Origin: Bacteroidales bacterium
GTDB taxonomy: Bacteria; Bacteroidota; Bacteroidia; Bacteroidales; UBA932
Direction: 5' to 3'
Assembly (NCBI GenBank): GCA_017445755.1
Contig: JAFSSE010000025.1
Span: forward strand, 1 to 64,000
Length of the DNA: 64,000 bases
Position 1 is the stretch's first letter. Every line of letters begins with the position of its first letter. The position numbers and the translations under genes are program-made. This document shows, piece by piece, positions 1 through 64,000 of this stretch. The notes under the pieces are model-generated. The model did no database searches and was not told the DNA's origin. It worked only from the letters and a program-made list of their open reading frames with translations.

Positions 1-103
1 AAGTCTCATTCTTACCGCGCTGGATAAGCACCTGCTCTTTTTTGGCTATATCCAGATACTTTTTCATATTGCCTCTTAATTCGGCTGAACTGATGACTAC
101 CAT
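1..103 (-). CDS. Phd/YefM-family antitoxin, N-terminal part only
   Basis: Reading right to left from the ATG at 103-101 gives 34 codons beginning MVVISSAELRGNMKKYL and continuing into an IQRGKN motif. This is the N-terminal pattern of the Phd/YefM antitoxins of Bacteroidota type II toxin-antitoxin pairs: a DNA-binding half that autorepresses, followed by a toxin-binding tail. The gene runs off the left edge, so the toxin-binding half and the partner toxin (normally RelE/YoeB- or Doc-like, just downstream) cannot be seen. A perfect palindrome lies 7 bases upstream of the start and would suit an operator. The family call rests on the short N-terminus alone. Confidence 0.75.
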   Translation of the reverse strand, partial: MVVISSAELRGNMKKYLDIAKKEQVLIQRGKNET

Positions 104-110
104 AATACAA

Positions 111-126
111 GTACATTATAATGTAC
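111..126. promoter_or_regulatory. Perfect 16-bp palindrome, probable antitoxin operator
   Basis: GTACATTATAATGTAC reads identically on both strands and sits immediately upstream of the antitoxin start. Phd/YefM antitoxins bind short palindromes over their own promoter, so autoregulation is the obvious reading. Outer hexamers TAATAC (103-108) and GTATTA (131-136) form a second, slightly off-centre inverted pair. Confidence 0.6.
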
Positions 127-180
127 AAATGTATTAATAAAATATCAAACAACAAAATGAAACGCAATTCGATACATTTT

Positions 181-442
181 CGTGCGGGTGATTTGAGGCC
201 CGGAACGGGCCGAAGGCGCCATCAGGCGCCGTGGCGGAACGTCAGCGAGATGTCGAAGACATCGAAGCAGTGGAGCCACCCGGGTTCTGGCGGAGCGAAG
301 CGGAGACAGGTTCCGGCATCCCCCCTGAATAGGGGGATGTCGCGGAGCGACAGGGGGTTGAGACAGACGGAGTCCCTTCACCCTAGCACGCGAAAGCCCG
401 GCCGTCAAGGGCCGGGCGAATTCGCGTGCGGGTGAAGGGACT
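181..442. repeat. tRNA-Leu 3'-end copies bounding a gene-free structured segment
   Basis: The 11-mer CGTGCGGGTGA occurs at 181-191 and again at 425-435, where it covers the discriminator and acceptor 3' strand of tRNA-Leu. An inverted copy of the tRNA end (AGTCCCTTCACCC at 371-383 and GCACGCGAA at 386-394) pairs with 421-442, enclosing a perfect 8-bp hairpin (396-403 with 410-417, loop GTCAAG). Direct and inverted copies of a tRNA 3' end around a short segment resemble an attachment-site scar, or a small palindromic element lodged against the tRNA gene. No gene is credible between 104 and 426. Confidence 0.55.
197..352. repeat. Array of perfect short hairpins (REP-like)
   Basis: Five perfect stem-loops follow one another: 197-202/206-211 (loop GAA), 215-220/225-230 (loop ATCA), 249-254/258-263 (loop GAA), 317-324/332-339 (8 bp, loop CTGAATA) and 338-343/347-352 (loop GGA). 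A longer pairing, GTGGC at 231-235 with GCCAC at 275-279, encloses the third. Read on the minus strand, the right-hand part has the order GTCGC, loop, GCGAC, then CCCCT, loop, AGGGG, which resembles the core of the two palindromic elements near 37.3 and 49.9 kb. It may be a repeat relic or a structured RNA; there is no coding potential. Confidence 0.6.
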
Positions 443-508
443 CGAACCCATACGCCGTAAGGCACCAGATCCTAAGTCTGGGTTGTCTACCAATTCCAAC
501 ACACCCGC
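427..508 (-). tRNA. tRNA-Leu (anticodon UAG)
   Basis: On the minus strand, acceptor arm GCGGGTG pairs with CACCCGC and the discriminator is A (427). The D-arm has AATTGGTAGAC, the anticodon stem CCAGA/TCTGG encloses loop CTTAGGA (anticodon TAG), the long class II variable arm is TGCCTTACGGCGT, and the T-loop is TTCGAGT. The T stem (ATGGG/CCCTT) has one T-T mismatch. No CCA is encoded. Confidence 0.93.
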
Positions 509-518
509 GGAAGGTCTG

Positions 519-526
519 CAAATATA
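519..526 (-). promoter_or_regulatory. -7 box of tRNA-Leu promoter
   Basis: Minus-strand TATATTTG lies 10 bases before the tRNA 5' end, matching the Bacteroidota TAnnTTTG element. No clear -33 TTTG is seen at the usual spacing. Confidence 0.6.
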
Positions 527-554
527 GGAAAAAATCCCGTTATTTGCGTAATCC

Positions 555-2327
555 TTATTGAATATCGATGCAGTAAGGAATCGTGGCATAGACCTGGGTA
601 GGGGATGCGGAAGTCATCTTCCGGAGCTCTTCGCCGAGGGATTCGAACGGAGTCCCGGTTAGTACATAGTCTTCCGTATTCTTCTGGCCGAAGGTCGAAA
701 GAATCATGTCGAACATATTCATCGGCTTCGGATAAGAAATCACGGAGTAGTCGCTCTCCGAGACAAACCCTCCGAGCGAGGCCGCGTAATAAACAGCATC
801 CTGGAGCGTTCCAATCTCATCGACAAGTCCGATATTGACGGCGTCAGAACCGGTCCAGACGCGTCCCTGGGCGATATTGTCGACTGCTTCGGGGGTCATG
901 TCCCTGCCTTTGGCCACGAGCTGGACGAATTCGTCGTAGATATCTTCGACATAGGCCTGCATATAGGCAGTCTCCTCCTTGGAGAAAGGCCGCATGAGCG
1001 AGAACATGTCGCTGTGCTTGTTGGAACCGACCGTCACCACATTGACATGGGCCACTTTTTTGGCCGTTCCGCTGAATTCAGGGATCATGCTGAAAACACC
1101 GATGGATCCGGTCAGAGTGGCCGGGTTGGAGAATATCTTCTGGCAACCGTTGGAAATCCAGTATCCGCCGGAAGCGGCATAGTTGCCGTAGGAGGCAACG
1201 AGGGGCTTTTCTTCGGCGAGAAGATCGAGGGCTGAGCGGATTTTTGAAGAGGCGAGAACGCTGCCGCCGGGAGAGTTGACCCGGAGGACGACTGCCTTGA
1301 TTTTGTCGTCCTTGCGTATTTCGTCAATCATCCTCACGAAGCGGTTTCCGGCCACCTGGGTTTCTTCCTTTCCCTCAATAATCTGTCCGTCGGCGAACAG
1401 GATGGCAACGTTGCCCGATATGGGCTCGGCCGCCCTTGCCTGGACATAATCTGCGAAAGGAATAAGGTGCAGATCTTCCGATTTTTCAACCACGGCGAGG
1501 TCGCAAAGCTTCTTGACAAGTCCTTCATGATCAAGCATTTCATCTACCAGTCCGGCCTCAAGGAGATCTTCGGGGAAATTGAGTTTCAGCCCATCGACAA
1601 GGGCGTTGAGGTCCTTGACATCAATGCCCCTCGCCTCGGCCATTTCGGAGGACAGGGCGTTCCAGATGGAAGAAATCATGGCTTTGTTCTGCTCGAGATT
1701 CTCCTCGCTCGGAGCGTTCTTGATATACATTTCCCCGGCGGACTTATATTTTCCGTGCCGAATCAGCTGGTAGTTGACTCCAAGCTTGTCGAGAAGGTCC
1801 TTAAGGAAGATTAGGCGTCCCGACATGCCGATGAGCTGCACCATCCCTCCATGGTTCGAGACCGTGTAGATTTTATCGGCTACCGTGGCGAGGTAATATG
1901 ATGCGTTGTCGGTATTCTCCGTATAGGCGACGACCGCCTTGCCGCTCTCACGGAAATCGGAGAGGGCTTTCCGCAGCTCCTGGAGCTGGGCGATACCGCC
2001 GCTGTAACCGTCGGGGCGGAGGAAAATATATTTCACACCGGGATCTGCCGCTGCGTACTTTATTGCCCTGACAGCACTCCAGATACCGACTGTAGGTACA
2101 ATCTGGGGCGAGAAGGAAGAGAGGTTCATGGGATCCTCAATGGACTGTTCCTGAATCTGGAATGAGGAGCAGTCGATGCTGAGAACGCCTTCCCGTGGAA
2201 GTATCGTCTTGCTTTTTCCGGAGACGGCGGCAGAGCCGGCAGCGCCGATCAGGAGGAAAAATCCGATAATCCACATGATGAAAAAGCCGCAGAGAACGGC
2301 CAGGGTCATTTTTACAAAATCCTTCAT
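555..2327 (-). CDS. sppA: Signal peptide peptidase SppA, 67K type
   Basis: A 590-residue membrane-anchored serine protease that degrades signal peptides left in the membrane after secretion. One transmembrane segment (about residues 8-30) is followed by the two tandem peptidase S49 domains of the long, E. coli-like form. The general-base lysine lies in GKYKSAGE (Lys195) and the nucleophile in YAASGGYWIS (Ser386), after the NSPGGSV strand-turn. Length fits the long-form family. It is transcribed alone, away from hisS; a minus-strand TAATTTTG box is at 2357-2350. It ends 46 bases before the tRNA-Leu 5' end. Confidence 0.96.
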   Translation of the reverse strand: MKDFVKMTLAVLCGFFIMWIIGFFLLIGAAGSAAVSGKSKTILPREGVLSIDCSSFQIQEQSIEDPMNLSSFSPQIVPTVGIWSAVRAIKYAAADPGVKYIFLRPDGYSGGIAQLQELRKALSDFRESGKAVVAYTENTDNASYYLATVADKIYTVSNHGGMVQLIGMSGRLIFLKDLLDKLGVNYQLIRHGKYKSAGEMYIKNAPSEENLEQNKAMISSIWNALSSEMAEARGIDVKDLNALVDGLKLNFPEDLLEAGLVDEMLDHEGLVKKLCDLAVVEKSEDLHLIPFADYVQARAAEPISGNVAILFADGQIIEGKEETQVAGNRFVRMIDEIRKDDKIKAVVLRVNSPGGSVLASSKIRSALDLLAEEKPLVASYGNYAASGGYWISNGCQKIFSNPATLTGSIGVFSMIPEFSGTAKKVAHVNVVTVGSNKHSDMFSLMRPFSKEETAYMQAYVEDIYDEFVQLVAKGRDMTPEAVDNIAQGRVWTGSDAVNIGLVDEIGTLQDAVYYAASLGGFVSESDYSVISYPKPMNMFDMILSTFGQKNTEDYVLTGTPFESLGEELRKMTSASPTQVYATIPYCIDIQ

Positions 2328-2349
2328 GGTTCTTTCTGTTATATCCCTG

Positions 2350-2357
2350 CAAAATTA
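2350..2357 (-). promoter_or_regulatory. -7 box of sppA promoter
   Basis: Minus-strand TAATTTTG, 22 bases before the sppA ATG; no convincing -33 element. Confidence 0.5.
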
Positions 2358-2399
2358 GCAAATTCCTCCTTGCTTACCGCCTTTTTCCCGTAAAAAATG

Positions 2400-2407
2400 T
2401 AACTTTG
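2400..2407 (+). promoter_or_regulatory. -7 box of hisS promoter
   Basis: TAACTTTG, 19 bases before the hisS ATG, divergent from the sppA promoter. Confidence 0.5.
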
Positions 2408-2426
2408 CAGGATTGAAAGAAATATC

Positions 2427-3833
2427 ATGGCAATCCAGAAACCGTCAATCCCGAAAGGGACCCGTGATTTCGGCCCGCAGGAAATGGCCGAGCGCAATTA
2501 CATATTCGATACCATCCGCAGCGTTTTCCGAACCTTCGGCTACCGCCAGATAGAGACTCCGGCCCTGGAGAATCTCTCGACCCTTCTCGGAAAATATGGT
2601 GACGAAGGAGACAAACTCCTTTTCCGGATACTCAATTCAGGTGATGCCTTTTCCGGTGTCGGTATCAATGAGTACCGTATTGAAGGGGATACATATAACA
2701 GCAGGGCGCTGTCGCTGAAAGTGTCTGAGAAAGGACTCCGGTATGACCTTACGGTCCCGTTCGCCCGTTTTGTAGTCCAACACCAAAACGATATTTCTTT
2801 CCCGTTCAAGCGCTTCCAAATCCAGCCGGTCTGGCGTGCGGACCGTCCTCAAAAGGGACGCTACCGCGAGTTTTACCAGTGCGATGTCGATGTTATCGGT
2901 TCAAGGTCCCAGGTCAATGAACTGGAACTGGTCCAGATAGTCGACCGCGTGTTTTCCCTCCTGGATGTCAGGGTTCTCATCAAGATAAACAATCGCAAAG
3001 TACTTACAGGTTTTGCCGAAATATGCGGTTTTCCGGACAAGGTCGTTGACATTACTGTCGCCATTGACAAGCTGGACAAGATAGGGCTCGAAAAAGTCAA
3101 GGAGGAAATGCTCGGGCGAGGCCTGACCGAAGAGGCGGTTTCAGTAATTGAACCTATCCTTTCCCTGTCCGGCACGACTTCCGAAAAGATTGCGCTTATG
3201 CGCTCTCTCATGAACGGCGGCTCCGTTTCCGGAATCGTTTCCGAAACGGGACTTAAAGGGCTGGATGAGCTCGAGGAACTCTTCGCCCTGATAGACGCCG
3301 CCGGGGTTTCCCAATCCGTTGAAATCGACCTTTCGCTGGCAAGGGGGCTCAATTATTATACAGGGGCCATCTTCGAAGTCAAGGCCCTTGACTATCCGAT
3401 CGGAAGTATTTGCGGAGGCGGCCGTTACGATAACCTGACCGGGATTTTCGGTCTTCCGGACGTGTCCGGCGTGGGTATTTCCTTCGGCGCTGACCGGATT
3501 TACGATGTCCTGAAGGGGCTCGGCAAGTTCCCGGAGGATCTCTCTTCGGCGACCCGTCTTCTCTTTGCCGTCATGGATAGGGATGCCCTCATCTATGTCC
3601 TTCCCGTTGCAAAGGCCCTCAGGGAGAGGGGAGTGTCATGTGAAGTCTATCCGGACGTTTCGAAGTTGAAAAAGCAGTTTGAATATGCCGACAGGAAGGG
3701 AATCCCTTTCCTCTCCATCAACGGAAGCGACGAGATCTCTGCCGGAATGGTCAATATAAAAAACCTGTCTACAGGCGCCCAGAAAGCCATTCCTAAGGAC
3801 GATGTCGAGGGAATTCTCTCTTTTATTTTGTAA
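2427..3833 (+). CDS. hisS: Histidyl-tRNA synthetase
   Basis: Class II aminoacyl-tRNA synthetase charging tRNA-His, 468 residues. It begins [13 protein letters not shown] (family motif 1 region); motif 2 is at about 129-155 ([20 protein letters not shown]), the histidine-specific [10 protein letters not shown] is at about 304-313, and GGGRYDNL and motif 3 follow. An anticodon-binding domain occupies the last 90 or so residues. The 20-30 extra residues over the E. coli enzyme and the insertion after motif 2 are usual in Bacteroidota. Its 3' end carries the -33 element of the downstream initiator tRNA promoter. Confidence 0.97.
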
Positions 3834-3857
3834 TTTCGAAAATAAATGCTACCTTTG
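3827..3857 (+). promoter_or_regulatory. Promoter of initiator tRNA
   Basis: TTTG at 3827-3830, then exactly 19 bases, then TACCTTTG at 3850-3857: a full match to the Bacteroidota sigma-70-type consensus. The -33 box overlaps the last codons of hisS. Confidence 0.8.
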
Positions 3858-3868
3858 CAATCCCATAC

Positions 3869-3941
<73 letters not shown>

Positions 3942-3944
3942 CTA

Positions 3945-3971
3945 AAAAACCAGCCGTTACGGCTGGTTTTT
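3945..3971. terminator. Bidirectional intrinsic terminator with a stop codon in its loop
   Basis: CCAGCCG (3950-3956), loop TTA, CGGCTGG (3960-3966), flanked by an A-run and a T-run so that it can act on both strands. It terminates the tRNA-fMet transcript and the convergent SprT-like gene, whose TAA stop is exactly the three-base loop. Confidence 0.9.
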
Positions 3972-4622
3972 CAGTTCTTCACTTCCTTCGAGTGCGATTG
4001 AACGTTCGGCGGGGGAGAGGAAGTGGACACGGAAGGCGCCGGAAACGGGGAACCGGTTGAAATATGTGCTTCTCGTTATGTAGAGCCGTATCCCGGAAAC
4101 GTCCGGAGAACGGCGGACTGTCCGGACATACCGCTTTGCTGAGGGTCCGGTCAGCGGGAGGACTTTTATGCCAGTGCGACCGTCGGCAAAATCGACTGCG
4201 GCTACAAGGTGGGTTTTCTCACGCCGGTCAATGAGTTCCTCGCGCTGAGCTGCCGTGAGATGATGGGAGACCGTAATGTGCCTCCCGAAGCGGGAATTGA
4301 TCCCTTCCATCATCTCCCGGAAAACCTTCCCGTGGGTTGAGGTGTCCCGAAGGTTTTTCCAGCCGATGTAATAATGGATCATCTCATGGATGATCACATC
4401 CTCGAGCTCCTCTTCCGGGAGGTCGAACCTTGTGCTTATAATCATCCTGAAATCCGTCAGGGCCGGCTGCCGGAACGCCCGCGGGACCTTTCTGTAACGG
4501 ATTTGCCCGAGGGTGCTCTTCGAGCGTCCAAGGGAAATGGGAATAGGAGGGAGAGCTCCGTCGAAACAGAGTTTGTTGAACCGCTCGAAGCAGTCGGAGA
4601 CGAAGGGGAGTGTAGCCGTCAT
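3957..4622 (-). CDS. SprT-like zinc metalloprotease domain protein
   Basis: 221 residues with the SprT-like domain: the zinc motif HEMIH is at 79-83 and a third likely ligand, His97, is in DTSTHGKVF. Members of this family (Spartan, SprT) are DNA-associated or cytosolic zinc proteases; the exact role of the bacterial form is not established. No signal peptide. It starts inside the stop of the AsmA-like gene (ATGA overlap, 4619-4622), so the two are probably translationally coupled. Its last four codons (KNQP) and stop form half of the terminator hairpin shared with tRNA-fMet. Confidence 0.8.
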   Translation of the reverse strand: MTATLPFVSDCFERFNKLCFDGALPPIPISLGRSKSTLGQIRYRKVPRAFRQPALTDFRMIISTRFDLPEEELEDVIIHEMIHYYIGWKNLRDTSTHGKVFREMMEGINSRFGRHITVSHHLTAAQREELIDRREKTHLVAAVDFADGRTGIKVLPLTGPSAKRYVRTVRRSPDVSGIRLYITRSTYFNRFPVSGAFRVHFLSPAERSIALEGSEELKNQP

Positions 4623-7600
4623 TCCGCCTTTTCGCCCTCTTCGGCTTCCTCTTCCTGGGCCTTTTCAGCCGCCTTCAGCGCCGCCTTCTCCTCTTCGGAG
4701 AGCTCTTCGCTTGTCTTCATGGAGTACCCTTCAGCATTCTTCTTCTCTTCCACGGCATTGATTGCGCGGTTCTCCGCAATGGCTTTGTCCACACCCAGTT
4801 CGAAGATATTGTGGATGGAGCTTACCAGATTGACCTGCATGGAATTGAGTTCCTGGGTAAAGACAGGTACCTTTGTATTGCGGTACAGGGCCTTCCCGAG
4901 CCCGAATTTGATGTGGTCGAAGTCGTTCCCGTGGACATTCACGCCGAATTTTACGAGAAGGGGCGAGTTGATGACCGAGATGTGGTAGCGGAACTTGTCG
5001 TTGAAGTTCTGGACTCCGCTTGCCGCGAGGGTGTAACGGTCAACCTCCAGTACGAAGGGGAAGACCTCCAGGACGTTTTCACGTATGATTCCCTCGACGC
5101 TCATCCGGTCGATGACGGCTTTTTTCTTGTTCCGGAAGAGGAGGTATTTCGCGATTTTTGCAAATTCCTGGCTGTTCTCCAGGGTCAGGTCGCTGCCGTA
5201 AATCCTCATAACACCGTCAATTGACGGGAGGATGAGGTTCATGTTCTGGTCGAGCTTGGTGGTTGCGGCAAGCTCGCAGTCAAGCATTCCGGAGAAGGAT
5301 TTCAGCATCGGGAGGATGGTGTCCACCTTCGGCATGAGGGTTATGACCTTTTCAGCGGTGATGTCAACCATGTTGAGGTCGAATCCGGCCTTGAGGTCGT
5401 CCTTGGTCTTCGTGGAGTAGAATCCCTCGAAGTAGATGTCGCCCATGTTGGACTCGGCGACGGTGTTGGTAATCTGGAGGCAGCGCTGCTTCATAGCGAT
5501 GTCGGAGGCCGCCCAGGTTATGTGGAGACTGTCGTACTTGATGCTCCCCGCTTCGAGGGTGACCCTTGCGTTGACATTCGCCGGGAGGACAATCAGGGTG
5601 GATCCGGTGCTGTCCGGGAGCTCGGCTGCGTCGATGGAGGCCTGGAACTGCTCGTCTGTCGCGGTTTCGTTCAGGGCTTCGTCGGAAGCGGCTCCGTCAT
5701 AGGTCTTCATATAAGCGAAGGCGCGCATTATCTCGTTGACGTCGATATGATTGGAAGTGATTTTCGCATCGAGGTCATAGATGCCCCGTCCGGTGGTTAT
5801 TGCCCTTCGGAGCCCTTTCAGGGTTATTTTTCCGGAGATGTCGGAGTCCCCGGACTGGAGGGTCACGTTCCCAAGGGCGATACGGTCGTTGTCGAAGGAG
5901 CCGGAAAGCTTGCTGATCCGGTTCCGGAGCGGATACTTCGGGGTCATCAGGAAGCCTTTGTCAAGGCCCAGCGTCCCGTTGATGTTCCATTCGCGGAAGT
6001 ACTTTGCGAGGGACTCGTCGAGCCGGATGGAGATATCATGCTTTCGGAATTCTTCCTCCTGGAGCCAGTCGGGAAGTTTCCTCTCTGCGCGCCAGACGGT
6101 GAAAAGGGAGTCTTTCGGAACCCCGGGATAGACTCTTTGCAGCGAGTCCAGGAGGTGTTTCCTCCGCGATTTCTGCTCCGCTTTTTCCTTGTTCATTGAC
6201 GCTGTGACCCCCAGGTTGAGGTCCTTTGCGCCTATCCGGTTTTCACCGGAGCGCAGGGTGGCAATCCCGATATTCCCGGAGAAGGCGAGCTTCGGCGACG
6301 GGTTCGCCTTCGTTGCAGGGGTAATTCGGAATGTCTCTTTCGTGTTCCGGATAAAGACGCTGGTCTCGTTACCGTCCCGGAGGGAGAGGTTCTTCCCCTG
6401 GAGAACGCCCATAAGCGGGGTCATGGCCTTCATCCCCTTGGAGAGGATGCCGGCGGAATTCTGGGCCTTGAGCGAGAGCTTGCCGCTCCGGATGAACATG
6501 GATTCCTTCATGGTGACGTCCGCAGTGTCGATATCCATGGCGAGGGAGAGTACGCGCGCCCCCTGTTTCATGTTCCTGTCGATGCGGTTTCCTTCCGCGG
6601 CAATCTTGATGTCCGCGCGGGGGATATAGGCGCTGATGGTGTCTTTCCGGTCATTGACGCGGAGTCCGGAAATCCGGATATCCCCGTTGATATCGGCATC
6701 CCCGATGTCTTTCGCGTTCAGCTGCGACATGAGGGCGTCTCCCTTGAGGTCGGCTGTGATGCGGCCAGTCCCGCTGATTCCCATCTTTCGGGTAAAGGCA
6801 TGGGTCAGGGAATCGACGCGTGCGTTCAGATGGGCCTCAACTCCGAGGGCGGGGTCTTCTCCGAGAAGGTCTTCTCCGGAGCCGGAGGCATGGAGCTGCA
6901 TTCCTACTATATCTACGCTGAGGTCATTGATCCCGGCGTCCAGGCGGAGGGCTCCGTCAGTTTCAGCGGTGGCGTCCAAACTCAGGTGTCCCTTCCTTCC
7001 AAGGTCCTCGTAATCAACCTCCGAGTGCGGAATCACAAGTTCCGCAACGAGTTCCGGAAGGGTGTTTCGCGAGGGGTTCCAGTATCCGTCGGCGAGAGCC
7101 GTCAGCGAGAGCCGGGCGTCGGTCGTCAGCTTTTCGAGGAACGGGAAATTCGGTGTGAACTCTTCCACGAGTTCCCCTACGGGGCAGTCGTCGATTATGG
7201 CTTCGGCCTTTACGTAGGTGCTGTCACCGTAAAGGACGGCCTCTCCGAAGGCGCTGAGTTCAAGGGCCGAGACCTTTAGATTCATGGAATTCAGCCGAAG
7301 GGTCCGGGAGGCCTCGTCCTCGCTTATTCCTCCCTTTGCGGCAAGCCCAATCGGCAGAATCATGCGTCCGAAGGCGTTGGTCCTCAGGAAGGCGCGGGCT
7401 GCGGCATCGAGGGCCATGTCATCCTTGTCCCCTCCAAGGCGGAAGCGGTCCAGCGCAAAGGCGAGCGTATCGGAGGGCAGACGGCCCGAAACGAAGAGAC
7501 TGTCGATGGTGAGTTTGACCTTGGAATCCAGGGGCTTTGTAGTCAGGACCTTCCCGCGGAAGGCGAGGTCTTTCATGGTAAAGAGCCCGAAGAGGGTATC

Positions 7601-8188
7601 TGCGGGGGCGGTAAATACGATGAAAGGACGCTTTGAAAGGGAAATCTTGCTGACTGCAATTTCCGGAAGGGTCGTCTTTTTGGTAGTGTCTTTCTCCTTG
7701 CTGCTTAGCGGGAGGATATCCCAGGAAGCTGCCGTAGAGTCGAAATAGTGGGCGAAAATCCTCGGACGGTCCAGTTCAACCGCATGGATATCGATGGTCC
7801 CCTTGATGAAGCTGAGATAATTGACTGAAGCGGAAAAGCGGCGGAAGGAGGCCAGGGTGTCCATGGTTTCGCCCCGTCCGGCCTCCGTAAGGGAGAAGCG
7901 CCTTCCCGCGAGTCCTTCCGAGCGGAGGGAATCATAGGCGGCATAGCGGTCATGGGGGTAGGTAAGCGAACAGCCGTCAATATCGACTCTCAGGTAGGGG
8001 AAACTCCTCAGGGCGGAGGCCTTCACCCGGTCAAAGACCAGCTCACCCTCGATATAATCCGCGGCAAAGCGGTTGACAATGCCGGTCAGGACCTTGGAGG
8101 AGAAAATGACCTGGAGCGCGATTATAAGGATGAGGAGGAAACTGCCGATACCTATGAGGATATTCCTCAGAATTCTTTTCGCTTTCAT
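4619..8188 (-). CDS. AsmA-family envelope protein
   Basis: A very large (1189-residue) AsmA/TamB-superfamily protein: one N-terminal membrane helix (about residues 6-27) followed by a long periplasmic part rich in beta strands, and a charged, Glu/Lys-rich C-terminal tail. AsmA-like proteins are thought to bridge the inner and outer membranes and move phospholipid or assist outer-membrane biogenesis. An in-frame ATG exists at 8218 and another at 8206, but a TATATTTG promoter box covers 8215-8208, so MKAKRILRN at 8188 is the most plausible start. Co-transcribed with the SprT-like gene. Confidence 0.85.
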   Translation of the reverse strand: MKAKRILRNILIGIGSFLLILIIALQVIFSSKVLTGIVNRFAADYIEGELVFDRVKASALRSFPYLRVDIDGCSLTYPHDRYAAYDSLRSEGLAGRRFSLTEAGRGETMDTLASFRRFSASVNYLSFIKGTIDIHAVELDRPRIFAHYFDSTAASWDILPLSSKEKDTTKKTTLPEIAVSKISLSKRPFIVFTAPADTLFGLFTMKDLAFRGKVLTTKPLDSKVKLTIDSLFVSGRLPSDTLAFALDRFRLGGDKDDMALDAAARAFLRTNAFGRMILPIGLAAKGGISEDEASRTLRLNSMNLKVSALELSAFGEAVLYGDSTYVKAEAIIDDCPVGELVEEFTPNFPFLEKLTTDARLSLTALADGYWNPSRNTLPELVAELVIPHSEVDYEDLGRKGHLSLDATAETDGALRLDAGINDLSVDIVGMQLHASGSGEDLLGEDPALGVEAHLNARVDSLTHAFTRKMGISGTGRITADLKGDALMSQLNAKDIGDADINGDIRISGLRVNDRKDTISAYIPRADIKIAAEGNRIDRNMKQGARVLSLAMDIDTADVTMKESMFIRSGKLSLKAQNSAGILSKGMKAMTPLMGVLQGKNLSLRDGNETSVFIRNTKETFRITPATKANPSPKLAFSGNIGIATLRSGENRIGAKDLNLGVTASMNKEKAEQKSRRKHLLDSLQRVYPGVPKDSLFTVWRAERKLPDWLQEEEFRKHDISIRLDESLAKYFREWNINGTLGLDKGFLMTPKYPLRNRISKLSGSFDNDRIALGNVTLQSGDSDISGKITLKGLRRAITTGRGIYDLDAKITSNHIDVNEIMRAFAYMKTYDGAASDEALNETATDEQFQASIDAAELPDSTGSTLIVLPANVNARVTLEAGSIKYDSLHITWAASDIAMKQRCLQITNTVAESNMGDIYFEGFYSTKTKDDLKAGFDLNMVDITAEKVITLMPKVDTILPMLKSFSGMLDCELAATTKLDQNMNLILPSIDGVMRIYGSDLTLENSQEFAKIAKYLLFRNKKKAVIDRMSVEGIIRENVLEVFPFVLEVDRYTLAASGVQNFNDKFRYHISVINSPLLVKFGVNVHGNDFDHIKFGLGKALYRNTKVPVFTQELNSMQVNLVSSIHNIFELGVDKAIAENRAINAVEEKKNAEGYSMKTSEELSEEEKAALKAAEKAQEEEAEEGEKAE

Positions 8189-8207
8189 GGACTTGTCTAT
8201 TGGCATA

Positions 8208-8215
8208 CAAATATA
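8208..8215 (-). promoter_or_regulatory. -7 box of asmA-like gene promoter
   Basis: Minus-strand TATATTTG directly behind the rpsU terminator; it overlaps the upstream in-frame ATG codons and so excludes them as starts. CAAA at 8231-8234 (TTTG on the minus strand) is only 15 bases away. Confidence 0.55.
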
Positions 8216-8245
8216 CAAAAAATGTCAGGACAAAGCCCGACATTT
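8216..8245 (-). terminator. rpsU terminator
   Basis: On the minus strand AATGTCGGG pairs with CCTGACATT (one G-U pair) across a CTTTGT loop, followed by a T-run (8220-8216). Confidence 0.8.
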
Positions 8246-8270
8246 TATCAAATCTGAAAGTTTTACGCTC

Positions 8271-8465
8271 TTACTGCTCTTCCTGGAGACGGAGATGCTG
8301 TACATAGATCGCTTTCTGCATAGCAATGCGCTTCTTCTCAGAAGGTTTGGCAAAGGTCTTGCGGGCACGCATCTCACGGACGGCACCGGTCTTTTCGAAT
8401 TTCCTCTTGAATTTCTTCAGGGCCCTTTCGATATTTTCACCTTCTTTGATCTGTACGATAATCAT
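8271..8465 (-). CDS. rpsU: 30S ribosomal protein bS21
   Basis: 64-residue basic protein starting MIIVQIKEGENIERALKKF, the bS21 signature; RKTFAKPSEKKR fits the C-terminal half. bS21 sits at the platform next to the 16S rRNA 3' end and, in Bacteroidota, helps hide the anti-Shine-Dalgarno sequence. This gene has a strong Shine-Dalgarno (minus strand AGGAGG, 8480-8475, nine bases before ATG), exceptional in the window. Work in Flavobacterium johnsoniae indicates that ribosomes lacking bS21 preferentially translate rpsU through such a sequence, an autoregulatory loop. Own promoter and terminator. Confidence 0.96.
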   Translation of the reverse strand: MIIVQIKEGENIERALKKFKRKFEKTGAVREMRARKTFAKPSEKKRIAMQKAIYVQHLRLQEEQ

Positions 8466-8474
8466 GCTTTTACA

Positions 8475-8480
8475 CCTCCT
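8475..8480 (-). promoter_or_regulatory. Strong Shine-Dalgarno of rpsU
   Basis: AGGAGG nine bases upstream of the rpsU ATG. Only rpmA has a comparable site here. Confidence 0.85.
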
Positions 8481-8496
8481 TTTTCTCTTGGGGCTG

Positions 8497-8504
8497 CAAA
8501 GGTA
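8497..8504 (-). promoter_or_regulatory. -7 box of rpsU promoter
   Basis: Minus-strand TACCTTTG, with CTTG at the expected 19-base distance (8527-8524) inside the end of the sirtuin gene. Confidence 0.65.
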
Positions 8505-8512
8505 ATGAATTT

Positions 8513-9220
8513 TTACCGATTTGCAAGGATTTCACGGAAATTTTCCATTCCCTTCGTCGCGACGTCCCGGATATGGGTGATACGGTTATCCCGGACGGGA
8601 ACATCTTTGGGGTCAATGATATAAATCGGAGTATCCGCCTTTGCATAACCGTAGAGCCCGGCCGCCGGATAGACCTGGAGGGAGGATCCGACTATTAGCA
8701 GGACATCGGCCTTTTCCACCATGTCGATGGCCTTTCCGATGTTCGGTACCGCCTCTCCGAAAAAGACTATGTGGGGACGGAGCTGGGAACCGTTCGGGGC
8801 GAGGTCGCCGAGGTGGATTTCCCCGTAACCGATATCAATGACTTCATCGGTACGTCCTGATGAATCATAGATTCCGTTCTCGGGGCGGACCTTGGTCAGC
8901 TCCCCGTGAAGGTGGAGGACCCGCGTGGATCCGGCCCTCTCGTGGAGATTGTCCACATTCTGGGTAATGACCTCCACGTCATAATCCTTTTCGAGCTCGG
9001 CGAGAATCCTGTGGGCGGCATTGGGCGAAGCCGTCTCAAGCTGCTTCCGCCTCTGGTTGTAGAAATCGAGGACAAGTTTCCGGTTGCGGTACCAACCCTC
9101 GATGGAAGCGACATCGTTGACGTCATATTGCTCCCACAGCCCTCCGCTGTCGCGGAAGGTCGCGAAGCCGCTCTCTGCGCTGACGCCGGCGCCGGTAAGT
9201 ACTACGACTTTCTCTTTCAT
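8513..9220 (-). CDS. cobB: NAD-dependent protein deacylase (sirtuin, SIR2 family)
   Basis: 235 residues. NAD-binding GAGVSAESGFATFRD (about 10-24), TQNVDNLHERAG (86-97) and the catalytic histidine in HLHGEL (His105) are present. Tyr54 and Arg57 in FYNQRR match the acyl-pocket pair of class III (CobB/SIRT5-like) sirtuins that favour succinyl or malonyl lysine. The four zinc-binding cysteines of most sirtuins are missing; from memory Bacteroides relatives also lack them, so this looks like a lineage trait rather than decay. Last gene of a three-gene operon; its ATG overlaps the upstream stop (TGATG). Confidence 0.9.
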   Translation of the reverse strand: MKEKVVVLTGAGVSAESGFATFRDSGGLWEQYDVNDVASIEGWYRNRKLVLDFYNQRRKQLETASPNAAHRILAELEKDYDVEVITQNVDNLHERAGSTRVLHLHGELTKVRPENGIYDSSGRTDEVIDIGYGEIHLGDLAPNGSQLRPHIVFFGEAVPNIGKAIDMVEKADVLLIVGSSLQVYPAAGLYGYAKADTPIYIIDPKDVPVRDNRITHIRDVATKGMENFREILANR

Positions 9221-10374
9221 CAGTCTTTCTTTTCAAAGTAATACTTCCGGACCCAGTACTCGAAGAGCGGGTCCAGGATTGTGGGGTTGTCGGAGCTGTC
9301 GAAGGTCACAATTTCCTTTTTCATAAGGGCGTCCTTGACCCTCTTGACATTTGCGGAGGAGTTGAGGGCGTATTTTTTCACGACCTCCGATGAACTGAAC
9401 CGAGTGCAGCCGTCTATGATGGCCTTCAGGAGGTTGACCTGGTGGGTCGTCAGGTCGTTCATCATCGCGAAAAAGCGCGGCTCATGGACGGCGAGAATGG
9501 CGTTCAGCGCCTCTACCAGAATCGGCTCCATAATATAGCCCTTCGACTTGGAGTCGCAGATGGAAACGAAGTGGTTGAGGTACCAGAGATTTCCCTTGAA
9601 AAGGCGGCATGCGCCTGTAAGCAGGTCACGGTCAATTACTTTCCCGCTTGAGAGGAAGCCCTTGACGATATGCTCCGTAATCTCTTTTTCATCGACATCC
9701 TGGAGGGTGAGATGCTCCACCTGGCGGTAGAAGTGACGCCGGTGGAGGAAGATCTCGTCCATGGCGTTCACCATGGATCCGGAGAAGATATAAGAGAAGG
9801 CGGGCCGTCCTTCGGCAGTGAATTCCTTAATGACTTTTTCCATCAGGGAAAGGAGCCGGTCTCCGTCCTCGATAAGGGCGGTGTTCTGGAATTCTTCCAG
9901 GATCATGATCAGCGACTCCCCGAGGTCATGGGAGAGCCGGTATGGGAATCTCAGGACTGCCAGTATGTCGGTATCATCCGGGTCCCAGTTGAGGGAGAGG
10001 ACCTCGTCCGTCTCTGCAAAGCGGACCGGGTCAAAAACCACATGAGTCCCCTGGAGGTACCTGGAGGCATATTCGGCGTATTCCGCCGGAGTTGACCCCA
10101 TCATCCGGATCAGCGTTGAGCCGAGCCGGGTGATGAAAGTCGGAATAGTCCGGATGTTGAGGACAGACATCTGCCCGACACGGAACTGCTTTCCGGAGAT
10201 CCTCATGTTGAAGAGGGTCTGCTGGATGAGACTCATCTTGCCGCTTTTCGGCGGGGCGGAAAGCACTACGTTCTCATGCTGGACAATGAGGTTCTGGAGT
10301 ATGCTGCAGTCCGTCTTGCGTCCAATGAAATTCTTTCCGGACACATATTTGTCGTATATGAACGGGGAATCCAT
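9220..10374 (-). CDS. AAA/STAND-like P-loop ATPase with degenerate Walker A
   Basis: 384 residues. A GRKTDCSILQNLI segment (18-30) precedes the nucleotide loop SAPPKSGKMS (39-48), where the usual Thr/Ser after GK is Met47, with Ser48 next to it. The Walker B-like strand is LIMILEEFQ (155-163), as in STAND-type archaeal/Bacteroides ATPases with a DEFQ-like motif. The C-terminal 100 residues look like a winged helix (SSSEVVKKYALNSSANVKRV). Twelve bases separate it from the EF-hand membrane protein upstream and it overlaps the sirtuin start. Function unknown; ATPase activity is uncertain given the altered P-loop. Confidence 0.7.
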   Translation of the reverse strand: MDSPFIYDKYVSGKNFIGRKTDCSILQNLIVQHENVVLSAPPKSGKMSLIQQTLFNMRISGKQFRVGQMSVLNIRTIPTFITRLGSTLIRMMGSTPAEYAEYASRYLQGTHVVFDPVRFAETDEVLSLNWDPDDTDILAVLRFPYRLSHDLGESLIMILEEFQNTALIEDGDRLLSLMEKVIKEFTAEGRPAFSYIFSGSMVNAMDEIFLHRRHFYRQVEHLTLQDVDEKEITEHIVKGFLSSGKVIDRDLLTGACRLFKGNLWYLNHFVSICDSKSKGYIMEPILVEALNAILAVHEPRFFAMMNDLTTHQVNLLKAIIDGCTRFSSSEVVKKYALNSSANVKRVKDALMKKEIVTFDSSDNPTILDPLFEYWVRKYYFEKKD

Positions 10375-10386
10375 GGCAGCAGGTTT

Positions 10387-12618
10387 TTATTCGACAGGAG
10401 CAGCTTCTTCGGCGGGGGCGTCTGCAGCGGGGAGCTCTGCGGCCGGGGCCTCGCCCTCTTCTGCAGGTTCAGCGACTGTTTCTTCAACCACCGGGTCGGG
10501 TTTGAACTTGAAGATACCGCCATTCTGGGTATAATTACGGTATCCGAGGAAACCGGCGCAGGCAAGAATCAGAATTACAATCAGCCAGGTCCAGAATCTC
10601 TTCCTGGAGGCCTTCTTTCTCGCCTCGGGATCGACCGCGGTCATCTTCGGGAACTTGACCAGCGAGGTCAGGGTCCGTCCGAACTTGACATTGACATAGG
10701 AAGCGGCGTTCACTGCCCAGCCGTTGGCGTTCAGGACCGGTCCGAGATCGCGTTTACGGAGTTTCCTCCAGGCGATGAACATGGACGGGCCGGAGATGAG
10801 GAGCATGACCACGGCGATGATAAGCAGAACCTGCCAGAAAGTGATGCCTTTCAAGGCGGCGACAATTCCGGCGAGGGCGGCGCCGACAAGGCCGAGAGCC
10901 ATGCCGATGGCCGCGAAGATGCCGGCGAATTTACCGATGTCGAAGGGAACGGCGGGAGCTTTTCCGTCGGCGGCGTTATTTGTCGCTGCGGTAAGTCCGC
11001 TCATCGATTTTTCATTCTTTTCGGCCGCCTTCTTGTCAATCCGGTCATTGACCATCCTGGCTACTTTCTTATAAGGGGACCAGAAGGCCTGGCGGACGGA
11101 AATCGGGTTATCCACGATTGCGGTAACCTTTGCGGTGTAATCATTTCCTTCCCGGTCATAGAACACGGCGTTCTTTCCTACGCGGAGCCCGTCCACGTCA
11201 CCGTCTGTAAGTACTGCGGCGATATTGAAGCTCTTCCCGAGCTTTTCGCTGTTGCAGGCGCAGTAGAGGATGTACATGCCGCTGAGGGAGGAAATCTCCG
11301 GGGCGGGGCCGTCCACCTTGATACAGAGGTCTGTGGAACGCTGGTCGATATACAGACGTCCGGCCTGGAACATGGCCTTCTTGTCCGGGTCATAGAAGTC
11401 CGAAAGGACCACATAGTTGTTGAGGAAATCATAGAAGTGGCTGTAGAGGGAAAGCAGGTTCCCGACCTCGTCGATGGAGAGGGATTCGCTCTCGAGGGCC
11501 TTGTCTTCCTCAACAAGCTTGAGAAGATCTCCCTTGCGGTCTTCCGAGAGCGCCTGGGTAACTTGCTCGAGGCCGAGTGGCTCGACTTCGGAGCCCTTCT
11601 TCGCATCCTTCCAGGCGGTGTAAGGGCCGAATTTCGAGACGATTTCGTTCCACTCGTCTTCCGTCAGCGTTTCCTTATCCGCGCAGACCAGAGTCCTGAA
11701 AGCGCTTACAGCGCCTTTCCATGCCGGGTTGAGGCCTTCTACCAGAGGAAGAACGGCTTCCTTCGAAGGGCGGGCGATCGGGTATGTTGCGATTTCATCG
11801 GCGCTCTTGGATAGGTCTCCGCCGCTGATTGCTCCTATTTTGTCGACGGAAACGTCGAGAACGCCCGATGCGGCTTCGTCGAAACCGATCAGCTTGCATC
11901 GCATGAAATAGTCGGCGACCTTGTCTTTAATCGCATCGGTCGCAGCGAGTGCCGCTTCGGTATCATCTCCGAAGGGGAAGATTTCGGCTTTTCCCGCCTC
12001 GGCAGCATCGCACCATGCCTTATAGTCGGCGCAGCTGGCGTAGAACTGTTCGATGATATCGGCGGTAATGCCGTCTTCTCCGCTTCGGTCCGTCGCCTTC
12101 CCGATATTCGCGGCGATCGTCGTAATAAGGGCGGAAAGGACCTCGTCATCAGTGGATGCGGGGGTGATTACGCCGTCCCCGTTGAATTTCGTGCCGGCAA
12201 ATATCTTCGTGCTGTCAGCCGTGTCGGAGAGGTCAATGCTGTCTTTGTCCAGCCCGAGGTTGGAAAGAATCTGTTTTGCGGAGGCGAGCAGGCGTCTCCC
12301 GTCCTCATCCTCTTCATTGAATGCGGAAAGGGGGAGGGTTGTCTCACCCTTTACGATCAGGTCGGGGTCCTTGATAATTTTAGTAAGGTACTGCGCTGCA
12401 GCGATAACCTCATCGACACGGATTTTCCCGTCCTTGTTGGAGTCGAGGATTCCGAGGGTCTTCGCGTCGAATTCGAGTCCGGAAGCCGGGCAGCTGAGGA
12501 CTGTCCACATCTTGCGGTCGAGTTCCCCGAGGTGGGCGATGTCCTCTCCCGAGGTAATCTTCACTCGTACGGATCCGCCGACGGATGCAAATTTGAAGGC
12601 GTAGTCGTTCTTTTCCAT
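10387..12618 (-). CDS. EF-hand-containing membrane protein of unknown function
   Basis: 743 residues. One canonical EF-hand loop, DSNKDGKIRVDE (59-70), has calcium ligands at positions 1, 3, 5 and 12; a second, degenerate loop lies near FNGDGVITPAS (145-155). A long, mostly alpha-helical, acidic region without a signal peptide reaches residue 560, then hydrophobic segments at about 565-589, 594-616 and 675-692, and an Ala/Pro/Glu-rich tail (708-743). The topology suggests a large domain on one side of the inner membrane and a disordered tail. I know no assigned function. It is first in the operon with the ATPase and the sirtuin. Confidence 0.7.
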   Translation of the reverse strand: MEKNDYAFKFASVGGSVRVKITSGEDIAHLGELDRKMWTVLSCPASGLEFDAKTLGILDSNKDGKIRVDEVIAAAQYLTKIIKDPDLIVKGETTLPLSAFNEEDEDGRRLLASAKQILSNLGLDKDSIDLSDTADSTKIFAGTKFNGDGVITPASTDDEVLSALITTIAANIGKATDRSGEDGITADIIEQFYASCADYKAWCDAAEAGKAEIFPFGDDTEAALAATDAIKDKVADYFMRCKLIGFDEAASGVLDVSVDKIGAISGGDLSKSADEIATYPIARPSKEAVLPLVEGLNPAWKGAVSAFRTLVCADKETLTEDEWNEIVSKFGPYTAWKDAKKGSEVEPLGLEQVTQALSEDRKGDLLKLVEEDKALESESLSIDEVGNLLSLYSHFYDFLNNYVVLSDFYDPDKKAMFQAGRLYIDQRSTDLCIKVDGPAPEISSLSGMYILYCACNSEKLGKSFNIAAVLTDGDVDGLRVGKNAVFYDREGNDYTAKVTAIVDNPISVRQAFWSPYKKVARMVNDRIDKKAAEKNEKSMSGLTAATNNAADGKAPAVPFDIGKFAGIFAAIGMALGLVGAALAGIVAALKGITFWQVLLIIAVVMLLISGPSMFIAWRKLRKRDLGPVLNANGWAVNAASYVNVKFGRTLTSLVKFPKMTAVDPEARKKASRKRFWTWLIVILILACAGFLGYRNYTQNGGIFKFKPDPVVEETVAEPAEEGEAPAAELPAADAPAEEAAPVE

Positions 12619-12673
12619 GATTTTTATAGATTTAACATTTTAGTTTCACTATTTGCAAAAATACGAAATTATT

Positions 12674-12703
12674 TTTGTGATTGACAAATATTTTCTATCT
12701 TTG
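12674..12703 (+). promoter_or_regulatory. Promoter of rplU-rpmA
   Basis: TTTG at 12674-12677, 18 bases, TATCTTTG at 12696-12703. Divergent from the EF-hand protein gene. Confidence 0.7.
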
Positions 12704-12709
12704 CAGTCC

Positions 12710-12798
12710 AAAATTTCAGATGACCGCTAAGCCCGATCAAGTGCGGCCCTGACGGGGCAGCCGCTTACGGCCGGAAACTTTTAATAAGTTTTGTTTTT
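12710..12798 (+). promoter_or_regulatory. Structured 5' leader of rplU, possible autoregulatory site
   Basis: About 90 bases between the likely transcription start and the rplU ATG. GCGGCCC-TGAC-GGGG-CA-GCCGC forms a GC-rich hairpin, CCGCTAAG and CTTACGG can close around it, and AAACTT-TTAAT-AAGTTT followed by TGTTTTT sits just before the ATG like a weak attenuator. Ribosomal-protein leaders that bind their product are known for L21 in other phyla; that this is one is inference. Confidence 0.4.
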
Positions 12799-13110
12799 AT
12801 GTACGCAATCGTAGACATTGCAAGCCAGCAGTTCAAGGTAGAAGCTGGAATGGATATCTTTGTCAACCGTCTCAGGGCTGGCAAGGGTGCAGCCGTCGAG
12901 TTCGACAAGGTACTCCTCCTCCAGGACGGAGAGGCAGTAAAGGTCGGAACTCCCTATGTAGAAGGTGCTGTCGTCAAGGCCACCGTCCTCGATGACGACG
13001 CCAAGGCCGACAAGGTTCTCGTTTTCAAGAAGATCCGTCGCAAGGGCTTCCAGAAGCTCAACGGCCACCGCCAGAAACTCACCAAGATCCACATCGACGC
13101 AATCGCTTAA
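12799..13110 (+). CDS. rplU: 50S ribosomal protein bL21
   Basis: 103 residues starting MYAIVDIASQQFKVEAG, the bL21 N-terminus, with the closing KLTKIHIDAI; length is typical. First gene of the rplU-rpmA operon, 18 bases before the rpmA start codon. bL21 binds 23S rRNA domain I near bL20. Confidence 0.97.
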   Translation: MYAIVDIASQQFKVEAGMDIFVNRLRAGKGAAVEFDKVLLLQDGEAVKVGTPYVEGAVVKATVLDDDAKADKVLVFKKIRRKGFQKLNGHRQKLTKIHIDAIA

Positions 13111-13114
13111 TTTC

Positions 13115-13120
13115 AGGAGG
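13115..13120 (+). promoter_or_regulatory. Strong Shine-Dalgarno of rpmA
   Basis: AGGAGG, eight bases before the ATT codon proposed as the rpmA start. Its optimal spacing is the main reason for choosing ATT. Confidence 0.8.
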
Positions 13121-13128
13121 AAAAGATT

Positions 13129-13389
13129 ATTGCACACAATAAATGTCAGTCAAGTTCCAAGAACGGTCGTGAATCCCACAGCAAACGACTCGGAATCAAG
13201 AAATTCGGCGAGGAAGCCGTAAAAGCAGGCAACATCCTGGTCCGCCAGAGGGGTACTGTCCACAATCCCGGCACCAATGTCGGAATGGGCAAGGACCACA
13301 CTCTCTACGCTCTCGTGGACGGTACTGTAAAGTACACCAGGAAGAAAGAGGACAAATCCTACGTTTCCGTAGTTCCGTTCGAGAACTAG
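13129..13389 (+). CDS. rpmA: 50S ribosomal protein bL27, apparent ATT start
   Basis: The frame from 13129 encodes 86 residues that read [20 protein letters not shown] and then [31 protein letters not shown]: bL27 without doubt. No ATG, GTG or TTG stands at the start; the codon before Ala-His is ATT, preceded at eight bases by AGGAGG. The usual N-terminus is MAHKKGVGSSKNG, so here codons 4, 6, 7 and 8 also differ (Asn, Cys, Gln, Ser). The bL27 N-terminus reaches the peptidyl-transferase centre, so this is odd. Either a genuine AUU start with a diverged arm, or a local sequence error. The only nearby ATG (13143) is out of frame. Confidence 0.85.
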
Positions 13390-13418
13390 TCCCGGAGGAT
13401 TGTACCGCGAAATTAGAC

Positions 13419-13460
13419 GGGAGGTCATGCGCTTCGAGACAGTCGCATGCCTCCCTTTTT
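13419..13460 (+). terminator. rplU-rpmA terminator
   Basis: GGGAGG-T-CATGCG pairs with CGCATG-CCTCCC across a 12-base loop, then TTTTT. Confidence 0.85.
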
Positions 13461-13476
13461 ATTTTAATAATACACC

Positions 13477-14748
13477 ATGCTGACACTGAAAGTCATCCGG
13501 GAGAATCCGGAATTTGTCATCGAACGGCTCGCCGTCAAGAATTTTGACGCCCGCGCCATCGTAGAGCAGGTCATCGCCCTCGATGACCGCAGGAAGGCCC
13601 TCCAGACAGAGTCTGACGCCCTTGTTGCCGAACAGAAGAAGGCCGCCGCGAGAATCGGCGCCCTTATGAAGGAAGGCCGCCGCGAAGAGGCGGAAGAGGC
13701 GAAGAAGGAAGTTGCATCCATGAAGGCAAAGTCCTCCGACCTCCTCGCCCAGGCAGAGGTGAACAACAAGGAACTCGAGTCCCAGCTCGTCCTGCTTCCG
13801 AACATGCCTTATAAGCTGGTTCCTCTGGGAAAGAGCGCCGCTGACAACCTTATCGTCAAGGAAGGCGGACCCGAACCCCGCCTGCCCGAGAACGCCCTTC
13901 CTCACTGGGAGCTTGCGAAAAAGTATGATATTATCGATTTCGACCTCGGAGTCAAGATTACCGGCGCCGGATTCCCCGTCTATAAGGGGAAGGGAGCTAA
14001 ACTCCAGCGCGCTCTTATCAATTATTTCCTCGACCGCAACACCGCTGCCGGTTACAAGGAGGTCGAGCCCCCGGTGGTAGTCAACGCCGCGTCCGGTTTC
14101 GGTACCGGTCAGCTGCCTGACAAGGAGGCCCAGATGTACTATGTCGGGCTCGATGATTTTTATCTGGTTCCGACGGCTGAGGTGCCTGTAACGAATATTT
14201 TCAGGGATGTCATCCTCCCTGCCGACGCCTTCCCGCAGAAGCTGACGGCCTATACTCCCTGCTTCCGCCGCGAGGCCGGTTCTTATGGCAAGGACGTCCG
14301 CGGACTCAACCGTCTTCACCAGTTCGACAAGGTCGAGATCGTCCGCGTCGAAAAGCCGGAGGACAGCTATGCCGCCCTCGACGAAATGGTCGCCCATGTA
14401 GAGGGGCTCGTAAAGGAGCTCGGGCTGAAGTACCACATCCTCCGTCTCTGCGGCGGGGACATGAGCTTCACCTCCGCAATTACCTATGACTTCGAGCTCT
14501 ATTCGGCCGCCCAGGGTCGCTGGCTCGAGATTTCATCGGTTTCCAACTTCGAGAGTTTCCAGGCCAACCGGCTCCACCTCCGTTACAAGGACGACAGCGG
14601 GAAGACCCAGCTCTGCCATACGCTGAACGGCAGTTCACTCGCCCTTCCCCGCGTTGTGGCCGCCCTGCTTGAGGACAACCAGAAGGACGGGTACATCGAG
14701 ATCCCCGAGGTGCTCCGACCTTATACCGGCTTCGACCGCATTGACTGA
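13477..14748 (+). CDS. serS: Seryl-tRNA synthetase
   Basis: 423 residues, class II synthetase for serine. The N-terminal long antiparallel coiled coil that grips the tRNA variable arm spans about 25-105 (charged, Lys/Glu/Ala-rich). Catalytic motif 2 is in TPCFRREAGSYGKDVRGLNR and motif 3 near the C-terminus (HTLNGSSLALPRVVAALLE). Its stop is overlapped by the ruvC start, so ruvC is probably coupled. Confidence 0.97.
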   Translation: MLTLKVIRENPEFVIERLAVKNFDARAIVEQVIALDDRRKALQTESDALVAEQKKAAARIGALMKEGRREEAEEAKKEVASMKAKSSDLLAQAEVNNKELESQLVLLPNMPYKLVPLGKSAADNLIVKEGGPEPRLPENALPHWELAKKYDIIDFDLGVKITGAGFPVYKGKGAKLQRALINYFLDRNTAAGYKEVEPPVVVNAASGFGTGQLPDKEAQMYYVGLDDFYLVPTAEVPVTNIFRDVILPADAFPQKLTAYTPCFRREAGSYGKDVRGLNRLHQFDKVEIVRVEKPEDSYAALDEMVAHVEGLVKELGLKYHILRLCGGDMSFTSAITYDFELYSAAQGRWLEISSVSNFESFQANRLHLRYKDDSGKTQLCHTLNGSSLALPRVVAALLEDNQKDGYIEIPEVLRPYTGFDRID

Positions 14749-15295
14749 GAAGAAAACCATATTAGGAATTGACCCCGGAACCAACCTGCTTGGTTTCGGG
14801 ATCATCCGTACTGACGGGAAGAGGGCTGAGTATGTGGATATGGGCGTGCTGGACATGCGGAAGGACAAGGATCCGCTCCAGAAACTCCGCTCAATCTATG
14901 ACTGCATCTGTGAAGTATGCAGGAACTACCATCCCGATGAGATGGCAATCGAATCTCCCTTCTACGGCAAGAACGCCCAGGTAATCCTGAAGCTCGGAAG
15001 GGCCCAGGGGGCGGCTATGATTGCCGCGATGGAATACGGCATTCCCGTGACGGAATATGCCCCCAGGAAGGCCAAGATGGCGATTGTGGGGAACGGTGCC
15101 GCCTCGAAGGAGCAGGTTTCCATGATGCTGGAAAAGACCCTTGGCGTTTCGCTCGACCCGGCCCATCTCGATGCTACCGATGCCCTTGCCATAGCCCTCT
15201 GCCACCATTATGAGACTTCCAGCCCCTTGCGCCCTTCTTCCGGAAAGGGCGGATGGGAGAAATTCATAAAGGAGAACCCTGACCGGGTCAAATAA
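14741..15295 (+). CDS. ruvC: Holliday junction endodeoxyribonuclease RuvC
   Basis: 184 residues from a TTG start that overlaps the serS stop by eight bases; the preceding in-frame codons lie inside serS and show no homology. The four acidic catalytic residues are visible: Asp11 in ILGIDPGTNLLGFG, Glu in AIESPFYGKN, and two Asp in HLDATDALAIA. RuvC resolves Holliday junctions with RuvAB at the end of recombination. Short Ser/Gly-rich C-terminal tail. Confidence 0.94.
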   Translation: MTEKKTILGIDPGTNLLGFGIIRTDGKRAEYVDMGVLDMRKDKDPLQKLRSIYDCICEVCRNYHPDEMAIESPFYGKNAQVILKLGRAQGAAMIAAMEYGIPVTEYAPRKAKMAIVGNGAASKEQVSMMLEKTLGVSLDPAHLDATDALAIALCHHYETSSPLRPSSGKGGWEKFIKENPDRVK

Positions 15296-15360
15296 TTTTC
15301 CCGGCCCGATTAAACTTTCCCTTCTGAATAACGTCTAATAAACGTTAGTTATTTATTTAT

Positions 15361-18327
15361 ATGAAGAGAATTGCACTCTTGCTTCTTGGCTTAGTCCTCG
15401 CTTTTTCCCTTTATGGACAGGGACCGCAGCAGCGACCCACCTATAAGATTACCCTTCAGCTCCAGGATGCAACCTCCGGGGAACCTGTCGGTTTCGCGAC
15501 GGTTTCACTTACCCGTTCCGGCGCCTCCAAACCCTCCAAGTATGTCCTGAGCGACAGCAAGGGGGCCGCAACATTTGAAGGCGTTCGCGGCGGAACCTAT
15601 ACGCTGAAGTCTGAACTCATGGGTTATAAGCCGCATTCAGAGGAAATTACGGTATCGGGAAACAAGGATCTCGGCATTGTCAAGATGGATATTGACGAGA
15701 AGGTCCTGGAAGCCGCCAGCGTTTCCGCTGTCGGAAATCCCATCGTGATAAAGAAGGATACTATCGAGTACAATGCCTCATCTTTCAAGACGTCCGACAA
15801 CGACGCCCTGGAAGAGCTCCTCAAGAAGCTTCCGGGAGTGGAGGTTTCAGAGGACGGAACCGTTACTGCAAACGGTGAAACCATCACCAAGATCACAATT
15901 GACGGGAAGACTTTCTTCCTCGACGACCCCCAGCTTGCGACCAAGAACCTTCCCGCGAAAATTGTGGACAAGGTCAAGGTCGTCAAGAAAAAATCAGAGC
16001 AGGCCGAATTTACCGGCATTGACGATGGAGAGGAGGAGTATGTAATTGACCTCCAGGTGAAAAAGGGCATGATGAACGGTATGTTTGGGAACGCCATGCT
16101 CGGAGGAGGCCATGATGTCCTTACGGATGCTGCGGTTTCCGGGGATTACCGTTACCAGGGCGCCCTGATGATGGGTAAGTTCTCCGAAAAGACGCAGCTC
16201 AGCTTGATTCTCAACGGAAACAATACCAATAACCGTGGTTTCAACGACCTTTCCGGCAGCATGATGCAGTCGATGAGGGGCTCCGGCGGAATGGGCCGTG
16301 GCTCCGGCGGCTGGGGCAGCGGAAACGGCATCACAACTTCCTGGATGGGCGGCCTCAACGGGGCGTGGACCCTCTTTGACGGGAAGATGGACCTCGGCGG
16401 CAACTATGTCTATAACAATACTTCCAAGTTCGTGGAGGAGGAGAGCTACAAGGAAGTTTACAGCGGGAATTCAACGACCTACTACGACAACAGCGGCTAC
16501 AATGATACCTGGTCCGACGGCCACCGCATCGGCTTCCGTCTCGAGCACAAGTTCTCCGAGAACACCTCTCTCCTGATCCAGCCGCAGGTCGATTTCGGTC
16601 GCGGCCGTTATACCGAGTTCTCCGACTTCTCGACTTATAACGGGTCCTATGATTCCGCAGGAAAGGCGACGGAGGGCTTCTCTTTCACTAACGGTAACAA
16701 CTCCAATGTCACGACCCGGGGCTTTGCACTCCTGCGCCAGCGGCTGGGGATGCCGGGTAGGACAATCTCCCTCATGACCAACTGGAATTTCAGCAGTAAC
16801 ACCATCGAGGGTCTGAACCAGTCCGTTACCGACAATCTTGCAAAAGCCACCTCGGAACGCGTGAACCAGCGCTATGACATGGATTCGAGGAACCGCTCCC
16901 TTTCCGGACGTTTAGTTTATACGGAACCGCTCGGATACAACCTCTATCTTGAAGGCAGTTTCGGCTATTCCTGGAGGTACAATGACTCGAAGAAGGATAC
17001 CTATAACGGAGGCAGCGAGCCCTCTGTCTTCAATGCTGACAACCACGAGTATATCCGTACCGGGGAGGTCCGTGACGTAACTTATTCCAACAGTATCGAC
17101 AACCGTTCCACCAGCTACAGCCCGGGGCTCACGCTGGCTTATCAGGAGGGTAAAACGCGGGCCCAGGCCGGTCTCAGCGCCAGTGTGACCTCTACCCGCA
17201 ACACTACGATAGACGGGGCGACGGAGAAGACATATGAGGACCTCAACCGCATAAACTGGTCTCCGAGGGCCATGCTCTTCTACGATTTCAATGACAACTC
17301 GAACATCCGGTTCTTCTATTTCGGACGTTCTTCCCAGCCCTCCACACGTCAGCTCATGGCTGTGATGGACAACTCCAATCCGTTGAACCTGAGCTTCGGT
17401 AACCCGGCCCTTATCCCGTATTTCAACCATGATATCCGGAGTGAGTTCAGCTACACGAACAAGCAGACCTTCTTCTCCATCCGCGGAACGGTCGAAGGCG
17501 GCTTCGTCCAGGACCCGATTGTCAGCGCGGTCTGGTATGACCAGTCCAATGTCCGCTATACCATGCCGGTAAACGGGGACAATACCTATAACGGCAGCGT
17601 CCGCATCTTCCTGAACAGCCCGATTGCGAAGTCCAATTTCTCAATCATGTTCATGACGAGGACTTCCTACAACCAGACCAACAACTTCAAGAGTGACACT
17701 CCGTTCCCGATGGATACCTATTACAATGCAGACGGGTCCATTAAATATGATGATTTCGTAAATGCCTTCAGCGACATCCGTTCGAATCCGTCCTTCATCC
17801 ACAACCAGACGCGTACCCTTTCCATGATGGACCGGATCCGGCTGACCTACAGGAACGACAACCTCGAACTTACGGCAAGTGCGAGGACCCGTTTCACAAA
17901 ACCGTGGTATACCATTCCGACGGCTTCGGAGACTCCTACATGGGCCAACCAGGCACAGTCCACCTTTAACTGGACAGCCGGAGGAAGCGGTTTTTCAGTC
18001 AAGGGAGAAGCGAATTATAACTGGTACCGCGGATATACTACCGAGAGGGAACCGGAATTCATCATGAACATGGAACTGAACCAGCAGATACTGAAAAAGC
18101 AGGTTACCCTCGCCCTGAAGGTTTACGACCTCTTCAACCAGGCGAAAAACCTCTCCGTTACGGATACCGACGACTATCATCAGGAAGTTTACAACAACAC
18201 GCTCGGGCGCTATATCATCTTCTCTGCAACCTGGCGTTTCGGCAACTTCGGGAATGCGAAGAATATGCGTGGCATGGGCGGTCCCGGAGGTCCTGGCGGA
18301 GGACGTGGCGGCCGGAGGCCTTTCTAG
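15361..18327 (+). CDS. Outer-membrane beta-barrel protein, TonB-receptor-like
   Basis: 988 residues. Signal peptide (1-20, ending FSLYGQG), a CarboxypepD-regulatory-like Ig domain (about 28-105), a plug-like domain with EELLKKLPGVEVSEDGTVTANG and the IDGKTFF strand (about 130-235), and a long beta barrel. A Gly-rich loop (GSGGMGRGSGGWGSGNG) and a Gly/Arg/Pro C-terminal tail are unusual. Probably a TonB-dependent receptor-like channel of unknown substrate; no SusD partner is adjacent. It is monocistronic and its TAG stop overlaps that of lnt (CTAG). Confidence 0.85.
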   Translation: MKRIALLLLGLVLAFSLYGQGPQQRPTYKITLQLQDATSGEPVGFATVSLTRSGASKPSKYVLSDSKGAATFEGVRGGTYTLKSELMGYKPHSEEITVSGNKDLGIVKMDIDEKVLEAASVSAVGNPIVIKKDTIEYNASSFKTSDNDALEELLKKLPGVEVSEDGTVTANGETITKITIDGKTFFLDDPQLATKNLPAKIVDKVKVVKKKSEQAEFTGIDDGEEEYVIDLQVKKGMMNGMFGNAMLGGGHDVLTDAAVSGDYRYQGALMMGKFSEKTQLSLILNGNNTNNRGFNDLSGSMMQSMRGSGGMGRGSGGWGSGNGITTSWMGGLNGAWTLFDGKMDLGGNYVYNNTSKFVEEESYKEVYSGNSTTYYDNSGYNDTWSDGHRIGFRLEHKFSENTSLLIQPQVDFGRGRYTEFSDFSTYNGSYDSAGKATEGFSFTNGNNSNVTTRGFALLRQRLGMPGRTISLMTNWNFSSNTIEGLNQSVTDNLAKATSERVNQRYDMDSRNRSLSGRLVYTEPLGYNLYLEGSFGYSWRYNDSKKDTYNGGSEPSVFNADNHEYIRTGEVRDVTYSNSIDNRSTSYSPGLTLAYQEGKTRAQAGLSASVTSTRNTTIDGATEKTYEDLNRINWSPRAMLFYDFNDNSNIRFFYFGRSSQPSTRQLMAVMDNSNPLNLSFGNPALIPYFNHDIRSEFSYTNKQTFFSIRGTVEGGFVQDPIVSAVWYDQSNVRYTMPVNGDNTYNGSVRIFLNSPIAKSNFSIMFMTRTSYNQTNNFKSDTPFPMDTYYNADGSIKYDDFVNAFSDIRSNPSFIHNQTRTLSMMDRIRLTYRNDNLELTASARTRFTKPWYTIPTASETPTWANQAQSTFNWTAGGSGFSVKGEANYNWYRGYTTEREPEFIMNMELNQQILKKQVTLALKVYDLFNQAKNLSVTDTDDYHQEVYNNTLGRYIIFSATWRFGNFGNAKNMRGMGGPGGPGGGRGGRRPF

Positions 18328-19937
18328 CGGGAGCGGCGGAAAAGGGCCGCGGCTGTCAGAAGGAAGAAAAGAAGAACGGAAGCGCGTCCGGGAATGTCTC
18401 CGTAACGGACAAAGGGTGTAATCTTATCGGAAAGCTTAACTTCCCCTTTCAGGACGGTTCTCTCCCACCATGGAGTACGGTCCAGGATTCGGCCGCGGGA
18501 ATCGATAATCGCAGATATTCCGGTATTTCCGCAGCGGGCTATGTATCGTCCGGTCTCGATTGCGCGTAAACGGCTGTAACTGAGGTGCTGACGATATCCG
18601 GGAGTGTCTCCCCACCAGGCGTCGTTCGTTATGACCGTAAGAAGCCGGGCCCCTTTCCTTACATATCCCGTGCAGTATTCCCCATAGACGGATTCGTAGC
18701 ATACTGCGCAGCCGATCGGGATTTCGCGTCCGGAGGCGCGGAAGTTCAGGAGCGAAATCTCCTTCTGGCCGATATCCCTTGCCATAAAGCCCCTTGGGCT
18801 GCCGAGCAGTTTTCCGAGAAAGTTGTCGAGGGGGACGAAGACCTTTGGATAGGGGGTCAGTTCGGTCCCGACCACCAGCTTGCTCTTATGGAAAAGGTCA
18901 TATCGTCCTGTCGAATCGACAATAAGGGCGGAATTATGGGTTTCAATCCAGCCGTCACCCCAGCTTCGGGACAGGATGGACGGCTTCTTCGGGAAATACT
19001 CCGTAGTAGAAGCTCCGAAGAGGACATTCGTTCCGGGAAACTCCGCCGTAAGGGCGCGGAAACGCTGGAAAGTACTGCTGGAAGGAATGTTATTAAGGAA
19101 AATATCGTTTGTAAAGGTCTCCGGAGTCAGAAGCAGCTTCGCTCCCGGGGTAGTTCCCTTAAGGGCTTCGGAGAACTGGGTGATAATGATATCATCCTGC
19201 TGCGAACGTGTCAGGGAGTGGAACTTGTGGTATGGATCGAAATTCGGCTGGGCTATTACAACTTCGAGCTTTTCCCCCTCTTCCTCCGCTCGCTGCCAAA
19301 TAGCTAAGGACCAGATCATGGGCCCGAAAAGGAGAAGGAGTGTTCCTGAAAGGGCGAAGATTCGCTGCCTCTTTCTTATGGATTTCCACCTTCCCTCGGA
19401 GAGGAAGACCGAGATTCCGAAGAGGGCGAGGTTCGAAGCCCATACCCAGACGGACCCTCCGAGCGAACCGGTTACCGAGTACCACTGTATGAGGGAGGTC
19501 GTTTCAGCGAAGGAGTTGCCGAGTACCAGCCAGGGCCATGAAATCTCGGCCGAGGTAAGGTACCACCTTTCCCAGCTGATCCATGCCGCGGCGAGCAAAA
19601 GGTAGGGGAGGATGCCCCCGAGGCGTTTTTTGCTCCACCGGAAGAGGGCGAAGATGGCGGCCATCTGGATGGAATTCGCAAGGATAGCGAAGACCGCCCC
19701 GCCGGGGGTGGCGTTCCATACCCAGAACGTCGTTATCGCGTTCCAGAGCACAAAGCTGCAATAATACCACAGGAAGAACCTTTTCTTTCCGCTGCGGCTG
19801 GCCATCCTGTCCATCCAGAGGAGGGGAATGAGCCCGAAGAGGGAGGTCCATCCCATCCCTGGAACCAGGAAGGGAATGCTCATAAAGACGGCGAAAAGAA
19901 TCGCCAGAACCGTCATTGTCTTGTTCTGTGAGTTCAT
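18324..19937 (-). CDS. lnt: Apolipoprotein N-acyltransferase
   Basis: Inner-membrane enzyme that adds the third acyl chain to lipoproteins. About seven N-terminal membrane helices (to residue 215 or so) precede the nitrilase-like CN_hydrolase domain. The Glu-Lys-Cys triad is visible in LLTPETF, HKSKLVVGTE and GCAVCYESVYG. Candidate starts are GTG 19943, ATG 19940 and ATG 19937; a TAAATTTG box ends at 19943, so the mRNA probably begins at or near the 19937 ATG. The 3' end overlaps the convergent barrel gene by four bases. Confidence 0.93.
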   Translation of the reverse strand: MNSQNKTMTVLAILFAVFMSIPFLVPGMGWTSLFGLIPLLWMDRMASRSGKKRFFLWYYCSFVLWNAITTFWVWNATPGGAVFAILANSIQMAAIFALFRWSKKRLGGILPYLLLAAAWISWERWYLTSAEISWPWLVLGNSFAETTSLIQWYSVTGSLGGSVWVWASNLALFGISVFLSEGRWKSIRKRQRIFALSGTLLLLFGPMIWSLAIWQRAEEEGEKLEVVIAQPNFDPYHKFHSLTRSQQDDIIITQFSEALKGTTPGAKLLLTPETFTNDIFLNNIPSSSTFQRFRALTAEFPGTNVLFGASTTEYFPKKPSILSRSWGDGWIETHNSALIVDSTGRYDLFHKSKLVVGTELTPYPKVFVPLDNFLGKLLGSPRGFMARDIGQKEISLLNFRASGREIPIGCAVCYESVYGEYCTGYVRKGARLLTVITNDAWWGDTPGYRQHLSYSRLRAIETGRYIARCGNTGISAIIDSRGRILDRTPWWERTVLKGEVKLSDKITPFVRYGDIPGRASVLLFFLLTAAALFRRSR

Positions 19938-19942
19938 CATCA

Positions 19943-19950
19943 CAAATTTA
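19943..19950 (-). promoter_or_regulatory. -7 box of lnt promoter, leaderless candidate
   Basis: Minus-strand TAAATTTG with only five bases before the second ATG of lnt (19937). Confidence 0.5.
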
Positions 19951-19996
19951 TGAATAAAATTTTGTAACTTAGCACGGTTATACTCGGAATGATTTT

Positions 19997-20785
19997 ATGG
20001 AAGAGAAGAAAAAAAGCGGATTTTTCAAAAACTGGATAGTCAAAAACCTCCTCGGAGCCCTTGTATTCGTGGTGGTTCTCGTCGTTGCGGTCAGTATCCT
20101 TCTGAACGTTCTGACCCGTCACGGGAAGACCGTCCGTGTCCCTGATTTCACCAATATGAGCGTCCCGGAGGCCGTTCAGGCCGCGCAGCAGGGCGGGGTC
20201 CATGTAAAGGTGACGGATTCTGTCTTCGTGAGGCGGCTGGGTGCCGGCGTGGTTTACCGCCAGAGCCCGAAAGCCGGGGCTGAAGTCAAGCAGGGCCGTA
20301 ACATATTCCTGACCATAAATTCAATAGTTCCCCGGAAAACAGTCATGCCGAACCTTGTCGGCTATTCTTTCATAGAGGCGAAGGCCGAGCTGACGAACAG
20401 GGGACTTAACCTCGGAAAAATCCGCTATGTAAACGATATGGCGACAAACAATGTCCTGAAGCAGCAGTACCGCGGCCGTGAGATTGCCGCCGGAGCGGAA
20501 ATCGTCAGCGGTTCGGACATAGACCTTGTCCTCGGACTGAGCCGGGAGGACAGCAAGACGGCTGTCCCGGATGTTGTCGGGATGAGGATGATCCAGGCCG
20601 TGGACGTACTTCATGACCGTTTTCTCAATGTCGGAAGGATGACCTTTGATCCCGGAATCCATAATTACCGCGACTCTGTCAATGCCGTCGTATATCGCCA
20701 GGATACCCCTGGAGTCCAGAAGACCCTCGGCTCTTCCGTCAATCTTTACCTGACCCTCGACCAGGCAAAAGTTCCCGCCAAATGA
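19997..20785 (+). CDS. PASTA-domain membrane protein
   Basis: 262 residues: a short basic cytoplasmic N-terminus, one membrane helix (about 19-40), then three PASTA repeats (about 46-110, 112-186, 188-258), each beginning with a V/M-P-[DN] strand (VRVPDFTNMS, VMPNLVGYSF, AVPDVVGMRM). PASTA domains bind peptidoglycan fragments or beta-lactams in kinases and PBPs; here there is no kinase or transpeptidase domain, the usual Bacteroidota form. Coupled to the pseudouridine synthase by an ATGA overlap. Confidence 0.9.
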   Translation: MEEKKKSGFFKNWIVKNLLGALVFVVVLVVAVSILLNVLTRHGKTVRVPDFTNMSVPEAVQAAQQGGVHVKVTDSVFVRRLGAGVVYRQSPKAGAEVKQGRNIFLTINSIVPRKTVMPNLVGYSFIEAKAELTNRGLNLGKIRYVNDMATNNVLKQQYRGREIAAGAEIVSGSDIDLVLGLSREDSKTAVPDVVGMRMIQAVDVLHDRFLNVGRMTFDPGIHNYRDSVNAVVYRQDTPGVQKTLGSSVNLYLTLDQAKVPAK

Positions 20786-21840
20786 CAGACGAAGAACTGC
20801 TCTCCGACGAAGAGCTAAGGGAAGAGGAGGGAATGTTCGAACATTTCCGGCTCGTCGCCGACAGGGGACAGAGCCCGGTCCGTGTGGACAAATACATGTC
20901 CACCCATCTTGAAGAAACATCCCGCCATCGCGCCCAGCTCGCCATAAAGGCGGGTTATGTCCTGGTGAACGGTAAAACGGCCAAGGCGAATCTGATTATC
21001 CGTCCGGGCGATGTCATCCAGTTCGTCATGCCATACCGCCGCCGCGGCGTCGAGATTCTTCCCGAAGACATACCTCTTAATATAGTTTATGAGGACGAGG
21101 ACGTCCTTGTTGTAAACAAGCCCGCCGGGATGGTCGTCCATCCGGGTCACGGCCATTTCTCCGGCACCCTTATAAACGCCCTTGCCTTCCATCTCGGAAT
21201 CTCCCAGGGACCGGAAGGGGAGGACGAGCGCATGGGAATCCTGGTCCACAGGATAGACAAGGATACTTCGGGGCTCCTCCTCGTTGCAAAGACCCCGGAG
21301 GCCCAGCTGAAGCTTGCAGACCAGTTTTTCGTCCACTCCATAGACCGCCTTTATGTCGCTGTGGTATGGGGAAATATAGCCGAGGATGAGGGGACTATTG
21401 ATACCACAATCGGCCGTGACCCTAACGACCGCCTCCGTTTCAGGGTATATGACGATCCGGAAAAGGGGAAGAGGGCGATTACCCATTACAGGGTCCTCGA
21501 GCGATTCGGTTTCATAACCGTAGTAGAGTGCCGCCTGGAGACCGGAAGGACCCACCAGATCCGCGTCCACATGAGCCATATCGGGCATCCGCTGTTCAAC
21601 GATGAGCGTTACGGCGGAGCCGAAATCCGCCAGGGAACCATTTATACAAAGTATAGGCAGTTTATTCGGAACTGCTTCGAAATTTGTCCCCGGCAGGCCC
21701 TCCATGCCAAGACTCTGGGGTTTGACCACCCGACTACGGGAAAGCGCATCTTTTTTGACTCGTCCCTTCCGGAGGACATGACGGCCCTTATCGAAAAGTG
21801 GCGCGCCTATACCTCTTCTTCGGGGGAACAGGCCAAATAA
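20782..21840 (+). CDS. rluD: RluD-family 23S rRNA pseudouridine synthase
   Basis: 352 residues: an acidic N-terminal extension, S4 RNA-binding domain (about 35-85, RVDKYMSTHL and VNGKTAKANLIIRPGD), then the RluA-type catalytic domain with Asp in HRIDKDTSGLLLVAKT and the ETGRTHQIRVHM motif. RluD makes the helix 69 pseudouridines of 23S rRNA; RluA/RluC-like specificity cannot be excluded. Its TAA abuts a bidirectional terminator shared with rng. Confidence 0.93.
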   Translation: MTDEELLSDEELREEEGMFEHFRLVADRGQSPVRVDKYMSTHLEETSRHRAQLAIKAGYVLVNGKTAKANLIIRPGDVIQFVMPYRRRGVEILPEDIPLNIVYEDEDVLVVNKPAGMVVHPGHGHFSGTLINALAFHLGISQGPEGEDERMGILVHRIDKDTSGLLLVAKTPEAQLKLADQFFVHSIDRLYVAVVWGNIAEDEGTIDTTIGRDPNDRLRFRVYDDPEKGKRAITHYRVLERFGFITVVECRLETGRTHQIRVHMSHIGHPLFNDERYGGAEIRQGTIYTKYRQFIRNCFEICPRQALHAKTLGFDHPTTGKRIFFDSSLPEDMTALIEKWRAYTSSSGEQAK

Positions 21841-21875
21841 AGAAGAGAAGCCCTAATCGAGCTTCTCTTCTTTTT
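21839..21875. terminator. Bidirectional terminator between rluD and rng
   Basis: A perfect 13-bp stem (21839-21851 with 21861-21873) and a nine-base loop. The rng stop codon (CTA on plus, 21853-21855) lies in the loop, and the rluD stop overlaps the base of the left arm. Confidence 0.88.
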
Positions 21876-23418
21876 CGTTGTACAATTCATTCTGCAGGAC
21901 TGAGAAGTCGGTCGTTTCGACTATCTCCAGTTTACATCTGTACTTTTTCTTCCACTTCGAGACGAAGGAATTGAAGAATCCCCGCTTGAGGTAGGCGCCG
22001 AGGATGGGGCTGGTCTTCAAAATGAAAGAACGGATTCCCTTCTCGGTTACGTAGAACGAGAGCTTTCGTTCGATTTCCTCGTCGATTACGACGCTGGAAG
22101 TTATCTTTCCGGTACCGTGGCAGACCGGGCAGGTCTCCGCGGTGTTGATTTCAGTGACGGGGCGAATCCGCTGGCGTGTAATCTGCATCAGCCCGAATTT
22201 CGTCAGCGGGAGGACATTATGCCTTGCCCGGTCGCTTTCCATCAGCTCCTGCATGTATTTGAAGAGGGCGTTCTTGTGGTCATTATTGTCCATATCGATG
22301 AAATCGACTATGACAATGCCCCCCATGTCCCGGAGCCGAAGCTGTCTCGCAATTTCTTCCGCAGCAATTTTGTTGACTTCGAAGGCGTTGTCCTCCTGGT
22401 CGTTGGTCTTGGTGCGGATGCCGCTGTTGACGTCTATGACGTTCAGCGCTTCGGTCGTTTCAATGACAAGATAGGCACCCTGCTTCATGGGGACGACTTT
22501 TCCGAACGAACTCTTAATCTGCCGGGTTACTTCGAAATGGTCGAAAATCGGCTTTCTGTCCGTGTAGAGCTGGACAATCTTCTCCTGGTCGGGAGAGATA
22601 AGAGAGATGTACTTCCGGGTTTCGTCGCAGATCTTCTCGTCATTGATATAGATGTTGGAGAAGGAATCATTGAACAGGTCCCTGAGTACCGTCGTCGTTT
22701 TGCTGTATTCAGTAAACAGCAGCTGGGTTTTCTTGTCCTTTGCGATCTTTTTCCAGGAGCCCTGCCACTTATCTATAAGCGACTTTGTCTCCGCAACGAG
22801 CACCGCGGCGTTCTTGCCTTCTGCGGCGGTCCGGATTATGGCTCCATAGTTTTTCGGAAGGATACTCTTCACCAGCGTCTCGAGCCGTTTCTTTTCTTCT
22901 TTCGACCCGATTTTCTGGGAAACGCTGACTTTCTCCGTGAAAGGCAGCAGTACGATGTTCCGCCCTGCCAATGAAATCTCTGCAGTCAGTCTCGAGCCCT
23001 TGGTCGAGATCGGTTCCTTGACAATCTGGACCACTACCATCTGGCCCTGTTTGAGTACCGATTCTATCCGTCCCTCTTTGGGGAGGACCGCTCCGAGTTT
23101 TATGCCGGAGTAGAGGTCCTCGAGGTTGGTGTTTGCGTTACTCTCCCTGACAAACCTGTCGAATGCATCAAAATACAGTCCCAGGTCCAGGTAGTGGATA
23201 AATGCCTCTTTCTTATCACCGATATCGACAAAGGCCGCGTTCAGATTCGGGAGGAGTTTCTTTACCCTCCCAAGATAGACATCACCGACGGTGAAGTGTT
23301 TTCCCTGAACGGACTCCGTGTTAAATTCAATCAGCCTGTGGTTTTCCATCAAGGCGATGTGGACTTCCGTGGACGTCACGTCCACAATGAGATCCTTTGT
23401 CGGTTTTTCGGACTCCAT
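21853..23418 (-). CDS. rng: Ribonuclease G/E family endoribonuclease
   Basis: 521 residues. The N-terminal S1 domain (about 35-125) starts from VGDVYLGRVKKLLPNLNAAFVDIG. The catalytic RNase H-like part carries GGIVIVDFIDMDN (metal-binding Asp) and the Zn-link CPVCHGTG near residue 430. No long C-terminal scaffold, so RNase G-like rather than E. It lies downstream of HU and the small mS38-like gene, an arrangement common in Bacteroidales. Confidence 0.95.
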   Translation of the reverse strand: MESEKPTKDLIVDVTSTEVHIALMENHRLIEFNTESVQGKHFTVGDVYLGRVKKLLPNLNAAFVDIGDKKEAFIHYLDLGLYFDAFDRFVRESNANTNLEDLYSGIKLGAVLPKEGRIESVLKQGQMVVVQIVKEPISTKGSRLTAEISLAGRNIVLLPFTEKVSVSQKIGSKEEKKRLETLVKSILPKNYGAIIRTAAEGKNAAVLVAETKSLIDKWQGSWKKIAKDKKTQLLFTEYSKTTTVLRDLFNDSFSNIYINDEKICDETRKYISLISPDQEKIVQLYTDRKPIFDHFEVTRQIKSSFGKVVPMKQGAYLVIETTEALNVIDVNSGIRTKTNDQEDNAFEVNKIAAEEIARQLRLRDMGGIVIVDFIDMDNNDHKNALFKYMQELMESDRARHNVLPLTKFGLMQITRQRIRPVTEINTAETCPVCHGTGKITSSVVIDEEIERKLSFYVTEKGIRSFILKTSPILGAYLKRGFFNSFVSKWKKKYRCKLEIVETTDFSVLQNELYNEKEEKLD

Positions 23419-23483
23419 GAGGATTCATGTGTTTCGAGGCGGAAAAACAAAAGGGCCCCCGGCTCCTCCGGTCAGCCCTCAGC

Positions 23484-23502
23484 TTTTAGCACACTGCTAA
23501 AA
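23484..23502. repeat. Perfect hairpin between mS38-like gene and rng
   Basis: TTTTAGCA, loop CAC, TGCTAAAA. It could weaken read-through into rng or stabilise RNA ends; there is no separate T-run. Confidence 0.4.
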
Positions 23503-23515
23503 TGGCAGACACTGG

Positions 23516-23605
23516 CTATTTCTTCTTGTGTCTGTTTTTGCGCAAACGTTTTTTACGTTTGTGCGTTGCCATTTTATGCCTTTTTCTCTTTTTTCCGCTT
23601 GGCAT
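23516..23605 (-). CDS. AURKAIP1/COX24 (mS38-like) basic mini-protein
   Basis: A 29-residue frame, MPSGKKRKRHKMATHKRKKR and then LRKNRHKKK: more than half Lys/Arg. It matches the AURKAIP1/COX24 domain proteins annotated throughout Bacteroidota between HU and RNase G. The eukaryotic relative AURKAIP1 is mitochondrial ribosomal protein mS38, so a ribosome-associated role is a reasonable inference. It lies 29 bases after the HU stop and shares its transcript. Easily missed because of its size. Confidence 0.8.
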   Translation of the reverse strand: MPSGKKRKRHKMATHKRKKRLRKNRHKKK

Positions 23606-23634
23606 AGCTTAAATAATTAATTGTGAATACTAAG

Positions 23635-23913
23635 TTATTTTTCTTTGACCGAAGCAATGAAAACCTTAGCGGGCTTGAAAGCGGGAATGTCGTGTGCGGG
23701 GATTACCATGGTGGATTTCTTGGTGATATTGCGGGCGGCTTTCTGAGCCCTGTGCTTTACGATGAAGCTGCCGAATCCACGAAGGTAAACCGGTTCGTTG
23801 TTGGATACCGATTCTTTAACTGTTTCCATGAAGGCCTCGACTACTGTCAGAACCTGTGCTTTTTCAATGCCAGTCGCTTTAGCGATTTCATTGACGATCT
23901 CTGCTTTTGTCAT
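23635..23913 (-). CDS. HU-family nucleoid DNA-binding protein
   Basis: 92 residues starting MTKAEIVNEIAKATGI, with the HU/IHF beta-arm region (GFGSFIVKHRAQKAARN) and the KPAKVF C-terminal motif. Homodimeric DNA-bending protein of the nucleoid. It has a full consensus promoter and heads the HU-mS38-like-rng unit. Confidence 0.95.
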   Translation of the reverse strand: MTKAEIVNEIAKATGIEKAQVLTVVEAFMETVKESVSNNEPVYLRGFGSFIVKHRAQKAARNITKKSTMVIPAHDIPAFKPAKVFIASVKEK

Positions 23914-23956
23914 AATATAATAGAATTAAAAATGAGTTCTAATGCATTTCGTGGCA

Positions 23957-23987
23957 CAAATTTAAGGTTATTTTTTTAATATTCAAA
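23957..23987 (-). promoter_or_regulatory. Promoter of HU gene
   Basis: Minus-strand TAAATTTG (23964-23957) with TTTG (23987-23984) exactly 19 bases upstream. Confidence 0.75.
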
Positions 23988-24007
23988 CAATAATCCCAAA
24001 AATCCGC

Positions 24008-24073
24008 TTGGCACGGAGATTGACTAGTTAGTAGTCCGGGGTAACAGGTCCCCGTTTTCGTGACATTTTGTCA
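24008..24073 (+). promoter_or_regulatory. Upstream control region of lon: sigma-54-like box, hairpin and palindrome
   Basis: TTGGCACGGAGATTGA (from 24008) is close to the sigma-54 -24/-12 pattern TGGCACG-N4-TTGC, differing at the -12 C. CGGGG (24037-24041) and CCCCG (24050-24054) form a hairpin, and TGACA-TTT-TGTCA is a perfect 13-bp palindrome at 24061-24073. No TAnnTTTG box is evident on this side. Regulatory meaning is inference. Confidence 0.4.
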
Positions 24074-24098
24074 TGCTGAAGCCAAATAATGTTAGGAG

Positions 24099-26498
24099 AT
24101 GAAAGATTACACGCCAAAATTTTCCCCCTCCGGAGTCGAGGTCAATATAATGCCGGTTATCGACACCAAGTCTGCCATGCAGTTTGATGCCAAGGATTTA
24201 CCGGATGTCCTTCCGATACTTACCCTCCGTAACGCGGTGATTTTCCCGGGTACCGTTTACCCTGTCACCGTCGGCCGGGAGAGGTCCATTAAGCTGGTCC
24301 AGGAGGTTGAGGCCTCCGACGGGCTTATCGGCGCCGTCCCTCAGACGGATATAACCGTAGAGGATCCCAAAATCGGGGATCTGTCCCGTTACGGTACTGT
24401 CGCAAAGCTTGTCAAGACCATAGAGATGCCCGACGGAACCCTTACGGCAATTATCCAGGGACTGAAACGGCTCGAACTCGTGGATGTGGTCGGCTACGAA
24501 CCCTATATGGTCGCCCGTGTCCACTATGTGGATGATTTTACCCCTCCGATCGGGCCAGAGGAGATGAAGATTCTGATGGATTCCCTTAAGGAGAAGGCCG
24601 GGAGCATAGTCAAATCCTCCTCCTTCGCCCCAAAGGAAGCCGTGGCGGCCCTCCGTTCCGTGGACAATTATGAATTCCTGGTGAATTTCATAGCTACCAC
24701 AATCGAGGTCGAGAACTTCAACGAGAAGGTGGAATTGCTCCAGTGGGGCGACATGCAGGTGAGGGGAATGAAACTGCTCTCCCTCCTCGAGACCCAGGTC
24801 CAGCTCCAGCGGATCAAGCAGGAAATCAACCAGAAAGTCCGGAGCGACATCGACCAGCAGCAGAGGGAGTACTTCCTGAACAACCAGCTCCGTACAATCC
24901 AGGAGGAACTCGGAATGGACGATGCCGAGGACTTCCAGAAATTCCGCGATGCCGCTGCTAAGAAAAAATGGTCCGACCAGGTCAAAGCCATTTTCGAAAA
25001 GGAGATGGCCCGGCTCGAGAAATACAATCCGAATACGCCGGACTACAGCATCCAGTACAATTTCATCCAGTTCATGCTGGACCTGCCCTGGGGCGAGCTG
25101 TCCAAGGACAACCTGGACCTTAAGAATGCGCAGCAGGTCCTGGACGAGGACCACTTCGGTCTGGAGACCGTCAAAGACCGTATCATTGAGTATCTTGCGG
25201 TCCTTAAGCTGAAGGGGAACATGAAGTCTCCGATACTCTGCCTTTACGGCCCTCCCGGAGTAGGGAAGACCTCCCTCGGGAAATCAATTGCAAGGGCCCT
25301 CGGACGGAAATACGTACGTATCTCCCTCGGCGGCATGCACGATGAGGCGGAGATAAGGGGGCATCGCAAAACCTATGTGGGAGCCCTTCCTGGAAGGATT
25401 CTGAGCGGCATCCAGCGCGCCGGTACCGACAACCCGGTAATCGTTCTCGACGAGATTGACAAGCTCGCCTCCGACTTCAAGGGCGACCCTTCGTCCGCCC
25501 TCCTCGAGGCCCTGGATCCGGAGCAGAATTCGACCTTCCATGACAACTATCTCGATATCGATTACGACCTCTCGAACGTCATGTTCATAACGACGGCGAA
25601 CGGTATCGGAACTATCCAGCCGGCCCTCCGTGACCGTATGGAGATGATCAATGTGACCGGTTACCTTGCGGAAGAGAAGTTTGAAATTGCGAAGAACTTC
25701 CTGATTCCCAAGCAGATAAAGGAGCATGGCCTGAAGAAGTCGGACCTCAGGATAGACAAGGAGGCCCTTGCTGCCATAGTCGATGAATATACCCATGAAT
25801 CGGGCGTTCGCGGGCTTGAGAAGCAGATAGCGAAGATAGCCCGGGTGACCGCGAAGAAGATAGCCCTCGGGGAGGAACGTCCTGTCTCAATAAAGAAGGG
25901 CCATCTAAAGGAATACCTCGGACTTCCGACCTCTTTCCACGACAGGATTAAGGGCAATGAGGCCCCCGGAGTCGTGACCGGGCTCGCTTGGACGGAGATG
26001 GGCGGGGAAATCCTCTTCGTGGAGAGTTCCGTCAGCAAGGGGAAGGGTCTTCTGTCGATGACCGGCAACCTCGGGGATGTCATGAAAGAGTCCGCCCAGA
26101 TTGCCTGGCAGTATATCAAGGCCCATCCGGAGCTCGCAAAGCTGACCTCCGAGGAGTTCATGGAGAAGGATATCCATGTCCATGTTCCCGAGGGCGCCGT
26201 CCCTAAAGACGGGCCTTCCGCGGGCATTACGATGGTCTGTTCCATGGTTTCAGCCCTCCGCGGCGAGGCGCTTCGAAGCGGAGTTGCCATGACCGGAGAG
26301 ATGACCCTTCGCGGCCGTGTCCTTCCCGTCGGTGGCATCAAGGAGAAGATCCTTGCGGCAAAACGGGCCGGGGTTACCACTATCCTCATTTCAGAAGACA
26401 ATCGAAAAGATATTGAAGATATCAAGGGAATTTACGTAAAAGGTCTTACCTTTGTCTATGTCAAGAACATCAAGGATGTCATAGACTATGTCTTTTAA
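24099..26498 (+). CDS. lon: ATP-dependent protease Lon
   Basis: 799 residues, LonA type. N-terminal LAN substrate-binding domain from [14 protein letters not shown] (about 35-240) and a long coiled coil; AAA+ module with Walker [10 protein letters not shown] (about 384) and Walker [10 protein letters not shown]; protease domain with catalytic Ser in PKDGPSAGI (about 706) and Lys in [14 protein letters not shown] (about 748). Cytosolic quality-control and regulatory protease. First gene of lon-ung-coaD-thioredoxin-like; it overlaps ung by 11 bases. Confidence 0.97.
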
Positions 26499-27162
26499 CG
26501 TAAAGATAGAGCCGAGCTGGAAGGAAGCCCTCGCGCCGGAGTTCGAGAAACCGTATTTTTCGGCTCTTTCGGGTTTTCTCCATTCCGAAAAGGCCGCCGG
26601 GAAGGTAATCTACCCGCCCGGCAGCGCCATTTTCAAATGCTTCGAGCTAACCCCCGTTGACCGGGTCAAGGTCGTAATTCTTGGACAGGACCCTTATCAC
26701 GGGCCCGGCCAGGCGATGGGTCTTTCTTTCAGTGTCCCCCAGAGCGTCCAGGCGCCCCCTTCGCTGAAGAATATCTTCCGGGAGATTGAGAGTGACCTCG
26801 GTATCCATATGAGCGGGAGCCCTGACCTGACCCCGTGGGCAAGGCAGGGGGTCCTCCTTCTGAACACCTCCCTGACTGTTGAGGCCGGAGCCCCGATGTC
26901 CCATTCCAGAATCGGCTGGGCTGAATTCACTGATGCCGTAATCCGTTATCTTTCAGATAATAAGGAGGGGATAGTCTTCCTTCTCTGGGGGCGGTTCGCA
27001 CAGGGGAAGAAAGCCCTTATCGACACTTCCCGGCATCATGTCCTCGAGGCGGCCCATCCCTCTCCTCTTGCCGGAGGCGCCTTTTTCGGCTGTCGCCATT
27101 TTTCCAAAACAAACGAATATCTTATCAATGAGGGCAAAAGCCCGATAAACTGGCAGTTATGA
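26488..27162 (+). CDS. ung: Uracil-DNA glycosylase
   Basis: 224 residues, family 1 UDG. The water-activating motif is GQDPYHGPGQAMGLSF (Asp68), followed by LLNTSLTVEAG, LLWGRFAQGKK and the leucine-intercalation motif AAHPSPLAGGAFFGCRHFS. Removes uracil from DNA to start base-excision repair. Overlaps lon by 11 bases and coaD by four (ATGA). Confidence 0.97.
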   Translation: MSFNVKIEPSWKEALAPEFEKPYFSALSGFLHSEKAAGKVIYPPGSAIFKCFELTPVDRVKVVILGQDPYHGPGQAMGLSFSVPQSVQAPPSLKNIFREIESDLGIHMSGSPDLTPWARQGVLLLNTSLTVEAGAPMSHSRIGWAEFTDAVIRYLSDNKEGIVFLLWGRFAQGKKALIDTSRHHVLEAAHPSPLAGGAFFGCRHFSKTNEYLINEGKSPINWQL

Positions 27163-27620
27163 GTACGCGAAAAGCACTCTTCCCGGGTTCGTTCGACCCC
27201 TTCACCGCAGGCCATCTGAACATTCTTGGCCGGGCCCTTACAATGTTTGACGAAGTCGTCGTCGCCGTCGGTATAAACCAGGACAAACGCGGATTCTTCG
27301 ATATGGAGAAGCGTCTCGATATTATCCGTCAGGCGACTGCCGGAATAAAGGGCGTATCCGTTATCGAGTACGATAACCTGACGATTGACACCTGCCGCGA
27401 GCTCGGTATTCGTCACATAGTCCGTGGGGTAAGGAATATGATTGATTTCGAGACTGAAAGGTCCATCGCAGATGCTAACCGGCGCCTCGCCCCCGAGATT
27501 GAAACGATTATCATTCCGACCGCCCAGGAATTCGCCCACATCTCCTCCTCCGCCGTCCGGGATATTCTGAAACACGGCGGCGATTATTCGCAGTTCATCC
27601 CGAAAGGCGTGGTCCTGTGA
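27159..27620 (+). CDS. coaD: Phosphopantetheine adenylyltransferase
   Basis: 153 residues, penultimate enzyme of coenzyme A synthesis (4'-phosphopantetheine + ATP to dephospho-CoA). N-terminal nucleotidyl-transferase loop FPGSFDPFTAGHLNIL (GxFDP and TxGH) and the HIVRGVRN and ISSSAVRDI motifs. Start overlaps the ung stop; stop overlaps the GTG of the next gene. Confidence 0.97.
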   Translation: MSTRKALFPGSFDPFTAGHLNILGRALTMFDEVVVAVGINQDKRGFFDMEKRLDIIRQATAGIKGVSVIEYDNLTIDTCRELGIRHIVRGVRNMIDFETERSIADANRRLAPEIETIIIPTAQEFAHISSSAVRDILKHGGDYSQFIPKGVVL

Positions 27621-29053
27621 GGCGCTTTTTAGCATATCTGGCGGCCCTTTTGCTTGTCCTTCCGCTCCGGGGACAGGACTTTGATGCGCTCGGGACAAAG
27701 CTCGAGGAGTATCTCGCCTCGATGGAAACCATGACAGCGGCGGAAAAGGCCTCAGAATGTGACTTTCTGATTTCTTCCTGCAGGGATTCCCTTGTGAGGG
27801 ACTTTGTGGCGGGAAAGCTATACGACCACTATTTCAACTCGGCCCTTATGGGCGACGAGGAGGTCGCAATCCATCTTATTGACTCCTGGTTCGCCCCCGG
27901 AAAGGTATCTTTCGCTGATCCGCTCCTTCTTTTCAATGCCCGCCTCTGGGCGGATGCCAACCGCTCCTCGCTTCTCGGAAAGGAGGCGCCGGAGCTCGTG
28001 CTGGAAAGCCCGGGAGGAGAGATTGTCCGGCCCCTGGAGAGCTCTGCAGGACGCTACAAGGTCTTTTTCTTCTATGACACCTCCTGCGCCACCTGCAAGA
28101 TGGAGACTCTCTATATTAAGCGTTTCCTTTCGGAGAATACTTTTCCCCTCGATTTCTACGGCATCTATGTCGGGACCGACGAGGCCTCGTGGGCGCGTTA
28201 CCGGGCGATGAACCTTAGCGGGGAGGGAATTATCCATCTCTGGGACCCTTCCTCCTCGGAGGACCTTCCCCATAAGTACGGGGTCATTTCAACTCCGAGG
28301 ATGTTCCTTATCGGCCCGGAAGGGAAGATTCTCGGCCGCGGACTGGACACAAGGTCCCTGGAAACCCTTCTCGGGACGCTCTCAGGGCCTTATACATACG
28401 GAAATCCCGAGGCGAAGGCCCTTTTCGACACCCTCTTTTCCATGGGCGGCGAACCGGAGGATGTGGAAAACGTAGCTCGCTTCCTCTCGGAGGACTCGCT
28501 CGAAAAGGGGGATACCCTTCTTTTCTCCCACCTTGCAGGCGAACTGCTCTACTGGCTGTCCTCTAAAAAGACCCCCGGATTCCGCGAGGGGACCCGGCTT
28601 TTCATAGAGAAATACCTATCCAGGGTGCCTCTGGATCCGGAAATTTCGGCCCTTGCCTCCCTCATGGAAGACCTTCTTTCGAAGGCCCCTGTAGGGGAGA
28701 AAGTCCCTGCCCTGGAGGTTCATGGAACCCTACTCCGGAGGCGCTGCCTGCTTAGGAAAGCCCGGAAGGAGGGAATCTTTGCTCTTTCCCGTAAAGGGCT
28801 GAAATTCATTGTTTTCCATACCTCCGGCTGTGGAGATTGCGAGCGTATCCTTTCCGAAGCGGAAGCACTGTCTTCAAAGGGAACGAATATACTTCTTGTG
28901 GACATGGACCAGCTTTTCAGTTCATATCCCGAGGAGGCCGACGCCGCCTTCAGGTCCTTTGATCTCTCGGCCCTTCCCATGGTTATTTCCCTGGATGGGA
29001 AGGGTACAGTTACGGGGAAATACCTGGATTCCTTGTCTTTTCCGCAAGAATAA
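27617..29053 (+). CDS. Exported protein with two thioredoxin-like CxxC sites (DUF5106-like)
   Basis: 478 residues from a GTG that overlaps the coaD stop (GTGA). Signal peptide (1-19). A helical DUF5106-like region (about 25-115) precedes a thioredoxin/TlpA-like fold with SCATCK (Cys157, Cys160) and a cis-Pro loop STPRMFLIGP. A second thioredoxin-like segment starts near 395 with SGCGDCE (Cys405, Cys408) and an LPMVISLDG cis-Pro strand. Probably a periplasmic thiol-disulfide protein; a two-domain layout may allow electron relay. Substrate unknown. Confidence 0.75.
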   Translation: MRRFLAYLAALLLVLPLRGQDFDALGTKLEEYLASMETMTAAEKASECDFLISSCRDSLVRDFVAGKLYDHYFNSALMGDEEVAIHLIDSWFAPGKVSFADPLLLFNARLWADANRSSLLGKEAPELVLESPGGEIVRPLESSAGRYKVFFFYDTSCATCKMETLYIKRFLSENTFPLDFYGIYVGTDEASWARYRAMNLSGEGIIHLWDPSSSEDLPHKYGVISTPRMFLIGPEGKILGRGLDTRSLETLLGTLSGPYTYGNPEAKALFDTLFSMGGEPEDVENVARFLSEDSLEKGDTLLFSHLAGELLYWLSSKKTPGFREGTRLFIEKYLSRVPLDPEISALASLMEDLLSKAPVGEKVPALEVHGTLLRRRCLLRKARKEGIFALSRKGLKFIVFHTSGCGDCERILSEAEALSSKGTNILLVDMDQLFSSYPEEADAAFRSFDLSALPMVISLDGKGTVTGKYLDSLSFPQE

Positions 29054-29055
29054 TT

Positions 29056-29063
29056 TATATTTG
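29056..29063 (+). promoter_or_regulatory. -7 box of RHH-like gene, leaderless candidate
   Basis: TATATTTG eight bases before the ATG at 29072; CTTG lies 20 bases upstream. Confidence 0.55.
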
Positions 29064-29071
29064 CATCCCGT

Positions 29072-29302
29072 ATGGCACGCCAAAAAGTCATAGCCGGGGT
29101 GGATCCCGAGTATCTCGAGAAGCAGCGGACGGCGCTTCTTCGCAGAAACCGCCATGTCCTTCTCTTCAATGACCATGAACTCGCGGCAATCGATGAGTAC
29201 TGCGCCCTCTTCGGCGTAAAGTCCCGCTCCTCCCTCTTTCGGGAAGCCATCATGGAAAAGGTCCTTTCCGAGCTGGATGAGAACCATCCTACGCTTTTTT
29301 GA
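29072..29302 (+). CDS. Small ribbon-helix-helix-like protein
   Basis: 76 residues. After a basic N-terminus (KQRTALLRRN), HVLLFNDHELAAIDEYCALF forms a strand and helix, then GVKSRSSLFREAIMEK and VLSEL form the second helix: the pattern of CopG/Arc-type ribbon-helix-helix DNA-binding domains. No toxin partner is adjacent. I recall similar conserved hypothetical proteins in Bacteroidales but no function. It has its own promoter, and its last codons overlap the -33 box of tRNA-Gln. Confidence 0.6.
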   Translation: MARQKVIAGVDPEYLEKQRTALLRRNRHVLLFNDHELAAIDEYCALFGVKSRSSLFREAIMEKVLSELDENHPTLF

Positions 29303-29328
29303 TTATTCCGGAAAAGAGATTAAATTTG
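29298..29328 (+). promoter_or_regulatory. Promoter of tRNA-Gln
   Basis: TTTG (29298-29301), exactly 19 bases, TAAATTTG (29321-29328), ten bases before the tRNA. Confidence 0.8.
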
Positions 29329-29338
29329 CAAACCTTTT

Positions 29339-29409
29339 TGAGGTATGGTGTAATGGCAGCACCAGGGATTTTGGTTCCCTTAGTTCAGGTTCGAATCCTG
29401 ATACCTCAA
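29339..29409 (+). tRNA. tRNA-Gln (anticodon UUG)
   Basis: Acceptor TGAGGTA/TACCTCA, anticodon stem AGGGA/TCCCT with loop TTTTGGT, T-loop TTCGAAT, discriminator A. No CCA encoded. Its 3' four bases are overlapped on the other strand by the stop of alr. Confidence 0.94.
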
Positions 29410-30515
29410 CGAACTACGACCCTTTCGATCCTCCGGGGAACCGAGGTCATTATCTCATAGGGGATGGTGCCGAGGATTTCAGCGATTTCAGATACCGTCG
29501 GGTCAGCTCCAAATACAGTTACAGTATCTCCGACCTTGGCCGGAACGCCGGTTATGTCCAGCATGCACATGTCCATGCAGATATTGCCGATAGTCGGTAC
29601 GCGGTGGCCGTTCAGGGAGAAGGACGCCCTGCCGCAGCCGAGGCGACGGTCAATGCCGTCCGCATATCCGACGGGTATTGTCGCAATAACCGTCCCTTCC
29701 GGGGCGACATGGCCATGGCGGCCGTATCCGATGGTCTCTTCCGGGGAAGTCAAAGTCTTAATCTGCAGGATTTTGACCTTCAGGGATGCGACCGGCGCAA
29801 GTTTTACCCCGGGAAGGGCGCTGATTCCGTAAATGCCGACCCCGAGGCGGACCATGTCAAACTGATACTCCGGGAACCTCTCTATGCCTGCCGAGTTGAG
29901 GAGGTGGCGAAGGGGAGTGTATCCGAGCGACTGGATAAGAGCCGAACTGTTCTTTTCATATAGCCGGATCTGGCCCATGGTGAAAGAGTCCTGCGAGGGA
30001 TCCTCGGCGACGCAGAGGTGGGAGTATATGGACTTTACCCTGACTTCGGGACAGCTCCGGAGATAATCCATCAGGGCTGGAATCTCATCTGTCATGAACC
30101 CGAGCCGGTGCATTCCCGTATCGAGCTTGATATGGACCGGGAAGTCCCTGAGGCCTCTTTTTCTGAGTTCCCGGACCAGAACTTCCAGGGAATACAGGTT
30201 GGGGATTCCCGGCTCCAGGCGGGAGTCTATGATTTCAGGGAAGAAGTCAGTTCCGGCGGTCAGGACGAGGATGGGGAGGGAGATACCGGCCTTCCTCAGT
30301 TCCATACCCTCTACCGGGTAGGCGACTGCGAGATAATCCGCTCCGGCCTGCTGGAGCATGGCCGCGAATTCCACCGCTCCGTGCCCGTATGCATTGGCTT
30401 TTACGAGGACAAGGAGCATTGTCCGCGGTTCCAGCCGCGAACGGAAGTAACGGTAGTTGCGCTGGCAGCCCCGAAGGTCCAGTTCCAACCGTGAAAAATC
30501 ATCCACTCCTGTCAT
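29406..30515 (-). CDS. alr: Alanine racemase
   Basis: PLP enzyme making D-alanine for peptidoglycan, 369 residues from the 30515 ATG. The PLP-binding lysine is in LVKANAYGHGA, and the second-domain tyrosine in GYADGIDRRLG. An in-frame ATG at 30536 overlaps the TAAATTTG box (30541-30534) and is therefore unlikely. It converges on tRNA-Gln, with its TGA inside the tRNA 3' end and no terminator between them. Confidence 0.95.
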   Translation of the reverse strand: MTGVDDFSRLELDLRGCQRNYRYFRSRLEPRTMLLVLVKANAYGHGAVEFAAMLQQAGADYLAVAYPVEGMELRKAGISLPILVLTAGTDFFPEIIDSRLEPGIPNLYSLEVLVRELRKRGLRDFPVHIKLDTGMHRLGFMTDEIPALMDYLRSCPEVRVKSIYSHLCVAEDPSQDSFTMGQIRLYEKNSSALIQSLGYTPLRHLLNSAGIERFPEYQFDMVRLGVGIYGISALPGVKLAPVASLKVKILQIKTLTSPEETIGYGRHGHVAPEGTVIATIPVGYADGIDRRLGCGRASFSLNGHRVPTIGNICMDMCMLDITGVPAKVGDTVTVFGADPTVSEIAEILGTIPYEIMTSVPRRIERVVVR

Positions 30516-30533
30516 TCCTGATAGATTTGTCAG

Positions 30534-30541
30534 CAAATTTA
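30534..30541 (-). promoter_or_regulatory. -7 box of alr promoter
   Basis: Minus-strand TAAATTTG; it decides the alr start in favour of 30515. Confidence 0.55.
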
Positions 30542-30576
30542 GTCAAATAACTGCAGAAAAGTCACATATTTTATCT

Positions 30577-30584
30577 TATTTTTG
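30577..30584 (+). promoter_or_regulatory. -7 box of zinc peptidase promoter
   Basis: TATTTTTG about 50 bases before the ATG at 30636. Confidence 0.45.
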
Positions 30585-30635
30585 CAGTGGTCCGCTATTT
30601 GAGAACCGGAAAGTCGAACCAAAGAAACAAGGATT

Positions 30636-31319
30636 ATGTCAAGTTCAACCATATGGATTCTGATGATCGCCGTCATGGTGGCCAGTCTCCTTATCCAGCA
30701 GATGCTGAAGAGCCGTTTTGCCAAGTATTCGGAAATTCCTCTGTCATCGGGAATTACCGGCGCCGATGTGGCGCGCCGTATGCTCGAGGACCATGGAATC
30801 CGGGACGTCAGCATCGTCTCCATTGACGGGACCCTTACGGACCACTACAATCCCCAGACGAAGACGGTGAACCTCAGCAAGGACGTCTATTACGGGAACT
30901 CCGTCGCGGCCGCGGCCGTTGCTGCCCACGAGTGCGGCCATGTCGTCCAGCATGCGACCGGTTATGCGCCCCTGAAAATGCGCTCCGCCCTCGTTCCTGT
31001 AGTCAGTTTTTCCAACAGCATCGTTTCGTGGGTTCTCCTTGCAGGGGTCATTTTCATAAATACCTTCCCGTCCCTGCTGTGGATCGGTATCGCCCTATTC
31101 GCAATGACGACCCTCTTCAGTTTCATAACCCTTCCGGTCGAAATCAACGCCAGCGCCCGGGCCGTAAAGTGGCTCGAGGCAACCGGAGTAACTAATTATG
31201 AGACAAGGCCCATGGCCATAGACGCCCTGAGGTGGGCGGCATATACGTATGTCATCGCCGCGATCGGTTCTCTCGCGACCCTGCTGTACTATATTTCCCT
31301 GGCGGACAGGCGTAATTAG
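30636..31319 (+). CDS. Membrane zinc metallopeptidase, YugP type
   Basis: 227 residues of the Zn_peptidase_2 (YugP) family: an N-terminal membrane helix, the zinc motif AAHECGHVVQH near residue 97-107, paired hydrophobic segments around 120-170 and a C-terminal helix. Cellular role is not established. Divergent from alr; its TAG overlaps the TAA of the convergent DJ-1-like gene. Confidence 0.88.
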   Translation: MSSSTIWILMIAVMVASLLIQQMLKSRFAKYSEIPLSSGITGADVARRMLEDHGIRDVSIVSIDGTLTDHYNPQTKTVNLSKDVYYGNSVAAAAVAAHECGHVVQHATGYAPLKMRSALVPVVSFSNSIVSWVLLAGVIFINTFPSLLWIGIALFAMTTLFSFITLPVEINASARAVKWLEATGVTNYETRPMAIDALRWAAYTYVIAAIGSLATLLYYISLADRRN

Positions 31320-31879
31320 AGCATCAGCCCTCCCTTGACTTTTTCAGCGGACTCGGCTCCTTTCAGGTAAGAAAGGATGCTGAGTCCGAAGTTTATTGCA
31401 TGGCCGGCCCCGCGTCCCGTGATAAGCCGTCCGTCAACAACTACGCTTTCAGGGGTATAGACGGCCCCGCGGCCGATCATCGGCTCCTGGAAGCCCTCAA
31501 AGCAGGTAAATCTCTTTCCTTCAAGACCTTCCAGCTGCGAGACTACAAGACCGGGAGCTGCGCAGATTGCGGCGACGGTGCCGCCGTTTGCATAATGGTC
31601 CTTCATCCTTTCCATAAGGGGTGCGCAGCCGGCGAGGTTCTTCGTTCCGGGCATTCCGCCGGGGAAGATCATGACATCGTCCTTTTCCCGGGCCAATTCA
31701 ATATAGCTTTCGAAGCTCATGTCCGCGAGAACGGTAACCCCGTGGGAAGATTCCACAAAGCCCTCGTCCGTTATTGAAACCGTGAAAGTCTCAACTCCGC
31801 CCCGGATAAGGACATCCCTTGTTGCAAGGGCTTCCATATCCTCGAAGCCGTTTGCGAGAAAAATATATGCCTTTGCCAT
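31316..31879 (-). CDS. DJ-1/PfpI family protein (YajL-like)
   Basis: 187 residues. The nucleophile-elbow cysteine is Cys106 in TVAAICAAPGLVV, with the partner glutamate in NGFEDMEA near the N-terminus. Members are proposed chaperones or glyoxalase/deglycase enzymes; specific activity cannot be told. Third gene of tadA-lysoplasmalogenase-DJ-1, two bases after the preceding stop. Confidence 0.9.
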   Translation of the reverse strand: MAKAYIFLANGFEDMEALATRDVLIRGGVETFTVSITDEGFVESSHGVTVLADMSFESYIELAREKDDVMIFPGGMPGTKNLAGCAPLMERMKDHYANGGTVAAICAAPGLVVSQLEGLEGKRFTCFEGFQEPMIGRGAVYTPESVVVDGRLITGRGAGHAINFGLSILSYLKGAESAEKVKGGLML

Positions 31880-31881
31880 TT

Positions 31882-32559
31882 TCAGTCCTTTTTAAGAAGG
31901 TGGATAAGGGCCCCGGTGACGAGGATCTGGGAGAGGTAGAAGGTCGGGAGCATCAGGAAGTAGCCGGTCGGGATGCCGACAAAATCATGGAGTGAAATCA
32001 GGAAGTCCGAGAAGAGGAGCGAGGAGATTCCGATGATTACGAGCGTTTTGGCGGTCCTGTCCATCGCATCGGAGAGGGGCATTGCTGCAGCCGAGGAAAC
32101 CGATACGCAGGAAACCAGGATATAGAGCATAACGGCAATCCGGATGCCCTGGTTTGAGATATTCGGGACGAGAAGGATGAAAAAATATGCGATGAAAGCG
32201 GCCAGAAGACCTCCGAGCAGCCACCAGTTGATCTTTTTATCCCGAAGGGTAAAGCAGATATACCAGAAATGTGCGATGAAATAGAGGCCGACACCGAGGA
32301 TGAAAATCATGGCCTCATACTCCGGGTAGTTCGAATCAATGTGGAGGCAGAGGTCTCCGAAAATCGAAAACAGGAAGGCCAGGGGGACGAAGAGCATCTT
32401 CTTCCGATGCTGCTTCGGCGCCTTCCCGAGGATCAGGATAAGGGTGTAGCAGAAGAGGAGGATGATAATAAGGGCCCGGAAAATGTAAATCCCCGTAATT
32501 GCGTAGAGGATGTACAGCAGGACGGCGACGGCGAGAGGCCAGTAGTTTTTAGCTTTCAT
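31882..32559 (-). CDS. YhhN/TMEM86-family membrane protein (lysoplasmalogenase-like)
   Basis: 225 residues, about eight hydrophobic helices, starting MKAKNYWPLAVAVLLYILYA. The conserved aspartates of the family are seen in FGDLCLH and SDFLISLHDF. TMEM86 proteins cleave lysoplasmalogen; substrate in this organism is unknown. An open frame extends upstream to 32751, but it is antisense-like, overlaps tadA and has a basic, proline-rich composition, so 32559 is used. Confidence 0.82.
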   Translation of the reverse strand: MKAKNYWPLAVAVLLYILYAITGIYIFRALIIILLFCYTLILILGKAPKQHRKKMLFVPLAFLFSIFGDLCLHIDSNYPEYEAMIFILGVGLYFIAHFWYICFTLRDKKINWWLLGGLLAAFIAYFFILLVPNISNQGIRIAVMLYILVSCVSVSSAAAMPLSDAMDRTAKTLVIIGISSLLFSDFLISLHDFVGIPTGYFLMLPTFYLSQILVTGALIHLLKKD

Positions 32560-32570
32560 ATTGCGGTCAG

Positions 32571-33005
32571 TTAACGTTTTTCCTGGAAAAAGGTTTTCAT
32601 CAGCTCCGCGCACTCTTCGGCGCGGATTCCGGAGCGGACGGCGGTCTTGGGATGGAGAAGGGAAGGGGAGAAGAGGGAGCAGCCGCGCTTTGGATCGCCC
32701 GCCCCGTAAACTATACGGCTGATCTGGGACCAGTTGAGGGCCCCGGCGCACATGGGACAGGGCTCGACCGTTACGTACAATGTGCAGTCGGTCAGGTATT
32801 TACCTCCGACGGCCTCGGTTGCGGCCGTAATTGCAATCATCTCGGCATGGGCCGTCGCGTCATGGAGCCGCTCGGTCATGTTATGCCCCTTTCCGATGAT
32901 CCGGCCCCTGGATACTATAACTGCCCCGATAGGGATTTCTCCCTCTTCAAGGGCCGCCCTCGCCTCCCGGAGCGCTTCGTCCATGTATTTTTCATCAAGT
33001 TCCAT
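32571..33005 (-). CDS. tadA: tRNA-specific adenosine deaminase
   Basis: 144 residues. Zinc deaminase motifs HAE (53-55) and PCPMC (82-86; Cys83, Cys86). Converts A34 to inosine in tRNA-Arg(ACG). An upstream in-frame ATG (33041) is excluded because the TATTTTTG box (33018-33011) lies between; only five bases separate the box from ATG 33005, so the mRNA may be leaderless. First gene of a three-gene operon. Confidence 0.94.
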   Translation of the reverse strand: MELDEKYMDEALREARAALEEGEIPIGAVIVSRGRIIGKGHNMTERLHDATAHAEMIAITAATEAVGGKYLTDCTLYVTVEPCPMCAGALNWSQISRIVYGAGDPKRGCSLFSPSLLHPKTAVRSGIRAEECAELMKTFFQEKR

Positions 33006-33010
33006 CGAAG

Positions 33011-33018
33011 CAAAAATA
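33011..33018 (-). promoter_or_regulatory. -7 box of tadA operon, leaderless candidate
   Basis: Minus-strand TATTTTTG, then CTTCG, then ATG. Confidence 0.6.
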
Positions 33019-33054
33019 GGGAAATTCCCCGACATCTCCAATTATAAAGCAAAA

Positions 33055-33082
33055 CAGGAGCGACCCGGATAGGTCACCCCTG
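33055..33082. terminator. Terminator downstream of rpmH
   Basis: CAGGAGCGACC (33055-33065) pairs with GGTCACCCCTG (33072-33082) apart from G-U or A-C wobbles, with a TTTT on the minus-strand exit and a T-run at 33085-33091 on the plus side. Confidence 0.7.
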
Positions 33083-33105
33083 CATTTTTTTCTTTAATCA
33101 GCCGA

Positions 33106-33258
33106 TTACCAGCGGTCTTCGTCAGAGACGGTGAGTTTCTTGCGGCAGTGGCGGCGGCGGGACGCGAGGACGCGGCGGCCGTTGGCGGTAGCCATCCTCT
33201 CACGGAATCCGTGCTTGTTGACGCGCTTGCGGCGGGAAGGTTGGAACGTTCTTTTCAT
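33106..33258 (-). CDS. rpmH: 50S ribosomal protein bL34
   Basis: 50 residues starting [20 protein letters not shown], the bL34 signature. The open frame continues upstream to 33324 through the promoter, so the start is set at 33258. It is not next to rnpA/dnaA here, as is usual outside this phylum. Confidence 0.96.
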
Positions 33259-33294
33259 GATATCATTATTTTTATATTTCCGTTTGCAGGACTG

Positions 33295-33325
33295 CAAAGG
33301 TAGTCTTTTTGAGGGAAACCGCAAA
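33295..33325 (-). promoter_or_regulatory. Promoter of rpmH
   Basis: Minus-strand TACCTTTG (33302-33295) with TTTG (33325-33322) exactly 19 bases upstream. Confidence 0.75.
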
Positions 33326-33353
33326 ATATTTTTTCAGATTCTTGTCTTTTTCG

Positions 33354-33361
33354 TATCTTTG
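33354..33361 (+). promoter_or_regulatory. -7 box of polA promoter, leaderless candidate
   Basis: TATCTTTG seven bases before the polA ATG at 33369; divergent from the rpmH promoter. Confidence 0.6.
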
Positions 33362-33368
33362 GACTCTT

Positions 33369-35993
33369 ATGAAAGGAAGATTGTTTCTCATAGACGGGCA
33401 TGCACTTATCTTCAAGATGTACTATGCCTTCCTTCGCAAGCCCATGATAAATTCCAAAGGGGCGGACATGTCCGTCCTCTATGGATTTACCAAATACCTC
33501 CTCGAGATGGCCGAGCGCGAGAAGCCGACCCATCTGGCCGTCGCCTTCGACCCGCCGGGCGGAACTTTCCGAAATGACCTTTACCCTGAGTACAAGGGGA
33601 CAAGGCCGCCTACCCCGCAGCTCATAATTGACGCCCTTGAGCCCCTTACAGAGCTCGTCAGGGCCATGGGAATCCCCGTCCTCATGGTGCCCCGCTACGA
33701 GGCCGATGACGTTATCGGATCCGTCTCCGTACGCTTTGCAAGGGAGGATTTCGATGTCTATATGGTCACTCCCGACAAGGACTATGGCCAGCTGGTGGAC
33801 GACCATATCTTCCAGTACAAGCCCGGAAAGGGGGGAAGTGATGCCGAGGTCGTGGACAAGAGAGGAATCTGTGAAAAGTACGGCATCCTCGATCCGGTCC
33901 AGGTAATTGACATGCTCGCCATCTGCGGCGACACGGCGGACAACGTCCCCGGAGTCAGGGGAGTCGGGGAAGTCGGGGCAGGGAAGCTGATCTCGAAATA
34001 CGGGTCCCTGGAGAATATCTATGCCCATCTAGGAGAGCTCTCCGAAAAGCAGCGCGCGATGTTTGAGGAGGCGAGGGGACATATCGCCCTGAGCAAGGAG
34101 CTCGTAACTATAAAAACCGATATGGACATTCCCGTTTCGGAGAGCGACATGGTCCTCGACATGGAATTCAGTCCGGAGGTTGCGGACCTCTTCGAAAAAT
34201 ACGAGTTCAATTCCCTGAGGCGTTTTCTGGGTAATGTCCACCGGGGTGAGCCGAAGGAAAGTACCTCCTTCGAGGTTACGGAAGTTCCTGTAAGAGAGAT
34301 AATTGACTCCGCGAGGAAAGAGGGCCGCTGCGCCCTTGTCGCAGCGGCGGCGGAAGAGGGAATCTTCGCCGGAATAAGGTCCCTTACGGTCGCCGTTTCG
34401 GGCGGAAGGGTCGCATCCTTTACGGTTGAGGAGTTCCGTCCCCTTGCCGAAGACCCGGCCATTGAAAAATATGGCTCGAACCTTAAGCTTCAGGCGAATC
34501 TTCTTTCCGCCGCAGGGCTTACCTTGAATGGAAAGTTCTGGGATATCACCCTGATGCACTACCTTATTGATCCGGAAAAAAGCCACAAGGTCGAGGTTCT
34601 TGCAAAGAGCTTTTTCAATATCGACATAGAAGAGGATACCGGAAGCGCTACAACCGGTTCCCTTTTTGACGAACCCTCAGAGGAGCCCTCCACAGGGAGG
34701 TTCCGGGAGGCCGCGGCCATTCTCCTTCTCGGAGAGAAACTCCGCGCCGATCTCGGGGACCTCGCTTCCCTCTATGACACTATGGAGGAGCCCCTTACCA
34801 AGATTCTCGGCGAGATGGAGCGGACCGGCGTGAAGGTGGACCTCGGAGCCCTTTCGGAGTATGCCGGGGGCCTTCGCCGCGAAATGGAGGAGCGTCAGGA
34901 AAGAATCCGTCAGATGACAGGGGAACCTGGGCTTAACATCTCCTCCCCTAAACAGGTCGGAGAGGTCCTTTTCGACAAGATGAAACTGGATCCGAAGGCG
35001 AAAAAGAACGCCCGGGGCCAGTACTCCACCGACGAGACGACCCTTCTGGAGATTGCATCGGCCCATCCGGTTGTCGATGAAATCCTCGAATTCCGGGCCG
35101 TCAAGAAGCTTCTTTCAACCTATATCGAGCCCTTCCCGGGCTTTGTCTCTCCCCGTGACGGAAGGGTCCATACAACGTTCAATCAGGCGCTTACCTCGAC
35201 CGGCCGGCTCTCCAGCTCCAATCCCAACCTCCAGAATATCCCGATTCGAACAGACCGCGGCCGCGAGATTCGGAAGGCCTTCGTTCCGGGCCGTGCTGAC
35301 GGGATGGTCATGTCCGCCGACTATTCCCAGATTGAACTCCGGATCATGGCCCATCTTAGCTGCGATGCCCATCTTATAAAGGCCTTCCGGGAAGGGGTGG
35401 ATGTCCATGCTGCGACCGCCGCAAAAATCTTCCGTAAGGACCACGCCGACGTGACCGCCGACGAGCGCCGGATTGCCAAGACCGCGAATTTCGGCATCAT
35501 GTACGGAATCTCCGCCTTCGGCCTTTCGCAGCGGCTCCGCATTTCGCGGAAAGAGGCCTCCAAGCTGATTGAGGACTATTTTGAGAGTTTCCCTTCGATT
35601 CGCTCTTTCATAGACGGAACGATTGCCTTCGCGCGCGAGAACGGCTATGTCGAGACGGTTTTCGGCCGGAGGCGCTACCTTCCGGATATAAACGCATCCA
35701 ATGCGACCGTCCGGGCCCTGTCCGAGCGAAATGCCGTAAACGCCCCGATCCAGGGCACCGCGGCGGATATCATAAAGCTCGCAATGATCCGGGTCCATGA
35801 TGCCATGGCGGAGGCGGGACTCAGGAGCCGCATGGTCCTCCAGATCCATGACGAACTCCTCTTTGACGTCGTTCCGGGCGAAGAGGCGGCCCTCAGGGAA
35901 GCCGTTGTCCGGGAGATGGAACATGTAGTTGACCTCTCCGTCCCGATGACGGTGGAGTGCAACGTTGGAAAGAATTGGTTAGAAGCACATTGA
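33369..35993 (+). CDS. polA: DNA polymerase I
   Basis: 874 residues. N-terminal 5'-nuclease domain (MKGRLFLIDGHALIFKMYYA; DPDKDYGQLV-like acidic cluster in VTPDKDYGQLVDD), a middle exonuclease-like domain, and the polymerase with motif A DYSQIELRIMAHLS, motif B RRIAKTANFGIMYGISAFG and motif C QIHDELLFD. The exo I motif (FDTET in E. coli) is replaced by RCALVAAAAEE, so the 3'-5' proofreading site looks inactive. The 33309 frame start lies upstream of the promoter; 33369 is used. Followed after three bases by an ECF sigma gene. Confidence 0.96.
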   Translation: MKGRLFLIDGHALIFKMYYAFLRKPMINSKGADMSVLYGFTKYLLEMAEREKPTHLAVAFDPPGGTFRNDLYPEYKGTRPPTPQLIIDALEPLTELVRAMGIPVLMVPRYEADDVIGSVSVRFAREDFDVYMVTPDKDYGQLVDDHIFQYKPGKGGSDAEVVDKRGICEKYGILDPVQVIDMLAICGDTADNVPGVRGVGEVGAGKLISKYGSLENIYAHLGELSEKQRAMFEEARGHIALSKELVTIKTDMDIPVSESDMVLDMEFSPEVADLFEKYEFNSLRRFLGNVHRGEPKESTSFEVTEVPVREIIDSARKEGRCALVAAAAEEGIFAGIRSLTVAVSGGRVASFTVEEFRPLAEDPAIEKYGSNLKLQANLLSAAGLTLNGKFWDITLMHYLIDPEKSHKVEVLAKSFFNIDIEEDTGSATTGSLFDEPSEEPSTGRFREAAAILLLGEKLRADLGDLASLYDTMEEPLTKILGEMERTGVKVDLGALSEYAGGLRREMEERQERIRQMTGEPGLNISSPKQVGEVLFDKMKLDPKAKKNARGQYSTDETTLLEIASAHPVVDEILEFRAVKKLLSTYIEPFPGFVSPRDGRVHTTFNQALTSTGRLSSSNPNLQNIPIRTDRGREIRKAFVPGRADGMVMSADYSQIELRIMAHLSCDAHLIKAFREGVDVHAATAAKIFRKDHADVTADERRIAKTANFGIMYGISAFGLSQRLRISRKEASKLIEDYFESFPSIRSFIDGTIAFARENGYVETVFGRRRYLPDINASNATVRALSERNAVNAPIQGTAADIIKLAMIRVHDAMAEAGLRSRMVLQIHDELLFDVVPGEEAALREAVVREMEHVVDLSVPMTVECNVGKNWLEAH

Positions 35994-35996
35994 CCC

Positions 35997-36587
35997 ATGC
36001 AATACGACTATCGGAACATGACGTCGCGGACCCTCGTGGAACTGGCGAAGAAGGGCGACCAGACCGCCTTCCGGGCAATCTATGAACGTTTTTCCGCCCA
36101 GGTCCGGTCCCGGGTTTCCGGCTATTTTGTCTGGGTTGCGGACGTGGATGACGTGGTATCCGTGACCTTCCAGAAGTTCTTTGCCAAGCTGGATTCCTTC
36201 GATTCCTCCCGCGAAGTCCTTCCCTGGCTCATGAAAATCGCGAGCCGGACAGCCCTGGACCACCTTGACGTAATGCGCCGCGAGGATGAAAAAAAGGAGG
36301 GTCTCAAGAGCAAGGATACGGAAATGGGAGACGAGGGGAGGGATATAATCACCGATATCAATCCGGAGGATGAGATTATCAGCAACGAGGCCCATGACCG
36401 CCTTATGGCCTTCTTGAAGGAACTTCCGCCAATTTACGGGGAGGTAATGCAGAAGTACATGGTCGAAGAGCTTGAGTATGAAAAGATTGCGGAGGAGCTC
36501 GGACTCGAGCTCAACACCGTCCGGACCCGTATCCGCCGCGGGAAGGAAAAGCTGGCGGAAATGATGCAAAGGGGGGAGATTGAATAA
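35997..36587 (+). CDS. ECF-type RNA polymerase sigma factor
   Basis: 196 residues: region 2 (about 15-85, FRAIYERFSAQVRSRV and WVADVDDVVSVTFQKFF), an acidic linker, and region 4 with LPPIYGEVMQKYMVEELEYE and the helix-turn-helix AEELGLELNTVRTRIRRGKE. No anti-sigma gene is adjacent; instead it is between polA and rsmG, overlapping the latter by one base (TAATG). Conserved sigma-like proteins in housekeeping operons occur in Bacteroidales; regulon unknown. Confidence 0.88.
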   Translation: MQYDYRNMTSRTLVELAKKGDQTAFRAIYERFSAQVRSRVSGYFVWVADVDDVVSVTFQKFFAKLDSFDSSREVLPWLMKIASRTALDHLDVMRREDEKKEGLKSKDTEMGDEGRDIITDINPEDEIISNEAHDRLMAFLKELPPIYGEVMQKYMVEELEYEKIAEELGLELNTVRTRIRRGKEKLAEMMQRGEIE

Positions 36588-37237
36588 TGGACGCAGCCGC
36601 TTTCATCGCTTTTCTGCGGGAATATTTCCCGCTTTCTCCTCTCCAGGAGGAGCGTTTTGCCGCCCTGGACGGGCTCTATCGCAGCTGGAATGCGAGAATC
36701 AACGTTATTTCGAGGAAGGACATAGATTTCCTCTATGACCACCATGTCCTCCACTGCCTATCTATCGCAAGGTGGCTTTCGCTCCGGGAGGACCTTATGG
36801 ATTCATTCTCGAAGGGGACTGTCCTCGATCTTGGTACGGGTGGAGGTTTCCCTGGAATACCGCTCGCTATACTCTTCCCGGAGACCCGTTTTACCCTCTG
36901 TGACTCAGTCGGAAAGAAGACCCTTGTCGCCTCGGAAGTCGCCTCGGCGCTCGGACTCGATAATGTCGAGGTTGTCAACGCCCGGGCAGAGTCCCTCGGC
37001 AGGCGTTTCGATTTTGTGGTCTCACGCGCCGTCGCCTCCCTTACCGACTTCTATCCATGGGTCAAGGGGACCTACTCTAAGGCAATCCTTTATCTTAAAG
37101 GCGGGGATATAAACGAAGAGATTGCCGCCTTGATGGCCCGGTACCGCCTGAATAAGGGTTCTGTTTCTACATGGCCCCTTTCAAGCTGGCTTTCGGATCC
37201 ATACTACGACGGCAAACTGCTATTGTCAATAGAGTAG
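36587..37237 (+). CDS. rsmG: 16S rRNA (guanine527-N7)-methyltransferase
   Basis: 216 residues. GidB-type methyltransferase with SAM loop LDLGTGGGFPGIPLAILFP (about 82-100), NVISRKDIDFLYDHHVLHCL and VSRAVA motifs. Makes m7G527 in 16S rRNA. Translationally coupled to the sigma gene; followed by the palindromic element at 37260. Confidence 0.95.
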   Translation: MDAAAFIAFLREYFPLSPLQEERFAALDGLYRSWNARINVISRKDIDFLYDHHVLHCLSIARWLSLREDLMDSFSKGTVLDLGTGGGFPGIPLAILFPETRFTLCDSVGKKTLVASEVASALGLDNVEVVNARAESLGRRFDFVVSRAVASLTDFYPWVKGTYSKAILYLKGGDINEEIAALMARYRLNKGSVSTWPLSSWLSDPYYDGKLLLSIE

Positions 37238-37259
37238 GAGGCTTTCTTAACAAGAGTTA

Positions 37260-37378
37260 AAAAATTACCAGCATCACTTTCATCGCCTGTGCCACCCTCG
37301 GCATCATAAGAGGGAGGGGCCCTTTAGGGAGGGGTCGCCCGCAGGGCGACGGCAGTGAAAGTGATGCTGGTAATTTTT
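37260..37378. mobile_element. Palindromic element, copy 1 (MITE- or REP-like)
   Basis: 119 bp with perfect 23-bp terminal inverted repeats (37260-37282 and 37356-37378; outer part AAAAATTACCAGCAT). The interior holds a perfect 7-bp hairpin GTCGCCC-GCA-GGGCGAC (37334-37350) and CCCTTTAGGG. It is nearly identical to the element at 49880-50000. No transposase is encoded. It sits between convergent rsmG and tpiA, where it could also serve as a bidirectional terminator (A-run and T-run at its ends). Confidence 0.8.
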
Positions 37379-37388
37379 GTGCCTTTTC

Positions 37389-38144
37389 CTAGAAGCTGAG
37401 GGCGATCTGGATGAAGTCGTCCGCCTTGAGGGCGGCGCCGCCGATCAGACCTCCGTCAATATCCTTCTGGGCGAAGAGTTCCTTTGCGTTGGAGGGCTTG
37501 CAGCTTCCTCCGTAAAGGATAGTGGTGTCTTCTGCGACCTCCGCACCGAACTTGTCGGCGAGGACCTTGCGGATGCAGGCGTGGATTTCCTCGGCCTGCT
37601 CAGCGGTCGCGGTCTTTCCGGTACCGATAGCCCAGACGGGTTCATAAGCGATGATTATACTCTTCATTTCCTCGGCGGAAAGGGTATAGAGGACCGCCTT
37701 GGTCTGGTTGGTAACGACCTCGAAGTGCTTTCCCGCTTCGCGCTCGTCAAGGTTCTCGCCTACGCAGAGGATAACCTTGAGCCCTGCCTCGAGGGCGAGT
37801 TTCGTCTTTACGACGAGCTTCTCGTCGGTCTCTCCGTAGTACTGGCGGCGCTCGGAGTGGCCGAGGATTGTATACTGGCAGCCGGCATCGGTCAGCATGT
37901 TCACAGCGACCTCTCCGGTGTATGCACCCTTCTCATGATCGGCGCAGTTCTGGGCGGAAAGTCCGACCTTCGAGCCGGCGAGCGCCTCGGCGACGGGAAC
38001 GAGGTGGGTAAAGGGAGGGGCGACCACGAGGCCAACTCCAGCGGGAACTTCAACGGATTTTGCGGCAACCGCCTTTGCGAGGGCGACACCTTCGGAAACG
38101 GTGGTATTCATCTTCCAGTTTCCGGCAACGATTTTCTTTCTCAT
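37389..38144 (-). CDS. tpiA: Triosephosphate isomerase
   Basis: 251 residues. [13 protein letters not shown] start (substrate Asn/Lys), electrophilic His in TILGHSERR, catalytic Glu in [15 protein letters not shown] (with flexible loop 6), and the phosphate-binding YGGS. Glycolysis/gluconeogenesis, cytosolic. Its promoter box overlaps the end of the GH28 gene. Confidence 0.97.
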
Positions 38145-38175
38145 TTTATCAGTAGAGGTTTAAATTTTCGGAAGG

Positions 38176-38183
38176 CAAAGATA
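38176..38183 (-). promoter_or_regulatory. -7 box of tpiA promoter
   Basis: Minus-strand TATCTTTG, about 30 bases before the tpiA ATG. Confidence 0.6.
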
Positions 38184-38187
38184 CGGA

Positions 38188-39582
38188 TTAAAAAGTTCCG
38201 AAGAAAGAATTTTCTATGGAAATCGAGCTGAAGGCATCGATGTCTGTCGCCTTTCCGGTATAGTAGAAGCGGCTGCCGGTAATGGTAACGTCCTTTACAC
38301 AGGAGAGTCCTTCGATTCCGACGCTCCTCACCCCGGTCCTGGTCCCGTGGCAGATGACGTTTGAAATCCGGATGTCCTGGAAATCAGGGGCGTATTCCAT
38401 CTTCTTCGGACCGTCCCCGACCTTTCCGGTGTAACCCCTGTCGACATAGGTACACTCGAAGATGACCGCTTCATCCTTGATATCGTTCATCACGATGTCG
38501 CTGATCCGGATATTCTCCGTCCTGCCGCCCCTGCCGATTCCGCTTTTGAACCGGAGTCCGGTATCGGTTCCGGAGAAGGTGCAGCGGCGTACCACGATAT
38601 TCTTCATGCCGCCGCTGACGTCGGACCCGATGACGAATCCGCCATGGGCATGGAAGACAGTATTGTCCTGGATAAGAATGTCTTCGCAGGGACCCTGGCT
38701 GACTCCGGAGGCCCCGGACCCGCCCTTCATGCAGATTCCGTCGTCCCCGGCATCCACAATGCACTTAGAGATCAGCACCCGCCGGCAATTGCTGATATCA
38801 ATTGCGTCTCCGTTCTGGGCGTTCCAGGGGCAGCGTACCGTCACCCCTTCGATGACTACGTCGGTGCAGCGTGTGGGATGGACATGGAAACGGGGTGAAT
38901 TCTGGGCTGTGATGCCTTCGATGAGGACTCTCTCGCAGTCGGTGAAACGGATTAGGTCCGCACGCGTGGCCTCCTGTTTTTCAGGAGTTTCTGCTATGTC
39001 GGCGCGTCCGTTGAGGCCAAAGGGGAACCAGAGGGAGCCGTCTTCGCTGACGGTCCCGCCCATGGACAGGAACGCCTTCCACTCCACATCGCTGACCTTG
39101 CCCCGTTTTACGGGCCTCCACTGGGCTCCGTTACCGTCGATGGTGCCTTCGCCGACAATTGCTACGTCGTGGGCCTTCGAGGCGTTGAAGAGCGGCTGGA
39201 CGCGGCCGGAGCGTTCTGTATCCTTTTCCTTGTAGTGGGAGTTTTTGTCTTCAGTCCCGATTACAAGCGCGTTCCGTTCGAGTCGGATTGCGATATTGCT
39301 TTTGAGGGTTACTGGGCCGGTCATGTAGACGCCCTGGGGGACGATGAGCGTTCCGCCTCCGGCTTTTGTAAGGGCGGAAATCGCCTTACGGAAGGGTTCC
39401 GTATTGAGGGTTATTCCATCCCCGTTCCCGCCATAGTCGAGCAGGGATACCGTTTTCCCTGGAATATTTACGGGAGCGGGTTGTTCCATGGTGCCTTCAA
39501 GACCGGCGTACCGGTCGGAATAATCCTGGGCCGAAGCGGAAACTGCGGCGAAAAGTGCTGCCGCAAGGAGTGTTTTTCTCAT
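38188..39582 (-). CDS. Glycoside hydrolase family 28 (polygalacturonase-like)
   Basis: 464 residues with a signal peptide (1-19, SASAQD). Right-handed beta-helix of GH28, with the catalytic set recognisable: NGD at 257-259 (NTD in fungal enzymes), Asp280-Asp281 in DAGDDG, AHGG at 312-315 (GHG) and RFK at 345-347 (RIK). Probably a periplasmic or surface pectin-degrading exo- or endo-enzyme. No SusCD pair or other pectinase is adjacent, so it is not within a visible polysaccharide utilisation locus. Confidence 0.88.
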   Translation of the reverse strand: MRKTLLAAALFAAVSASAQDYSDRYAGLEGTMEQPAPVNIPGKTVSLLDYGGNGDGITLNTEPFRKAISALTKAGGGTLIVPQGVYMTGPVTLKSNIAIRLERNALVIGTEDKNSHYKEKDTERSGRVQPLFNASKAHDVAIVGEGTIDGNGAQWRPVKRGKVSDVEWKAFLSMGGTVSEDGSLWFPFGLNGRADIAETPEKQEATRADLIRFTDCERVLIEGITAQNSPRFHVHPTRCTDVVIEGVTVRCPWNAQNGDAIDISNCRRVLISKCIVDAGDDGICMKGGSGASGVSQGPCEDILIQDNTVFHAHGGFVIGSDVSGGMKNIVVRRCTFSGTDTGLRFKSGIGRGGRTENIRISDIVMNDIKDEAVIFECTYVDRGYTGKVGDGPKKMEYAPDFQDIRISNVICHGTRTGVRSVGIEGLSCVKDVTITGSRFYYTGKATDIDAFSSISIENSFFGTF

Positions 39583-39695
39583 AATCCGTTGTTTTAACTG
39601 TGCAATTATACATAAATTATTCCTAAATTTGTATTTATTGAAAAATAAAGCAATTATTTAAGCAGTTACTTATTTTTACATAACGGTTTCAATTG

Positions 39696-40985
39696 ATGAA
39701 GAATTTTGTAGAAGAGTTAAGGTGGAGAGGCATGATCCAGGATATCATGCCCGGAACGGAAGAAAAACTCATGGAAGGCCCCCAGGCCGCCTATGTCGGC
39801 ATTGACCCGACAGCTGATTCACTGCATATAGGTCACTTGGTAAGTGTTATGATTCTCAAGCACTTCCAGAGCTGCGGCCACAAGCCGTTCGCCCTTGTCG
39901 GCGGAGCTACCGGCATGGTTGGTGACCCCTCGATGAAGTCCGCCGAGCGGAACCTCCTCGACGAGGAAACCCTCGCCCACAATATTGCCGGAATCAAGGC
40001 CCAGCTCGGCCGTTTCCTGGATTTCGACAGCAACGCCCCGAACAAGGCCGAACTGGTCAACAACTACGACTGGATGAAGGATTATTCATTCATCAATTTC
40101 ATCCGCGATATCGGAAAGCACATCACCGTGAACTATATGATGGCAAAGGACTCCGTCAAAAAGCGCCTTTCCCGCGATTCATCCGAGGGAATGTCCTTTA
40201 CGGAATTCAGCTATCAGCTGATGCAGGGATATGATTTCTACTGGTTATGGAAGAACCGCGGATGCATCCTTCAGCTCGGCGGAAGCGACCAGTGGGGGAA
40301 CATAACGACTGGAACCGAGCTGATCCGGAGGATGGACGGTGGAGAGGCCTATGCCCTGACCTGCCCTCTGATCAAGAAATCCGACGGTACGAAGTTCGGA
40401 AAGACCGAGAAGGGTAACATCTGGCTCGATCCGGAGCGGACTTCGCCGTATGAGTTCTACCAGTTCTGGCTGAATGTGGCGGATGACGATGCCGAACGCT
40501 ATATCCGGATCTTTACCATGCTTTCCCGCGAGGAAGTCGAGTCCCTGATTGCCGAGCACCGCGAGGACCCCGGCCAGAGGAAGCTCCAGAAGGTTCTTGC
40601 CCGGGAAGTTACGCTCATGTGCCATGGCGAAAAGGAGTATGAAAACGCCCTCGAGGCCTCGAAGATGCTCTTCGGGAATTCTACCTCCGAAGCCCTCCGG
40701 AAACTCGATGAGAAGACCTTCCTCGCCGTTTTCAGCGGGGTTCCTACCTTCAATGTCCCGAAGGAGGATCTGCCCTGCAATATCCTCGATTTCCTTGCCG
40801 TCAAGACCGCGGTCTTCCCTTCGAAGGGAGAGGCACGCAAAATGCTCCAGGGCGGGGGAGTCAGCATCAACAAGGATAAGGTGACCGGCCTAGAGCGGGA
40901 GATTTCCACGGATGACATCATTGACGGAAAGTATATCCTCGCCCAGAAAGGAAAGAAGAACTACTTTATAATCAACGTGATATAA
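39696..40985 (+). CDS. tyrS: Tyrosyl-tRNA synthetase
   Basis: 429 residues from ATG 39696 (a TTG directly upstream is not needed). Class I motifs: HIGH in LHIGHLVSV and KFGKTEKGN for [15 protein letters not shown] binds tyrosine; C-terminal S4 RNA-binding domain (about 360-425). First gene of tyrS-rbfA-permease-peptidase-symporter; its TAA overlaps the rbfA start (TAATG). Confidence 0.97.
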
Positions 40986-41332
40986 TGGATAAACCAGCCA
41001 GTACAAGAATGCTGAAAGTGGGGCGGGAACTCCAGAAGGATCTCGCCGAGATTTTGCGGAGGAAGGGTATGGCCTTCTTCGGCGGTGCCATGGTGACTGT
41101 CAGCGAGGTGCGGGTCAGCCCCGACCTCTCCGTCGCCCGGGTTTATGTCAGCGTTTTCCCCTCCGACCGTCAGCAGGCGGTCATGGCCATCCTCGAAGAA
41201 AACATCCGGGTAATCCGCGGAGAGCTCGGCCGGGAAGTCCGTTCCCAGCTCAGAATCGTCCCGGAGCTCGTTTTTGCCCTCGACACTTCCCTTGATTACG
41301 CAGAGCATATCGATGAGCTCTTGAAAAAATAA
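40985..41332 (+). CDS. rbfA: Ribosome-binding factor A
   Basis: 115 residues, KH-like fold; ILRRKGMAFFGGAMVTVSEV and SPDLSVARVYVSVF match the family, with the closing FALDTSLDYAEHIDELL. Needed for 30S maturation at 16S rRNA helix 1. Overlaps tyrS by one base. Confidence 0.95.
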   Translation: MDKPASTRMLKVGRELQKDLAEILRRKGMAFFGGAMVTVSEVRVSPDLSVARVYVSVFPSDRQQAVMAILEENIRVIRGELGREVRSQLRIVPELVFALDTSLDYAEHIDELLKK

Positions 41333-41346
41333 GGGGGGGCTGACCT

Positions 41347-42561
41347 ATGAATCTTCCGTTCTTCTTTGCCCGCCGCTACCTCTTCGCCCGGAAATCCCAT
41401 GGTGTCATCAACATCATTTCGGGAGTCGGCGTCGTCGGCATGGCAATCGGAACGGCAGCCCTGGTGGTCATCCTCTCCGTATTCAACGGATTCAACCGCC
41501 TCGTAGCGGATACCCTCGGGGATATCGAGCCGGATATCCGCGTTTCAGCCCGTTACGGGAAATTTTTCGAGCCGGACAGCGTCGCCTTCGACCTTGCGTA
41601 CAGGGACGACAGGGTCCTTAACATGACTTCGGTCCTCGAGGAAAATGTCTTCCTTTCCTACGACGGGAAGGAGGCCATTGCGAAGGCGCGGGGAGTCGAT
41701 GAAGTTTATGAGGAAGAGTCCCCGCTTCGGGATCATATTGTTGACGGGACTTTCACCCTTCGTTTCGGGGAAGTCAAAAAGGCGGTCCTCGGGACTGTCC
41801 TTGCGAGGGGTCTCGGGGTTTCTACCCGCTTTTCGACCCCTCTCGAGATTTATTATCCGGACAGGGGTGGGAAGATATCCCTGTCGAATCCGGCTGCTTC
41901 CCTGCGGAGCATTCGCGTAAGCCCCTCCGGAATCGTTTCCCTCAATGCCAATTACGACGGCGATCTTGTGGTGCTGCCCCTTGAAAGCATGAGGGATCTT
42001 CTTGGCTGCGAAAGCGAGGTTTCGGCCGTTGAGATACGCCTTGTAGAGGGCTCTACCCAGAAGGATGTCAAAGATCTTATTAAAGGGCTTTCCGAGGCCC
42101 TCGGGAGCGATTTCAGGGTTGAGGACCGGTACCACCAGAATTTGACTCTCTACAAGATGATGCGGTACGAAAAGCTTGCGATTTACCTTATCCTGATTTT
42201 CGTTGTAATCATCATTGGATTCAATATTTTCAGCGCCCTGACGATGCTACTTATCGAAAAGGAGGGCGATATCCGAACCCTCGGAGGGCTCGGAGCTCCG
42301 GCCCCCCTTATCCGGAGAATATTCGTCCTGGAGGGCTGGCTTACCTCTTTGACAGGACTTGCAATCGGGCTTGCCGCCGGCGTTGCCATAGTGCTTCTGC
42401 AGCAGAAGACGGGTTTTGTCAGGATGCCGGGCAATTTCCTAGTCAGCTCATATCCCGTTGAACTCAAGGTCACGGACCTTCTCTGGACTGCTTTCGGAGT
42501 TGCCCTTGCGGGCTATCTGATGGCCATTTTACCGACAATTAATAAAAACCGTAACATATGA
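41347..42561 (+). CDS. FtsX-like ABC transporter permease (LolC/LolE type)
   Basis: 404 residues: N-terminal helix (about 23-46, GVGVVGMAIGTAALVVIL), a MacB-like periplasmic domain, and three C-terminal helices (about 280-400) with the FtsX signature LTMLLIEKEGDIRTLGGLGA. Likely part of the system that releases lipoproteins from the inner membrane; the LolD ATPase is not in the window. Overlaps the next gene by ATGA. Confidence 0.88.
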   Translation: MNLPFFFARRYLFARKSHGVINIISGVGVVGMAIGTAALVVILSVFNGFNRLVADTLGDIEPDIRVSARYGKFFEPDSVAFDLAYRDDRVLNMTSVLEENVFLSYDGKEAIAKARGVDEVYEEESPLRDHIVDGTFTLRFGEVKKAVLGTVLARGLGVSTRFSTPLEIYYPDRGGKISLSNPAASLRSIRVSPSGIVSLNANYDGDLVVLPLESMRDLLGCESEVSAVEIRLVEGSTQKDVKDLIKGLSEALGSDFRVEDRYHQNLTLYKMMRYEKLAIYLILIFVVIIIGFNIFSALTMLLIEKEGDIRTLGGLGAPAPLIRRIFVLEGWLTSLTGLAIGLAAGVAIVLLQQKTGFVRMPGNFLVSSYPVELKVTDLLWTAFGVALAGYLMAILPTINKNRNI

Positions 42562-44012
42562 AAAGGACTGTACTTACCCTCCTTGCGGCGGCGATGACCC
42601 TTTCCCTTGCCGCGCAGAATGCGGGCGGCCTTTCCGCCGACCTTCTTTCCGAAATCAGCAAGGGCTACGCCGGGACCGCTGCCGACAGGGCTCTCCGGAA
42701 CGCCCTCAATGTCACCCCGATCAACACCCTCGCCCAGAACGCCGGGAACCAGGCCATGATCGACACCCACTTCTCCAATGAGGTCAAGATCAAGGGCCAC
42801 ACGGACCAGAAATCCTCCGGCCGATGCTGGCTGTTTACCGGTCTCAATGTGCTGAGGGCCAAGGCGATATCCGAGCATAACCTCGGGACTTTCACCTTCT
42901 CCCAGAACTATGTCTTCTTCTATGACCAGCTCGAGAAGGCCAATCTCTTCCTCCAGGGGATCATCGATACCAGGGCCAAGGAGGACGGTGACCGCGAAGT
43001 TGACTGGCTCTTCTCCAACCCCATCGGTGACGGAGGCCAGTTTACGGGCGTTTCCAACCTTGTGATGAAGTACGGGCTCGTGCCCTCCGAGGTCATGCCT
43101 GAAACCTTCTGCTCCAACAACACATCCCAGATGAGGGCCCAGATTTCGACCAAACTCCGGGAAGACGGACTCCGCCTCCGGGAGGCCTACCGGTCCATGA
43201 TGACCGCCGACAAGGGCAAGCAGTACCGCAACGGCTCGAAAAAGAATGCCCAGAAGGATGAACTCGCCGTTTCGAAGCTCCAGCAGATGAAGGTGGAGCA
43301 GCTTAAGGAAATCTACCATATCCTCGCCCTCTGCCTCGGAGTTCCTCCGACGGAGTTCGAATGGACCCGTTACAATGACAAGGGTGAATTCGTATCCACG
43401 AAGACCTATACTCCGAAGTCCTTCTATGAGGAATTTGTCGGAAAGGATCTCGAGGGCGGCTATGTCATGGTCATGAACGACCCCTGCCGCGAGTACTTCA
43501 AGACCTATGAGATCCAATATGACCGCCACGTTTATGACGGGGACAACTGGGTCTATCTCAACCTCCCGATAGAGAGGATCAAGGAGATGGCCATCGCTTC
43601 GATCAAGGACAACACCGCGATGTACTTCTCCTGCGACGTCGGAAAGTTCTTCGACCGCCAGAAAGGGGTCCTCGACCTTGCGAACTTCAACTACGGCGAC
43701 CTTATGGGCGTAAACTTCGGCATGAACAAGCAGGAGCGCGTCCAAACCCACGCCAGCGGCTCCTCCCACGCCATGACCCTTATCGCCGTTGACCTGAAGG
43801 ACGGAAAACCCGTCAAGTGGATGGTCGAGAACAGCTGGGGCGCTTCGAGCGGCTACAACGGAAATCTCATTATGACCGACGAGTGGTTCAACGAGTACAT
43901 GTTCCGCCTTGTAGTGGAGAAGAAATACGTTCCCGCTGACCTTCTCTCCCTCCTCAATCAGGAACCGACCCTCCTCCCGGCCTGGGATCCGATGTTCCTC
44001 CCTGAAGAATAA
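42558..44012 (+). CDS. Exported C1-family aminopeptidase C (bleomycin hydrolase-like)
   Basis: 484 residues with a signal peptide (1-19, LAAQN). Papain-fold catalytic Cys in QKSSGRCWLFTGLN, His in SHAMTLIAVD and Asn in MVENSWGASSGYNG. The family is normally cytosolic and hexameric; a signal peptide places it in the periplasm. The C-terminus, which in PepC trims specificity, extends to LPEE. Seven bases before an amino-acid symporter, suggesting peptide breakdown followed by amino-acid uptake. Confidence 0.9.
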   Translation: MKRTVLTLLAAAMTLSLAAQNAGGLSADLLSEISKGYAGTAADRALRNALNVTPINTLAQNAGNQAMIDTHFSNEVKIKGHTDQKSSGRCWLFTGLNVLRAKAISEHNLGTFTFSQNYVFFYDQLEKANLFLQGIIDTRAKEDGDREVDWLFSNPIGDGGQFTGVSNLVMKYGLVPSEVMPETFCSNNTSQMRAQISTKLREDGLRLREAYRSMMTADKGKQYRNGSKKNAQKDELAVSKLQQMKVEQLKEIYHILALCLGVPPTEFEWTRYNDKGEFVSTKTYTPKSFYEEFVGKDLEGGYVMVMNDPCREYFKTYEIQYDRHVYDGDNWVYLNLPIERIKEMAIASIKDNTAMYFSCDVGKFFDRQKGVLDLANFNYGDLMGVNFGMNKQERVQTHASGSSHAMTLIAVDLKDGKPVKWMVENSWGASSGYNGNLIMTDEWFNEYMFRLVVEKKYVPADLLSLLNQEPTLLPAWDPMFLPEE

Positions 44013-44018
44013 CGCTTT

Positions 44019-45410
44019 ATGGAAACCTTTCTCGCCTCGGTCACAGACGGCCTGTGGACCTATCTCCTGATTGCGGCCCTGCTCCTCTGCGGTTTTTTCT
44101 TTACATGGAAGACCCGCTTTGTGCAGTTCCGCATGATTCCTCACATGTTCCGTCTTCTGACGGACTCCGGTGCCCGGACTGAAAAAGGCGAGAAACACGT
44201 TTCCTCCTTCCAGGCCTTCGCTGTCTCCCTTGCCAGCCGGGTCGGCTCCGGAAACCTTGCCGGCGTTGCCACGGCGATTGCAATCGGAGGCCCCGGCTCC
44301 GTATTCTGGATGTGGGTGACCGCCCTTCTCGGCGCCGCCACCGCCTTTATCGAATCGACCCTCGCCCAGCTCTTCAAGGAGCGCAGCGAGGGTGCCTTCG
44401 TGGGCGGCCCCGCATATTATATCCGGAAGGGCCTCCACAGCAAGGGACTGGCCGCGACCTTTGCGGTCCTGATTACGATTACCTTCGCCCTCATGAACAA
44501 TGCGGTCCAGGCGAATACGATTTCAGGGGCCCTGGACGAGGCCTTCGGTGTCCGGCCATGGATCAGCGGCGCGCTCATGGCGGCCCTTACCCTTCTTATC
44601 ATCTTCGGCGGCATCCACAGGATTGCGCGTTTTTCCAGCGTCATTGTTCCCCTTATGGCCATAGGATACATGATCCTCGCCATTTTCATCGTCGTCAAGA
44701 ACTACGCCCTCATTCCGGACGTATTCCGGATTATTTTCGAGGACGCTTTCGGTATCCGCCAGGTTGCCGGCGGCGGCATCGGGGGAGTGATCATGCTCGG
44801 AGTAAGGCGCGGCCTTTTCAGCAACGAGGCGGGTGAGGGTTCGACCCCGAACGCGGCCGCTACCGCGAATGTCTCCCACCCGGTGAAGCAGGGTCTTATC
44901 CAGGCCCTCGGCGTCTTCACCGATACCCTTCTCGTCTGCTCCTGTACGGCCTTCATCATCCTTATAAGCGGACTCTACACTTCCGGATCGAACGGAATAG
45001 CCCTTACCCAGGTCGCCCTCCAGGCGGAAATCGGCCCCACCGGCCCGATCTTCATCGCCATCGCCATCTTCCTTTTCGCCTACAGTACGATTATCGCCAA
45101 CTATTACTACGGCGAAGCGAATATGATTTATCTGAAGTCCGGGAAGAAGGGGATAGCCCTCCTCAGAGTGCTCTCCGGCGGCGTTTTTGTGGTCTTTGGG
45201 GCTCTCGCGGGGCTGAATCTTGTATGGACGCTCATAGACTTTTTTATGGCCCTCCTTACCATATGCAACCTTATCGGGCTTATCGGGCTATGGAAGTACC
45301 CGGTAAAGCTCCTGAAGGACTACGAGAAGCAGAAAAAACAGGGGAAGGACCCTGTCTTTCACAAGAGTACCCTCCCCGAGATTGCAGACGAGCTGGTCTG
45401 GCCGGATTAG
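44019..45410 (+). CDS. Alanine/glycine:cation symporter (AGCS family)
   Basis: 463 residues, about eleven membrane helices. Family motifs: FAVSLASRVGSGNLAGVATA, GGPAYYIRKGL, and RRGLFSNEAGEGSTPNAAAT. Imports alanine or glycine with sodium or protons. Last gene of the tyrS operon; its TAG overlaps the TAA of the convergent lipoprotein gene by four bases. Confidence 0.94.
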   Translation: METFLASVTDGLWTYLLIAALLLCGFFFTWKTRFVQFRMIPHMFRLLTDSGARTEKGEKHVSSFQAFAVSLASRVGSGNLAGVATAIAIGGPGSVFWMWVTALLGAATAFIESTLAQLFKERSEGAFVGGPAYYIRKGLHSKGLAATFAVLITITFALMNNAVQANTISGALDEAFGVRPWISGALMAALTLLIIFGGIHRIARFSSVIVPLMAIGYMILAIFIVVKNYALIPDVFRIIFEDAFGIRQVAGGGIGGVIMLGVRRGLFSNEAGEGSTPNAAATANVSHPVKQGLIQALGVFTDTLLVCSCTAFIILISGLYTSGSNGIALTQVALQAEIGPTGPIFIAIAIFLFAYSTIIANYYYGEANMIYLKSGKKGIALLRVLSGGVFVVFGALAGLNLVWTLIDFFMALLTICNLIGLIGLWKYPVKLLKDYEKQKKQGKDPVFHKSTLPEIADELVWPD

Positions 45411-45820
45411 TTCAGCATTTTGACGACGGCGGCGATACGGTCCGAGGAGGACCAGAGCCACACCGTCCCGTCTTCCGAAATCTTTTCCGCCTTGAAGGTG
45501 ATTCCGTCATGCTTCTGGATGGAGTTGTTCTCCGTCCATTCCATGCTGGCATTTACCGTTTTTCCCGATACAATGGCATCGGACAGGTTCAGGATGACAT
45601 ATTCGCTCATGTCGTCATTCCCCATCCGGAACTGGTGGAGGGTGGCGTTGTAGCCCGCCTGGTGGAAGTCCTCGTCGAAGGTGAAGACGAGCCGGTCCTT
45701 TATTTTAAGGCAGAGCGTTTCGCTTTGAAGAAGGGCTGAATCCATCTCTGCGACATGGGCGCAGGAAGTCAGTCCGCCGAGGATGGCCACTCCGAGTATA
45801 AGTTTTATGATTCTTTTCAT
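45407..45820 (-). CDS. Small lipoprotein of unknown function
   Basis: 137 residues with a lipoprotein signal (lipobox LTSC, Cys19) and a beta-rich mature part ending WLWSSSDRIAAVVKML. No family recognised. Its ATG overlaps the M6 protease stop (ATGA), so the two are co-expressed and the lipoprotein may be an accessory or inhibitor of the protease (inference). Confidence 0.75.
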   Translation of the reverse strand: MKRIIKLILGVAILGGLTSCAHVAEMDSALLQSETLCLKIKDRLVFTFDEDFHQAGYNATLHQFRMGNDDMSEYVILNLSDAIVSGKTVNASMEWTENNSIQKHDGITFKAEKISEDGTVWLWSSSDRIAAVVKMLN

Positions 45821-48012
45821 TTTACAGTAAGCTTACGGATGATAATGTCCTTTGAACCGTCCTTATAGGAGATTTCCGCCTTTAGGACGCCGCTTTTTTC
45901 AGGGTGCCAGTACCCGTCTTTCCCTACGGTAATCTTTTCCCCGTCAAAGCGCCATACAATGCCCTCAGCCTCGGTTGCATTGCATACCCTGAGGGGGATG
46001 GTCGTATTGGCGACGAAGGCGGTTCCGGATTTCTTTGCGGTCGAAAGAATTATGTACGGGTAGGTATCGGAGTAAGCGGATCTTGTCGTGAACTTGCAGC
46101 TGGTATCGACATTTCCCTTTACAGAACCGGCCTTGAAATAGATTTCTGCGCTATAGGCGGTCCGGGGGGTAAGTCCCTCCATTACAAAGGCGTATTTCCC
46201 TGGCTCATAGGGAGAAACCGTGTATTCCGTGGTCTTCCCGTCGATTGTGAAGGAGATGAATCCTTCACCATCGTAGGTTTCGTCGGATGAGGACCAGGTG
46301 ATGATTGCGGCATCCTGGAAGGTGACCTGGGTCCCATAGATCACATCCGGCGCTTTCTCTCCGGTAGCCCCTTCCACTACGAGTACGACACTGTTGCCGT
46401 CTTTTGTGATGGAAACGATTGACAGGGGGGCTTCCTTCCCGCTCCAGAACACGAAGGGAGGATTGCTGGTCGCGGTAAACTGGGTATGTCCCTTCTGAGG
46501 CCAGAAGACCTTGCTCCGGTTGTTGTAGGTCTGCTGGGCGGTGTCATGGCCTGCACTCGGATCCGCCTCCACGAGGTCCGCGCACTGGTGGTCCGGCCGG
46601 GCATTGGCCTCGTTGTAGGTGAACCACCTGTCGTAAGCGGTAAGGTTTTTCTGGTAACTTTCTGACATTCCGGTTCTCCGGTCAGATTTGTCAATATGGT
46701 AAATCAGGAGGCCGCTGCCGCCGATATACGTGTCCCAGCCGGTATTGTACCGGCACTCGAGCAGGTAGTATTCCCCGTCGTAGTCCCCGCTTACCTTGAA
46801 ACACTTTCCGCCGAGGTGGACGGGCTCCAGGGTATGGGTTCCCGGGGTCAGTTCTGTAACGTCGGCAATATCCAGTTCCACACGCTCGAGGGCGGAATAG
46901 TAGGGCGGGGTATAGCCGTCGTTGTTCATGTTTCCGCCGTCCATCAGGTCAAGCGAGTACCAGAGAGCTTCCGCGGTTCCTCCGCTGAGGGCATAGTCCG
47001 TGTCGTAAAAATCGGGAAGATCGAAGGTATGGGTGTATTCATGACAGAAGGTGCCGATGGAAGCCATGGTGTATTTCAAACTCCCTTCATAGCGCCCCAT
47101 AAGCTCTGAAGAGCAGGCGTAGCGGTCAATCCTCTTGCCGTCCAGGATGAGCTTGATCTGCGCGGTGCCCGTATATATATAGTACGCGTGGGACCAGATG
47201 CAGTCGGCGTTGTTGTCGGCGTCGTCCGCCTCGTCCTTTCCGGCGAAGAAGATGAATACGTTGTCGACCTCACCGTCCCCGTCGTCGTCATAGAGCGAGA
47301 AATCCACCTCGCTGTCTGCGAGTTCGCAGGCCTCTTTCACCATTTCCTCCGGATGCATGTCCATGTCGTCGCTGCCGTTCTTCCCGTAATAGGCCATGTT
47401 CTTCGAGACTGTAACCGGACCGGCGACGGTGAACTTGAAGTCATAGCGCCCGTTGAACTGGTCGTTGAAATAGGCGATGGCGCTTTTGGAGGATTTTTCG
47501 TTGAGGAGTTTGTCAAAGTCCGCCTGGGGGGTCTCGGAGGAGAATTTTACGTCTGCGAACTGGGCCAGGATGACAATTCCGTGACGTTCCATGGAACCTT
47601 CCGCCTTTGTCATTACAGGATGGGCCGCATGGATCCTCCGCTCAAGGTTCTCCCTCCCGTCGAAATTGATGGGCTGGCGCGCCTTGCGGGAATTTCGCGC
47701 AATGAGCTCAAGGGGAATGTTCCTGCTCCCGGAAAGGATTTCAGCGGGAACATCCTCATCCCCAACGCGGTAGGACGTCCCATAGCGGAAGCCCTGGGCG
47801 TCGAAGGCGCCGTATCTCCAGTATCCGTCCTCGCCCTTGACAATGGCGCATCCGTCGAGGGTAGTAACCAGTTTCATGAAGGCGTTGCCCCTTACCTGGG
47901 CCATGAAGGTCGTCCCGTCCGGCTGGGTAAAAACCTGGTATTCCCTCTTTGGCTGAATAGCAAAGAGAGAGAGGGAGAGGAATGAAAGTATGATGATGAG
48001 TCTTGTTCTCAT
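45817..48012 (-). CDS. M6-family secreted metalloprotease
   Basis: 731 residues from ATG 48012; an in-frame ATG at 48045 lies inside the promoter box (48050-48043). Signal peptide (MRTRLIIILSFLSLSLFA), propeptide, then the M6 (immune inhibitor A-like) catalytic domain with FCHEYTHTFDLPDFYD (HExxH and downstream Asp) and a calcium-like loop YDDDGDGEVDN. One fibronectin III-like domain and a C-terminal beta domain follow. Secreted endoprotease. Confidence 0.9.
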   Translation of the reverse strand: MRTRLIIILSFLSLSLFAIQPKREYQVFTQPDGTTFMAQVRGNAFMKLVTTLDGCAIVKGEDGYWRYGAFDAQGFRYGTSYRVGDEDVPAEILSGSRNIPLELIARNSRKARQPINFDGRENLERRIHAAHPVMTKAEGSMERHGIVILAQFADVKFSSETPQADFDKLLNEKSSKSAIAYFNDQFNGRYDFKFTVAGPVTVSKNMAYYGKNGSDDMDMHPEEMVKEACELADSEVDFSLYDDDGDGEVDNVFIFFAGKDEADDADNNADCIWSHAYYIYTGTAQIKLILDGKRIDRYACSSELMGRYEGSLKYTMASIGTFCHEYTHTFDLPDFYDTDYALSGGTAEALWYSLDLMDGGNMNNDGYTPPYYSALERVELDIADVTELTPGTHTLEPVHLGGKCFKVSGDYDGEYYLLECRYNTGWDTYIGGSGLLIYHIDKSDRRTGMSESYQKNLTAYDRWFTYNEANARPDHQCADLVEADPSAGHDTAQQTYNNRSKVFWPQKGHTQFTATSNPPFVFWSGKEAPLSIVSITKDGNSVVLVVEGATGEKAPDVIYGTQVTFQDAAIITWSSSDETYDGEGFISFTIDGKTTEYTVSPYEPGKYAFVMEGLTPRTAYSAEIYFKAGSVKGNVDTSCKFTTRSAYSDTYPYIILSTAKKSGTAFVANTTIPLRVCNATEAEGIVWRFDGEKITVGKDGYWHPEKSGVLKAEISYKDGSKDIIIRKLTVK

Positions 48013-48042
48013 GAAGGTTTGGTTTAATTGCTCTATTGAAAA

Positions 48043-48050
48043 CAAAAGTA
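48043..48050 (-). promoter_or_regulatory. -7 box of M6 protease operon
   Basis: Minus-strand TACTTTTG with TTG 20 bases upstream; it sets the start at 48012. Confidence 0.5.
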
Positions 48051-48194
48051 GGAAGAAAAACTCAATAAAGCAATAAGCCGGCCCGAAAGAACTCCAGACC
48101 GACTTATAGACGTGTACTAAAACCTAAACCTGTCTTATAGATGCACCCAAAAACCGAAACGTTGCAGAAAAAATGAAAAAAAATTAACTTTTTT

Positions 48195-48233
48195 CGAAAA
48201 AAAATAAAAAGCGGCCACATTTTCTGTAGCCGC
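48195..48233 (-). terminator. Terminator of the H1-like gene
   Basis: Minus strand GCGGC/GCCGC stem with extra ACA/TGT pairs, then a long T-rich tract (48210-48195). The rest of 48051-48257 shows no gene. Confidence 0.8.
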
Positions 48234-48257
48234 GAGATTTTTTCTTTGAAACTGGAA

Positions 48258-48431
48258 TTACTTCGATGCTTCGACGGAAACCTTGCGGAACTCCTTGAAA
48301 TCCTTCATGAGTTCGAGGGCGGCCTTACGGGCACGGGCACCGGCGGCCTTGTTTCCTTTGACGAGCTGCTTTTCAGCATTCTCAGCGTAAACAGCAAATT
48401 CAGCTGCGATTTTCTCTACGAGCTTTTTCAT
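48258..48431 (-). CDS. Histone H1-like small basic protein
   Basis: 57 residues, MKKLVEKIAAEFAVYAENAE and then a central GNKAAGARARKAALEL and FKEFRKVSVEASK. This is the Bacteroidota histone H1-like (Hc1) small protein, helical and Lys/Ala-rich, presumed nucleoid-associated. Own terminator downstream; poly-T tract upstream (48490-48545) separates it from pth. Confidence 0.85.
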   Translation of the reverse strand: MKKLVEKIAAEFAVYAENAEKQLVKGNKAAGARARKAALELMKDFKEFRKVSVEASK

Positions 48432-48541
48432 GATTTTGGGTTTTTTAAAGTTGTTGTTAGTAACGTTGTTAATTCATTTTGCGGCTGCAATTTATGGAAA
48501 AAACCAAAAAAAAACAAAAAAAACGCCAAAAAATTAACTAT

Positions 48542-49132
48542 TTATATATCAGCGTTTTTTTCTTCCTTTTTACGGGTGTTCAGTCCGTTCATTGCCTTTT
48601 CCGGCCCTGCAGTGGCGTAGATGCGGATTCCTTCGATGACCCTGTCGCAGATTTCAGGCATTTGTTTAAGTTCATCCTCCGAAAGATCGCCCAGCACAAA
48701 ATCAATCTGACCTCCCCTTGAAAAATCGTTACCGATGCCTATCCGGATCCGGGTGTACCGGTCAGTCCCGAGAAGATCGATGATGTTCCTCAGTCCGTTG
48801 TGCCCGCCGTCGCTTCCCCCGAGGCGCATACGGATCATTCCGAACGGGAGATTCAGGTCGTCGCACACGACAATGAGGTTTTCTACGCCCATGTGCAGCT
48901 TATCCAACCAGTACCGGACGGCGTTGCCGCTGAGGTTCATGTAGGTCGAGGGTTTCAGCAGATGGAACTTCCTTCCCTTGAAGGAGACCTCAGCCATGTC
49001 GCCGTACCTTCCGGTAAGAAAAAAGGTATCGGATGCCTTTGCCCAGGCATCCAATACCATAAATCCCATATTGTGACGGGTGGAGGCGTATTCGGCTCCG
49101 ATATTCCCGAGCCCGACGACAAGATAGTCCAT
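48542..49132 (-). CDS. pth: Peptidyl-tRNA hydrolase
   Basis: 196 residues. DYLVVGLGNIGAEYASTRHNMG contains the family Asn and the catalytic His20; KPSTYMNLSG and DDLNLPFGMIRMR follow. Frees tRNA from drop-off peptidyl-tRNA. Co-transcribed with rplY, 21 bases downstream, a common pairing. Confidence 0.96.
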   Translation of the reverse strand: MDYLVVGLGNIGAEYASTRHNMGFMVLDAWAKASDTFFLTGRYGDMAEVSFKGRKFHLLKPSTYMNLSGNAVRYWLDKLHMGVENLIVVCDDLNLPFGMIRMRLGGSDGGHNGLRNIIDLLGTDRYTRIRIGIGNDFSRGGQIDFVLGDLSEDELKQMPEICDRVIEGIRIYATAGPEKAMNGLNTRKKEEKNADI

Positions 49133-49153
49133 AAGCCCGTCGCAAAAAGGTTA

Positions 49154-49741
49154 TTACTCAGCAGCTTCCGAGGCCTCTGCAGCGTTCGCCTGCGAGGCAC
49201 GGGTGGACTTGACGGAGCAGATGATAGACGTCTTCGGCGAGAGGATGGTGATGTTCTCGTATGCGAGGTCGCCAACGGTCAGCCGCTTGTCGAGGCCGAG
49301 CGGGGTCACATCAACGTCAAGCTTGTCGGGAAGGTTCTCCATGAGGGCGCTGACGCGGACCTTGCGGAGGTTGGCAGTGAATTTACCACCGGCCTGAACT
49401 CCCTTCGGATGACCGAAGATATTGAGGGGAACATTGATTGCAATCGGCTTCTTCTCGTCTACTGCGAGGAAGTCCACGTGGAGGCACTCGTCGCTTACCG
49501 GGTGGAACTGAAGCTCGTGAAGGATGGCATAATAGGTCTTCCCTCCGAGGTTGAGGTCGATAATGTAGGAAGCGGGGGTGTCAGTTACACCCTTGAGGTC
49601 CCTTGCGCTGACTGTAAATAGGACGTTGTCCATGCCGAGTCCGTAGAGGTTGCACGGAACAAGGCCCTGACGGCGGAAGGCCTTGATAACGGCCTTGTTG
49701 CCTTTCTCGCGGATCTCTCCGCTGAGCTGAAAATGTTTCAT
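49154..49741 (-). CDS. rplY: 50S ribosomal protein bL25, Ctc form
   Basis: 195 residues: 5S rRNA-binding bL25 domain (1-90) and the Ctc-type C-terminal domain, with an Ala/Glu tail after 180. Binds the 5S rRNA E-loop. Followed by pth; preceded by a structured leader. Confidence 0.94.
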   Translation of the reverse strand: MKHFQLSGEIREKGNKAVIKAFRRQGLVPCNLYGLGMDNVLFTVSARDLKGVTDTPASYIIDLNLGGKTYYAILHELQFHPVSDECLHVDFLAVDEKKPIAINVPLNIFGHPKGVQAGGKFTANLRKVRVSALMENLPDKLDVDVTPLGLDKRLTVGDLAYENITILSPKTSIICSVKSTRASQANAAEASEAAE

Positions 49742-49824
49742 TGTACTTAATTTAAATGTGTTACTCAGTCCGGAAATTCACCGGACCCCATTGCACCAAA
49801 AGCGTCTGCCGCTTTTAAAGCGGC
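49742..49824 (-). promoter_or_regulatory. Structured leader of rplY
   Basis: The roughly 80-base leader holds two perfect hairpins: GCCGCTT/AAGCGGC (49808-49824) at its very 5' end and GTCCGG/CCGGAC (49768-49786). A role in rplY autoregulation or mRNA stability is inference. Confidence 0.4.
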
Positions 49825-49826
49825 GG

Positions 49827-49834
49827 CAAATATA
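49827..49834 (-). promoter_or_regulatory. -7 box of rplY promoter
   Basis: Minus-strand TATATTTG; TTTC stands at the -33 spacing. Confidence 0.55.
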
Positions 49835-49879
49835 GGAATATTTTTCTGAAAATGAAAATTTTACCCCCTGTGGCGCCTT

Positions 49880-50000
49880 AAAAAATTACCAGCATAACTT
49901 TCATCGCCTGTGCCACCCTCGGCATCATAAGAGGGAGGGGCCCTTTAGGGAGGGGCCGCCCACAGGGCGACGGCAGGGAAAGTTATGCTGGTAATTTTTT
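49880..50000. mobile_element. Palindromic element, copy 2
   Basis: 121 bp with perfect 23-bp terminal inverted repeats (49880-49902 and 49978-50000). The interior matches copy 1 except for three or four bases. Compared with copy 1, one terminal-repeat position changes on both arms together (C to A on the left, G to T on the right), so pairing is kept. Its right end overlaps the end of xerD, which terminates inside it. Confidence 0.8.
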
Positions 50001-50888
50001 TAGCTGTTTCCGGGGGTGATGGTCCAGAATGGATTTCTGCCAGACGGAGGAATCGATGTGAGTGTAGATTTCGGTGGTCAGGATGCTCTTGTGGCCAAGC
50101 ATTTCCTGGACTACGCGAAGGTCGGCGCCGTTTTCAACGAGGTGGGTCGCGAAGGAATGCCGGAAGGTGTGAGGGGAAATCTCCTTGTGGATACCGGCGG
50201 CCATCGCCTGCTTTTTAACAAGGTTGAAAACCGAGACCCTGGAAAGCGGCTTTCCGTCCTTGCTGAGAAACAGAAAATCCTCATATTCCGGCCCCGCAGG
50301 TATCCTCAGGCCGTTTTCCAGATAGTTCTTTATGGCTTCCGAAGCGACGTCTCCGAGGGGGACCAGCCGCTGTTTGTTCCCCTTTCCGATTACGGTCAGG
50401 AAGCCGTCGTTGAAATAGATGTCGGAGATTTTCAGGGAAGCCGCCTCGGAGACCCGGAGCCCGCAGCCGTAGAGGGTTTCGAGAAGGGCCCTGTCCCGGA
50501 GCCCGCAACGGGACTTGAGGTCCACAGAGTCCATGATCGCCCCGATTTCCTCGATCGAAAGTACTGAGGGAAGGTATCTTCCGATTTTCGGGGCGTCCAG
50601 CTTGTCGCAGGGATTGTCCTTCCTTTCCCCCTCCATGACGGCCCATTTGAAAAAAGACTTCAGGGAGCTGACAAGACGCGCCTGGCTCCGCTCCGAAATC
50701 CCTTCGTCCGAGCGCTTCCCGAGATAGTCCACTATGTCATCGACAGTTACTTCCGCGATGGCTTTATCCTCAACGCTCTGAAGGAAACGTTCCAAATCAG
50801 AAGAATAGGATGCCACCGTAGAAGGTGACATCCCGCGTTCGTATCCCAGGTAGTACCGGTAGTCCTTGATCAGGCGGGCGGTATCCAT
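49983..50888 (-). CDS. xerD: XerD-type tyrosine recombinase
   Basis: 301 residues. N-terminal SAM-like core-binding domain (1-90) and catalytic domain with the full set Arg145, Lys169, His240, Arg243, His266 and Tyr275 (EIYTHID). Length and lack of extensions fit a chromosome-dimer resolvase rather than an element integrase. Its last codons (KKLPA, stop) lie in the right terminal repeat of the palindromic element. Three bases after the M49 peptidase start region. Confidence 0.92.
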   Translation of the reverse strand: MDTARLIKDYRYYLGYERGMSPSTVASYSSDLERFLQSVEDKAIAEVTVDDIVDYLGKRSDEGISERSQARLVSSLKSFFKWAVMEGERKDNPCDKLDAPKIGRYLPSVLSIEEIGAIMDSVDLKSRCGLRDRALLETLYGCGLRVSEAASLKISDIYFNDGFLTVIGKGNKQRLVPLGDVASEAIKNYLENGLRIPAGPEYEDFLFLSKDGKPLSRVSVFNLVKKQAMAAGIHKEISPHTFRHSFATHLVENGADLRVVQEMLGHKSILTTEIYTHIDSSVWQKSILDHHPRKQLKKLPA

Positions 50889-50890
50889 AT

Positions 50891-52897
50891 CTAAAGGGTT
50901 GCGTATTTCTTCCCGTAGAAGAGCATCTGGCCGAGGTAATCGTCGGTGTAAACTACCTTGTAGTCAACTACTTCTCCGTTTTCCAGCACCGGCCGGATGT
51001 CCGGGTTGATAAAGCCGCCGTAGGGCTTCAGCTGGAGGGCTTCGTAGCGCTCGAGGACCTCCTTGTGGAGCTTGGGGTCGATATTTACAGCGTAGGTCTC
51101 AATAAGCTGCTTTCCGGCCTGGAAATCTCCCTCCGACTTGATTCTCTGGATCTCTGCGAGGAGTTCGGCGAAAAGGCCCCGGAGGGCTTCATAATCGTTG
51201 ACCACAAAATAGGTCTTTCCCTTCCGGACCTTCTTTTCGATAACCTTCTTCGCCGCTCCCTTTTCGTAGCACCACTCGGAAATCAGCTTCCGGTTCTGCA
51301 TATGGGCTTCGGTATTCGGCCGGCCGAGTTCGACCCTTGTGAACTGGACCATGAGACCGTTACGGATGTAATTGGAATACTGTGCCTTATAGGCCTCCAT
51401 GTCCGGCATGATCCCGAGCTCGACCATCTTCGGGTCGGCGCAGTAATACAGCCCGAAAAGATCTGCCCTGGCCTCTTCAAGGGCCGAAGCGTATTCGCCC
51501 ATGGCGGTTGTGGAAACGCCCGGGAGGAGCTGTCCGGAGCCATGGCCGAGGCACTCGTGGAGGTCCGTGTGGATTTCATCCGCGATGGTCCCGTACTTCT
51601 TTTCCAGCTCGATTTCCTTGCGGGAGTAGGCGAACTCGCTGAGGGTGCTTGTGGGGTACTCCTCGGCGGAGTAATCGTAAGTATGGGTTATATTGCTGAT
51701 TGTCACTGATTTGGACCCATGTTCCTTACGGATCCAGTCGGCATTCGGGAGGTTGATTCCGATGGGGGTCGCAGGATAGCTGTCTCCCGCGAGGCAGACT
51801 GCGTTGATAACCTTCGCGGAGATGCCCTTTACGGTCTTTTTCCGGAACCTCGGATCGACGGGGGAGTTGTCCTCGAACCACTGGGCGTTGGCGCTGAGGA
51901 TTTCGGTCCTTGCCGAGGCCGCGGCGTCCTTGATGTTTACATAGCCCTCCCACGAGGCCTTCCTTCCGAGCGGGTCATTGTAATCCTCGATGAAGCCGTT
52001 GATGAAATCCACGGTTCCGAGGGTGTCCTTGACCCATTCGATATTGAATTCATCCCACTTCCGCAGGTCGCCGGTGCGGTAGTAGTCGATAAGGATGCCA
52101 AGGGCCCTGGACTGGATATCGTTCTCGGCGACCGCCTGGGCCTTTGCGAGCTCCTCGGTGATCTTTTCGATGGCGGGGGAGTAGATGCCTCCGATTTTCC
52201 AGGGCAGTTCGCGGATGACCCCGTCCTCGCCCTTTACGAGCTTGGTGTTGAGCCCGTAGGAAATCGGTTCAGGGTCTTTCGGGTCCATGATTCCGGCGTA
52301 ATACTTCTCAACTTCCTCGCGGGTCACTCCCTCGTAGAAGTTCACGGCGGAGAGCTTCACTATATCTCCCTCTGTCGAGGTCGAGCGGCGCTGAGGCCAG
52401 ATTTCCGGATTGTAGATAATATCCAGAAGGCCGTCATCCTCGATGTCCGCCGACTTTAAAAGCGAAGCGAAATACTCCCTCGGGCAGTCCGGGAAGAATT
52501 TGTCCTCGGCGTAGTGGTGGTGGATTCCGTTCGAGAAGAAGAGCCGCTTGGCATAGACGGTAAAGTCCTTGAATTCCTGTGATTCACGGTCGCCGTCATA
52601 GTTGTCGAGGATTGTTTCCACGGCGTGGCGGACCCGGAGGTTGTCCTTGCAGTTCTGGTCCCAGAGGATGTCCCGGCCGTATTTTGCCGCCTCGGCGAGG
52701 TGGTAGGCGTATTCTTTCTGTTTAAGGGTAAGGTCCTCCCATCCGGGAATCCGGTAGCGCATTACCTTGATGTCGGCAAAGCTGTCTACAGTATATTTGA
52801 ACCCCTCTTCTTTATTTTCAGGAGTCCCGTTTCCCGTGCAGGAAGAAAGTCCCGCTGCAGTTCCAAGCAGGATTATCATACTTAATATCTTTTTCAT
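50891..52897 (-). CDS. Lipoprotein dipeptidyl peptidase III-like (M49)
   Basis: 668 residues. Lipobox LSSC (Cys20) makes it a predicted lipoprotein. The M49 zinc motif HECLGH is at 447-452, with the downstream EEARADLFGLYY glutamate ligand. Cleaves dipeptides from peptide N-termini; export fits a peptide-scavenging role. Promoter TAATTTTG is five bases before the ATG (leaderless candidate). Upstream partner of xerD on the same strand with a two-base gap. Confidence 0.92.
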   Translation of the reverse strand: MKKILSMIILLGTAAGLSSCTGNGTPENKEEGFKYTVDSFADIKVMRYRIPGWEDLTLKQKEYAYHLAEAAKYGRDILWDQNCKDNLRVRHAVETILDNYDGDRESQEFKDFTVYAKRLFFSNGIHHHYAEDKFFPDCPREYFASLLKSADIEDDGLLDIIYNPEIWPQRRSTSTEGDIVKLSAVNFYEGVTREEVEKYYAGIMDPKDPEPISYGLNTKLVKGEDGVIRELPWKIGGIYSPAIEKITEELAKAQAVAENDIQSRALGILIDYYRTGDLRKWDEFNIEWVKDTLGTVDFINGFIEDYNDPLGRKASWEGYVNIKDAAASARTEILSANAQWFEDNSPVDPRFRKKTVKGISAKVINAVCLAGDSYPATPIGINLPNADWIRKEHGSKSVTISNITHTYDYSAEEYPTSTLSEFAYSRKEIELEKKYGTIADEIHTDLHECLGHGSGQLLPGVSTTAMGEYASALEEARADLFGLYYCADPKMVELGIMPDMEAYKAQYSNYIRNGLMVQFTRVELGRPNTEAHMQNRKLISEWCYEKGAAKKVIEKKVRKGKTYFVVNDYEALRGLFAELLAEIQRIKSEGDFQAGKQLIETYAVNIDPKLHKEVLERYEALQLKPYGGFINPDIRPVLENGEVVDYKVVYTDDYLGQMLFYGKKYATL

Positions 52898-52902
52898 ATT
52901 CG

Positions 52903-52910
52903 CAAAATTA
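52903..52910 (-). promoter_or_regulatory. -7 box of M49 peptidase, leaderless candidate
   Basis: Minus-strand TAATTTTG, five bases, ATG. Confidence 0.6.
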
Positions 52911-52921
52911 AGAAAAATAAC

Positions 52922-52929
52922 TAACTTTG
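52922..52929 (+). promoter_or_regulatory. -7 box of C11 peptidase, leaderless candidate
   Basis: TAACTTTG, six bases, ATG at 52936; divergent from the M49 promoter with only 11 bases between the boxes. Confidence 0.6.
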
Positions 52930-52935
52930 CATTCT

Positions 52936-54300
52936 ATGTTGCGGGAAAAAGTGAGAAAGAGCCCCATCGCGGGTTTTATTCCGGGAGTGTGGCTCATAAC
53001 GGCCCTGCTTCTATTCTCATGTTCAATTCCCGAAGATTTCCAGACCTCATCCTCCAGGACCGAGTCCTCGGGCCATACCGATTTTACCGCCTCCGGAAAG
53101 TACGGGAAGGTCATGATCCTTTATTCGGCGGGCTTCAATTCCCTTTCGCAGTATCTCCAGGACGATATTGACGAGCTCATAGAGGGCTTTGTCCCAAAGA
53201 CTTCCCACGACGTAATGCTCGTATATTCGAGGAAAACGCCGGGATATCTCAAGTACACTACCGAAACTCCCTCCGTTCTTTTCCGGATTAAGAAAAACCC
53301 CGAGGGGGAAACCGTCTGCGACACCCTTGTGACCTACCCGGATGACCAGAAGTCGTCGAAGGCGGAAACCATGAACGAGGTGCTTACCTATATCCGGGAC
53401 CGTTTCCCGGCGGAGAGCTACGGGATGATCTTCTCCTCCCATGCCTCCGGCTGGCTTCCGAAGGGCTATTATAACAGTCCTGAGCGCTTTGAATCCGGCA
53501 CAATGACCTACTCCAGGGCCTTTTATCGCTCCCGTCCTCTGCCCTATGTGCCCCTTCCGGAGGAACCCGGCATGAGGGCCGTTAAGAGTGTCGGCCAGGA
53601 CGTTGCCGTCGAGGGCACTGCGACCGTTTCCTACGAGATGACCATGAAAGAGTTCGCGGAAGCGATTCCGATGCACCTGGATTACCTTCTCTTCGACGCC
53701 TGCCTGATGGGATGCGTGGAAGTCGCATATGAGCTCAGGGGCGTAGCGGACCTTGTCGCCTTCTCGCCGACCGAGGTACTTGCCGAGGGCTTCGATTACA
53801 CTAAGATCGCCAGCCGCCTTCTCGGAGGGAGCGAACCCGATCCGAAGGCGGTCTGCATCGACTTTTTCTCCCAGTATGAAAACGATACGACCGGGGGAGC
53901 GACGATAACCCTTGTGGATACCCGGAAGATGGATTCCCTGGTGTCGGTGTGCAAAAATCTTTTCGAGAAGTACCGCAGCGCCATTATCGCTCTCACACCC
54001 AGCTCTGTCCAGGGGTATTACCGTTTTTCCCGCTACTATTTCTTCGACCTTGAGGACATCCTCCTCCAGGCCGGAATTACAGAAACAGAAAAGAGCACTC
54101 TTGAGAATGCCCTTTCAGAATGTATCGTCTATAAGAATTCGACCCAGGTCTTTATCTCCATCTATTTCCGGACCTATTCCGGACTCAGCATGTTCCTGCC
54201 GTCAATTATGACGACATATACCACGAAGAACTTCACCTACCTCAAAAACTACTATATGTCCGAGGTCGGCTGGAACAGCGCTACGGAACTTGTCCGCTAG
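52936..54300 (+). CDS. Clostripain-like (C11) cysteine peptidase, probable lipoprotein
   Basis: 454 residues. N-terminal hydrophobic segment ends at LLFSC (probable lipobox, Cys29). The C11 catalytic dyad is visible: His in [12 protein letters not shown] (about 168) and Cys in [19 protein letters not shown] (about 256). Secreted Arg/Lys-specific peptidase family. A TTG nine bases upstream overlaps the promoter, so ATG 52936 is used. Its stop overlaps the tdk stop (CTAG). Confidence 0.9.
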
Positions 54301-54875
54301 GCCTCCCGGTCTTCTTTCATCGCCTTGTTGTAGCAGTCCCGGCAGAGGGGCTCATAGGTGTCCTTTTCACCGAGGACGACCAGTTTCCGGCTGTCCGAAA
54401 GGCGGTGGGAATGGTTCGCCAGGGCGCCGCAGCGGACGCAGATGGCATGGACCTTCTGGACATCCTCCGCAATTGCGAGAAGGCCCGGAATCGGGCCGAA
54501 TGGCTTGCCGAGATAGTCGGTGTCAAGTCCGGCCACGATAACCCTCACTCCGCGGTTGGCGAGTTCCTGGGCCACCTCTATCAGCGTTTCATCGAAGAAC
54601 TGTGCCTCGTCGATACCGACGACTTCGACGTCCGGATCAATCTGGAGCATCCTGGAGGGACTCTTTATCGGGGTGCAGGAAATGCTGTGGGAATCATGGG
54701 AAACGACGTCGAGTTCGGAGTAGCGTTTGTCGATCGTCGGTTTGAATGTCGCTATCTTCTGTTTTGCGAACTGTGCCCTCTTGAGGCGGCGAATCAGCTC
54801 CTCGGTCTTTCCCGAGAACATCGAGCCGCAGATTACCTCGATGCAGCCGGATTTTTTGTTGCTTTCTGAAAACAT
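54297..54875 (-). CDS. tdk: Thymidine kinase
   Basis: 192 residues, type II thymidine kinase: P-loop [15 protein letters not shown] (about 16-30), DEAQFFDE, lasso loop [13 protein letters not shown] and zinc cysteines in CVRCG and CRDCYN. Salvages thymidine. Shares a face-to-face promoter region with the next gene. Confidence 0.96.
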
Positions 54876-54880
54876 TTCCT

Positions 54881-54909
54881 TATATTTGTGATTGGCTCTT
54901 GCAAATATA
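54881..54909. promoter_or_regulatory. Overlapping face-to-face promoters of tdk and the coiled-coil gene
   Basis: TATATTTG on plus (54881-54888) and TATATTTG on minus (54909-54902) form an inverted pair 13 bases apart. Each -7 box lies inside the 5' untranslated region driven by the other, so the two start sites nearly coincide and occupancy should be mutually exclusive. Confidence 0.6.
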
Positions 54910-54918
54910 AGTCAATCT

Positions 54919-55569
54919 ATGGAGAAAAACAATAAGGAAACGCTCGCGATTTTTGCGGCCGAAATCGAAGAACTGAAAACCCGTCTTGCTTCCCTGGAAG
55001 CCCGTTTCGAGGAACTGTCTTCCTCCCTCCCCGAAGAGGAGGAAGAGGAGGTGGTGACGGTGCCGGAAGTGGCAGACTTGCCGGAGGCGCCGGAAGTGCC
55101 TGAGGTTGAGGAGGTGGACGGCGATACCGGCGTAGTCGATATCGATATAGTCGACCTTCCCGTCCCGGAACCTGCACCGGCTGAGGAGCCGGTCGAAGAA
55201 CTTGTTGTCGAGCCGGCCGTAGAACCCGCCCCTGAACCTGTCGCCGAGCCGGTTGACGACCTGCCGGAGGATGAGCCGTCCCCGGCGGAGCTCTTGGCCC
55301 CTACCGGGTCGTATCCGTGGCAGACGGCAAAGCCCGGGCTGCCCGTCAAGAACCTCCGGAGCGGGATTTCCCTATTTGACAGAGCCCTCTTTATCAATAC
55401 TCTCTTCAAGGAGGATTATGTCCTCTATGACAAGAGCATCTCCGACCTTAACGCGGTCTCGACCTTCCCGGAGGCCGTGGACTATGTCCTTCGCCATTTC
55501 CCTGACTGGAACCTCTCCTCCGATGTGGTGTACAGTTTCATGATGGCCCTCAGGAAGAAACTCGGCTGA
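54919..55569 (+). CDS. Coiled-coil/acidic linker protein with a small C-terminal domain, unknown
   Basis: 216 residues from ATG 54919. A Glu/Lys/Leu coiled coil (about 1-38) is followed by an acidic Pro/Val/Glu linker (to about 140) and a compact C-terminal region (SLFDRALFINTLFKEDYVLY and DLNAVSTFPEAVDYVLRHF). No signal peptide. I do not recognise the family. It overlaps rsmI by one base (TGATG). Confidence 0.7.
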   Translation: MEKNNKETLAIFAAEIEELKTRLASLEARFEELSSSLPEEEEEEVVTVPEVADLPEAPEVPEVEEVDGDTGVVDIDIVDLPVPEPAPAEEPVEELVVEPAVEPAPEPVAEPVDDLPEDEPSPAELLAPTGSYPWQTAKPGLPVKNLRSGISLFDRALFINTLFKEDYVLYDKSISDLNAVSTFPEAVDYVLRHFPDWNLSSDVVYSFMMALRKKLG

Positions 55570-56261
55570 TGGCGGGAATCCTTTACATCGTCCCGACCCC
55601 CGTCGGGAACCTCGAAGACATGACCTTCAGGGCCGTCCGGGTGCTGAAGGAGGCGGACCTTATCCTCGCCGAGGATACCAGGACGAGTTCCCTCCTTCTG
55701 AGCCGCTATGATATCCATGTCCCCCTTAAATCCCACCATAAATATAATGAGCACGGCACCGTGGAGATTATAAAGGAGAAGATTCTCGCGGGGCTGAACG
55801 TCGCCCTTATCAGCGACGCCGGTACCCCCGGGATTTCAGACCCGGGCTTCCTCCTTGTCAGAACCTGCGCCGAGGAAGGGATTGAGGTTCAGACCCTTCC
55901 GGGCGCGACCGCCTGTATCCCCGCCGTGGTCTCCTCCGGACTGCCCTGCGACCGCTTCTGCTTCGAGGGTTTCCTGCCGCAGAAAAAAGGCCGGCAGACC
56001 CTTCTAAGGCAGCTTTCTGCGGAAGCCCGAACTATGATCTTCTATGAATCTCCCTACCGCCTTGTAAAGACCCTCTCCCAGCTGGCGGAATTCTTCGGGG
56101 CCGAGCGCCGCTGCTCCGTCGCGAGGGAGATTTCCAAGGTCCATGAAGAGCATGTCCGGGGCACCCTCGCCGAGGTTGAGGCCCACTTCAGGGAGCATGA
56201 GCCAAAGGGTGAAATCGTAATAATTGTCGAGGGGGCTCCCCACATAAAAAAAGCTGATTAA
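55569..56261 (+). CDS. rsmI: 16S rRNA (cytidine1402-2'-O)-methyltransferase
   Basis: 230 residues, tetrapyrrole-methylase fold: LYIVPTPVGNLEDMTFRAV, EDTRTSSLL, ALISDAGTPGISDPG and FYESPYRLVKTL. Makes the ribose methyl of m4Cm1402 in the P-site. Coupled to the coiled-coil gene; 14 bases before the HhH gene. Confidence 0.96.
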   Translation: MAGILYIVPTPVGNLEDMTFRAVRVLKEADLILAEDTRTSSLLLSRYDIHVPLKSHHKYNEHGTVEIIKEKILAGLNVALISDAGTPGISDPGFLLVRTCAEEGIEVQTLPGATACIPAVVSSGLPCDRFCFEGFLPQKKGRQTLLRQLSAEARTMIFYESPYRLVKTLSQLAEFFGAERRCSVAREISKVHEEHVRGTLAEVEAHFREHEPKGEIVIIVEGAPHIKKAD

Positions 56262-56275
56262 AGTGTCTTTAAACT

Positions 56276-57202
56276 ATGGAAAGAAAAACTTCATTCACAA
56301 CCGGGGCAATCGCTCTGGTCTTCCTCCTGATTGGTTATCAGAGCGCTGTCTTCATCCATAAGGCGGCCGCCACGCGTATTGCCTCCCTCCGGGACCGTCC
56401 GGATACCGTCTATGTGGTCGACTCCTCCCTTGCCGCATCCCTGCTACAGGAGGAAGGATTTCCTCCCGCGGCCTCTTCCTTCAGCGGCGCTGCGTCTTCC
56501 TCCGGCGGCGCTGCATTCTCCTCCGGCGGCGCGGCCTCCGTCATCACCATCCGCCGGAACGCCGACCATTCTGCGGTTGCATCGATTCTGCCGAAAGACA
56601 AACGCCGCATAGAGAGTTTCCGTTTCGACCCCAATACGGTTTCGGTTTCCGACCTTCAGCGGCTCGGCTTTTCCGAAAAGCAGGCGGCATCGATTGACAA
56701 CTACCGCAATAAGGGCGGTCGTTTCCGCCGCCCTTCCGACTTCGCAAAGTCCTATGTAGTAGCTGATTCCGTTTTCGAACGCCTGGAGCCCTACATCTCC
56801 ATACCGAAGGTCGATATCAACCTCTCCGACAGCGCCGCCTTCGACGCCCTCCCCGGAATCGGCCCCTACTTCGCCTCGAAGATGGTTTCCTACCGCACTT
56901 CGCTCCGGGGGTATTCATATCCGGAGCAGCTGATGGACATTTACCATTTTGACAGGGAGCGCTTTGACGGCCTTTCCGACCTCATAACGCTCTCCCCGCC
57001 GGAGCCCTACCCCCTCTGGGCCCTTCCCGAGGAAGAGCTTCGCACCCATCCATATATCGGCCGCCATGCAGCCCGTTCAATTGTACTTTTCCGGGAAAAC
57101 ACCCCTTCCTCCGAATGGAGCGTCGAGGCCCTCTTTAAGGCCGGCATTCTGGACTCCCTTTCCGCCTCCCGCCTTTCCCGCTGCCGTCTCGCCGCCCCCT
57201 GA
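56276..57202 (+). CDS. Helix-hairpin-helix membrane protein (ComEA-like)
   Basis: 308 residues. Membrane helix (about 11-30), a low-complexity Ser/Gly/Ala spacer (about 68-92), then repeated HhH motifs: LQRLGFSEKQAASIDNYRNK, FDALPGIGPYFASKMVSYR and a third near LRTHPYIGRHAARSIVLFR. ComEA-like exported HhH proteins bind double-stranded DNA during uptake, but these Bacteroidota forms are uncharacterised. The stop lies in the outer arm of a hairpin (57199-57257). Confidence 0.82.
   Translation: MERKTSFTTGAIALVFLLIGYQSAVFIHKAAATRIASLRDRPDTVYVVDSSLAASLLQEEGFPPAASSFSGAASSSGGAAFSSGGAASVITIRRNADHSAVASILPKDKRRIESFRFDPNTVSVSDLQRLGFSEKQAASIDNYRNKGGRFRRPSDFAKSYVVADSVFERLEPYISIPKVDINLSDSAAFDALPGIGPYFASKMVSYRTSLRGYSYPEQLMDIYHFDRERFDGLSDLITLSPPEPYPLWALPEEELRTHPYIGRHAARSIVLFRENTPSSEWSVEALFKAGILDSLSASRLSRCRLAAP
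56477..56536 (+). repeat. 21-bp tandem repeat inside the HhH gene
   Basis: Two 21-bp units (56495-56515, 56516-56536) and a partial one before them encode the SSGGAAF spacer. Such repeats can vary in number by slippage. Confidence 0.65.
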
Positions 57203-57257
57203 ATCTCGTCCGTGACGCAAGTTGTCGTGGCGCGAAATTCCGCGCCACGACATTCAG
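57199..57257. terminator. Strong hairpin between convergent HhH and mgtC-like genes
   Basis: A perfect 12-bp stem, TGTCGTGGCGCG (57223-57234) with its complement (57241-57252), loop AAATTC, nested in CTGAAT/ATTCAG arms. There is no T-run, so termination is uncertain; it may instead protect both mRNA 3' ends. Confidence 0.5.
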
Positions 57258-57281
57258 AATAAATGGCCCACCTCGCGGCGG

Positions 57282-57725
57282 CTATTGCTGCCCTTCCTTC
57301 TTTTCTTTCTTTTTGAAGTAGGAGGAGAGGAGGACGAGGAGGACGACGGCGGTTATAATGGTCGAAAGGAGAAGCATACCGGCGCCGACTGCGAGGCCGA
57401 TGACCGCGGAAACGAAGATGCAGGCGGCGGTTGTCAGGCCGGAGACCCCGTCAGAGCCCTTTAAGATGAGTCCGGCGCCGATGAAGCCGATGCCTGTAAG
57501 TACTTGTGCTGCAATGCGTCCGGGGTCACCGTTAAGAAGGTCTGTGTTTGTCTGGCAGATATAGATGGAGACCAGCATCGCAAGGGTGGAGGAGAGGCAG
57601 ATCAGGGTGGAGGTCCGGAATCCTGCCGGGTGGTGATGAATCTGGCGTTCGATGCCGATAGCAGCGCCGAGGCCGAGACTGACGGCCATGCGGATCAGGG
57701 CGGTGGAAAGAGTAATTGGCGTCAT
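57282..57725 (-). CDS. MgtC/SapB-family membrane protein
   Basis: 147 residues, four membrane helices. IRMAVSLGLGAAIGIERQ and AQVLTGIGFIGAGLILK match the MgtC N-terminal domain; no C-terminal ACT-like domain. MgtC proteins modulate F-type ATP synthase and low-magnesium survival in pathogens; role here unknown. Nine bases after the lipoprotein deformylase gene. Confidence 0.9.
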   Translation of the reverse strand: MTPITLSTALIRMAVSLGLGAAIGIERQIHHHPAGFRTSTLICLSSTLAMLVSIYICQTNTDLLNGDPGRIAAQVLTGIGFIGAGLILKGSDGVSGLTTAACIFVSAVIGLAVGAGMLLLSTIITAVVLLVLLSSYFKKKEKKEGQQ

Positions 57726-57733
57726 ATCTATGT

Positions 57734-58405
57734 TCAGTCAAGGTACGAAGGGCGGCGGTAGGCCCCGGCTGCTTCGAAGGCGGCGCGTTCGGCGGCCATT
57801 TCAGCGCTGGTAAAGACGGTGTCCGCCCGGTCGGTATAGAGGATGCCGTCGAGGTGGTCATGTTCATGCTGGAAAATGACCGCTGTGTATCCGCGGACGG
57901 TATCTCTCTTTTGGACAAGTGTTTCCGGGTCGGTCCAAGAGATTATTACACCGGAATATCTCGGAACGAGCCCTCTTTTCGAAGGGATGGAGAGGCAGCC
58001 CTCGGGACCGGATGAAACCTCCCCGAAAAGCTCTTCAATCAGGATATTGGGATAAGCTTCGAAGGGCTGTCCCGGCTTATCGTAGCGGAGGACGCATACA
58101 AGTCGCCTGTTGATGCCGACCTGCGGGGCGGAGATTCCGACCCCGTCCTGCTCCGGCGACTGGACGGTAGATAGCATTTTTTCGCAGAGAGTCCGGAATT
58201 CTTCGGATTTCAGCGCACGGTCCGACATCATCGTACTGGGAGTTCTGAGGATAACGCTGTCGAGGGGATTGTCGATCACCGTTACGTACATTACGGAGTC
58301 GCTTTCATGGATAATCCGCCGCTCCCGGGCGGTGAAATCACCATCCCTGTCTCCGCAGGAAGCGGAAAGGACGGCAAGGGACAGAAGTAAAATGAATCTT
58401 CGCAT
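57734..58405 (-). CDS. def: Peptide deformylase with a lipoprotein signal
   Basis: 223 residues from ATG 58405. All three deformylase motifs are intact: GVGISAPQVG (88-97), EGCLSIP (135-141, metal ligand Cys137) and HEHDHLDG (180-187, His180, Glu181, His184). Unlike the cytosolic housekeeping enzyme, it starts MRRFILLLSLAVLSASC, a lipoprotein signal with Cys17 in the lipobox. A periplasmic deformylase could act on formyl-peptides outside the cytosol; no cytosolic paralogue is in the window. Promoter TGTATTTG at 58426-58419. Co-transcribed with the MgtC-like gene. Confidence 0.88.
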   Translation of the reverse strand: MRRFILLLSLAVLSASCGDRDGDFTARERRIIHESDSVMYVTVIDNPLDSVILRTPSTMMSDRALKSEEFRTLCEKMLSTVQSPEQDGVGISAPQVGINRRLVCVLRYDKPGQPFEAYPNILIEELFGEVSSGPEGCLSIPSKRGLVPRYSGVIISWTDPETLVQKRDTVRGYTAVIFQHEHDHLDGILYTDRADTVFTSAEMAAERAAFEAAGAYRRPSYLD

Positions 58406-58444
58406 TGGGAAAATAAGGCAAATACAATACTGATTTTTTACAAA

Positions 58445-58471
58445 TACCCCATGCCTTGGCAGCACGGGGTA
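58445..58471 (-). terminator. Possible recA terminator
   Basis: TACCCC (58445-58450) and GGGGTA (58466-58471) with an inner TGCC/GGCA; only TTTG follows, so weak. Confidence 0.4.
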
Positions 58472-58498
58472 GGGATTAGAGGATTCTCGAAAAGGACT

Positions 58499-59533
58499 TT
58501 ATTCGTCCTTGACGGATTTCAGGGCTTCCCGGATCTTCTGCTCGATTTCTTCTGCGAGCTCGGGGTTATCCAGCATCAGCTGTTTAACCGCCTCACGGCC
58601 CTGGGCGAGTTTAGTCTCGTTGTAGCTGAACCAGGAACCGCTTTTTTTGATGATTCCGAGCTCCACGCCGAGATCGACGATTTCGCCGCTACGGGAGATT
58701 CCCTCGCCATAGACGATGTCGAATTCCGCCTTCTTGAACGGCGGGGCCATCTTGTTCTTTACAACCTTGACTTTCACGTGGTTACCGAGGGCTTCGTCGC
58801 CGTCCTTGATGGTCGCGGCACGGCGGATGTCGAGGCGGACCGAGGCGTAGAACTTAAGGGCGTTGCCGCCGGTTGTGGTCTCGGGATTACCGAACATGAT
58901 GCCGATTTTCTCGCGAAGCTGGTTGATGAAGATGCAGCAGGTGTTCGTCTTGGCGATATTCGCCGTCAGTTTACGAAGGGCCTGGGACATGAGCCGCGCC
59001 TGGAGGCCGACCTTGTTGTCTCCCATTTCCCCTTCGATTTCGGCCTTCGGGGTAAGGGCGGCGACAGAGTCAATCACAACGATGTCAACTGCGCCGCTGC
59101 GGATAAGGTTGTCGGCGATTTCAAGGGCCTGCTCGCCGTTGTCCGGTTGGGAGATGAGGAGGGTTTCAAGGTCCACTCCGAGAGCTTTTGCATAGCTTCT
59201 GTCGAATGCGTGCTCAGCGTCGATAATGGCGGCGATACCGCCGAGCTTCTGGGCCTGGGCGATTGCATGGATAGCAAGGGTCGTCTTACCGGAGGACTCG
59301 GGACCATAGATCTCGATAATCCTTCCTCTCGGGTAACCCCCGATGCCCAGAGCGTGGTCGAGCGAAACGGAACCGCTCGGAATGACCTGGCTCGCATCCC
59401 ATTCTGGCTGATCTCCCAGCTTCATGATCGTCCCCTTTCCATAGTCTTTCTCGATCTTGTCGATGGTGGCCTGCAATGCCTTCAGTTTGGCGGCATTGAG
59501 CTCGGGTACGGTTTTTTCTGCTTCTTTAGCCAT
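58499..59533 (-). CDS. recA: Recombinase RecA
   Basis: 344 residues. Walker [18 protein letters not shown] (about 74), L1 and L2 loops with [20 protein letters not shown], and the family C-terminal domain. Strand exchange and SOS co-protease. Monocistronic with its own TAACTTTG box (59601-59594) about 60 bases upstream. No obvious LexA box was seen. Confidence 0.98.
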
Positions 59534-59593
59534 AAATGTAGGTTTGTTTAAGATTTATAGTTCATTATGGGACTGATAATATCCCGTCATTGG

Positions 59594-59601
59594 CAAAGTT
59601 A
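59594..59601 (-). promoter_or_regulatory. -7 box of recA promoter
   Basis: Minus-strand TAACTTTG; -33 element unclear. Confidence 0.5.
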
Positions 59602-59636
59602 TGAAAATAGTCCGACAAAACATCGTTTTTTTGTAC

Positions 59637-59644
59637 TATTTTTG
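59637..59644 (+). promoter_or_regulatory. -7 box of rlmN-patatin-recX operon
   Basis: TATTTTTG about 20 bases before the rlmN ATG; it rules out the upstream 59567 start. Confidence 0.55.
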
Positions 59645-59665
59645 CAAGAGAGTTGGATGCTGCTT

Positions 59666-60688
59666 ATGAAAACGGTTTTACTCGGAAAAACTCCTTCTGA
59701 GCTGAAGGAAATTGCCGTGGGCGCCGGGCTCCCCGCATTTACCGGGGCTCAGATCGCCCGCTGGCTCTATGTATCGAGGGTAAGGACAATCGGCGAGATG
59801 ACGAATATCTCAAAGCAGGGTAGGGAGCGCCTCGAGGAAGAGTATGAGGTCGGGATTGAGGATCCGATAGATGTCGCCGTGTCGAAGGACGGGACGAAAA
59901 AGTATCTTTTCCCGGTAGGGGACGGGGAGGCCGTCGAGGCGGTCATGATTCCCGACGAGCCCCGAAAGACCCTTTGCGTCTCATCCCAGGCGGGGTGCAA
60001 GATGGGCTGCCATTTCTGCATGACCGGAAGGGGTGGCTTCCACGGGAACCTTTCCGCCGCCATGATCCTATCCCAGTTCCTCGCCATTGAAGAGGCGGGG
60101 GAACTGACCAATGCGGTTTTCATGGGGATGGGAGAGCCCCTCGACAATTACGACGAGGTCATGCGCGCAATTGAGGTCCTGACGGCCCCCTGGGGCTTTG
60201 CATGGAGCCCAAAGCGCATAACCCTTTCGACAATCGGGGTCCTTCCGAATCTGAAACGTTATCTTGATGAGTCGAGGTGCCATCTCGCGGTGTCCCTCCA
60301 TGATCCTTTCCCCGCGGAGAGGGCCTCGGTGATGCCGGTCGAAAAGGGCTATCCGATACGGGAAGTGGTCGCCCTTTTGAAGCAGTACGATTTTACGGGC
60401 CAGAGGCGGGTGAGCTTCGAATATACCCTTTTCGAAGGGTTCAACGACAGCTTGCGCCATGCCGACGAGCTGGCCCGGATGGTGGATGGACTGGAGTGCA
60501 GGGTAAACCTTATCCGCTTCCACAGAATCCCGGATTTCCCCTATGGGACCTGCTCGGACGAGAAGATGGAAGAGTTCCGTGAGCGGCTCAGCCGCCGGGG
60601 CGTGACCGCTACTGTCCGCGCATCCAGGGGAGAGGATATTCTGGCCGCCTGCGGCCTTCTCGCAGGTAAACACAAGGGCAGGGTATGA
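59666..60688 (+). CDS. rlmN: Dual-specificity RNA methyltransferase RlmN
   Basis: 340 residues from ATG 59666 (ATG 59657 is an alternative). Radical-SAM cluster CxxxCxxC with Cys111, Cys115 and Cys118 in GCKMGCHFCMTGRGG; the C-terminal methyl-carrying Cys is in ILAACGLLAG. Makes m2A2503 in 23S rRNA and m2A37 in tRNA. Overlaps the patatin gene by ATGA. Confidence 0.95.
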   Translation: MKTVLLGKTPSELKEIAVGAGLPAFTGAQIARWLYVSRVRTIGEMTNISKQGRERLEEEYEVGIEDPIDVAVSKDGTKKYLFPVGDGEAVEAVMIPDEPRKTLCVSSQAGCKMGCHFCMTGRGGFHGNLSAAMILSQFLAIEEAGELTNAVFMGMGEPLDNYDEVMRAIEVLTAPWGFAWSPKRITLSTIGVLPNLKRYLDESRCHLAVSLHDPFPAERASVMPVEKGYPIREVVALLKQYDFTGQRRVSFEYTLFEGFNDSLRHADELARMVDGLECRVNLIRFHRIPDFPYGTCSDEKMEEFRERLSRRGVTATVRASRGEDILAACGLLAGKHKGRV

Positions 60689-63069
60689 AAAAGATATTGA
60701 GCATATTAACCGCGCTTCTGGTGGCTCTCGACGGCATTTCCGCCCAGGAGAGATGGGCCTCCGGCTTCGGCCTGGACCCTTCGGACGAAGCGGCGCTGAA
60801 GGAGATAAACGCCAGGATGGACTCCATCCGGAAGCACCGCCCGACGGTCGCCCTGGTTCTGAGCGGCGGCGGGGCGAAGGGAGCGGCCCATGTCGGGGCG
60901 ATCCGCCATATCGAATCCCTCGGGATTCCGGTGGACATGGTCCTCGGAACGAGCATGGGAGGCCTTGTAGGGGGACTTTATGCCCTCGGATATGACGGGG
61001 AATACCTCGATTCCCTGATAAGGAGCTTAGACTGGAACCTCTGCCTCAGCGACCGGGTCGAGAGGGAACTGATTCCGGACGAAGTCAACCGCTATAACGA
61101 TACCTATGCCCTTTCAGTGCCGTTTTTCTACCGCTCTTCGGACTACCAGGCGATGCTCTCATCCTCGAAGGACGGCGTCCTCCACCTCGGGGCCGCTTCC
61201 GGGGAAGGGTCGTCCCTTATCCGGCAGAACATCCTTCGGTGTCTTCCTTCCGGGATGGTGGAGGGGCTGAATGTGAATTATGAGATTTCCAGCTTGACCG
61301 TCGGCTATTCCGATTCGCTGGACTTTTTCAAGCTCCCGATACCCTTTGCCTGCGTTGCCACGGACCTTGTTTCCGGCCGCGCTAAGGTATGGCACAGCGG
61401 CAACCTGAACACGGCCCTTCGATCGACGATGTCCATTCCGGGGCTCTTCAATCCTGTCCGGACCGGGAACATGGTCCTTGTGGACGGCGGGATGAGGAAT
61501 AACTTCCCCTGCGACCTTGCGAGGGACATGGGAGCGGACCTTATCATAGGCGTGGAACTCTCCCAACTGGACGGCGGCTATGACGGAATACGCAATATCG
61601 TCGATATAATCTGGCAGGGGGTGGACCTTATGAGCAGCGACTCCTTCCGGCGGAACCTGGAGATAAATGACCTTAAAATCAAGCCGGACCTCGAGGGGTA
61701 CAATATGATGAGCTTCACTCCTGAAGCAATTGATACCATTATCGTTAGAGGATACAAGGCGGCCCTCGGAAAGGATTCTGACCTAAGGATCATAAAGGCG
61801 TGGACCGGAGCCGATACCCTGGTGTACCAGGCGCCGCGCTCGACGGATATAAACCATAAGGCGGTCCTGATCGGCGGAGTCGAAGTAGATGGGCTGGTGG
61901 AAGGCGAGGCGGGCTATGTCTTTGACTATTTCCGGGAACTCATAAACACCCGGGTGGACCGGGAAACCCTTGAAAGGGCGGTTTCCACCCTTTTCGGGAC
62001 GGGCTTTTTCGATTCCGTCCGCTACGAGCTTCTCGGGACGGAGGAACCCTTCCGCCTCCGCATCATCTGCCGCCCCGGACCGATCAATCAGCTTGGCGTT
62101 GGCGTAAGGGCTGATACAGAGGAACTTGTGTCAATCCTTCTAAACGTCGGCTTCAACGTCCACAATATCGCCGGACACGCCCTTGACCTGACTGCGAAAA
62201 TCGGCACGAACCCCTATGCGGAGGCGCTGTACAGGTACCGGCCGCTTTCCGGCCCGGATTTCAACGTCCGTTCGAAGCTCCGTTATGTTGACCGCAACCA
62301 GTTCAGCTTGGGAGACAACCGTTTCAAGGTCAACTACCTCAATTTCCGTAACGAGTTCTTCCTTTCCGGCTTCGGCTGGAAGGGGCTGGACATGCGGCTC
62401 GGAATCCGCTCGGACTATTACCACCTCAGCAATATCCTGACCAACAGGACGATAGAGGAGTATAACGTCAACAGCATGCCGGACAATTACCTCAGCGGCT
62501 TCATCCGTGCCGAGGGTAATACGTTCAACGACGGATATTTCCCGACAAAGGGTTACAAGCTGGATATTAACGGTTCGCTTATTATCGGAGGGCTCGACCA
62601 GTCTATCGGACTTATCAGCGAGGGGGCGATCAATTACACGCAGGCCTTCCCGCTCTCCTCCCGCCTGACCCTGGTCCCGTCCTTCAACGCCAGGGTGGTC
62701 CTCGGAGATGAAAAACCGCTCCCGTATATCAATATTATCGGCGGACGGCTCGAGGGCCGTTACCTCGACCAGCAGATTCCTTTCATCGGTGTAGTCAATG
62801 CGGTCGCCATGTCCCCGATTCTCGCCGTCGCGGGGCTGAACCTTCGTTACAGCCCTATGCCGGACCACTATTTCTCCGCCATCGTGAACCTCGGCCACGA
62901 CGCCTCGACCTTCCGGGAGTTCATCTCCCCGACGGTAAATACGGTCTTTTCCGGGGTCGGAGTGGAGTACGCCTACAATACGGTCGCAGGCCCCCTGAGG
63001 GCCGATCTCCACTGGTCTTCCCTTACCGGGAAAGTCGGACTTTATCTCTCATTCGGATATGACTTCTAA
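60685..63069 (+). CDS. Patatin-like phospholipase fused to POTRA and outer-membrane barrel
   Basis: 794 residues. Signal peptide (1-20), patatin domain with oxyanion loop LSGGGAKGAAHVGA (59-72), nucleophile Ser90 in GTSMGG and Asp in VDGGMRN (about 270); then a POTRA-like domain (about 390-450) and a 16-strand BamA/TpsB-like barrel ending in Phe. This is the PlpD (type Vd autotransporter) architecture; in Bacteroidota the lipase may stay periplasmic. Between rlmN and recX, overlapping both. Confidence 0.92.
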   Translation: MKKILSILTALLVALDGISAQERWASGFGLDPSDEAALKEINARMDSIRKHRPTVALVLSGGGAKGAAHVGAIRHIESLGIPVDMVLGTSMGGLVGGLYALGYDGEYLDSLIRSLDWNLCLSDRVERELIPDEVNRYNDTYALSVPFFYRSSDYQAMLSSSKDGVLHLGAASGEGSSLIRQNILRCLPSGMVEGLNVNYEISSLTVGYSDSLDFFKLPIPFACVATDLVSGRAKVWHSGNLNTALRSTMSIPGLFNPVRTGNMVLVDGGMRNNFPCDLARDMGADLIIGVELSQLDGGYDGIRNIVDIIWQGVDLMSSDSFRRNLEINDLKIKPDLEGYNMMSFTPEAIDTIIVRGYKAALGKDSDLRIIKAWTGADTLVYQAPRSTDINHKAVLIGGVEVDGLVEGEAGYVFDYFRELINTRVDRETLERAVSTLFGTGFFDSVRYELLGTEEPFRLRIICRPGPINQLGVGVRADTEELVSILLNVGFNVHNIAGHALDLTAKIGTNPYAEALYRYRPLSGPDFNVRSKLRYVDRNQFSLGDNRFKVNYLNFRNEFFLSGFGWKGLDMRLGIRSDYYHLSNILTNRTIEEYNVNSMPDNYLSGFIRAEGNTFNDGYFPTKGYKLDINGSLIIGGLDQSIGLISEGAINYTQAFPLSSRLTLVPSFNARVVLGDEKPLPYINIIGGRLEGRYLDQQIPFIGVVNAVAMSPILAVAGLNLRYSPMPDHYFSAIVNLGHDASTFREFISPTVNTVFSGVGVEYAYNTVAGPLRADLHWSSLTGKVGLYLSFGYDF

Positions 63070-63547
63070 GGGAACGGATAAGGAAAAGGCAGTCCTTTCA
63101 CGGCTGCAGAGGCAGTGCGCCAGGATGGAGTGCTGTCCTTCGGATATTCGCCGAAAGGCCCTGAAGGCCCTTGACTCCGACGCTGAAGCGGCCGGGAGGG
63201 TGGTTGATTCACTTATTTCGGAAGGGTATCTTTCGGAGAAGCGCTATGCCTCGGCCTTCGCCCGCGAAAAGGCCTTGATCCAGGGCTGGGGCCCTCTGAA
63301 GATTACTTTCCAGCTTCGCGGAAAGGGGATTTCGGACGAGGCGATAAGGGAGGCCCTTTCCGAGGTGGACTCTTCGTCCTCGGAAGCGAAACTGCGTAAC
63401 CTTGCAGTGTCTAAATACCGGCTTTTAAGCGGAGATCCCCAGAGTCGTCTGAAACTCCTTAAGTACCTCCTTTCCAGGGGCTACTCCTATGACGAAATAG
63501 CCCCCGTAGTTGAGGAAGTTACCGGGAAAGGTGAAGCTGAGCTTTAA
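63059..63547 (+). CDS. recX: RecX-family RecA regulator
   Basis: 162 residues of three-helix RecX repeats: SEKRYASAFAREKALIQGWG and KITFQLRGKGISDEAIREAL are diagnostic. Modulates RecA filaments. It starts 11 bases inside the patatin gene and ends 29 bases inside the convergent downstream gene. Located 4.5 kb from recA, transcribed the other way. Confidence 0.9.
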   Translation: MTSKGTDKEKAVLSRLQRQCARMECCPSDIRRKALKALDSDAEAAGRVVDSLISEGYLSEKRYASAFAREKALIQGWGPLKITFQLRGKGISDEAIREALSEVDSSSSEAKLRNLAVSKYRLLSGDPQSRLKLLKYLLSRGYSYDEIAPVVEEVTGKGEAEL

Positions 63548-64000
63548 GCTTTTCCTTGAATTCCGCCCTCCAGGGGAGGGTGTCCAAGCTTTCGGACCTT
63601 TCCTTGGTATCGAAGGCCTTGAGGTATTTCTCCGCCCCGGCGGGATCCTCGGTAATGTAGCTGCCGCACTGGGCGCAGTCGAGGAAGGTCCCGGAGAGCT
63701 GGACGCTCTTGTGGGTTGACTGGGCGGATTCCAGCTTCGCATCGGGAGTGAGGGCCATGAACCTTCTGATGAGTCCCTTACGTCCGTTTAGAAGGGCCGT
63801 ATCTCCCTTGGAGTAGATTACCTCGACATTTACGCTTTCCTCTGCCGGACGGGCCCCGAGGAAAACGGTGGCGGTAAGGTCGGCCCCGCTGTAGGTCCAG
63901 AAGCACTCGCCTTCGGCAAAGCGACTGTAGGGAATCTCAGCACCGTTAACAAGGATGCGCTCCGGGGCATAGATTCCGGGAAGAAGGAGGGAAACGGTTC
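63519..64000 (-). CDS. 3' end of an exported or carbohydrate-active enzyme gene (unidentified)
   Basis: The frame is open to the right edge, giving the last 160 residues: a beta-sandwich-like part (VSLLLPGIYAPERILVNGAE, then SGADLTATVFLGARP) and an Ala/Lys-rich helical C-terminus with CAQCGSYITEDP. The strand pattern resembles the C-terminal beta-sandwich of family 31-type glycosidases or DUF4450-like proteins, but this is a guess. Its last 29 bases overlap recX antisense. Confidence 0.55.
   Translation of the reverse strand, partial: TVSLLLPGIYAPERILVNGAEIPYSRFAEGECFWTYSGADLTATVFLGARPAEESVNVEVIYSKGDTALLNGRKGLIRRFMALTPDAKLESAQSTHKSVQLSGTFLDCAQCGSYITEDPAGAEKYLKAFDTKERSESLDTLPWRAEFKEKLKAQLHLSR

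Follow-up and report, generated by a model that had tools for sequence, protein, structure and literature searches.

The closest described counterparts of the elements reported here include the REPs and REPINs, which are moved by RAYT (Y1 HUH) transposases, and the MITEs of Porphyromonas gingivalis, a species of the same order as our host. Protein-coding palindromes are presented in the cited passages as known mainly from Rickettsia and Wolbachia, where RPEs measuring 105-146 bp, or some 150 bp, carry terminal inverted repeats, form long stem-loops and occupy both intergenic positions and in-frame positions within conserved genes; palindromic repeats of Wolbachia and M. jannaschii appear there as reference titles (PMC2229807, PMC10969869). 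RPEs are described as encoding a conserved peptide (PMC10969869) and are said to lose repeat identity with time (PMC6649704). According to PMC3733652, REPs are units of 20-40 bp that end on one side in a GTAG or CGTC tag. Some MITE-like palindromes, a group that includes ERIC, YPAL, Correia and RUP, are noted to contain open frames (PMC2229807), and the relevant passage on the P. gingivalis MITEs terms them non-coding by definition (PMC5771137). In nematomorph mitochondria, palindrome arms seem to be actively kept matched, according to the section concerned, which mentions no shared core (PMC6649704).

We analysed a 64,000-nucleotide stretch of a Bacteroidales contig (the window), in which a first-pass annotation had pointed out two near-identical palindromes with perfect 23-bp arms. 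The pair is real, with 96% identity across 122 bases, and both copies are too short to encode a transposase. Copy 1 (37260-37378, plus strand) separates two genes whose 3' ends face each other, namely the rsmG (gidB) methyltransferase gene (36587-37237, plus strand), which ends 22 bases before it, and the triosephosphate isomerase gene tpiA (37389-38144, minus strand), which ends 10 bases after it. Its P1 arms (left, 37260-37282; right, 37356-37378) are complementary at 23/23 positions. Between the arms we recognised hairpin H0 (37291-37302, GCC-ACCCTC-GGC), the loop of which contains CCCTC (37295-37299), the pseudoknot partner of GAGGG at 37310-37314, followed by a short form of helix H2 (37320-37329, CCC-TTTA-GGG) and helix H3 (37335-37349, TCGCCC-GCA-GGGCGA). 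H0, the GAGGG partner and H2 were placed by reading the sequence together with evidence from the family (helix covariation for H0), and H3 by folding and family covariation. Folded as single-stranded DNA, copy 1 reached a z score of -8.66 against shuffled sequences, and 0/200 shuffles were as good. No site lacking copy 1 was seen in the 11 loci compared, in which similarity stops where tpiA ends.

Copy 2 (49880-50000, plus strand) lies upstream of the ribosomal protein L25/TL5-type gene (49154-49741, minus strand), which follows it in the direction of transcription, and reaches into the 3' end of a XerC/D-type integrase gene (49983-50888, minus strand; 301 aa). The claim that both copies sit right after gene 3' ends holds, with the correction that copy 2 overlaps such an end. 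The arms of copy 2 (left, 49880-49902; right, 49978-50000) are again complementary at 23/23 positions, and the compensated arm pair described earlier was confirmed, C37275-G37363 in copy 1 being replaced by A49896-T49984 in copy 2. T49984 lies inside the integrase stop codon (TAA on the minus strand), which is contained in the right arm and terminates a protein ending in QLKKLPA. Among the 29 relatives that we examined, 25 terminate at residues 293-297. Spacers between xer and rplY that lack the element core were found at four loci (L311, L312, L318 and L320).

The possibility that only these two copies exist fell away, as the core motif occurs with up to 3 mismatches at 16 places in this genome, compared with 0 for the reversed control. 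A covariance model gave 20 matches in this genome and, across a sample of 101 genomes from the genus, at least 1,179 matches in 85, no more than 36 candidates being scored for each genome; no match was found in the other 16. Outside the genus (149 genomes) the model detected five matches in one genome of a sister genus and one in a genome of another family. Spread across the whole order was rejected, with no match at up to 2 mismatches in 392 other genomes of the order, two of which belong to the same genus. We also rejected carriage by phage, for which one exact core pattern was searched and found in 0 viral contigs. A search for an exact arm pattern across genome contigs gave 0 matches. The palindromes are about 100-240 bp long, and the literature listings searched showed no earlier reports of such elements in Bacteroidales. 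We give a probability of roughly 70% to the reading that the copies form a non-autonomous mobile, RPE-like palindrome family of uncultured gut Bacteroidales, inserted both between genes and in frame within them. The mobile-element option had been among those raised at the outset, and it agrees with copies that are dispersed, lack a transposase and have known element-free counterparts. The first-pass annotation overlooked the in-frame insertion into conserved genes, the pseudoknotted core and the genus-wide occurrence of copy-specific arms.

For comparisons among copies we used 138 pattern matches (up to 4 mismatches, sufficient flank, deduplicated) from loci L045-L193. The core is almost unchanging across the genus. 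Arm sequences vary from one copy to the next, but the two arms of a copy match each other: the pairing score of a copy's own arms was 16 or more in 127/138 copies, and crossed pairs reached this in 4/300. Pairing is therefore conserved while sequence is not, as had been proposed from the window alone, and in a 70-row alignment we counted 540 double-change cells, compared with 171 in shuffles (0/500 as high). This alignment comprised 70 of 91 rows passing filters on arm score (18 or more) and length, drawn from the 138 copies. Paired cells made up 92.2% of it and at most 49.4% when partners were slid, a percentage that is biased upwards for P1 because rows were filtered on arm score, a selection that did not bear on H0, the pseudoknot, H2 or H3. 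Two of five covariation measures were weak, namely pairs in which both sides had changed (24 versus 21.9, reached by 16/500 shuffles) and further pair types (72 versus 71.4, 249/500 shuffles). With CCC and GGG fixed and two positions free, the free positions of the pseudoknot were complementary in 186/186 distinct matches in the fetched loci (TC/GA in 177, GT/AC in 8 and GC/GC in 1). The copies share a common fold, with a long arm helix P1, H0 with its loop pseudoknot, and helices H2 and H3. A long H2 module acting as an independent repeat was discarded, its full-length matches being found at 3 places in this genome, all within element copies.

How the arms stay matched had been left between selection on the folded form and gene conversion between arms, and each of these gained something from our data. 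Selection is favoured by wobble pairs: in the inner 20 pairs of 133 scored copies, G-T outnumbered A-C on the core strand by 65 to 19, and by 48 to 19 once the copies of each genome were collapsed, with 16 genomes for and 3 against. The bias was milder over whole arms (131 versus 74) and not seen in the window genome alone (4 versus 5). It follows the core strand whichever direction was assigned to the host gene, an assignment that was taken from the longest open frame and is wrong for some loci (L093, L089). This core-strand bias suggests a single-stranded form of the element.

Conversion between arms, in turn, gains weight from the finding of cores in both orientations at one site. At 12/30 shared-site pairs, a non-independent set whose 12 flips are spread over about 6 genes, the core is in opposite orientation in two species. 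In 6/12 flipped pairs the flank alignment comes, on either side, to 41 bases or less from the nominal element; it is looser in the other six. When locus L145 was compared with reversed L089, the alignment was continuous through both arms and the core alone was inverted. These observations are what would be expected if a DNA process (recombination, conversion or template switching from arm to arm) kept the arms matched and flipped the core in place when resolved as an inversion. In the same direction, double paired changes exceeded one-sided ones (164 versus 33, of 459 cells) in 27 site pairs, which are non-independent, include the misregistered L121/L142 and in nine cases have no computable flank identity on either side. 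However, a symmetric DNA process would not be expected to favour G-T over A-C on the core strand. Moreover, H0, the pseudoknot, H2 and H3 also covary, one-sided changes were about as frequent as double ones (20 and 23) in ten pairs of the closer G089/G082/G008 clade with L121/L142 left out, and the flipped cores could represent separate insertion events at a single hot spot. We therefore consider it doubtful that such a process by itself keeps the arms matched, although it is the strongest of the alternatives.

Empty sites in relatives, whose presence had been proposed as a check, do exist, both in the xer-rplY spacers and at locus L115, which compared with L136 lacks the core and both arms. 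The absence of arms at this one site led us to reject insertion of the core into pre-existing terminator hairpins. In 12/18 site pairs each of the two cores was closer to its best other copy in its own genome than to its counterpart at the shared site. This points to replacement of the core or to re-insertion, although a best-of-several comparison is biased that way. Element ends vary from copy to copy, and comparisons between species did not delimit a target duplication.

A second alternative is that the element is a structured RNA or 3'-end element that benefits the host (a terminator, an mRNA stabiliser or a protein-binding site), spread and kept for its function. A near-invariant core over a genus, occupied sites common to different species, and the location of the window copies next to the 3' ends of genes, with runs of A/T at the base of the arms, would agree with this, and in the window subfamily such A/T-run arms may act as a terminator. 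In contrast, 72/138 copies sit in open frames that continue for 450 nt or more outside the element, on either strand, and a simple terminator scan, which permits loops of 3-8 only, scored 0 sites around either window copy, so a terminator family was not supported as a general description. A known Rfam RNA was likewise set aside: the window scan returned tRNAs only, and a scan of 12 loci to an E-value of 10 gave nothing on the element that passed a gathering score. Together with the 16 sampled genomes that have no model match, these results make a host-function origin improbable.

Some of the 72 open frames are probably antisense. Pfam domains were present in 12/16 scanned ORFs hosting copies (the other 4 had no Pfam match), and the confirmed host genes include polA (DNA polymerase), RNase R and DHFR (dihydrofolate reductase). 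The alignment of RNase R to 8cdu is interrupted between residues 535 and 589, the insert spanning residues 537-582; that of polA to a solved polymerase crosses the insert without a clear break. In 44/45 comparisons, which are non-independent, the length difference between species within a gene was a multiple of 3, and we take this to indicate translated, RPE-like "coding palindromes" rather than simple terminators. Read in frame, such a copy would add some 40-58 predicted residues, which in several host proteins would fall between annotated domains. Across the in-gene copies five frames of the core are in use, on both strands, and the frame that ends in a conserved TAA is used by 0/72 in-gene copies (it is stop-free in 3/110 copies). 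Excision of the copies from the RNA in the manner of introns, or their skipping by ribosomes as with the bypassed elements of yeast mitochondria, would yield no extra peptide and would suit both a strong fold within polA, RNase R and other conserved genes and a constant core with copy-specific arms as a splicing or hopping signal, but it is very hard to credit, since a skipped element would need neither length changes in multiples of three nor avoidance of the TAA frame.

Returning to the mobile family, we infer that the form in which the element would spread is a folded single strand, either ssDNA or RNA, that an enzyme encoded by the host would recognise it, that selection on the folded form would keep the arms paired, perhaps aided by arm exchange, and that such an exchange would also flip the core. 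A tentative candidate for this enzyme, on balance with the odds against it, is a RAYT-like Y1 (HUH) transposase. The element was present in 75/78 genomes with a RAYT-like Y1 gene and in 10/23 without one (20 of these listed and 3 deduced by subtraction), kinship and completeness being ignored, and the median number of model matches was 12.5 versus 0. The Y1 protein of this genome scored above the Pfam cut-off, and at 28.7 bits against the NCBIfam RAYT model, whose cut-off is 80. A model match occurred in 1/26 Y1-gene regions (L217 in G122), 93 bases beyond the Y1 ORF; two other regions (L203, L208) carry different palindromes, as if the Y1 transposases near other palindromes served other repeats. 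Spread driven by a reverse transcriptase was rejected, the element being found in 27/32 genomes with a reverse transcriptase and in 58/69 without (p = 1); genomes G000 and G016 had no match to that reverse transcriptase family. The complete scenario, in which folded ssDNA would be moved by a RAYT-like HUH transposase and the constant pseudoknotted core swapped and flipped in place between arms that rematch themselves at each site, adding copy-specific peptides to housekeeping proteins genus-wide and rewriting them by inversion, is unlikely to be correct in all its parts.

Compared with the systems introduced above, the Bacteroidales elements resemble RPEs in palindrome size, terminal inverted repeats, long stem-loop and in-frame insertion into unrelated conserved protein genes. 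They differ from RPEs in their phylum, in the covarying pseudoknot core and per-copy arms that stay matched, and in having a core read in five frames instead of a conserved peptide; the likeness is one of description, and we do not claim RPE membership. With REPs and REPINs they share short hairpins without an ORF of their own, the association with a RAYT-like Y1 gene across the genus and a fold constraint on one strand, but they are longer, often intragenic, copy-specific in their arms and do not typically flank the Y1 gene. They are like the MITE-like palindromes (ERIC, YPAL, Correia, RUP and the P. gingivalis MITEs, the latter compared by description only) in size, palindromic form and non-autonomous spread, whereas their ends vary per copy and the centre is constant. 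Inverted repeats within protein genes also occur in nematomorph and Magnusiomyces mitochondria; in Magnusiomyces they are bypassed and untranslated, whereas the Bacteroidales element keeps the frame.

A group of gut Bacteroidales with about a thousand copies in the genomes sampled, arms that covary, a core with a pseudoknot and both core orientations would show that coding palindromes extend more widely than Rickettsia and Wolbachia. Inserts such as those in polA, RNase R and DHFR are easily mistaken for errors or new domains in annotation. The many natural variants would make it possible to ask how the elements move, how proteins tolerate them, and whether it is selection or arm exchange that matches the arms.

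In the window, the two near-identical copies reported by the first-pass annotation were recovered at 37260-37378 (copy 1, flanked by the rsmG and tpiA genes, whose ends converge on it) and 49880-50000 (copy 2, where a XerC/D-type gene ends, its product terminating in QLKKLPA*), and they are 96% alike. The perfect 23-bp terminal inverted repeats described there were also found, the 23 end bases being complementary in each copy, and the proposed compensatory change proved to be one C-G/A-T exchange between the copies with pairing retained. Folding of the element was far stronger than that of shuffled sequences (z -8.66). As read from the sequence, the stop codon of the XerC/D-type gene contains the covarying A-T pair of copy 2; 25 of the 29 relatives examined stop at residues 293-297 of 301. 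Sites without the element exist in relatives, as the core is absent from the xer-rplY spacers of four loci (L311, L312, L318, and L320).

The family extends well beyond these two copies. A search of the whole genome, suggested by the same annotation, returned 16 occurrences of the core motif and none for the reversed control, and another genome (G016) contains 24. Within the genus, the motif was present in 61 of 101 sampled genomes, and a covariance model trained on 70 copies gave 1,179 matches in 85 of them, 20 in the window's genome, with at most 36 candidates scored per genome. The strict core pattern was found in none of 392 other genomes of the order, two of which belong to the same genus; among 149 genomes searched outside the genus, the model matched five times in one genome from a sister genus and once in a genome from another family. 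We also noted a copy with a GT/AC pseudoknot type about 10 kb past the window end (L350, G000:C44:73983-74100). In three copies of the same genome (L046, L048, and L051, on contigs C13, C26, and C40), helix H2 holds a module of ~110 nt, 97-100% alike among the three, with no further full-length match elsewhere in this genome. Many copies in G016 (L064-L084) adjoin longer shared repeats, their left flanks being ~73-97% alike over 158-848 bases. The flanks of L099 (G036:C15) and L118 (G089:C8) are 99.6-100% identical, although the genomes are classed as different species, reflecting either a recent transfer or a mis-binned contig.

On the 70 aligned copies, 92.2% of cells in the named structure (arm helix P1, core hairpin H0, and helices H2 and H3) were paired, compared with 72.2% after shuffling and at most 49.4% when the structure was slid. 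Double-change cells numbered 540 versus 171 in shuffles, and changes on both sides were seen in 16 of the 17 pairs of the arm helix, two of the four in H0, four of the seven in H2, and two of the four in H3. Two weaker covariation measures were barely above shuffles (24 vs 21.9 pairs; 72 vs 71.4 pair types). The pseudoknot that the H0 loop forms with the G strand downstream of it is invariant within these copies; in distant copies GCCCGT with ACGGG replaces ACCCTC with GAGGG, and its two free positions were complementary in all 186 distinct hits from the fetched loci, in three combinations.

In the inner 20 arm pairs of 133 copies, G-T exceeded A-C on the core strand by 65 to 19 (48 to 19 when collapsed within genomes; 131 to 74 across whole arms), which points to a single-stranded core-strand form, either RNA or ssDNA. 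The excess ran one way in 16 genomes and the opposite way in three, with one tie; the window's genome alone showed none (4:5). The direction of the excess did not depend on the assigned host gene, the ratios being 10:5 for genes on the core strand, 21:5 for those on the other strand, and 34:9 elsewhere. A strand-specific mutation bias might also generate such an excess.

Copies also lie inside genes. Of 138 copies, 72 are in frames open across the element and for at least 450 further nucleotides, and Pfam domains were found in 12 of 16 such ORFs scanned, with none in the other four (L115, L117, L125, and L170). The hosts, as named from their Pfam matches, are RsmF, RNase R, YgiQ-like, MtaB-like radical SAM, an FAD-dependent protein, RlmI-like (with two core matches, of which one is degraded), polA, TruA-like, DHFR (the copy being in the same genome as the window), PG_1098-like, and a pair of adjacent TldD/PmbA-type genes, each with an in-frame copy (L119, G089:C9). 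The polA (residues 304-357) and MtaB-like (163-218) inserts fall between domains and that of RNase R (537-582) inside one; alignment to solved RNase R breaks at its insert, and no clear break was seen for polA. Because in-gene length differences were multiples of three in 44 of 45 same-site comparisons with other species, and in all 4 that set two copies against two sites lacking the element, and because none of the 72 uses the core frame that ends in a conserved TAA, these copies appear far likelier to be translated than spliced or bypassed.

The core is nearly constant and the arms vary between copies. A copy's own arms reached an alignment score of 16 in 127 of 138 cases, as against 4 of 300 trials in which the left arm of a copy was set against the right arm of a different one. 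Since arms follow a loose common pattern within species groups, they look homologous and diverging rather than random. Mean core likeness was 0.83 within and 0.70 between genomes, and in 12 of 18 shared-site pairs each core was closer to its best other same-genome copy than to its partner. Among 30 pairs with both flanks matching, core orientation was the same in 18 and opposite in 12, the latter spread over about six genes; in six of these 12 pairs, the flank alignments on both sides stop no more than 41 bases short of the nominal element, and the alignment of L145 with reversed L089 includes both arms around an inverted core. Such flips reflect either inversion of the core between the arms or two insertions at the same spot. 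In the PG_1098-like gene, copies from different species (L059, L157, L168, and L188) lie near the same place, L059 being of a different subfamily and opposite core orientation.

A RAYT-like Y1 (HUH) transposase may mobilise the element. With kinship ignored, the element occurs in 75 of 78 genomes with a Y1 match and 10 of 23 without, with medians of 12.5 and 0 matches per genome; reverse transcriptase showed no comparable association across genomes. The Y1 protein of the window's genome (314 aa) is RAYT-like and scores below the RAYT cut-off. Against this link, only one of 26 Y1-gene regions contains a model match, at L217:1500-1624 (G122:C74), 93 bases past a 359-aa Y1 ORF, and two hold other palindromes. 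The L217 copy carries the GC/GC pseudoknot type; the other palindromes comprise 33-37 nt arms around CAACCTTCGGAGA (L203, G089:C20) and four TCCTCGGCGCAAAAGGA-type hairpins (L208, G005:C18).

Searches of the open-licence literature brought up no report of in-frame elements of this kind in Bacteroidales. The element works most like Rickettsia palindromic elements (RPEs; PMC2229807, PMC10969869), from which it differs in its matched, copy-specific arms, in its covarying pseudoknot, and in being read in five frames; RPEs reportedly lose repeat identity (PMC6649704). The element family is real, large, structured, and in-frame.
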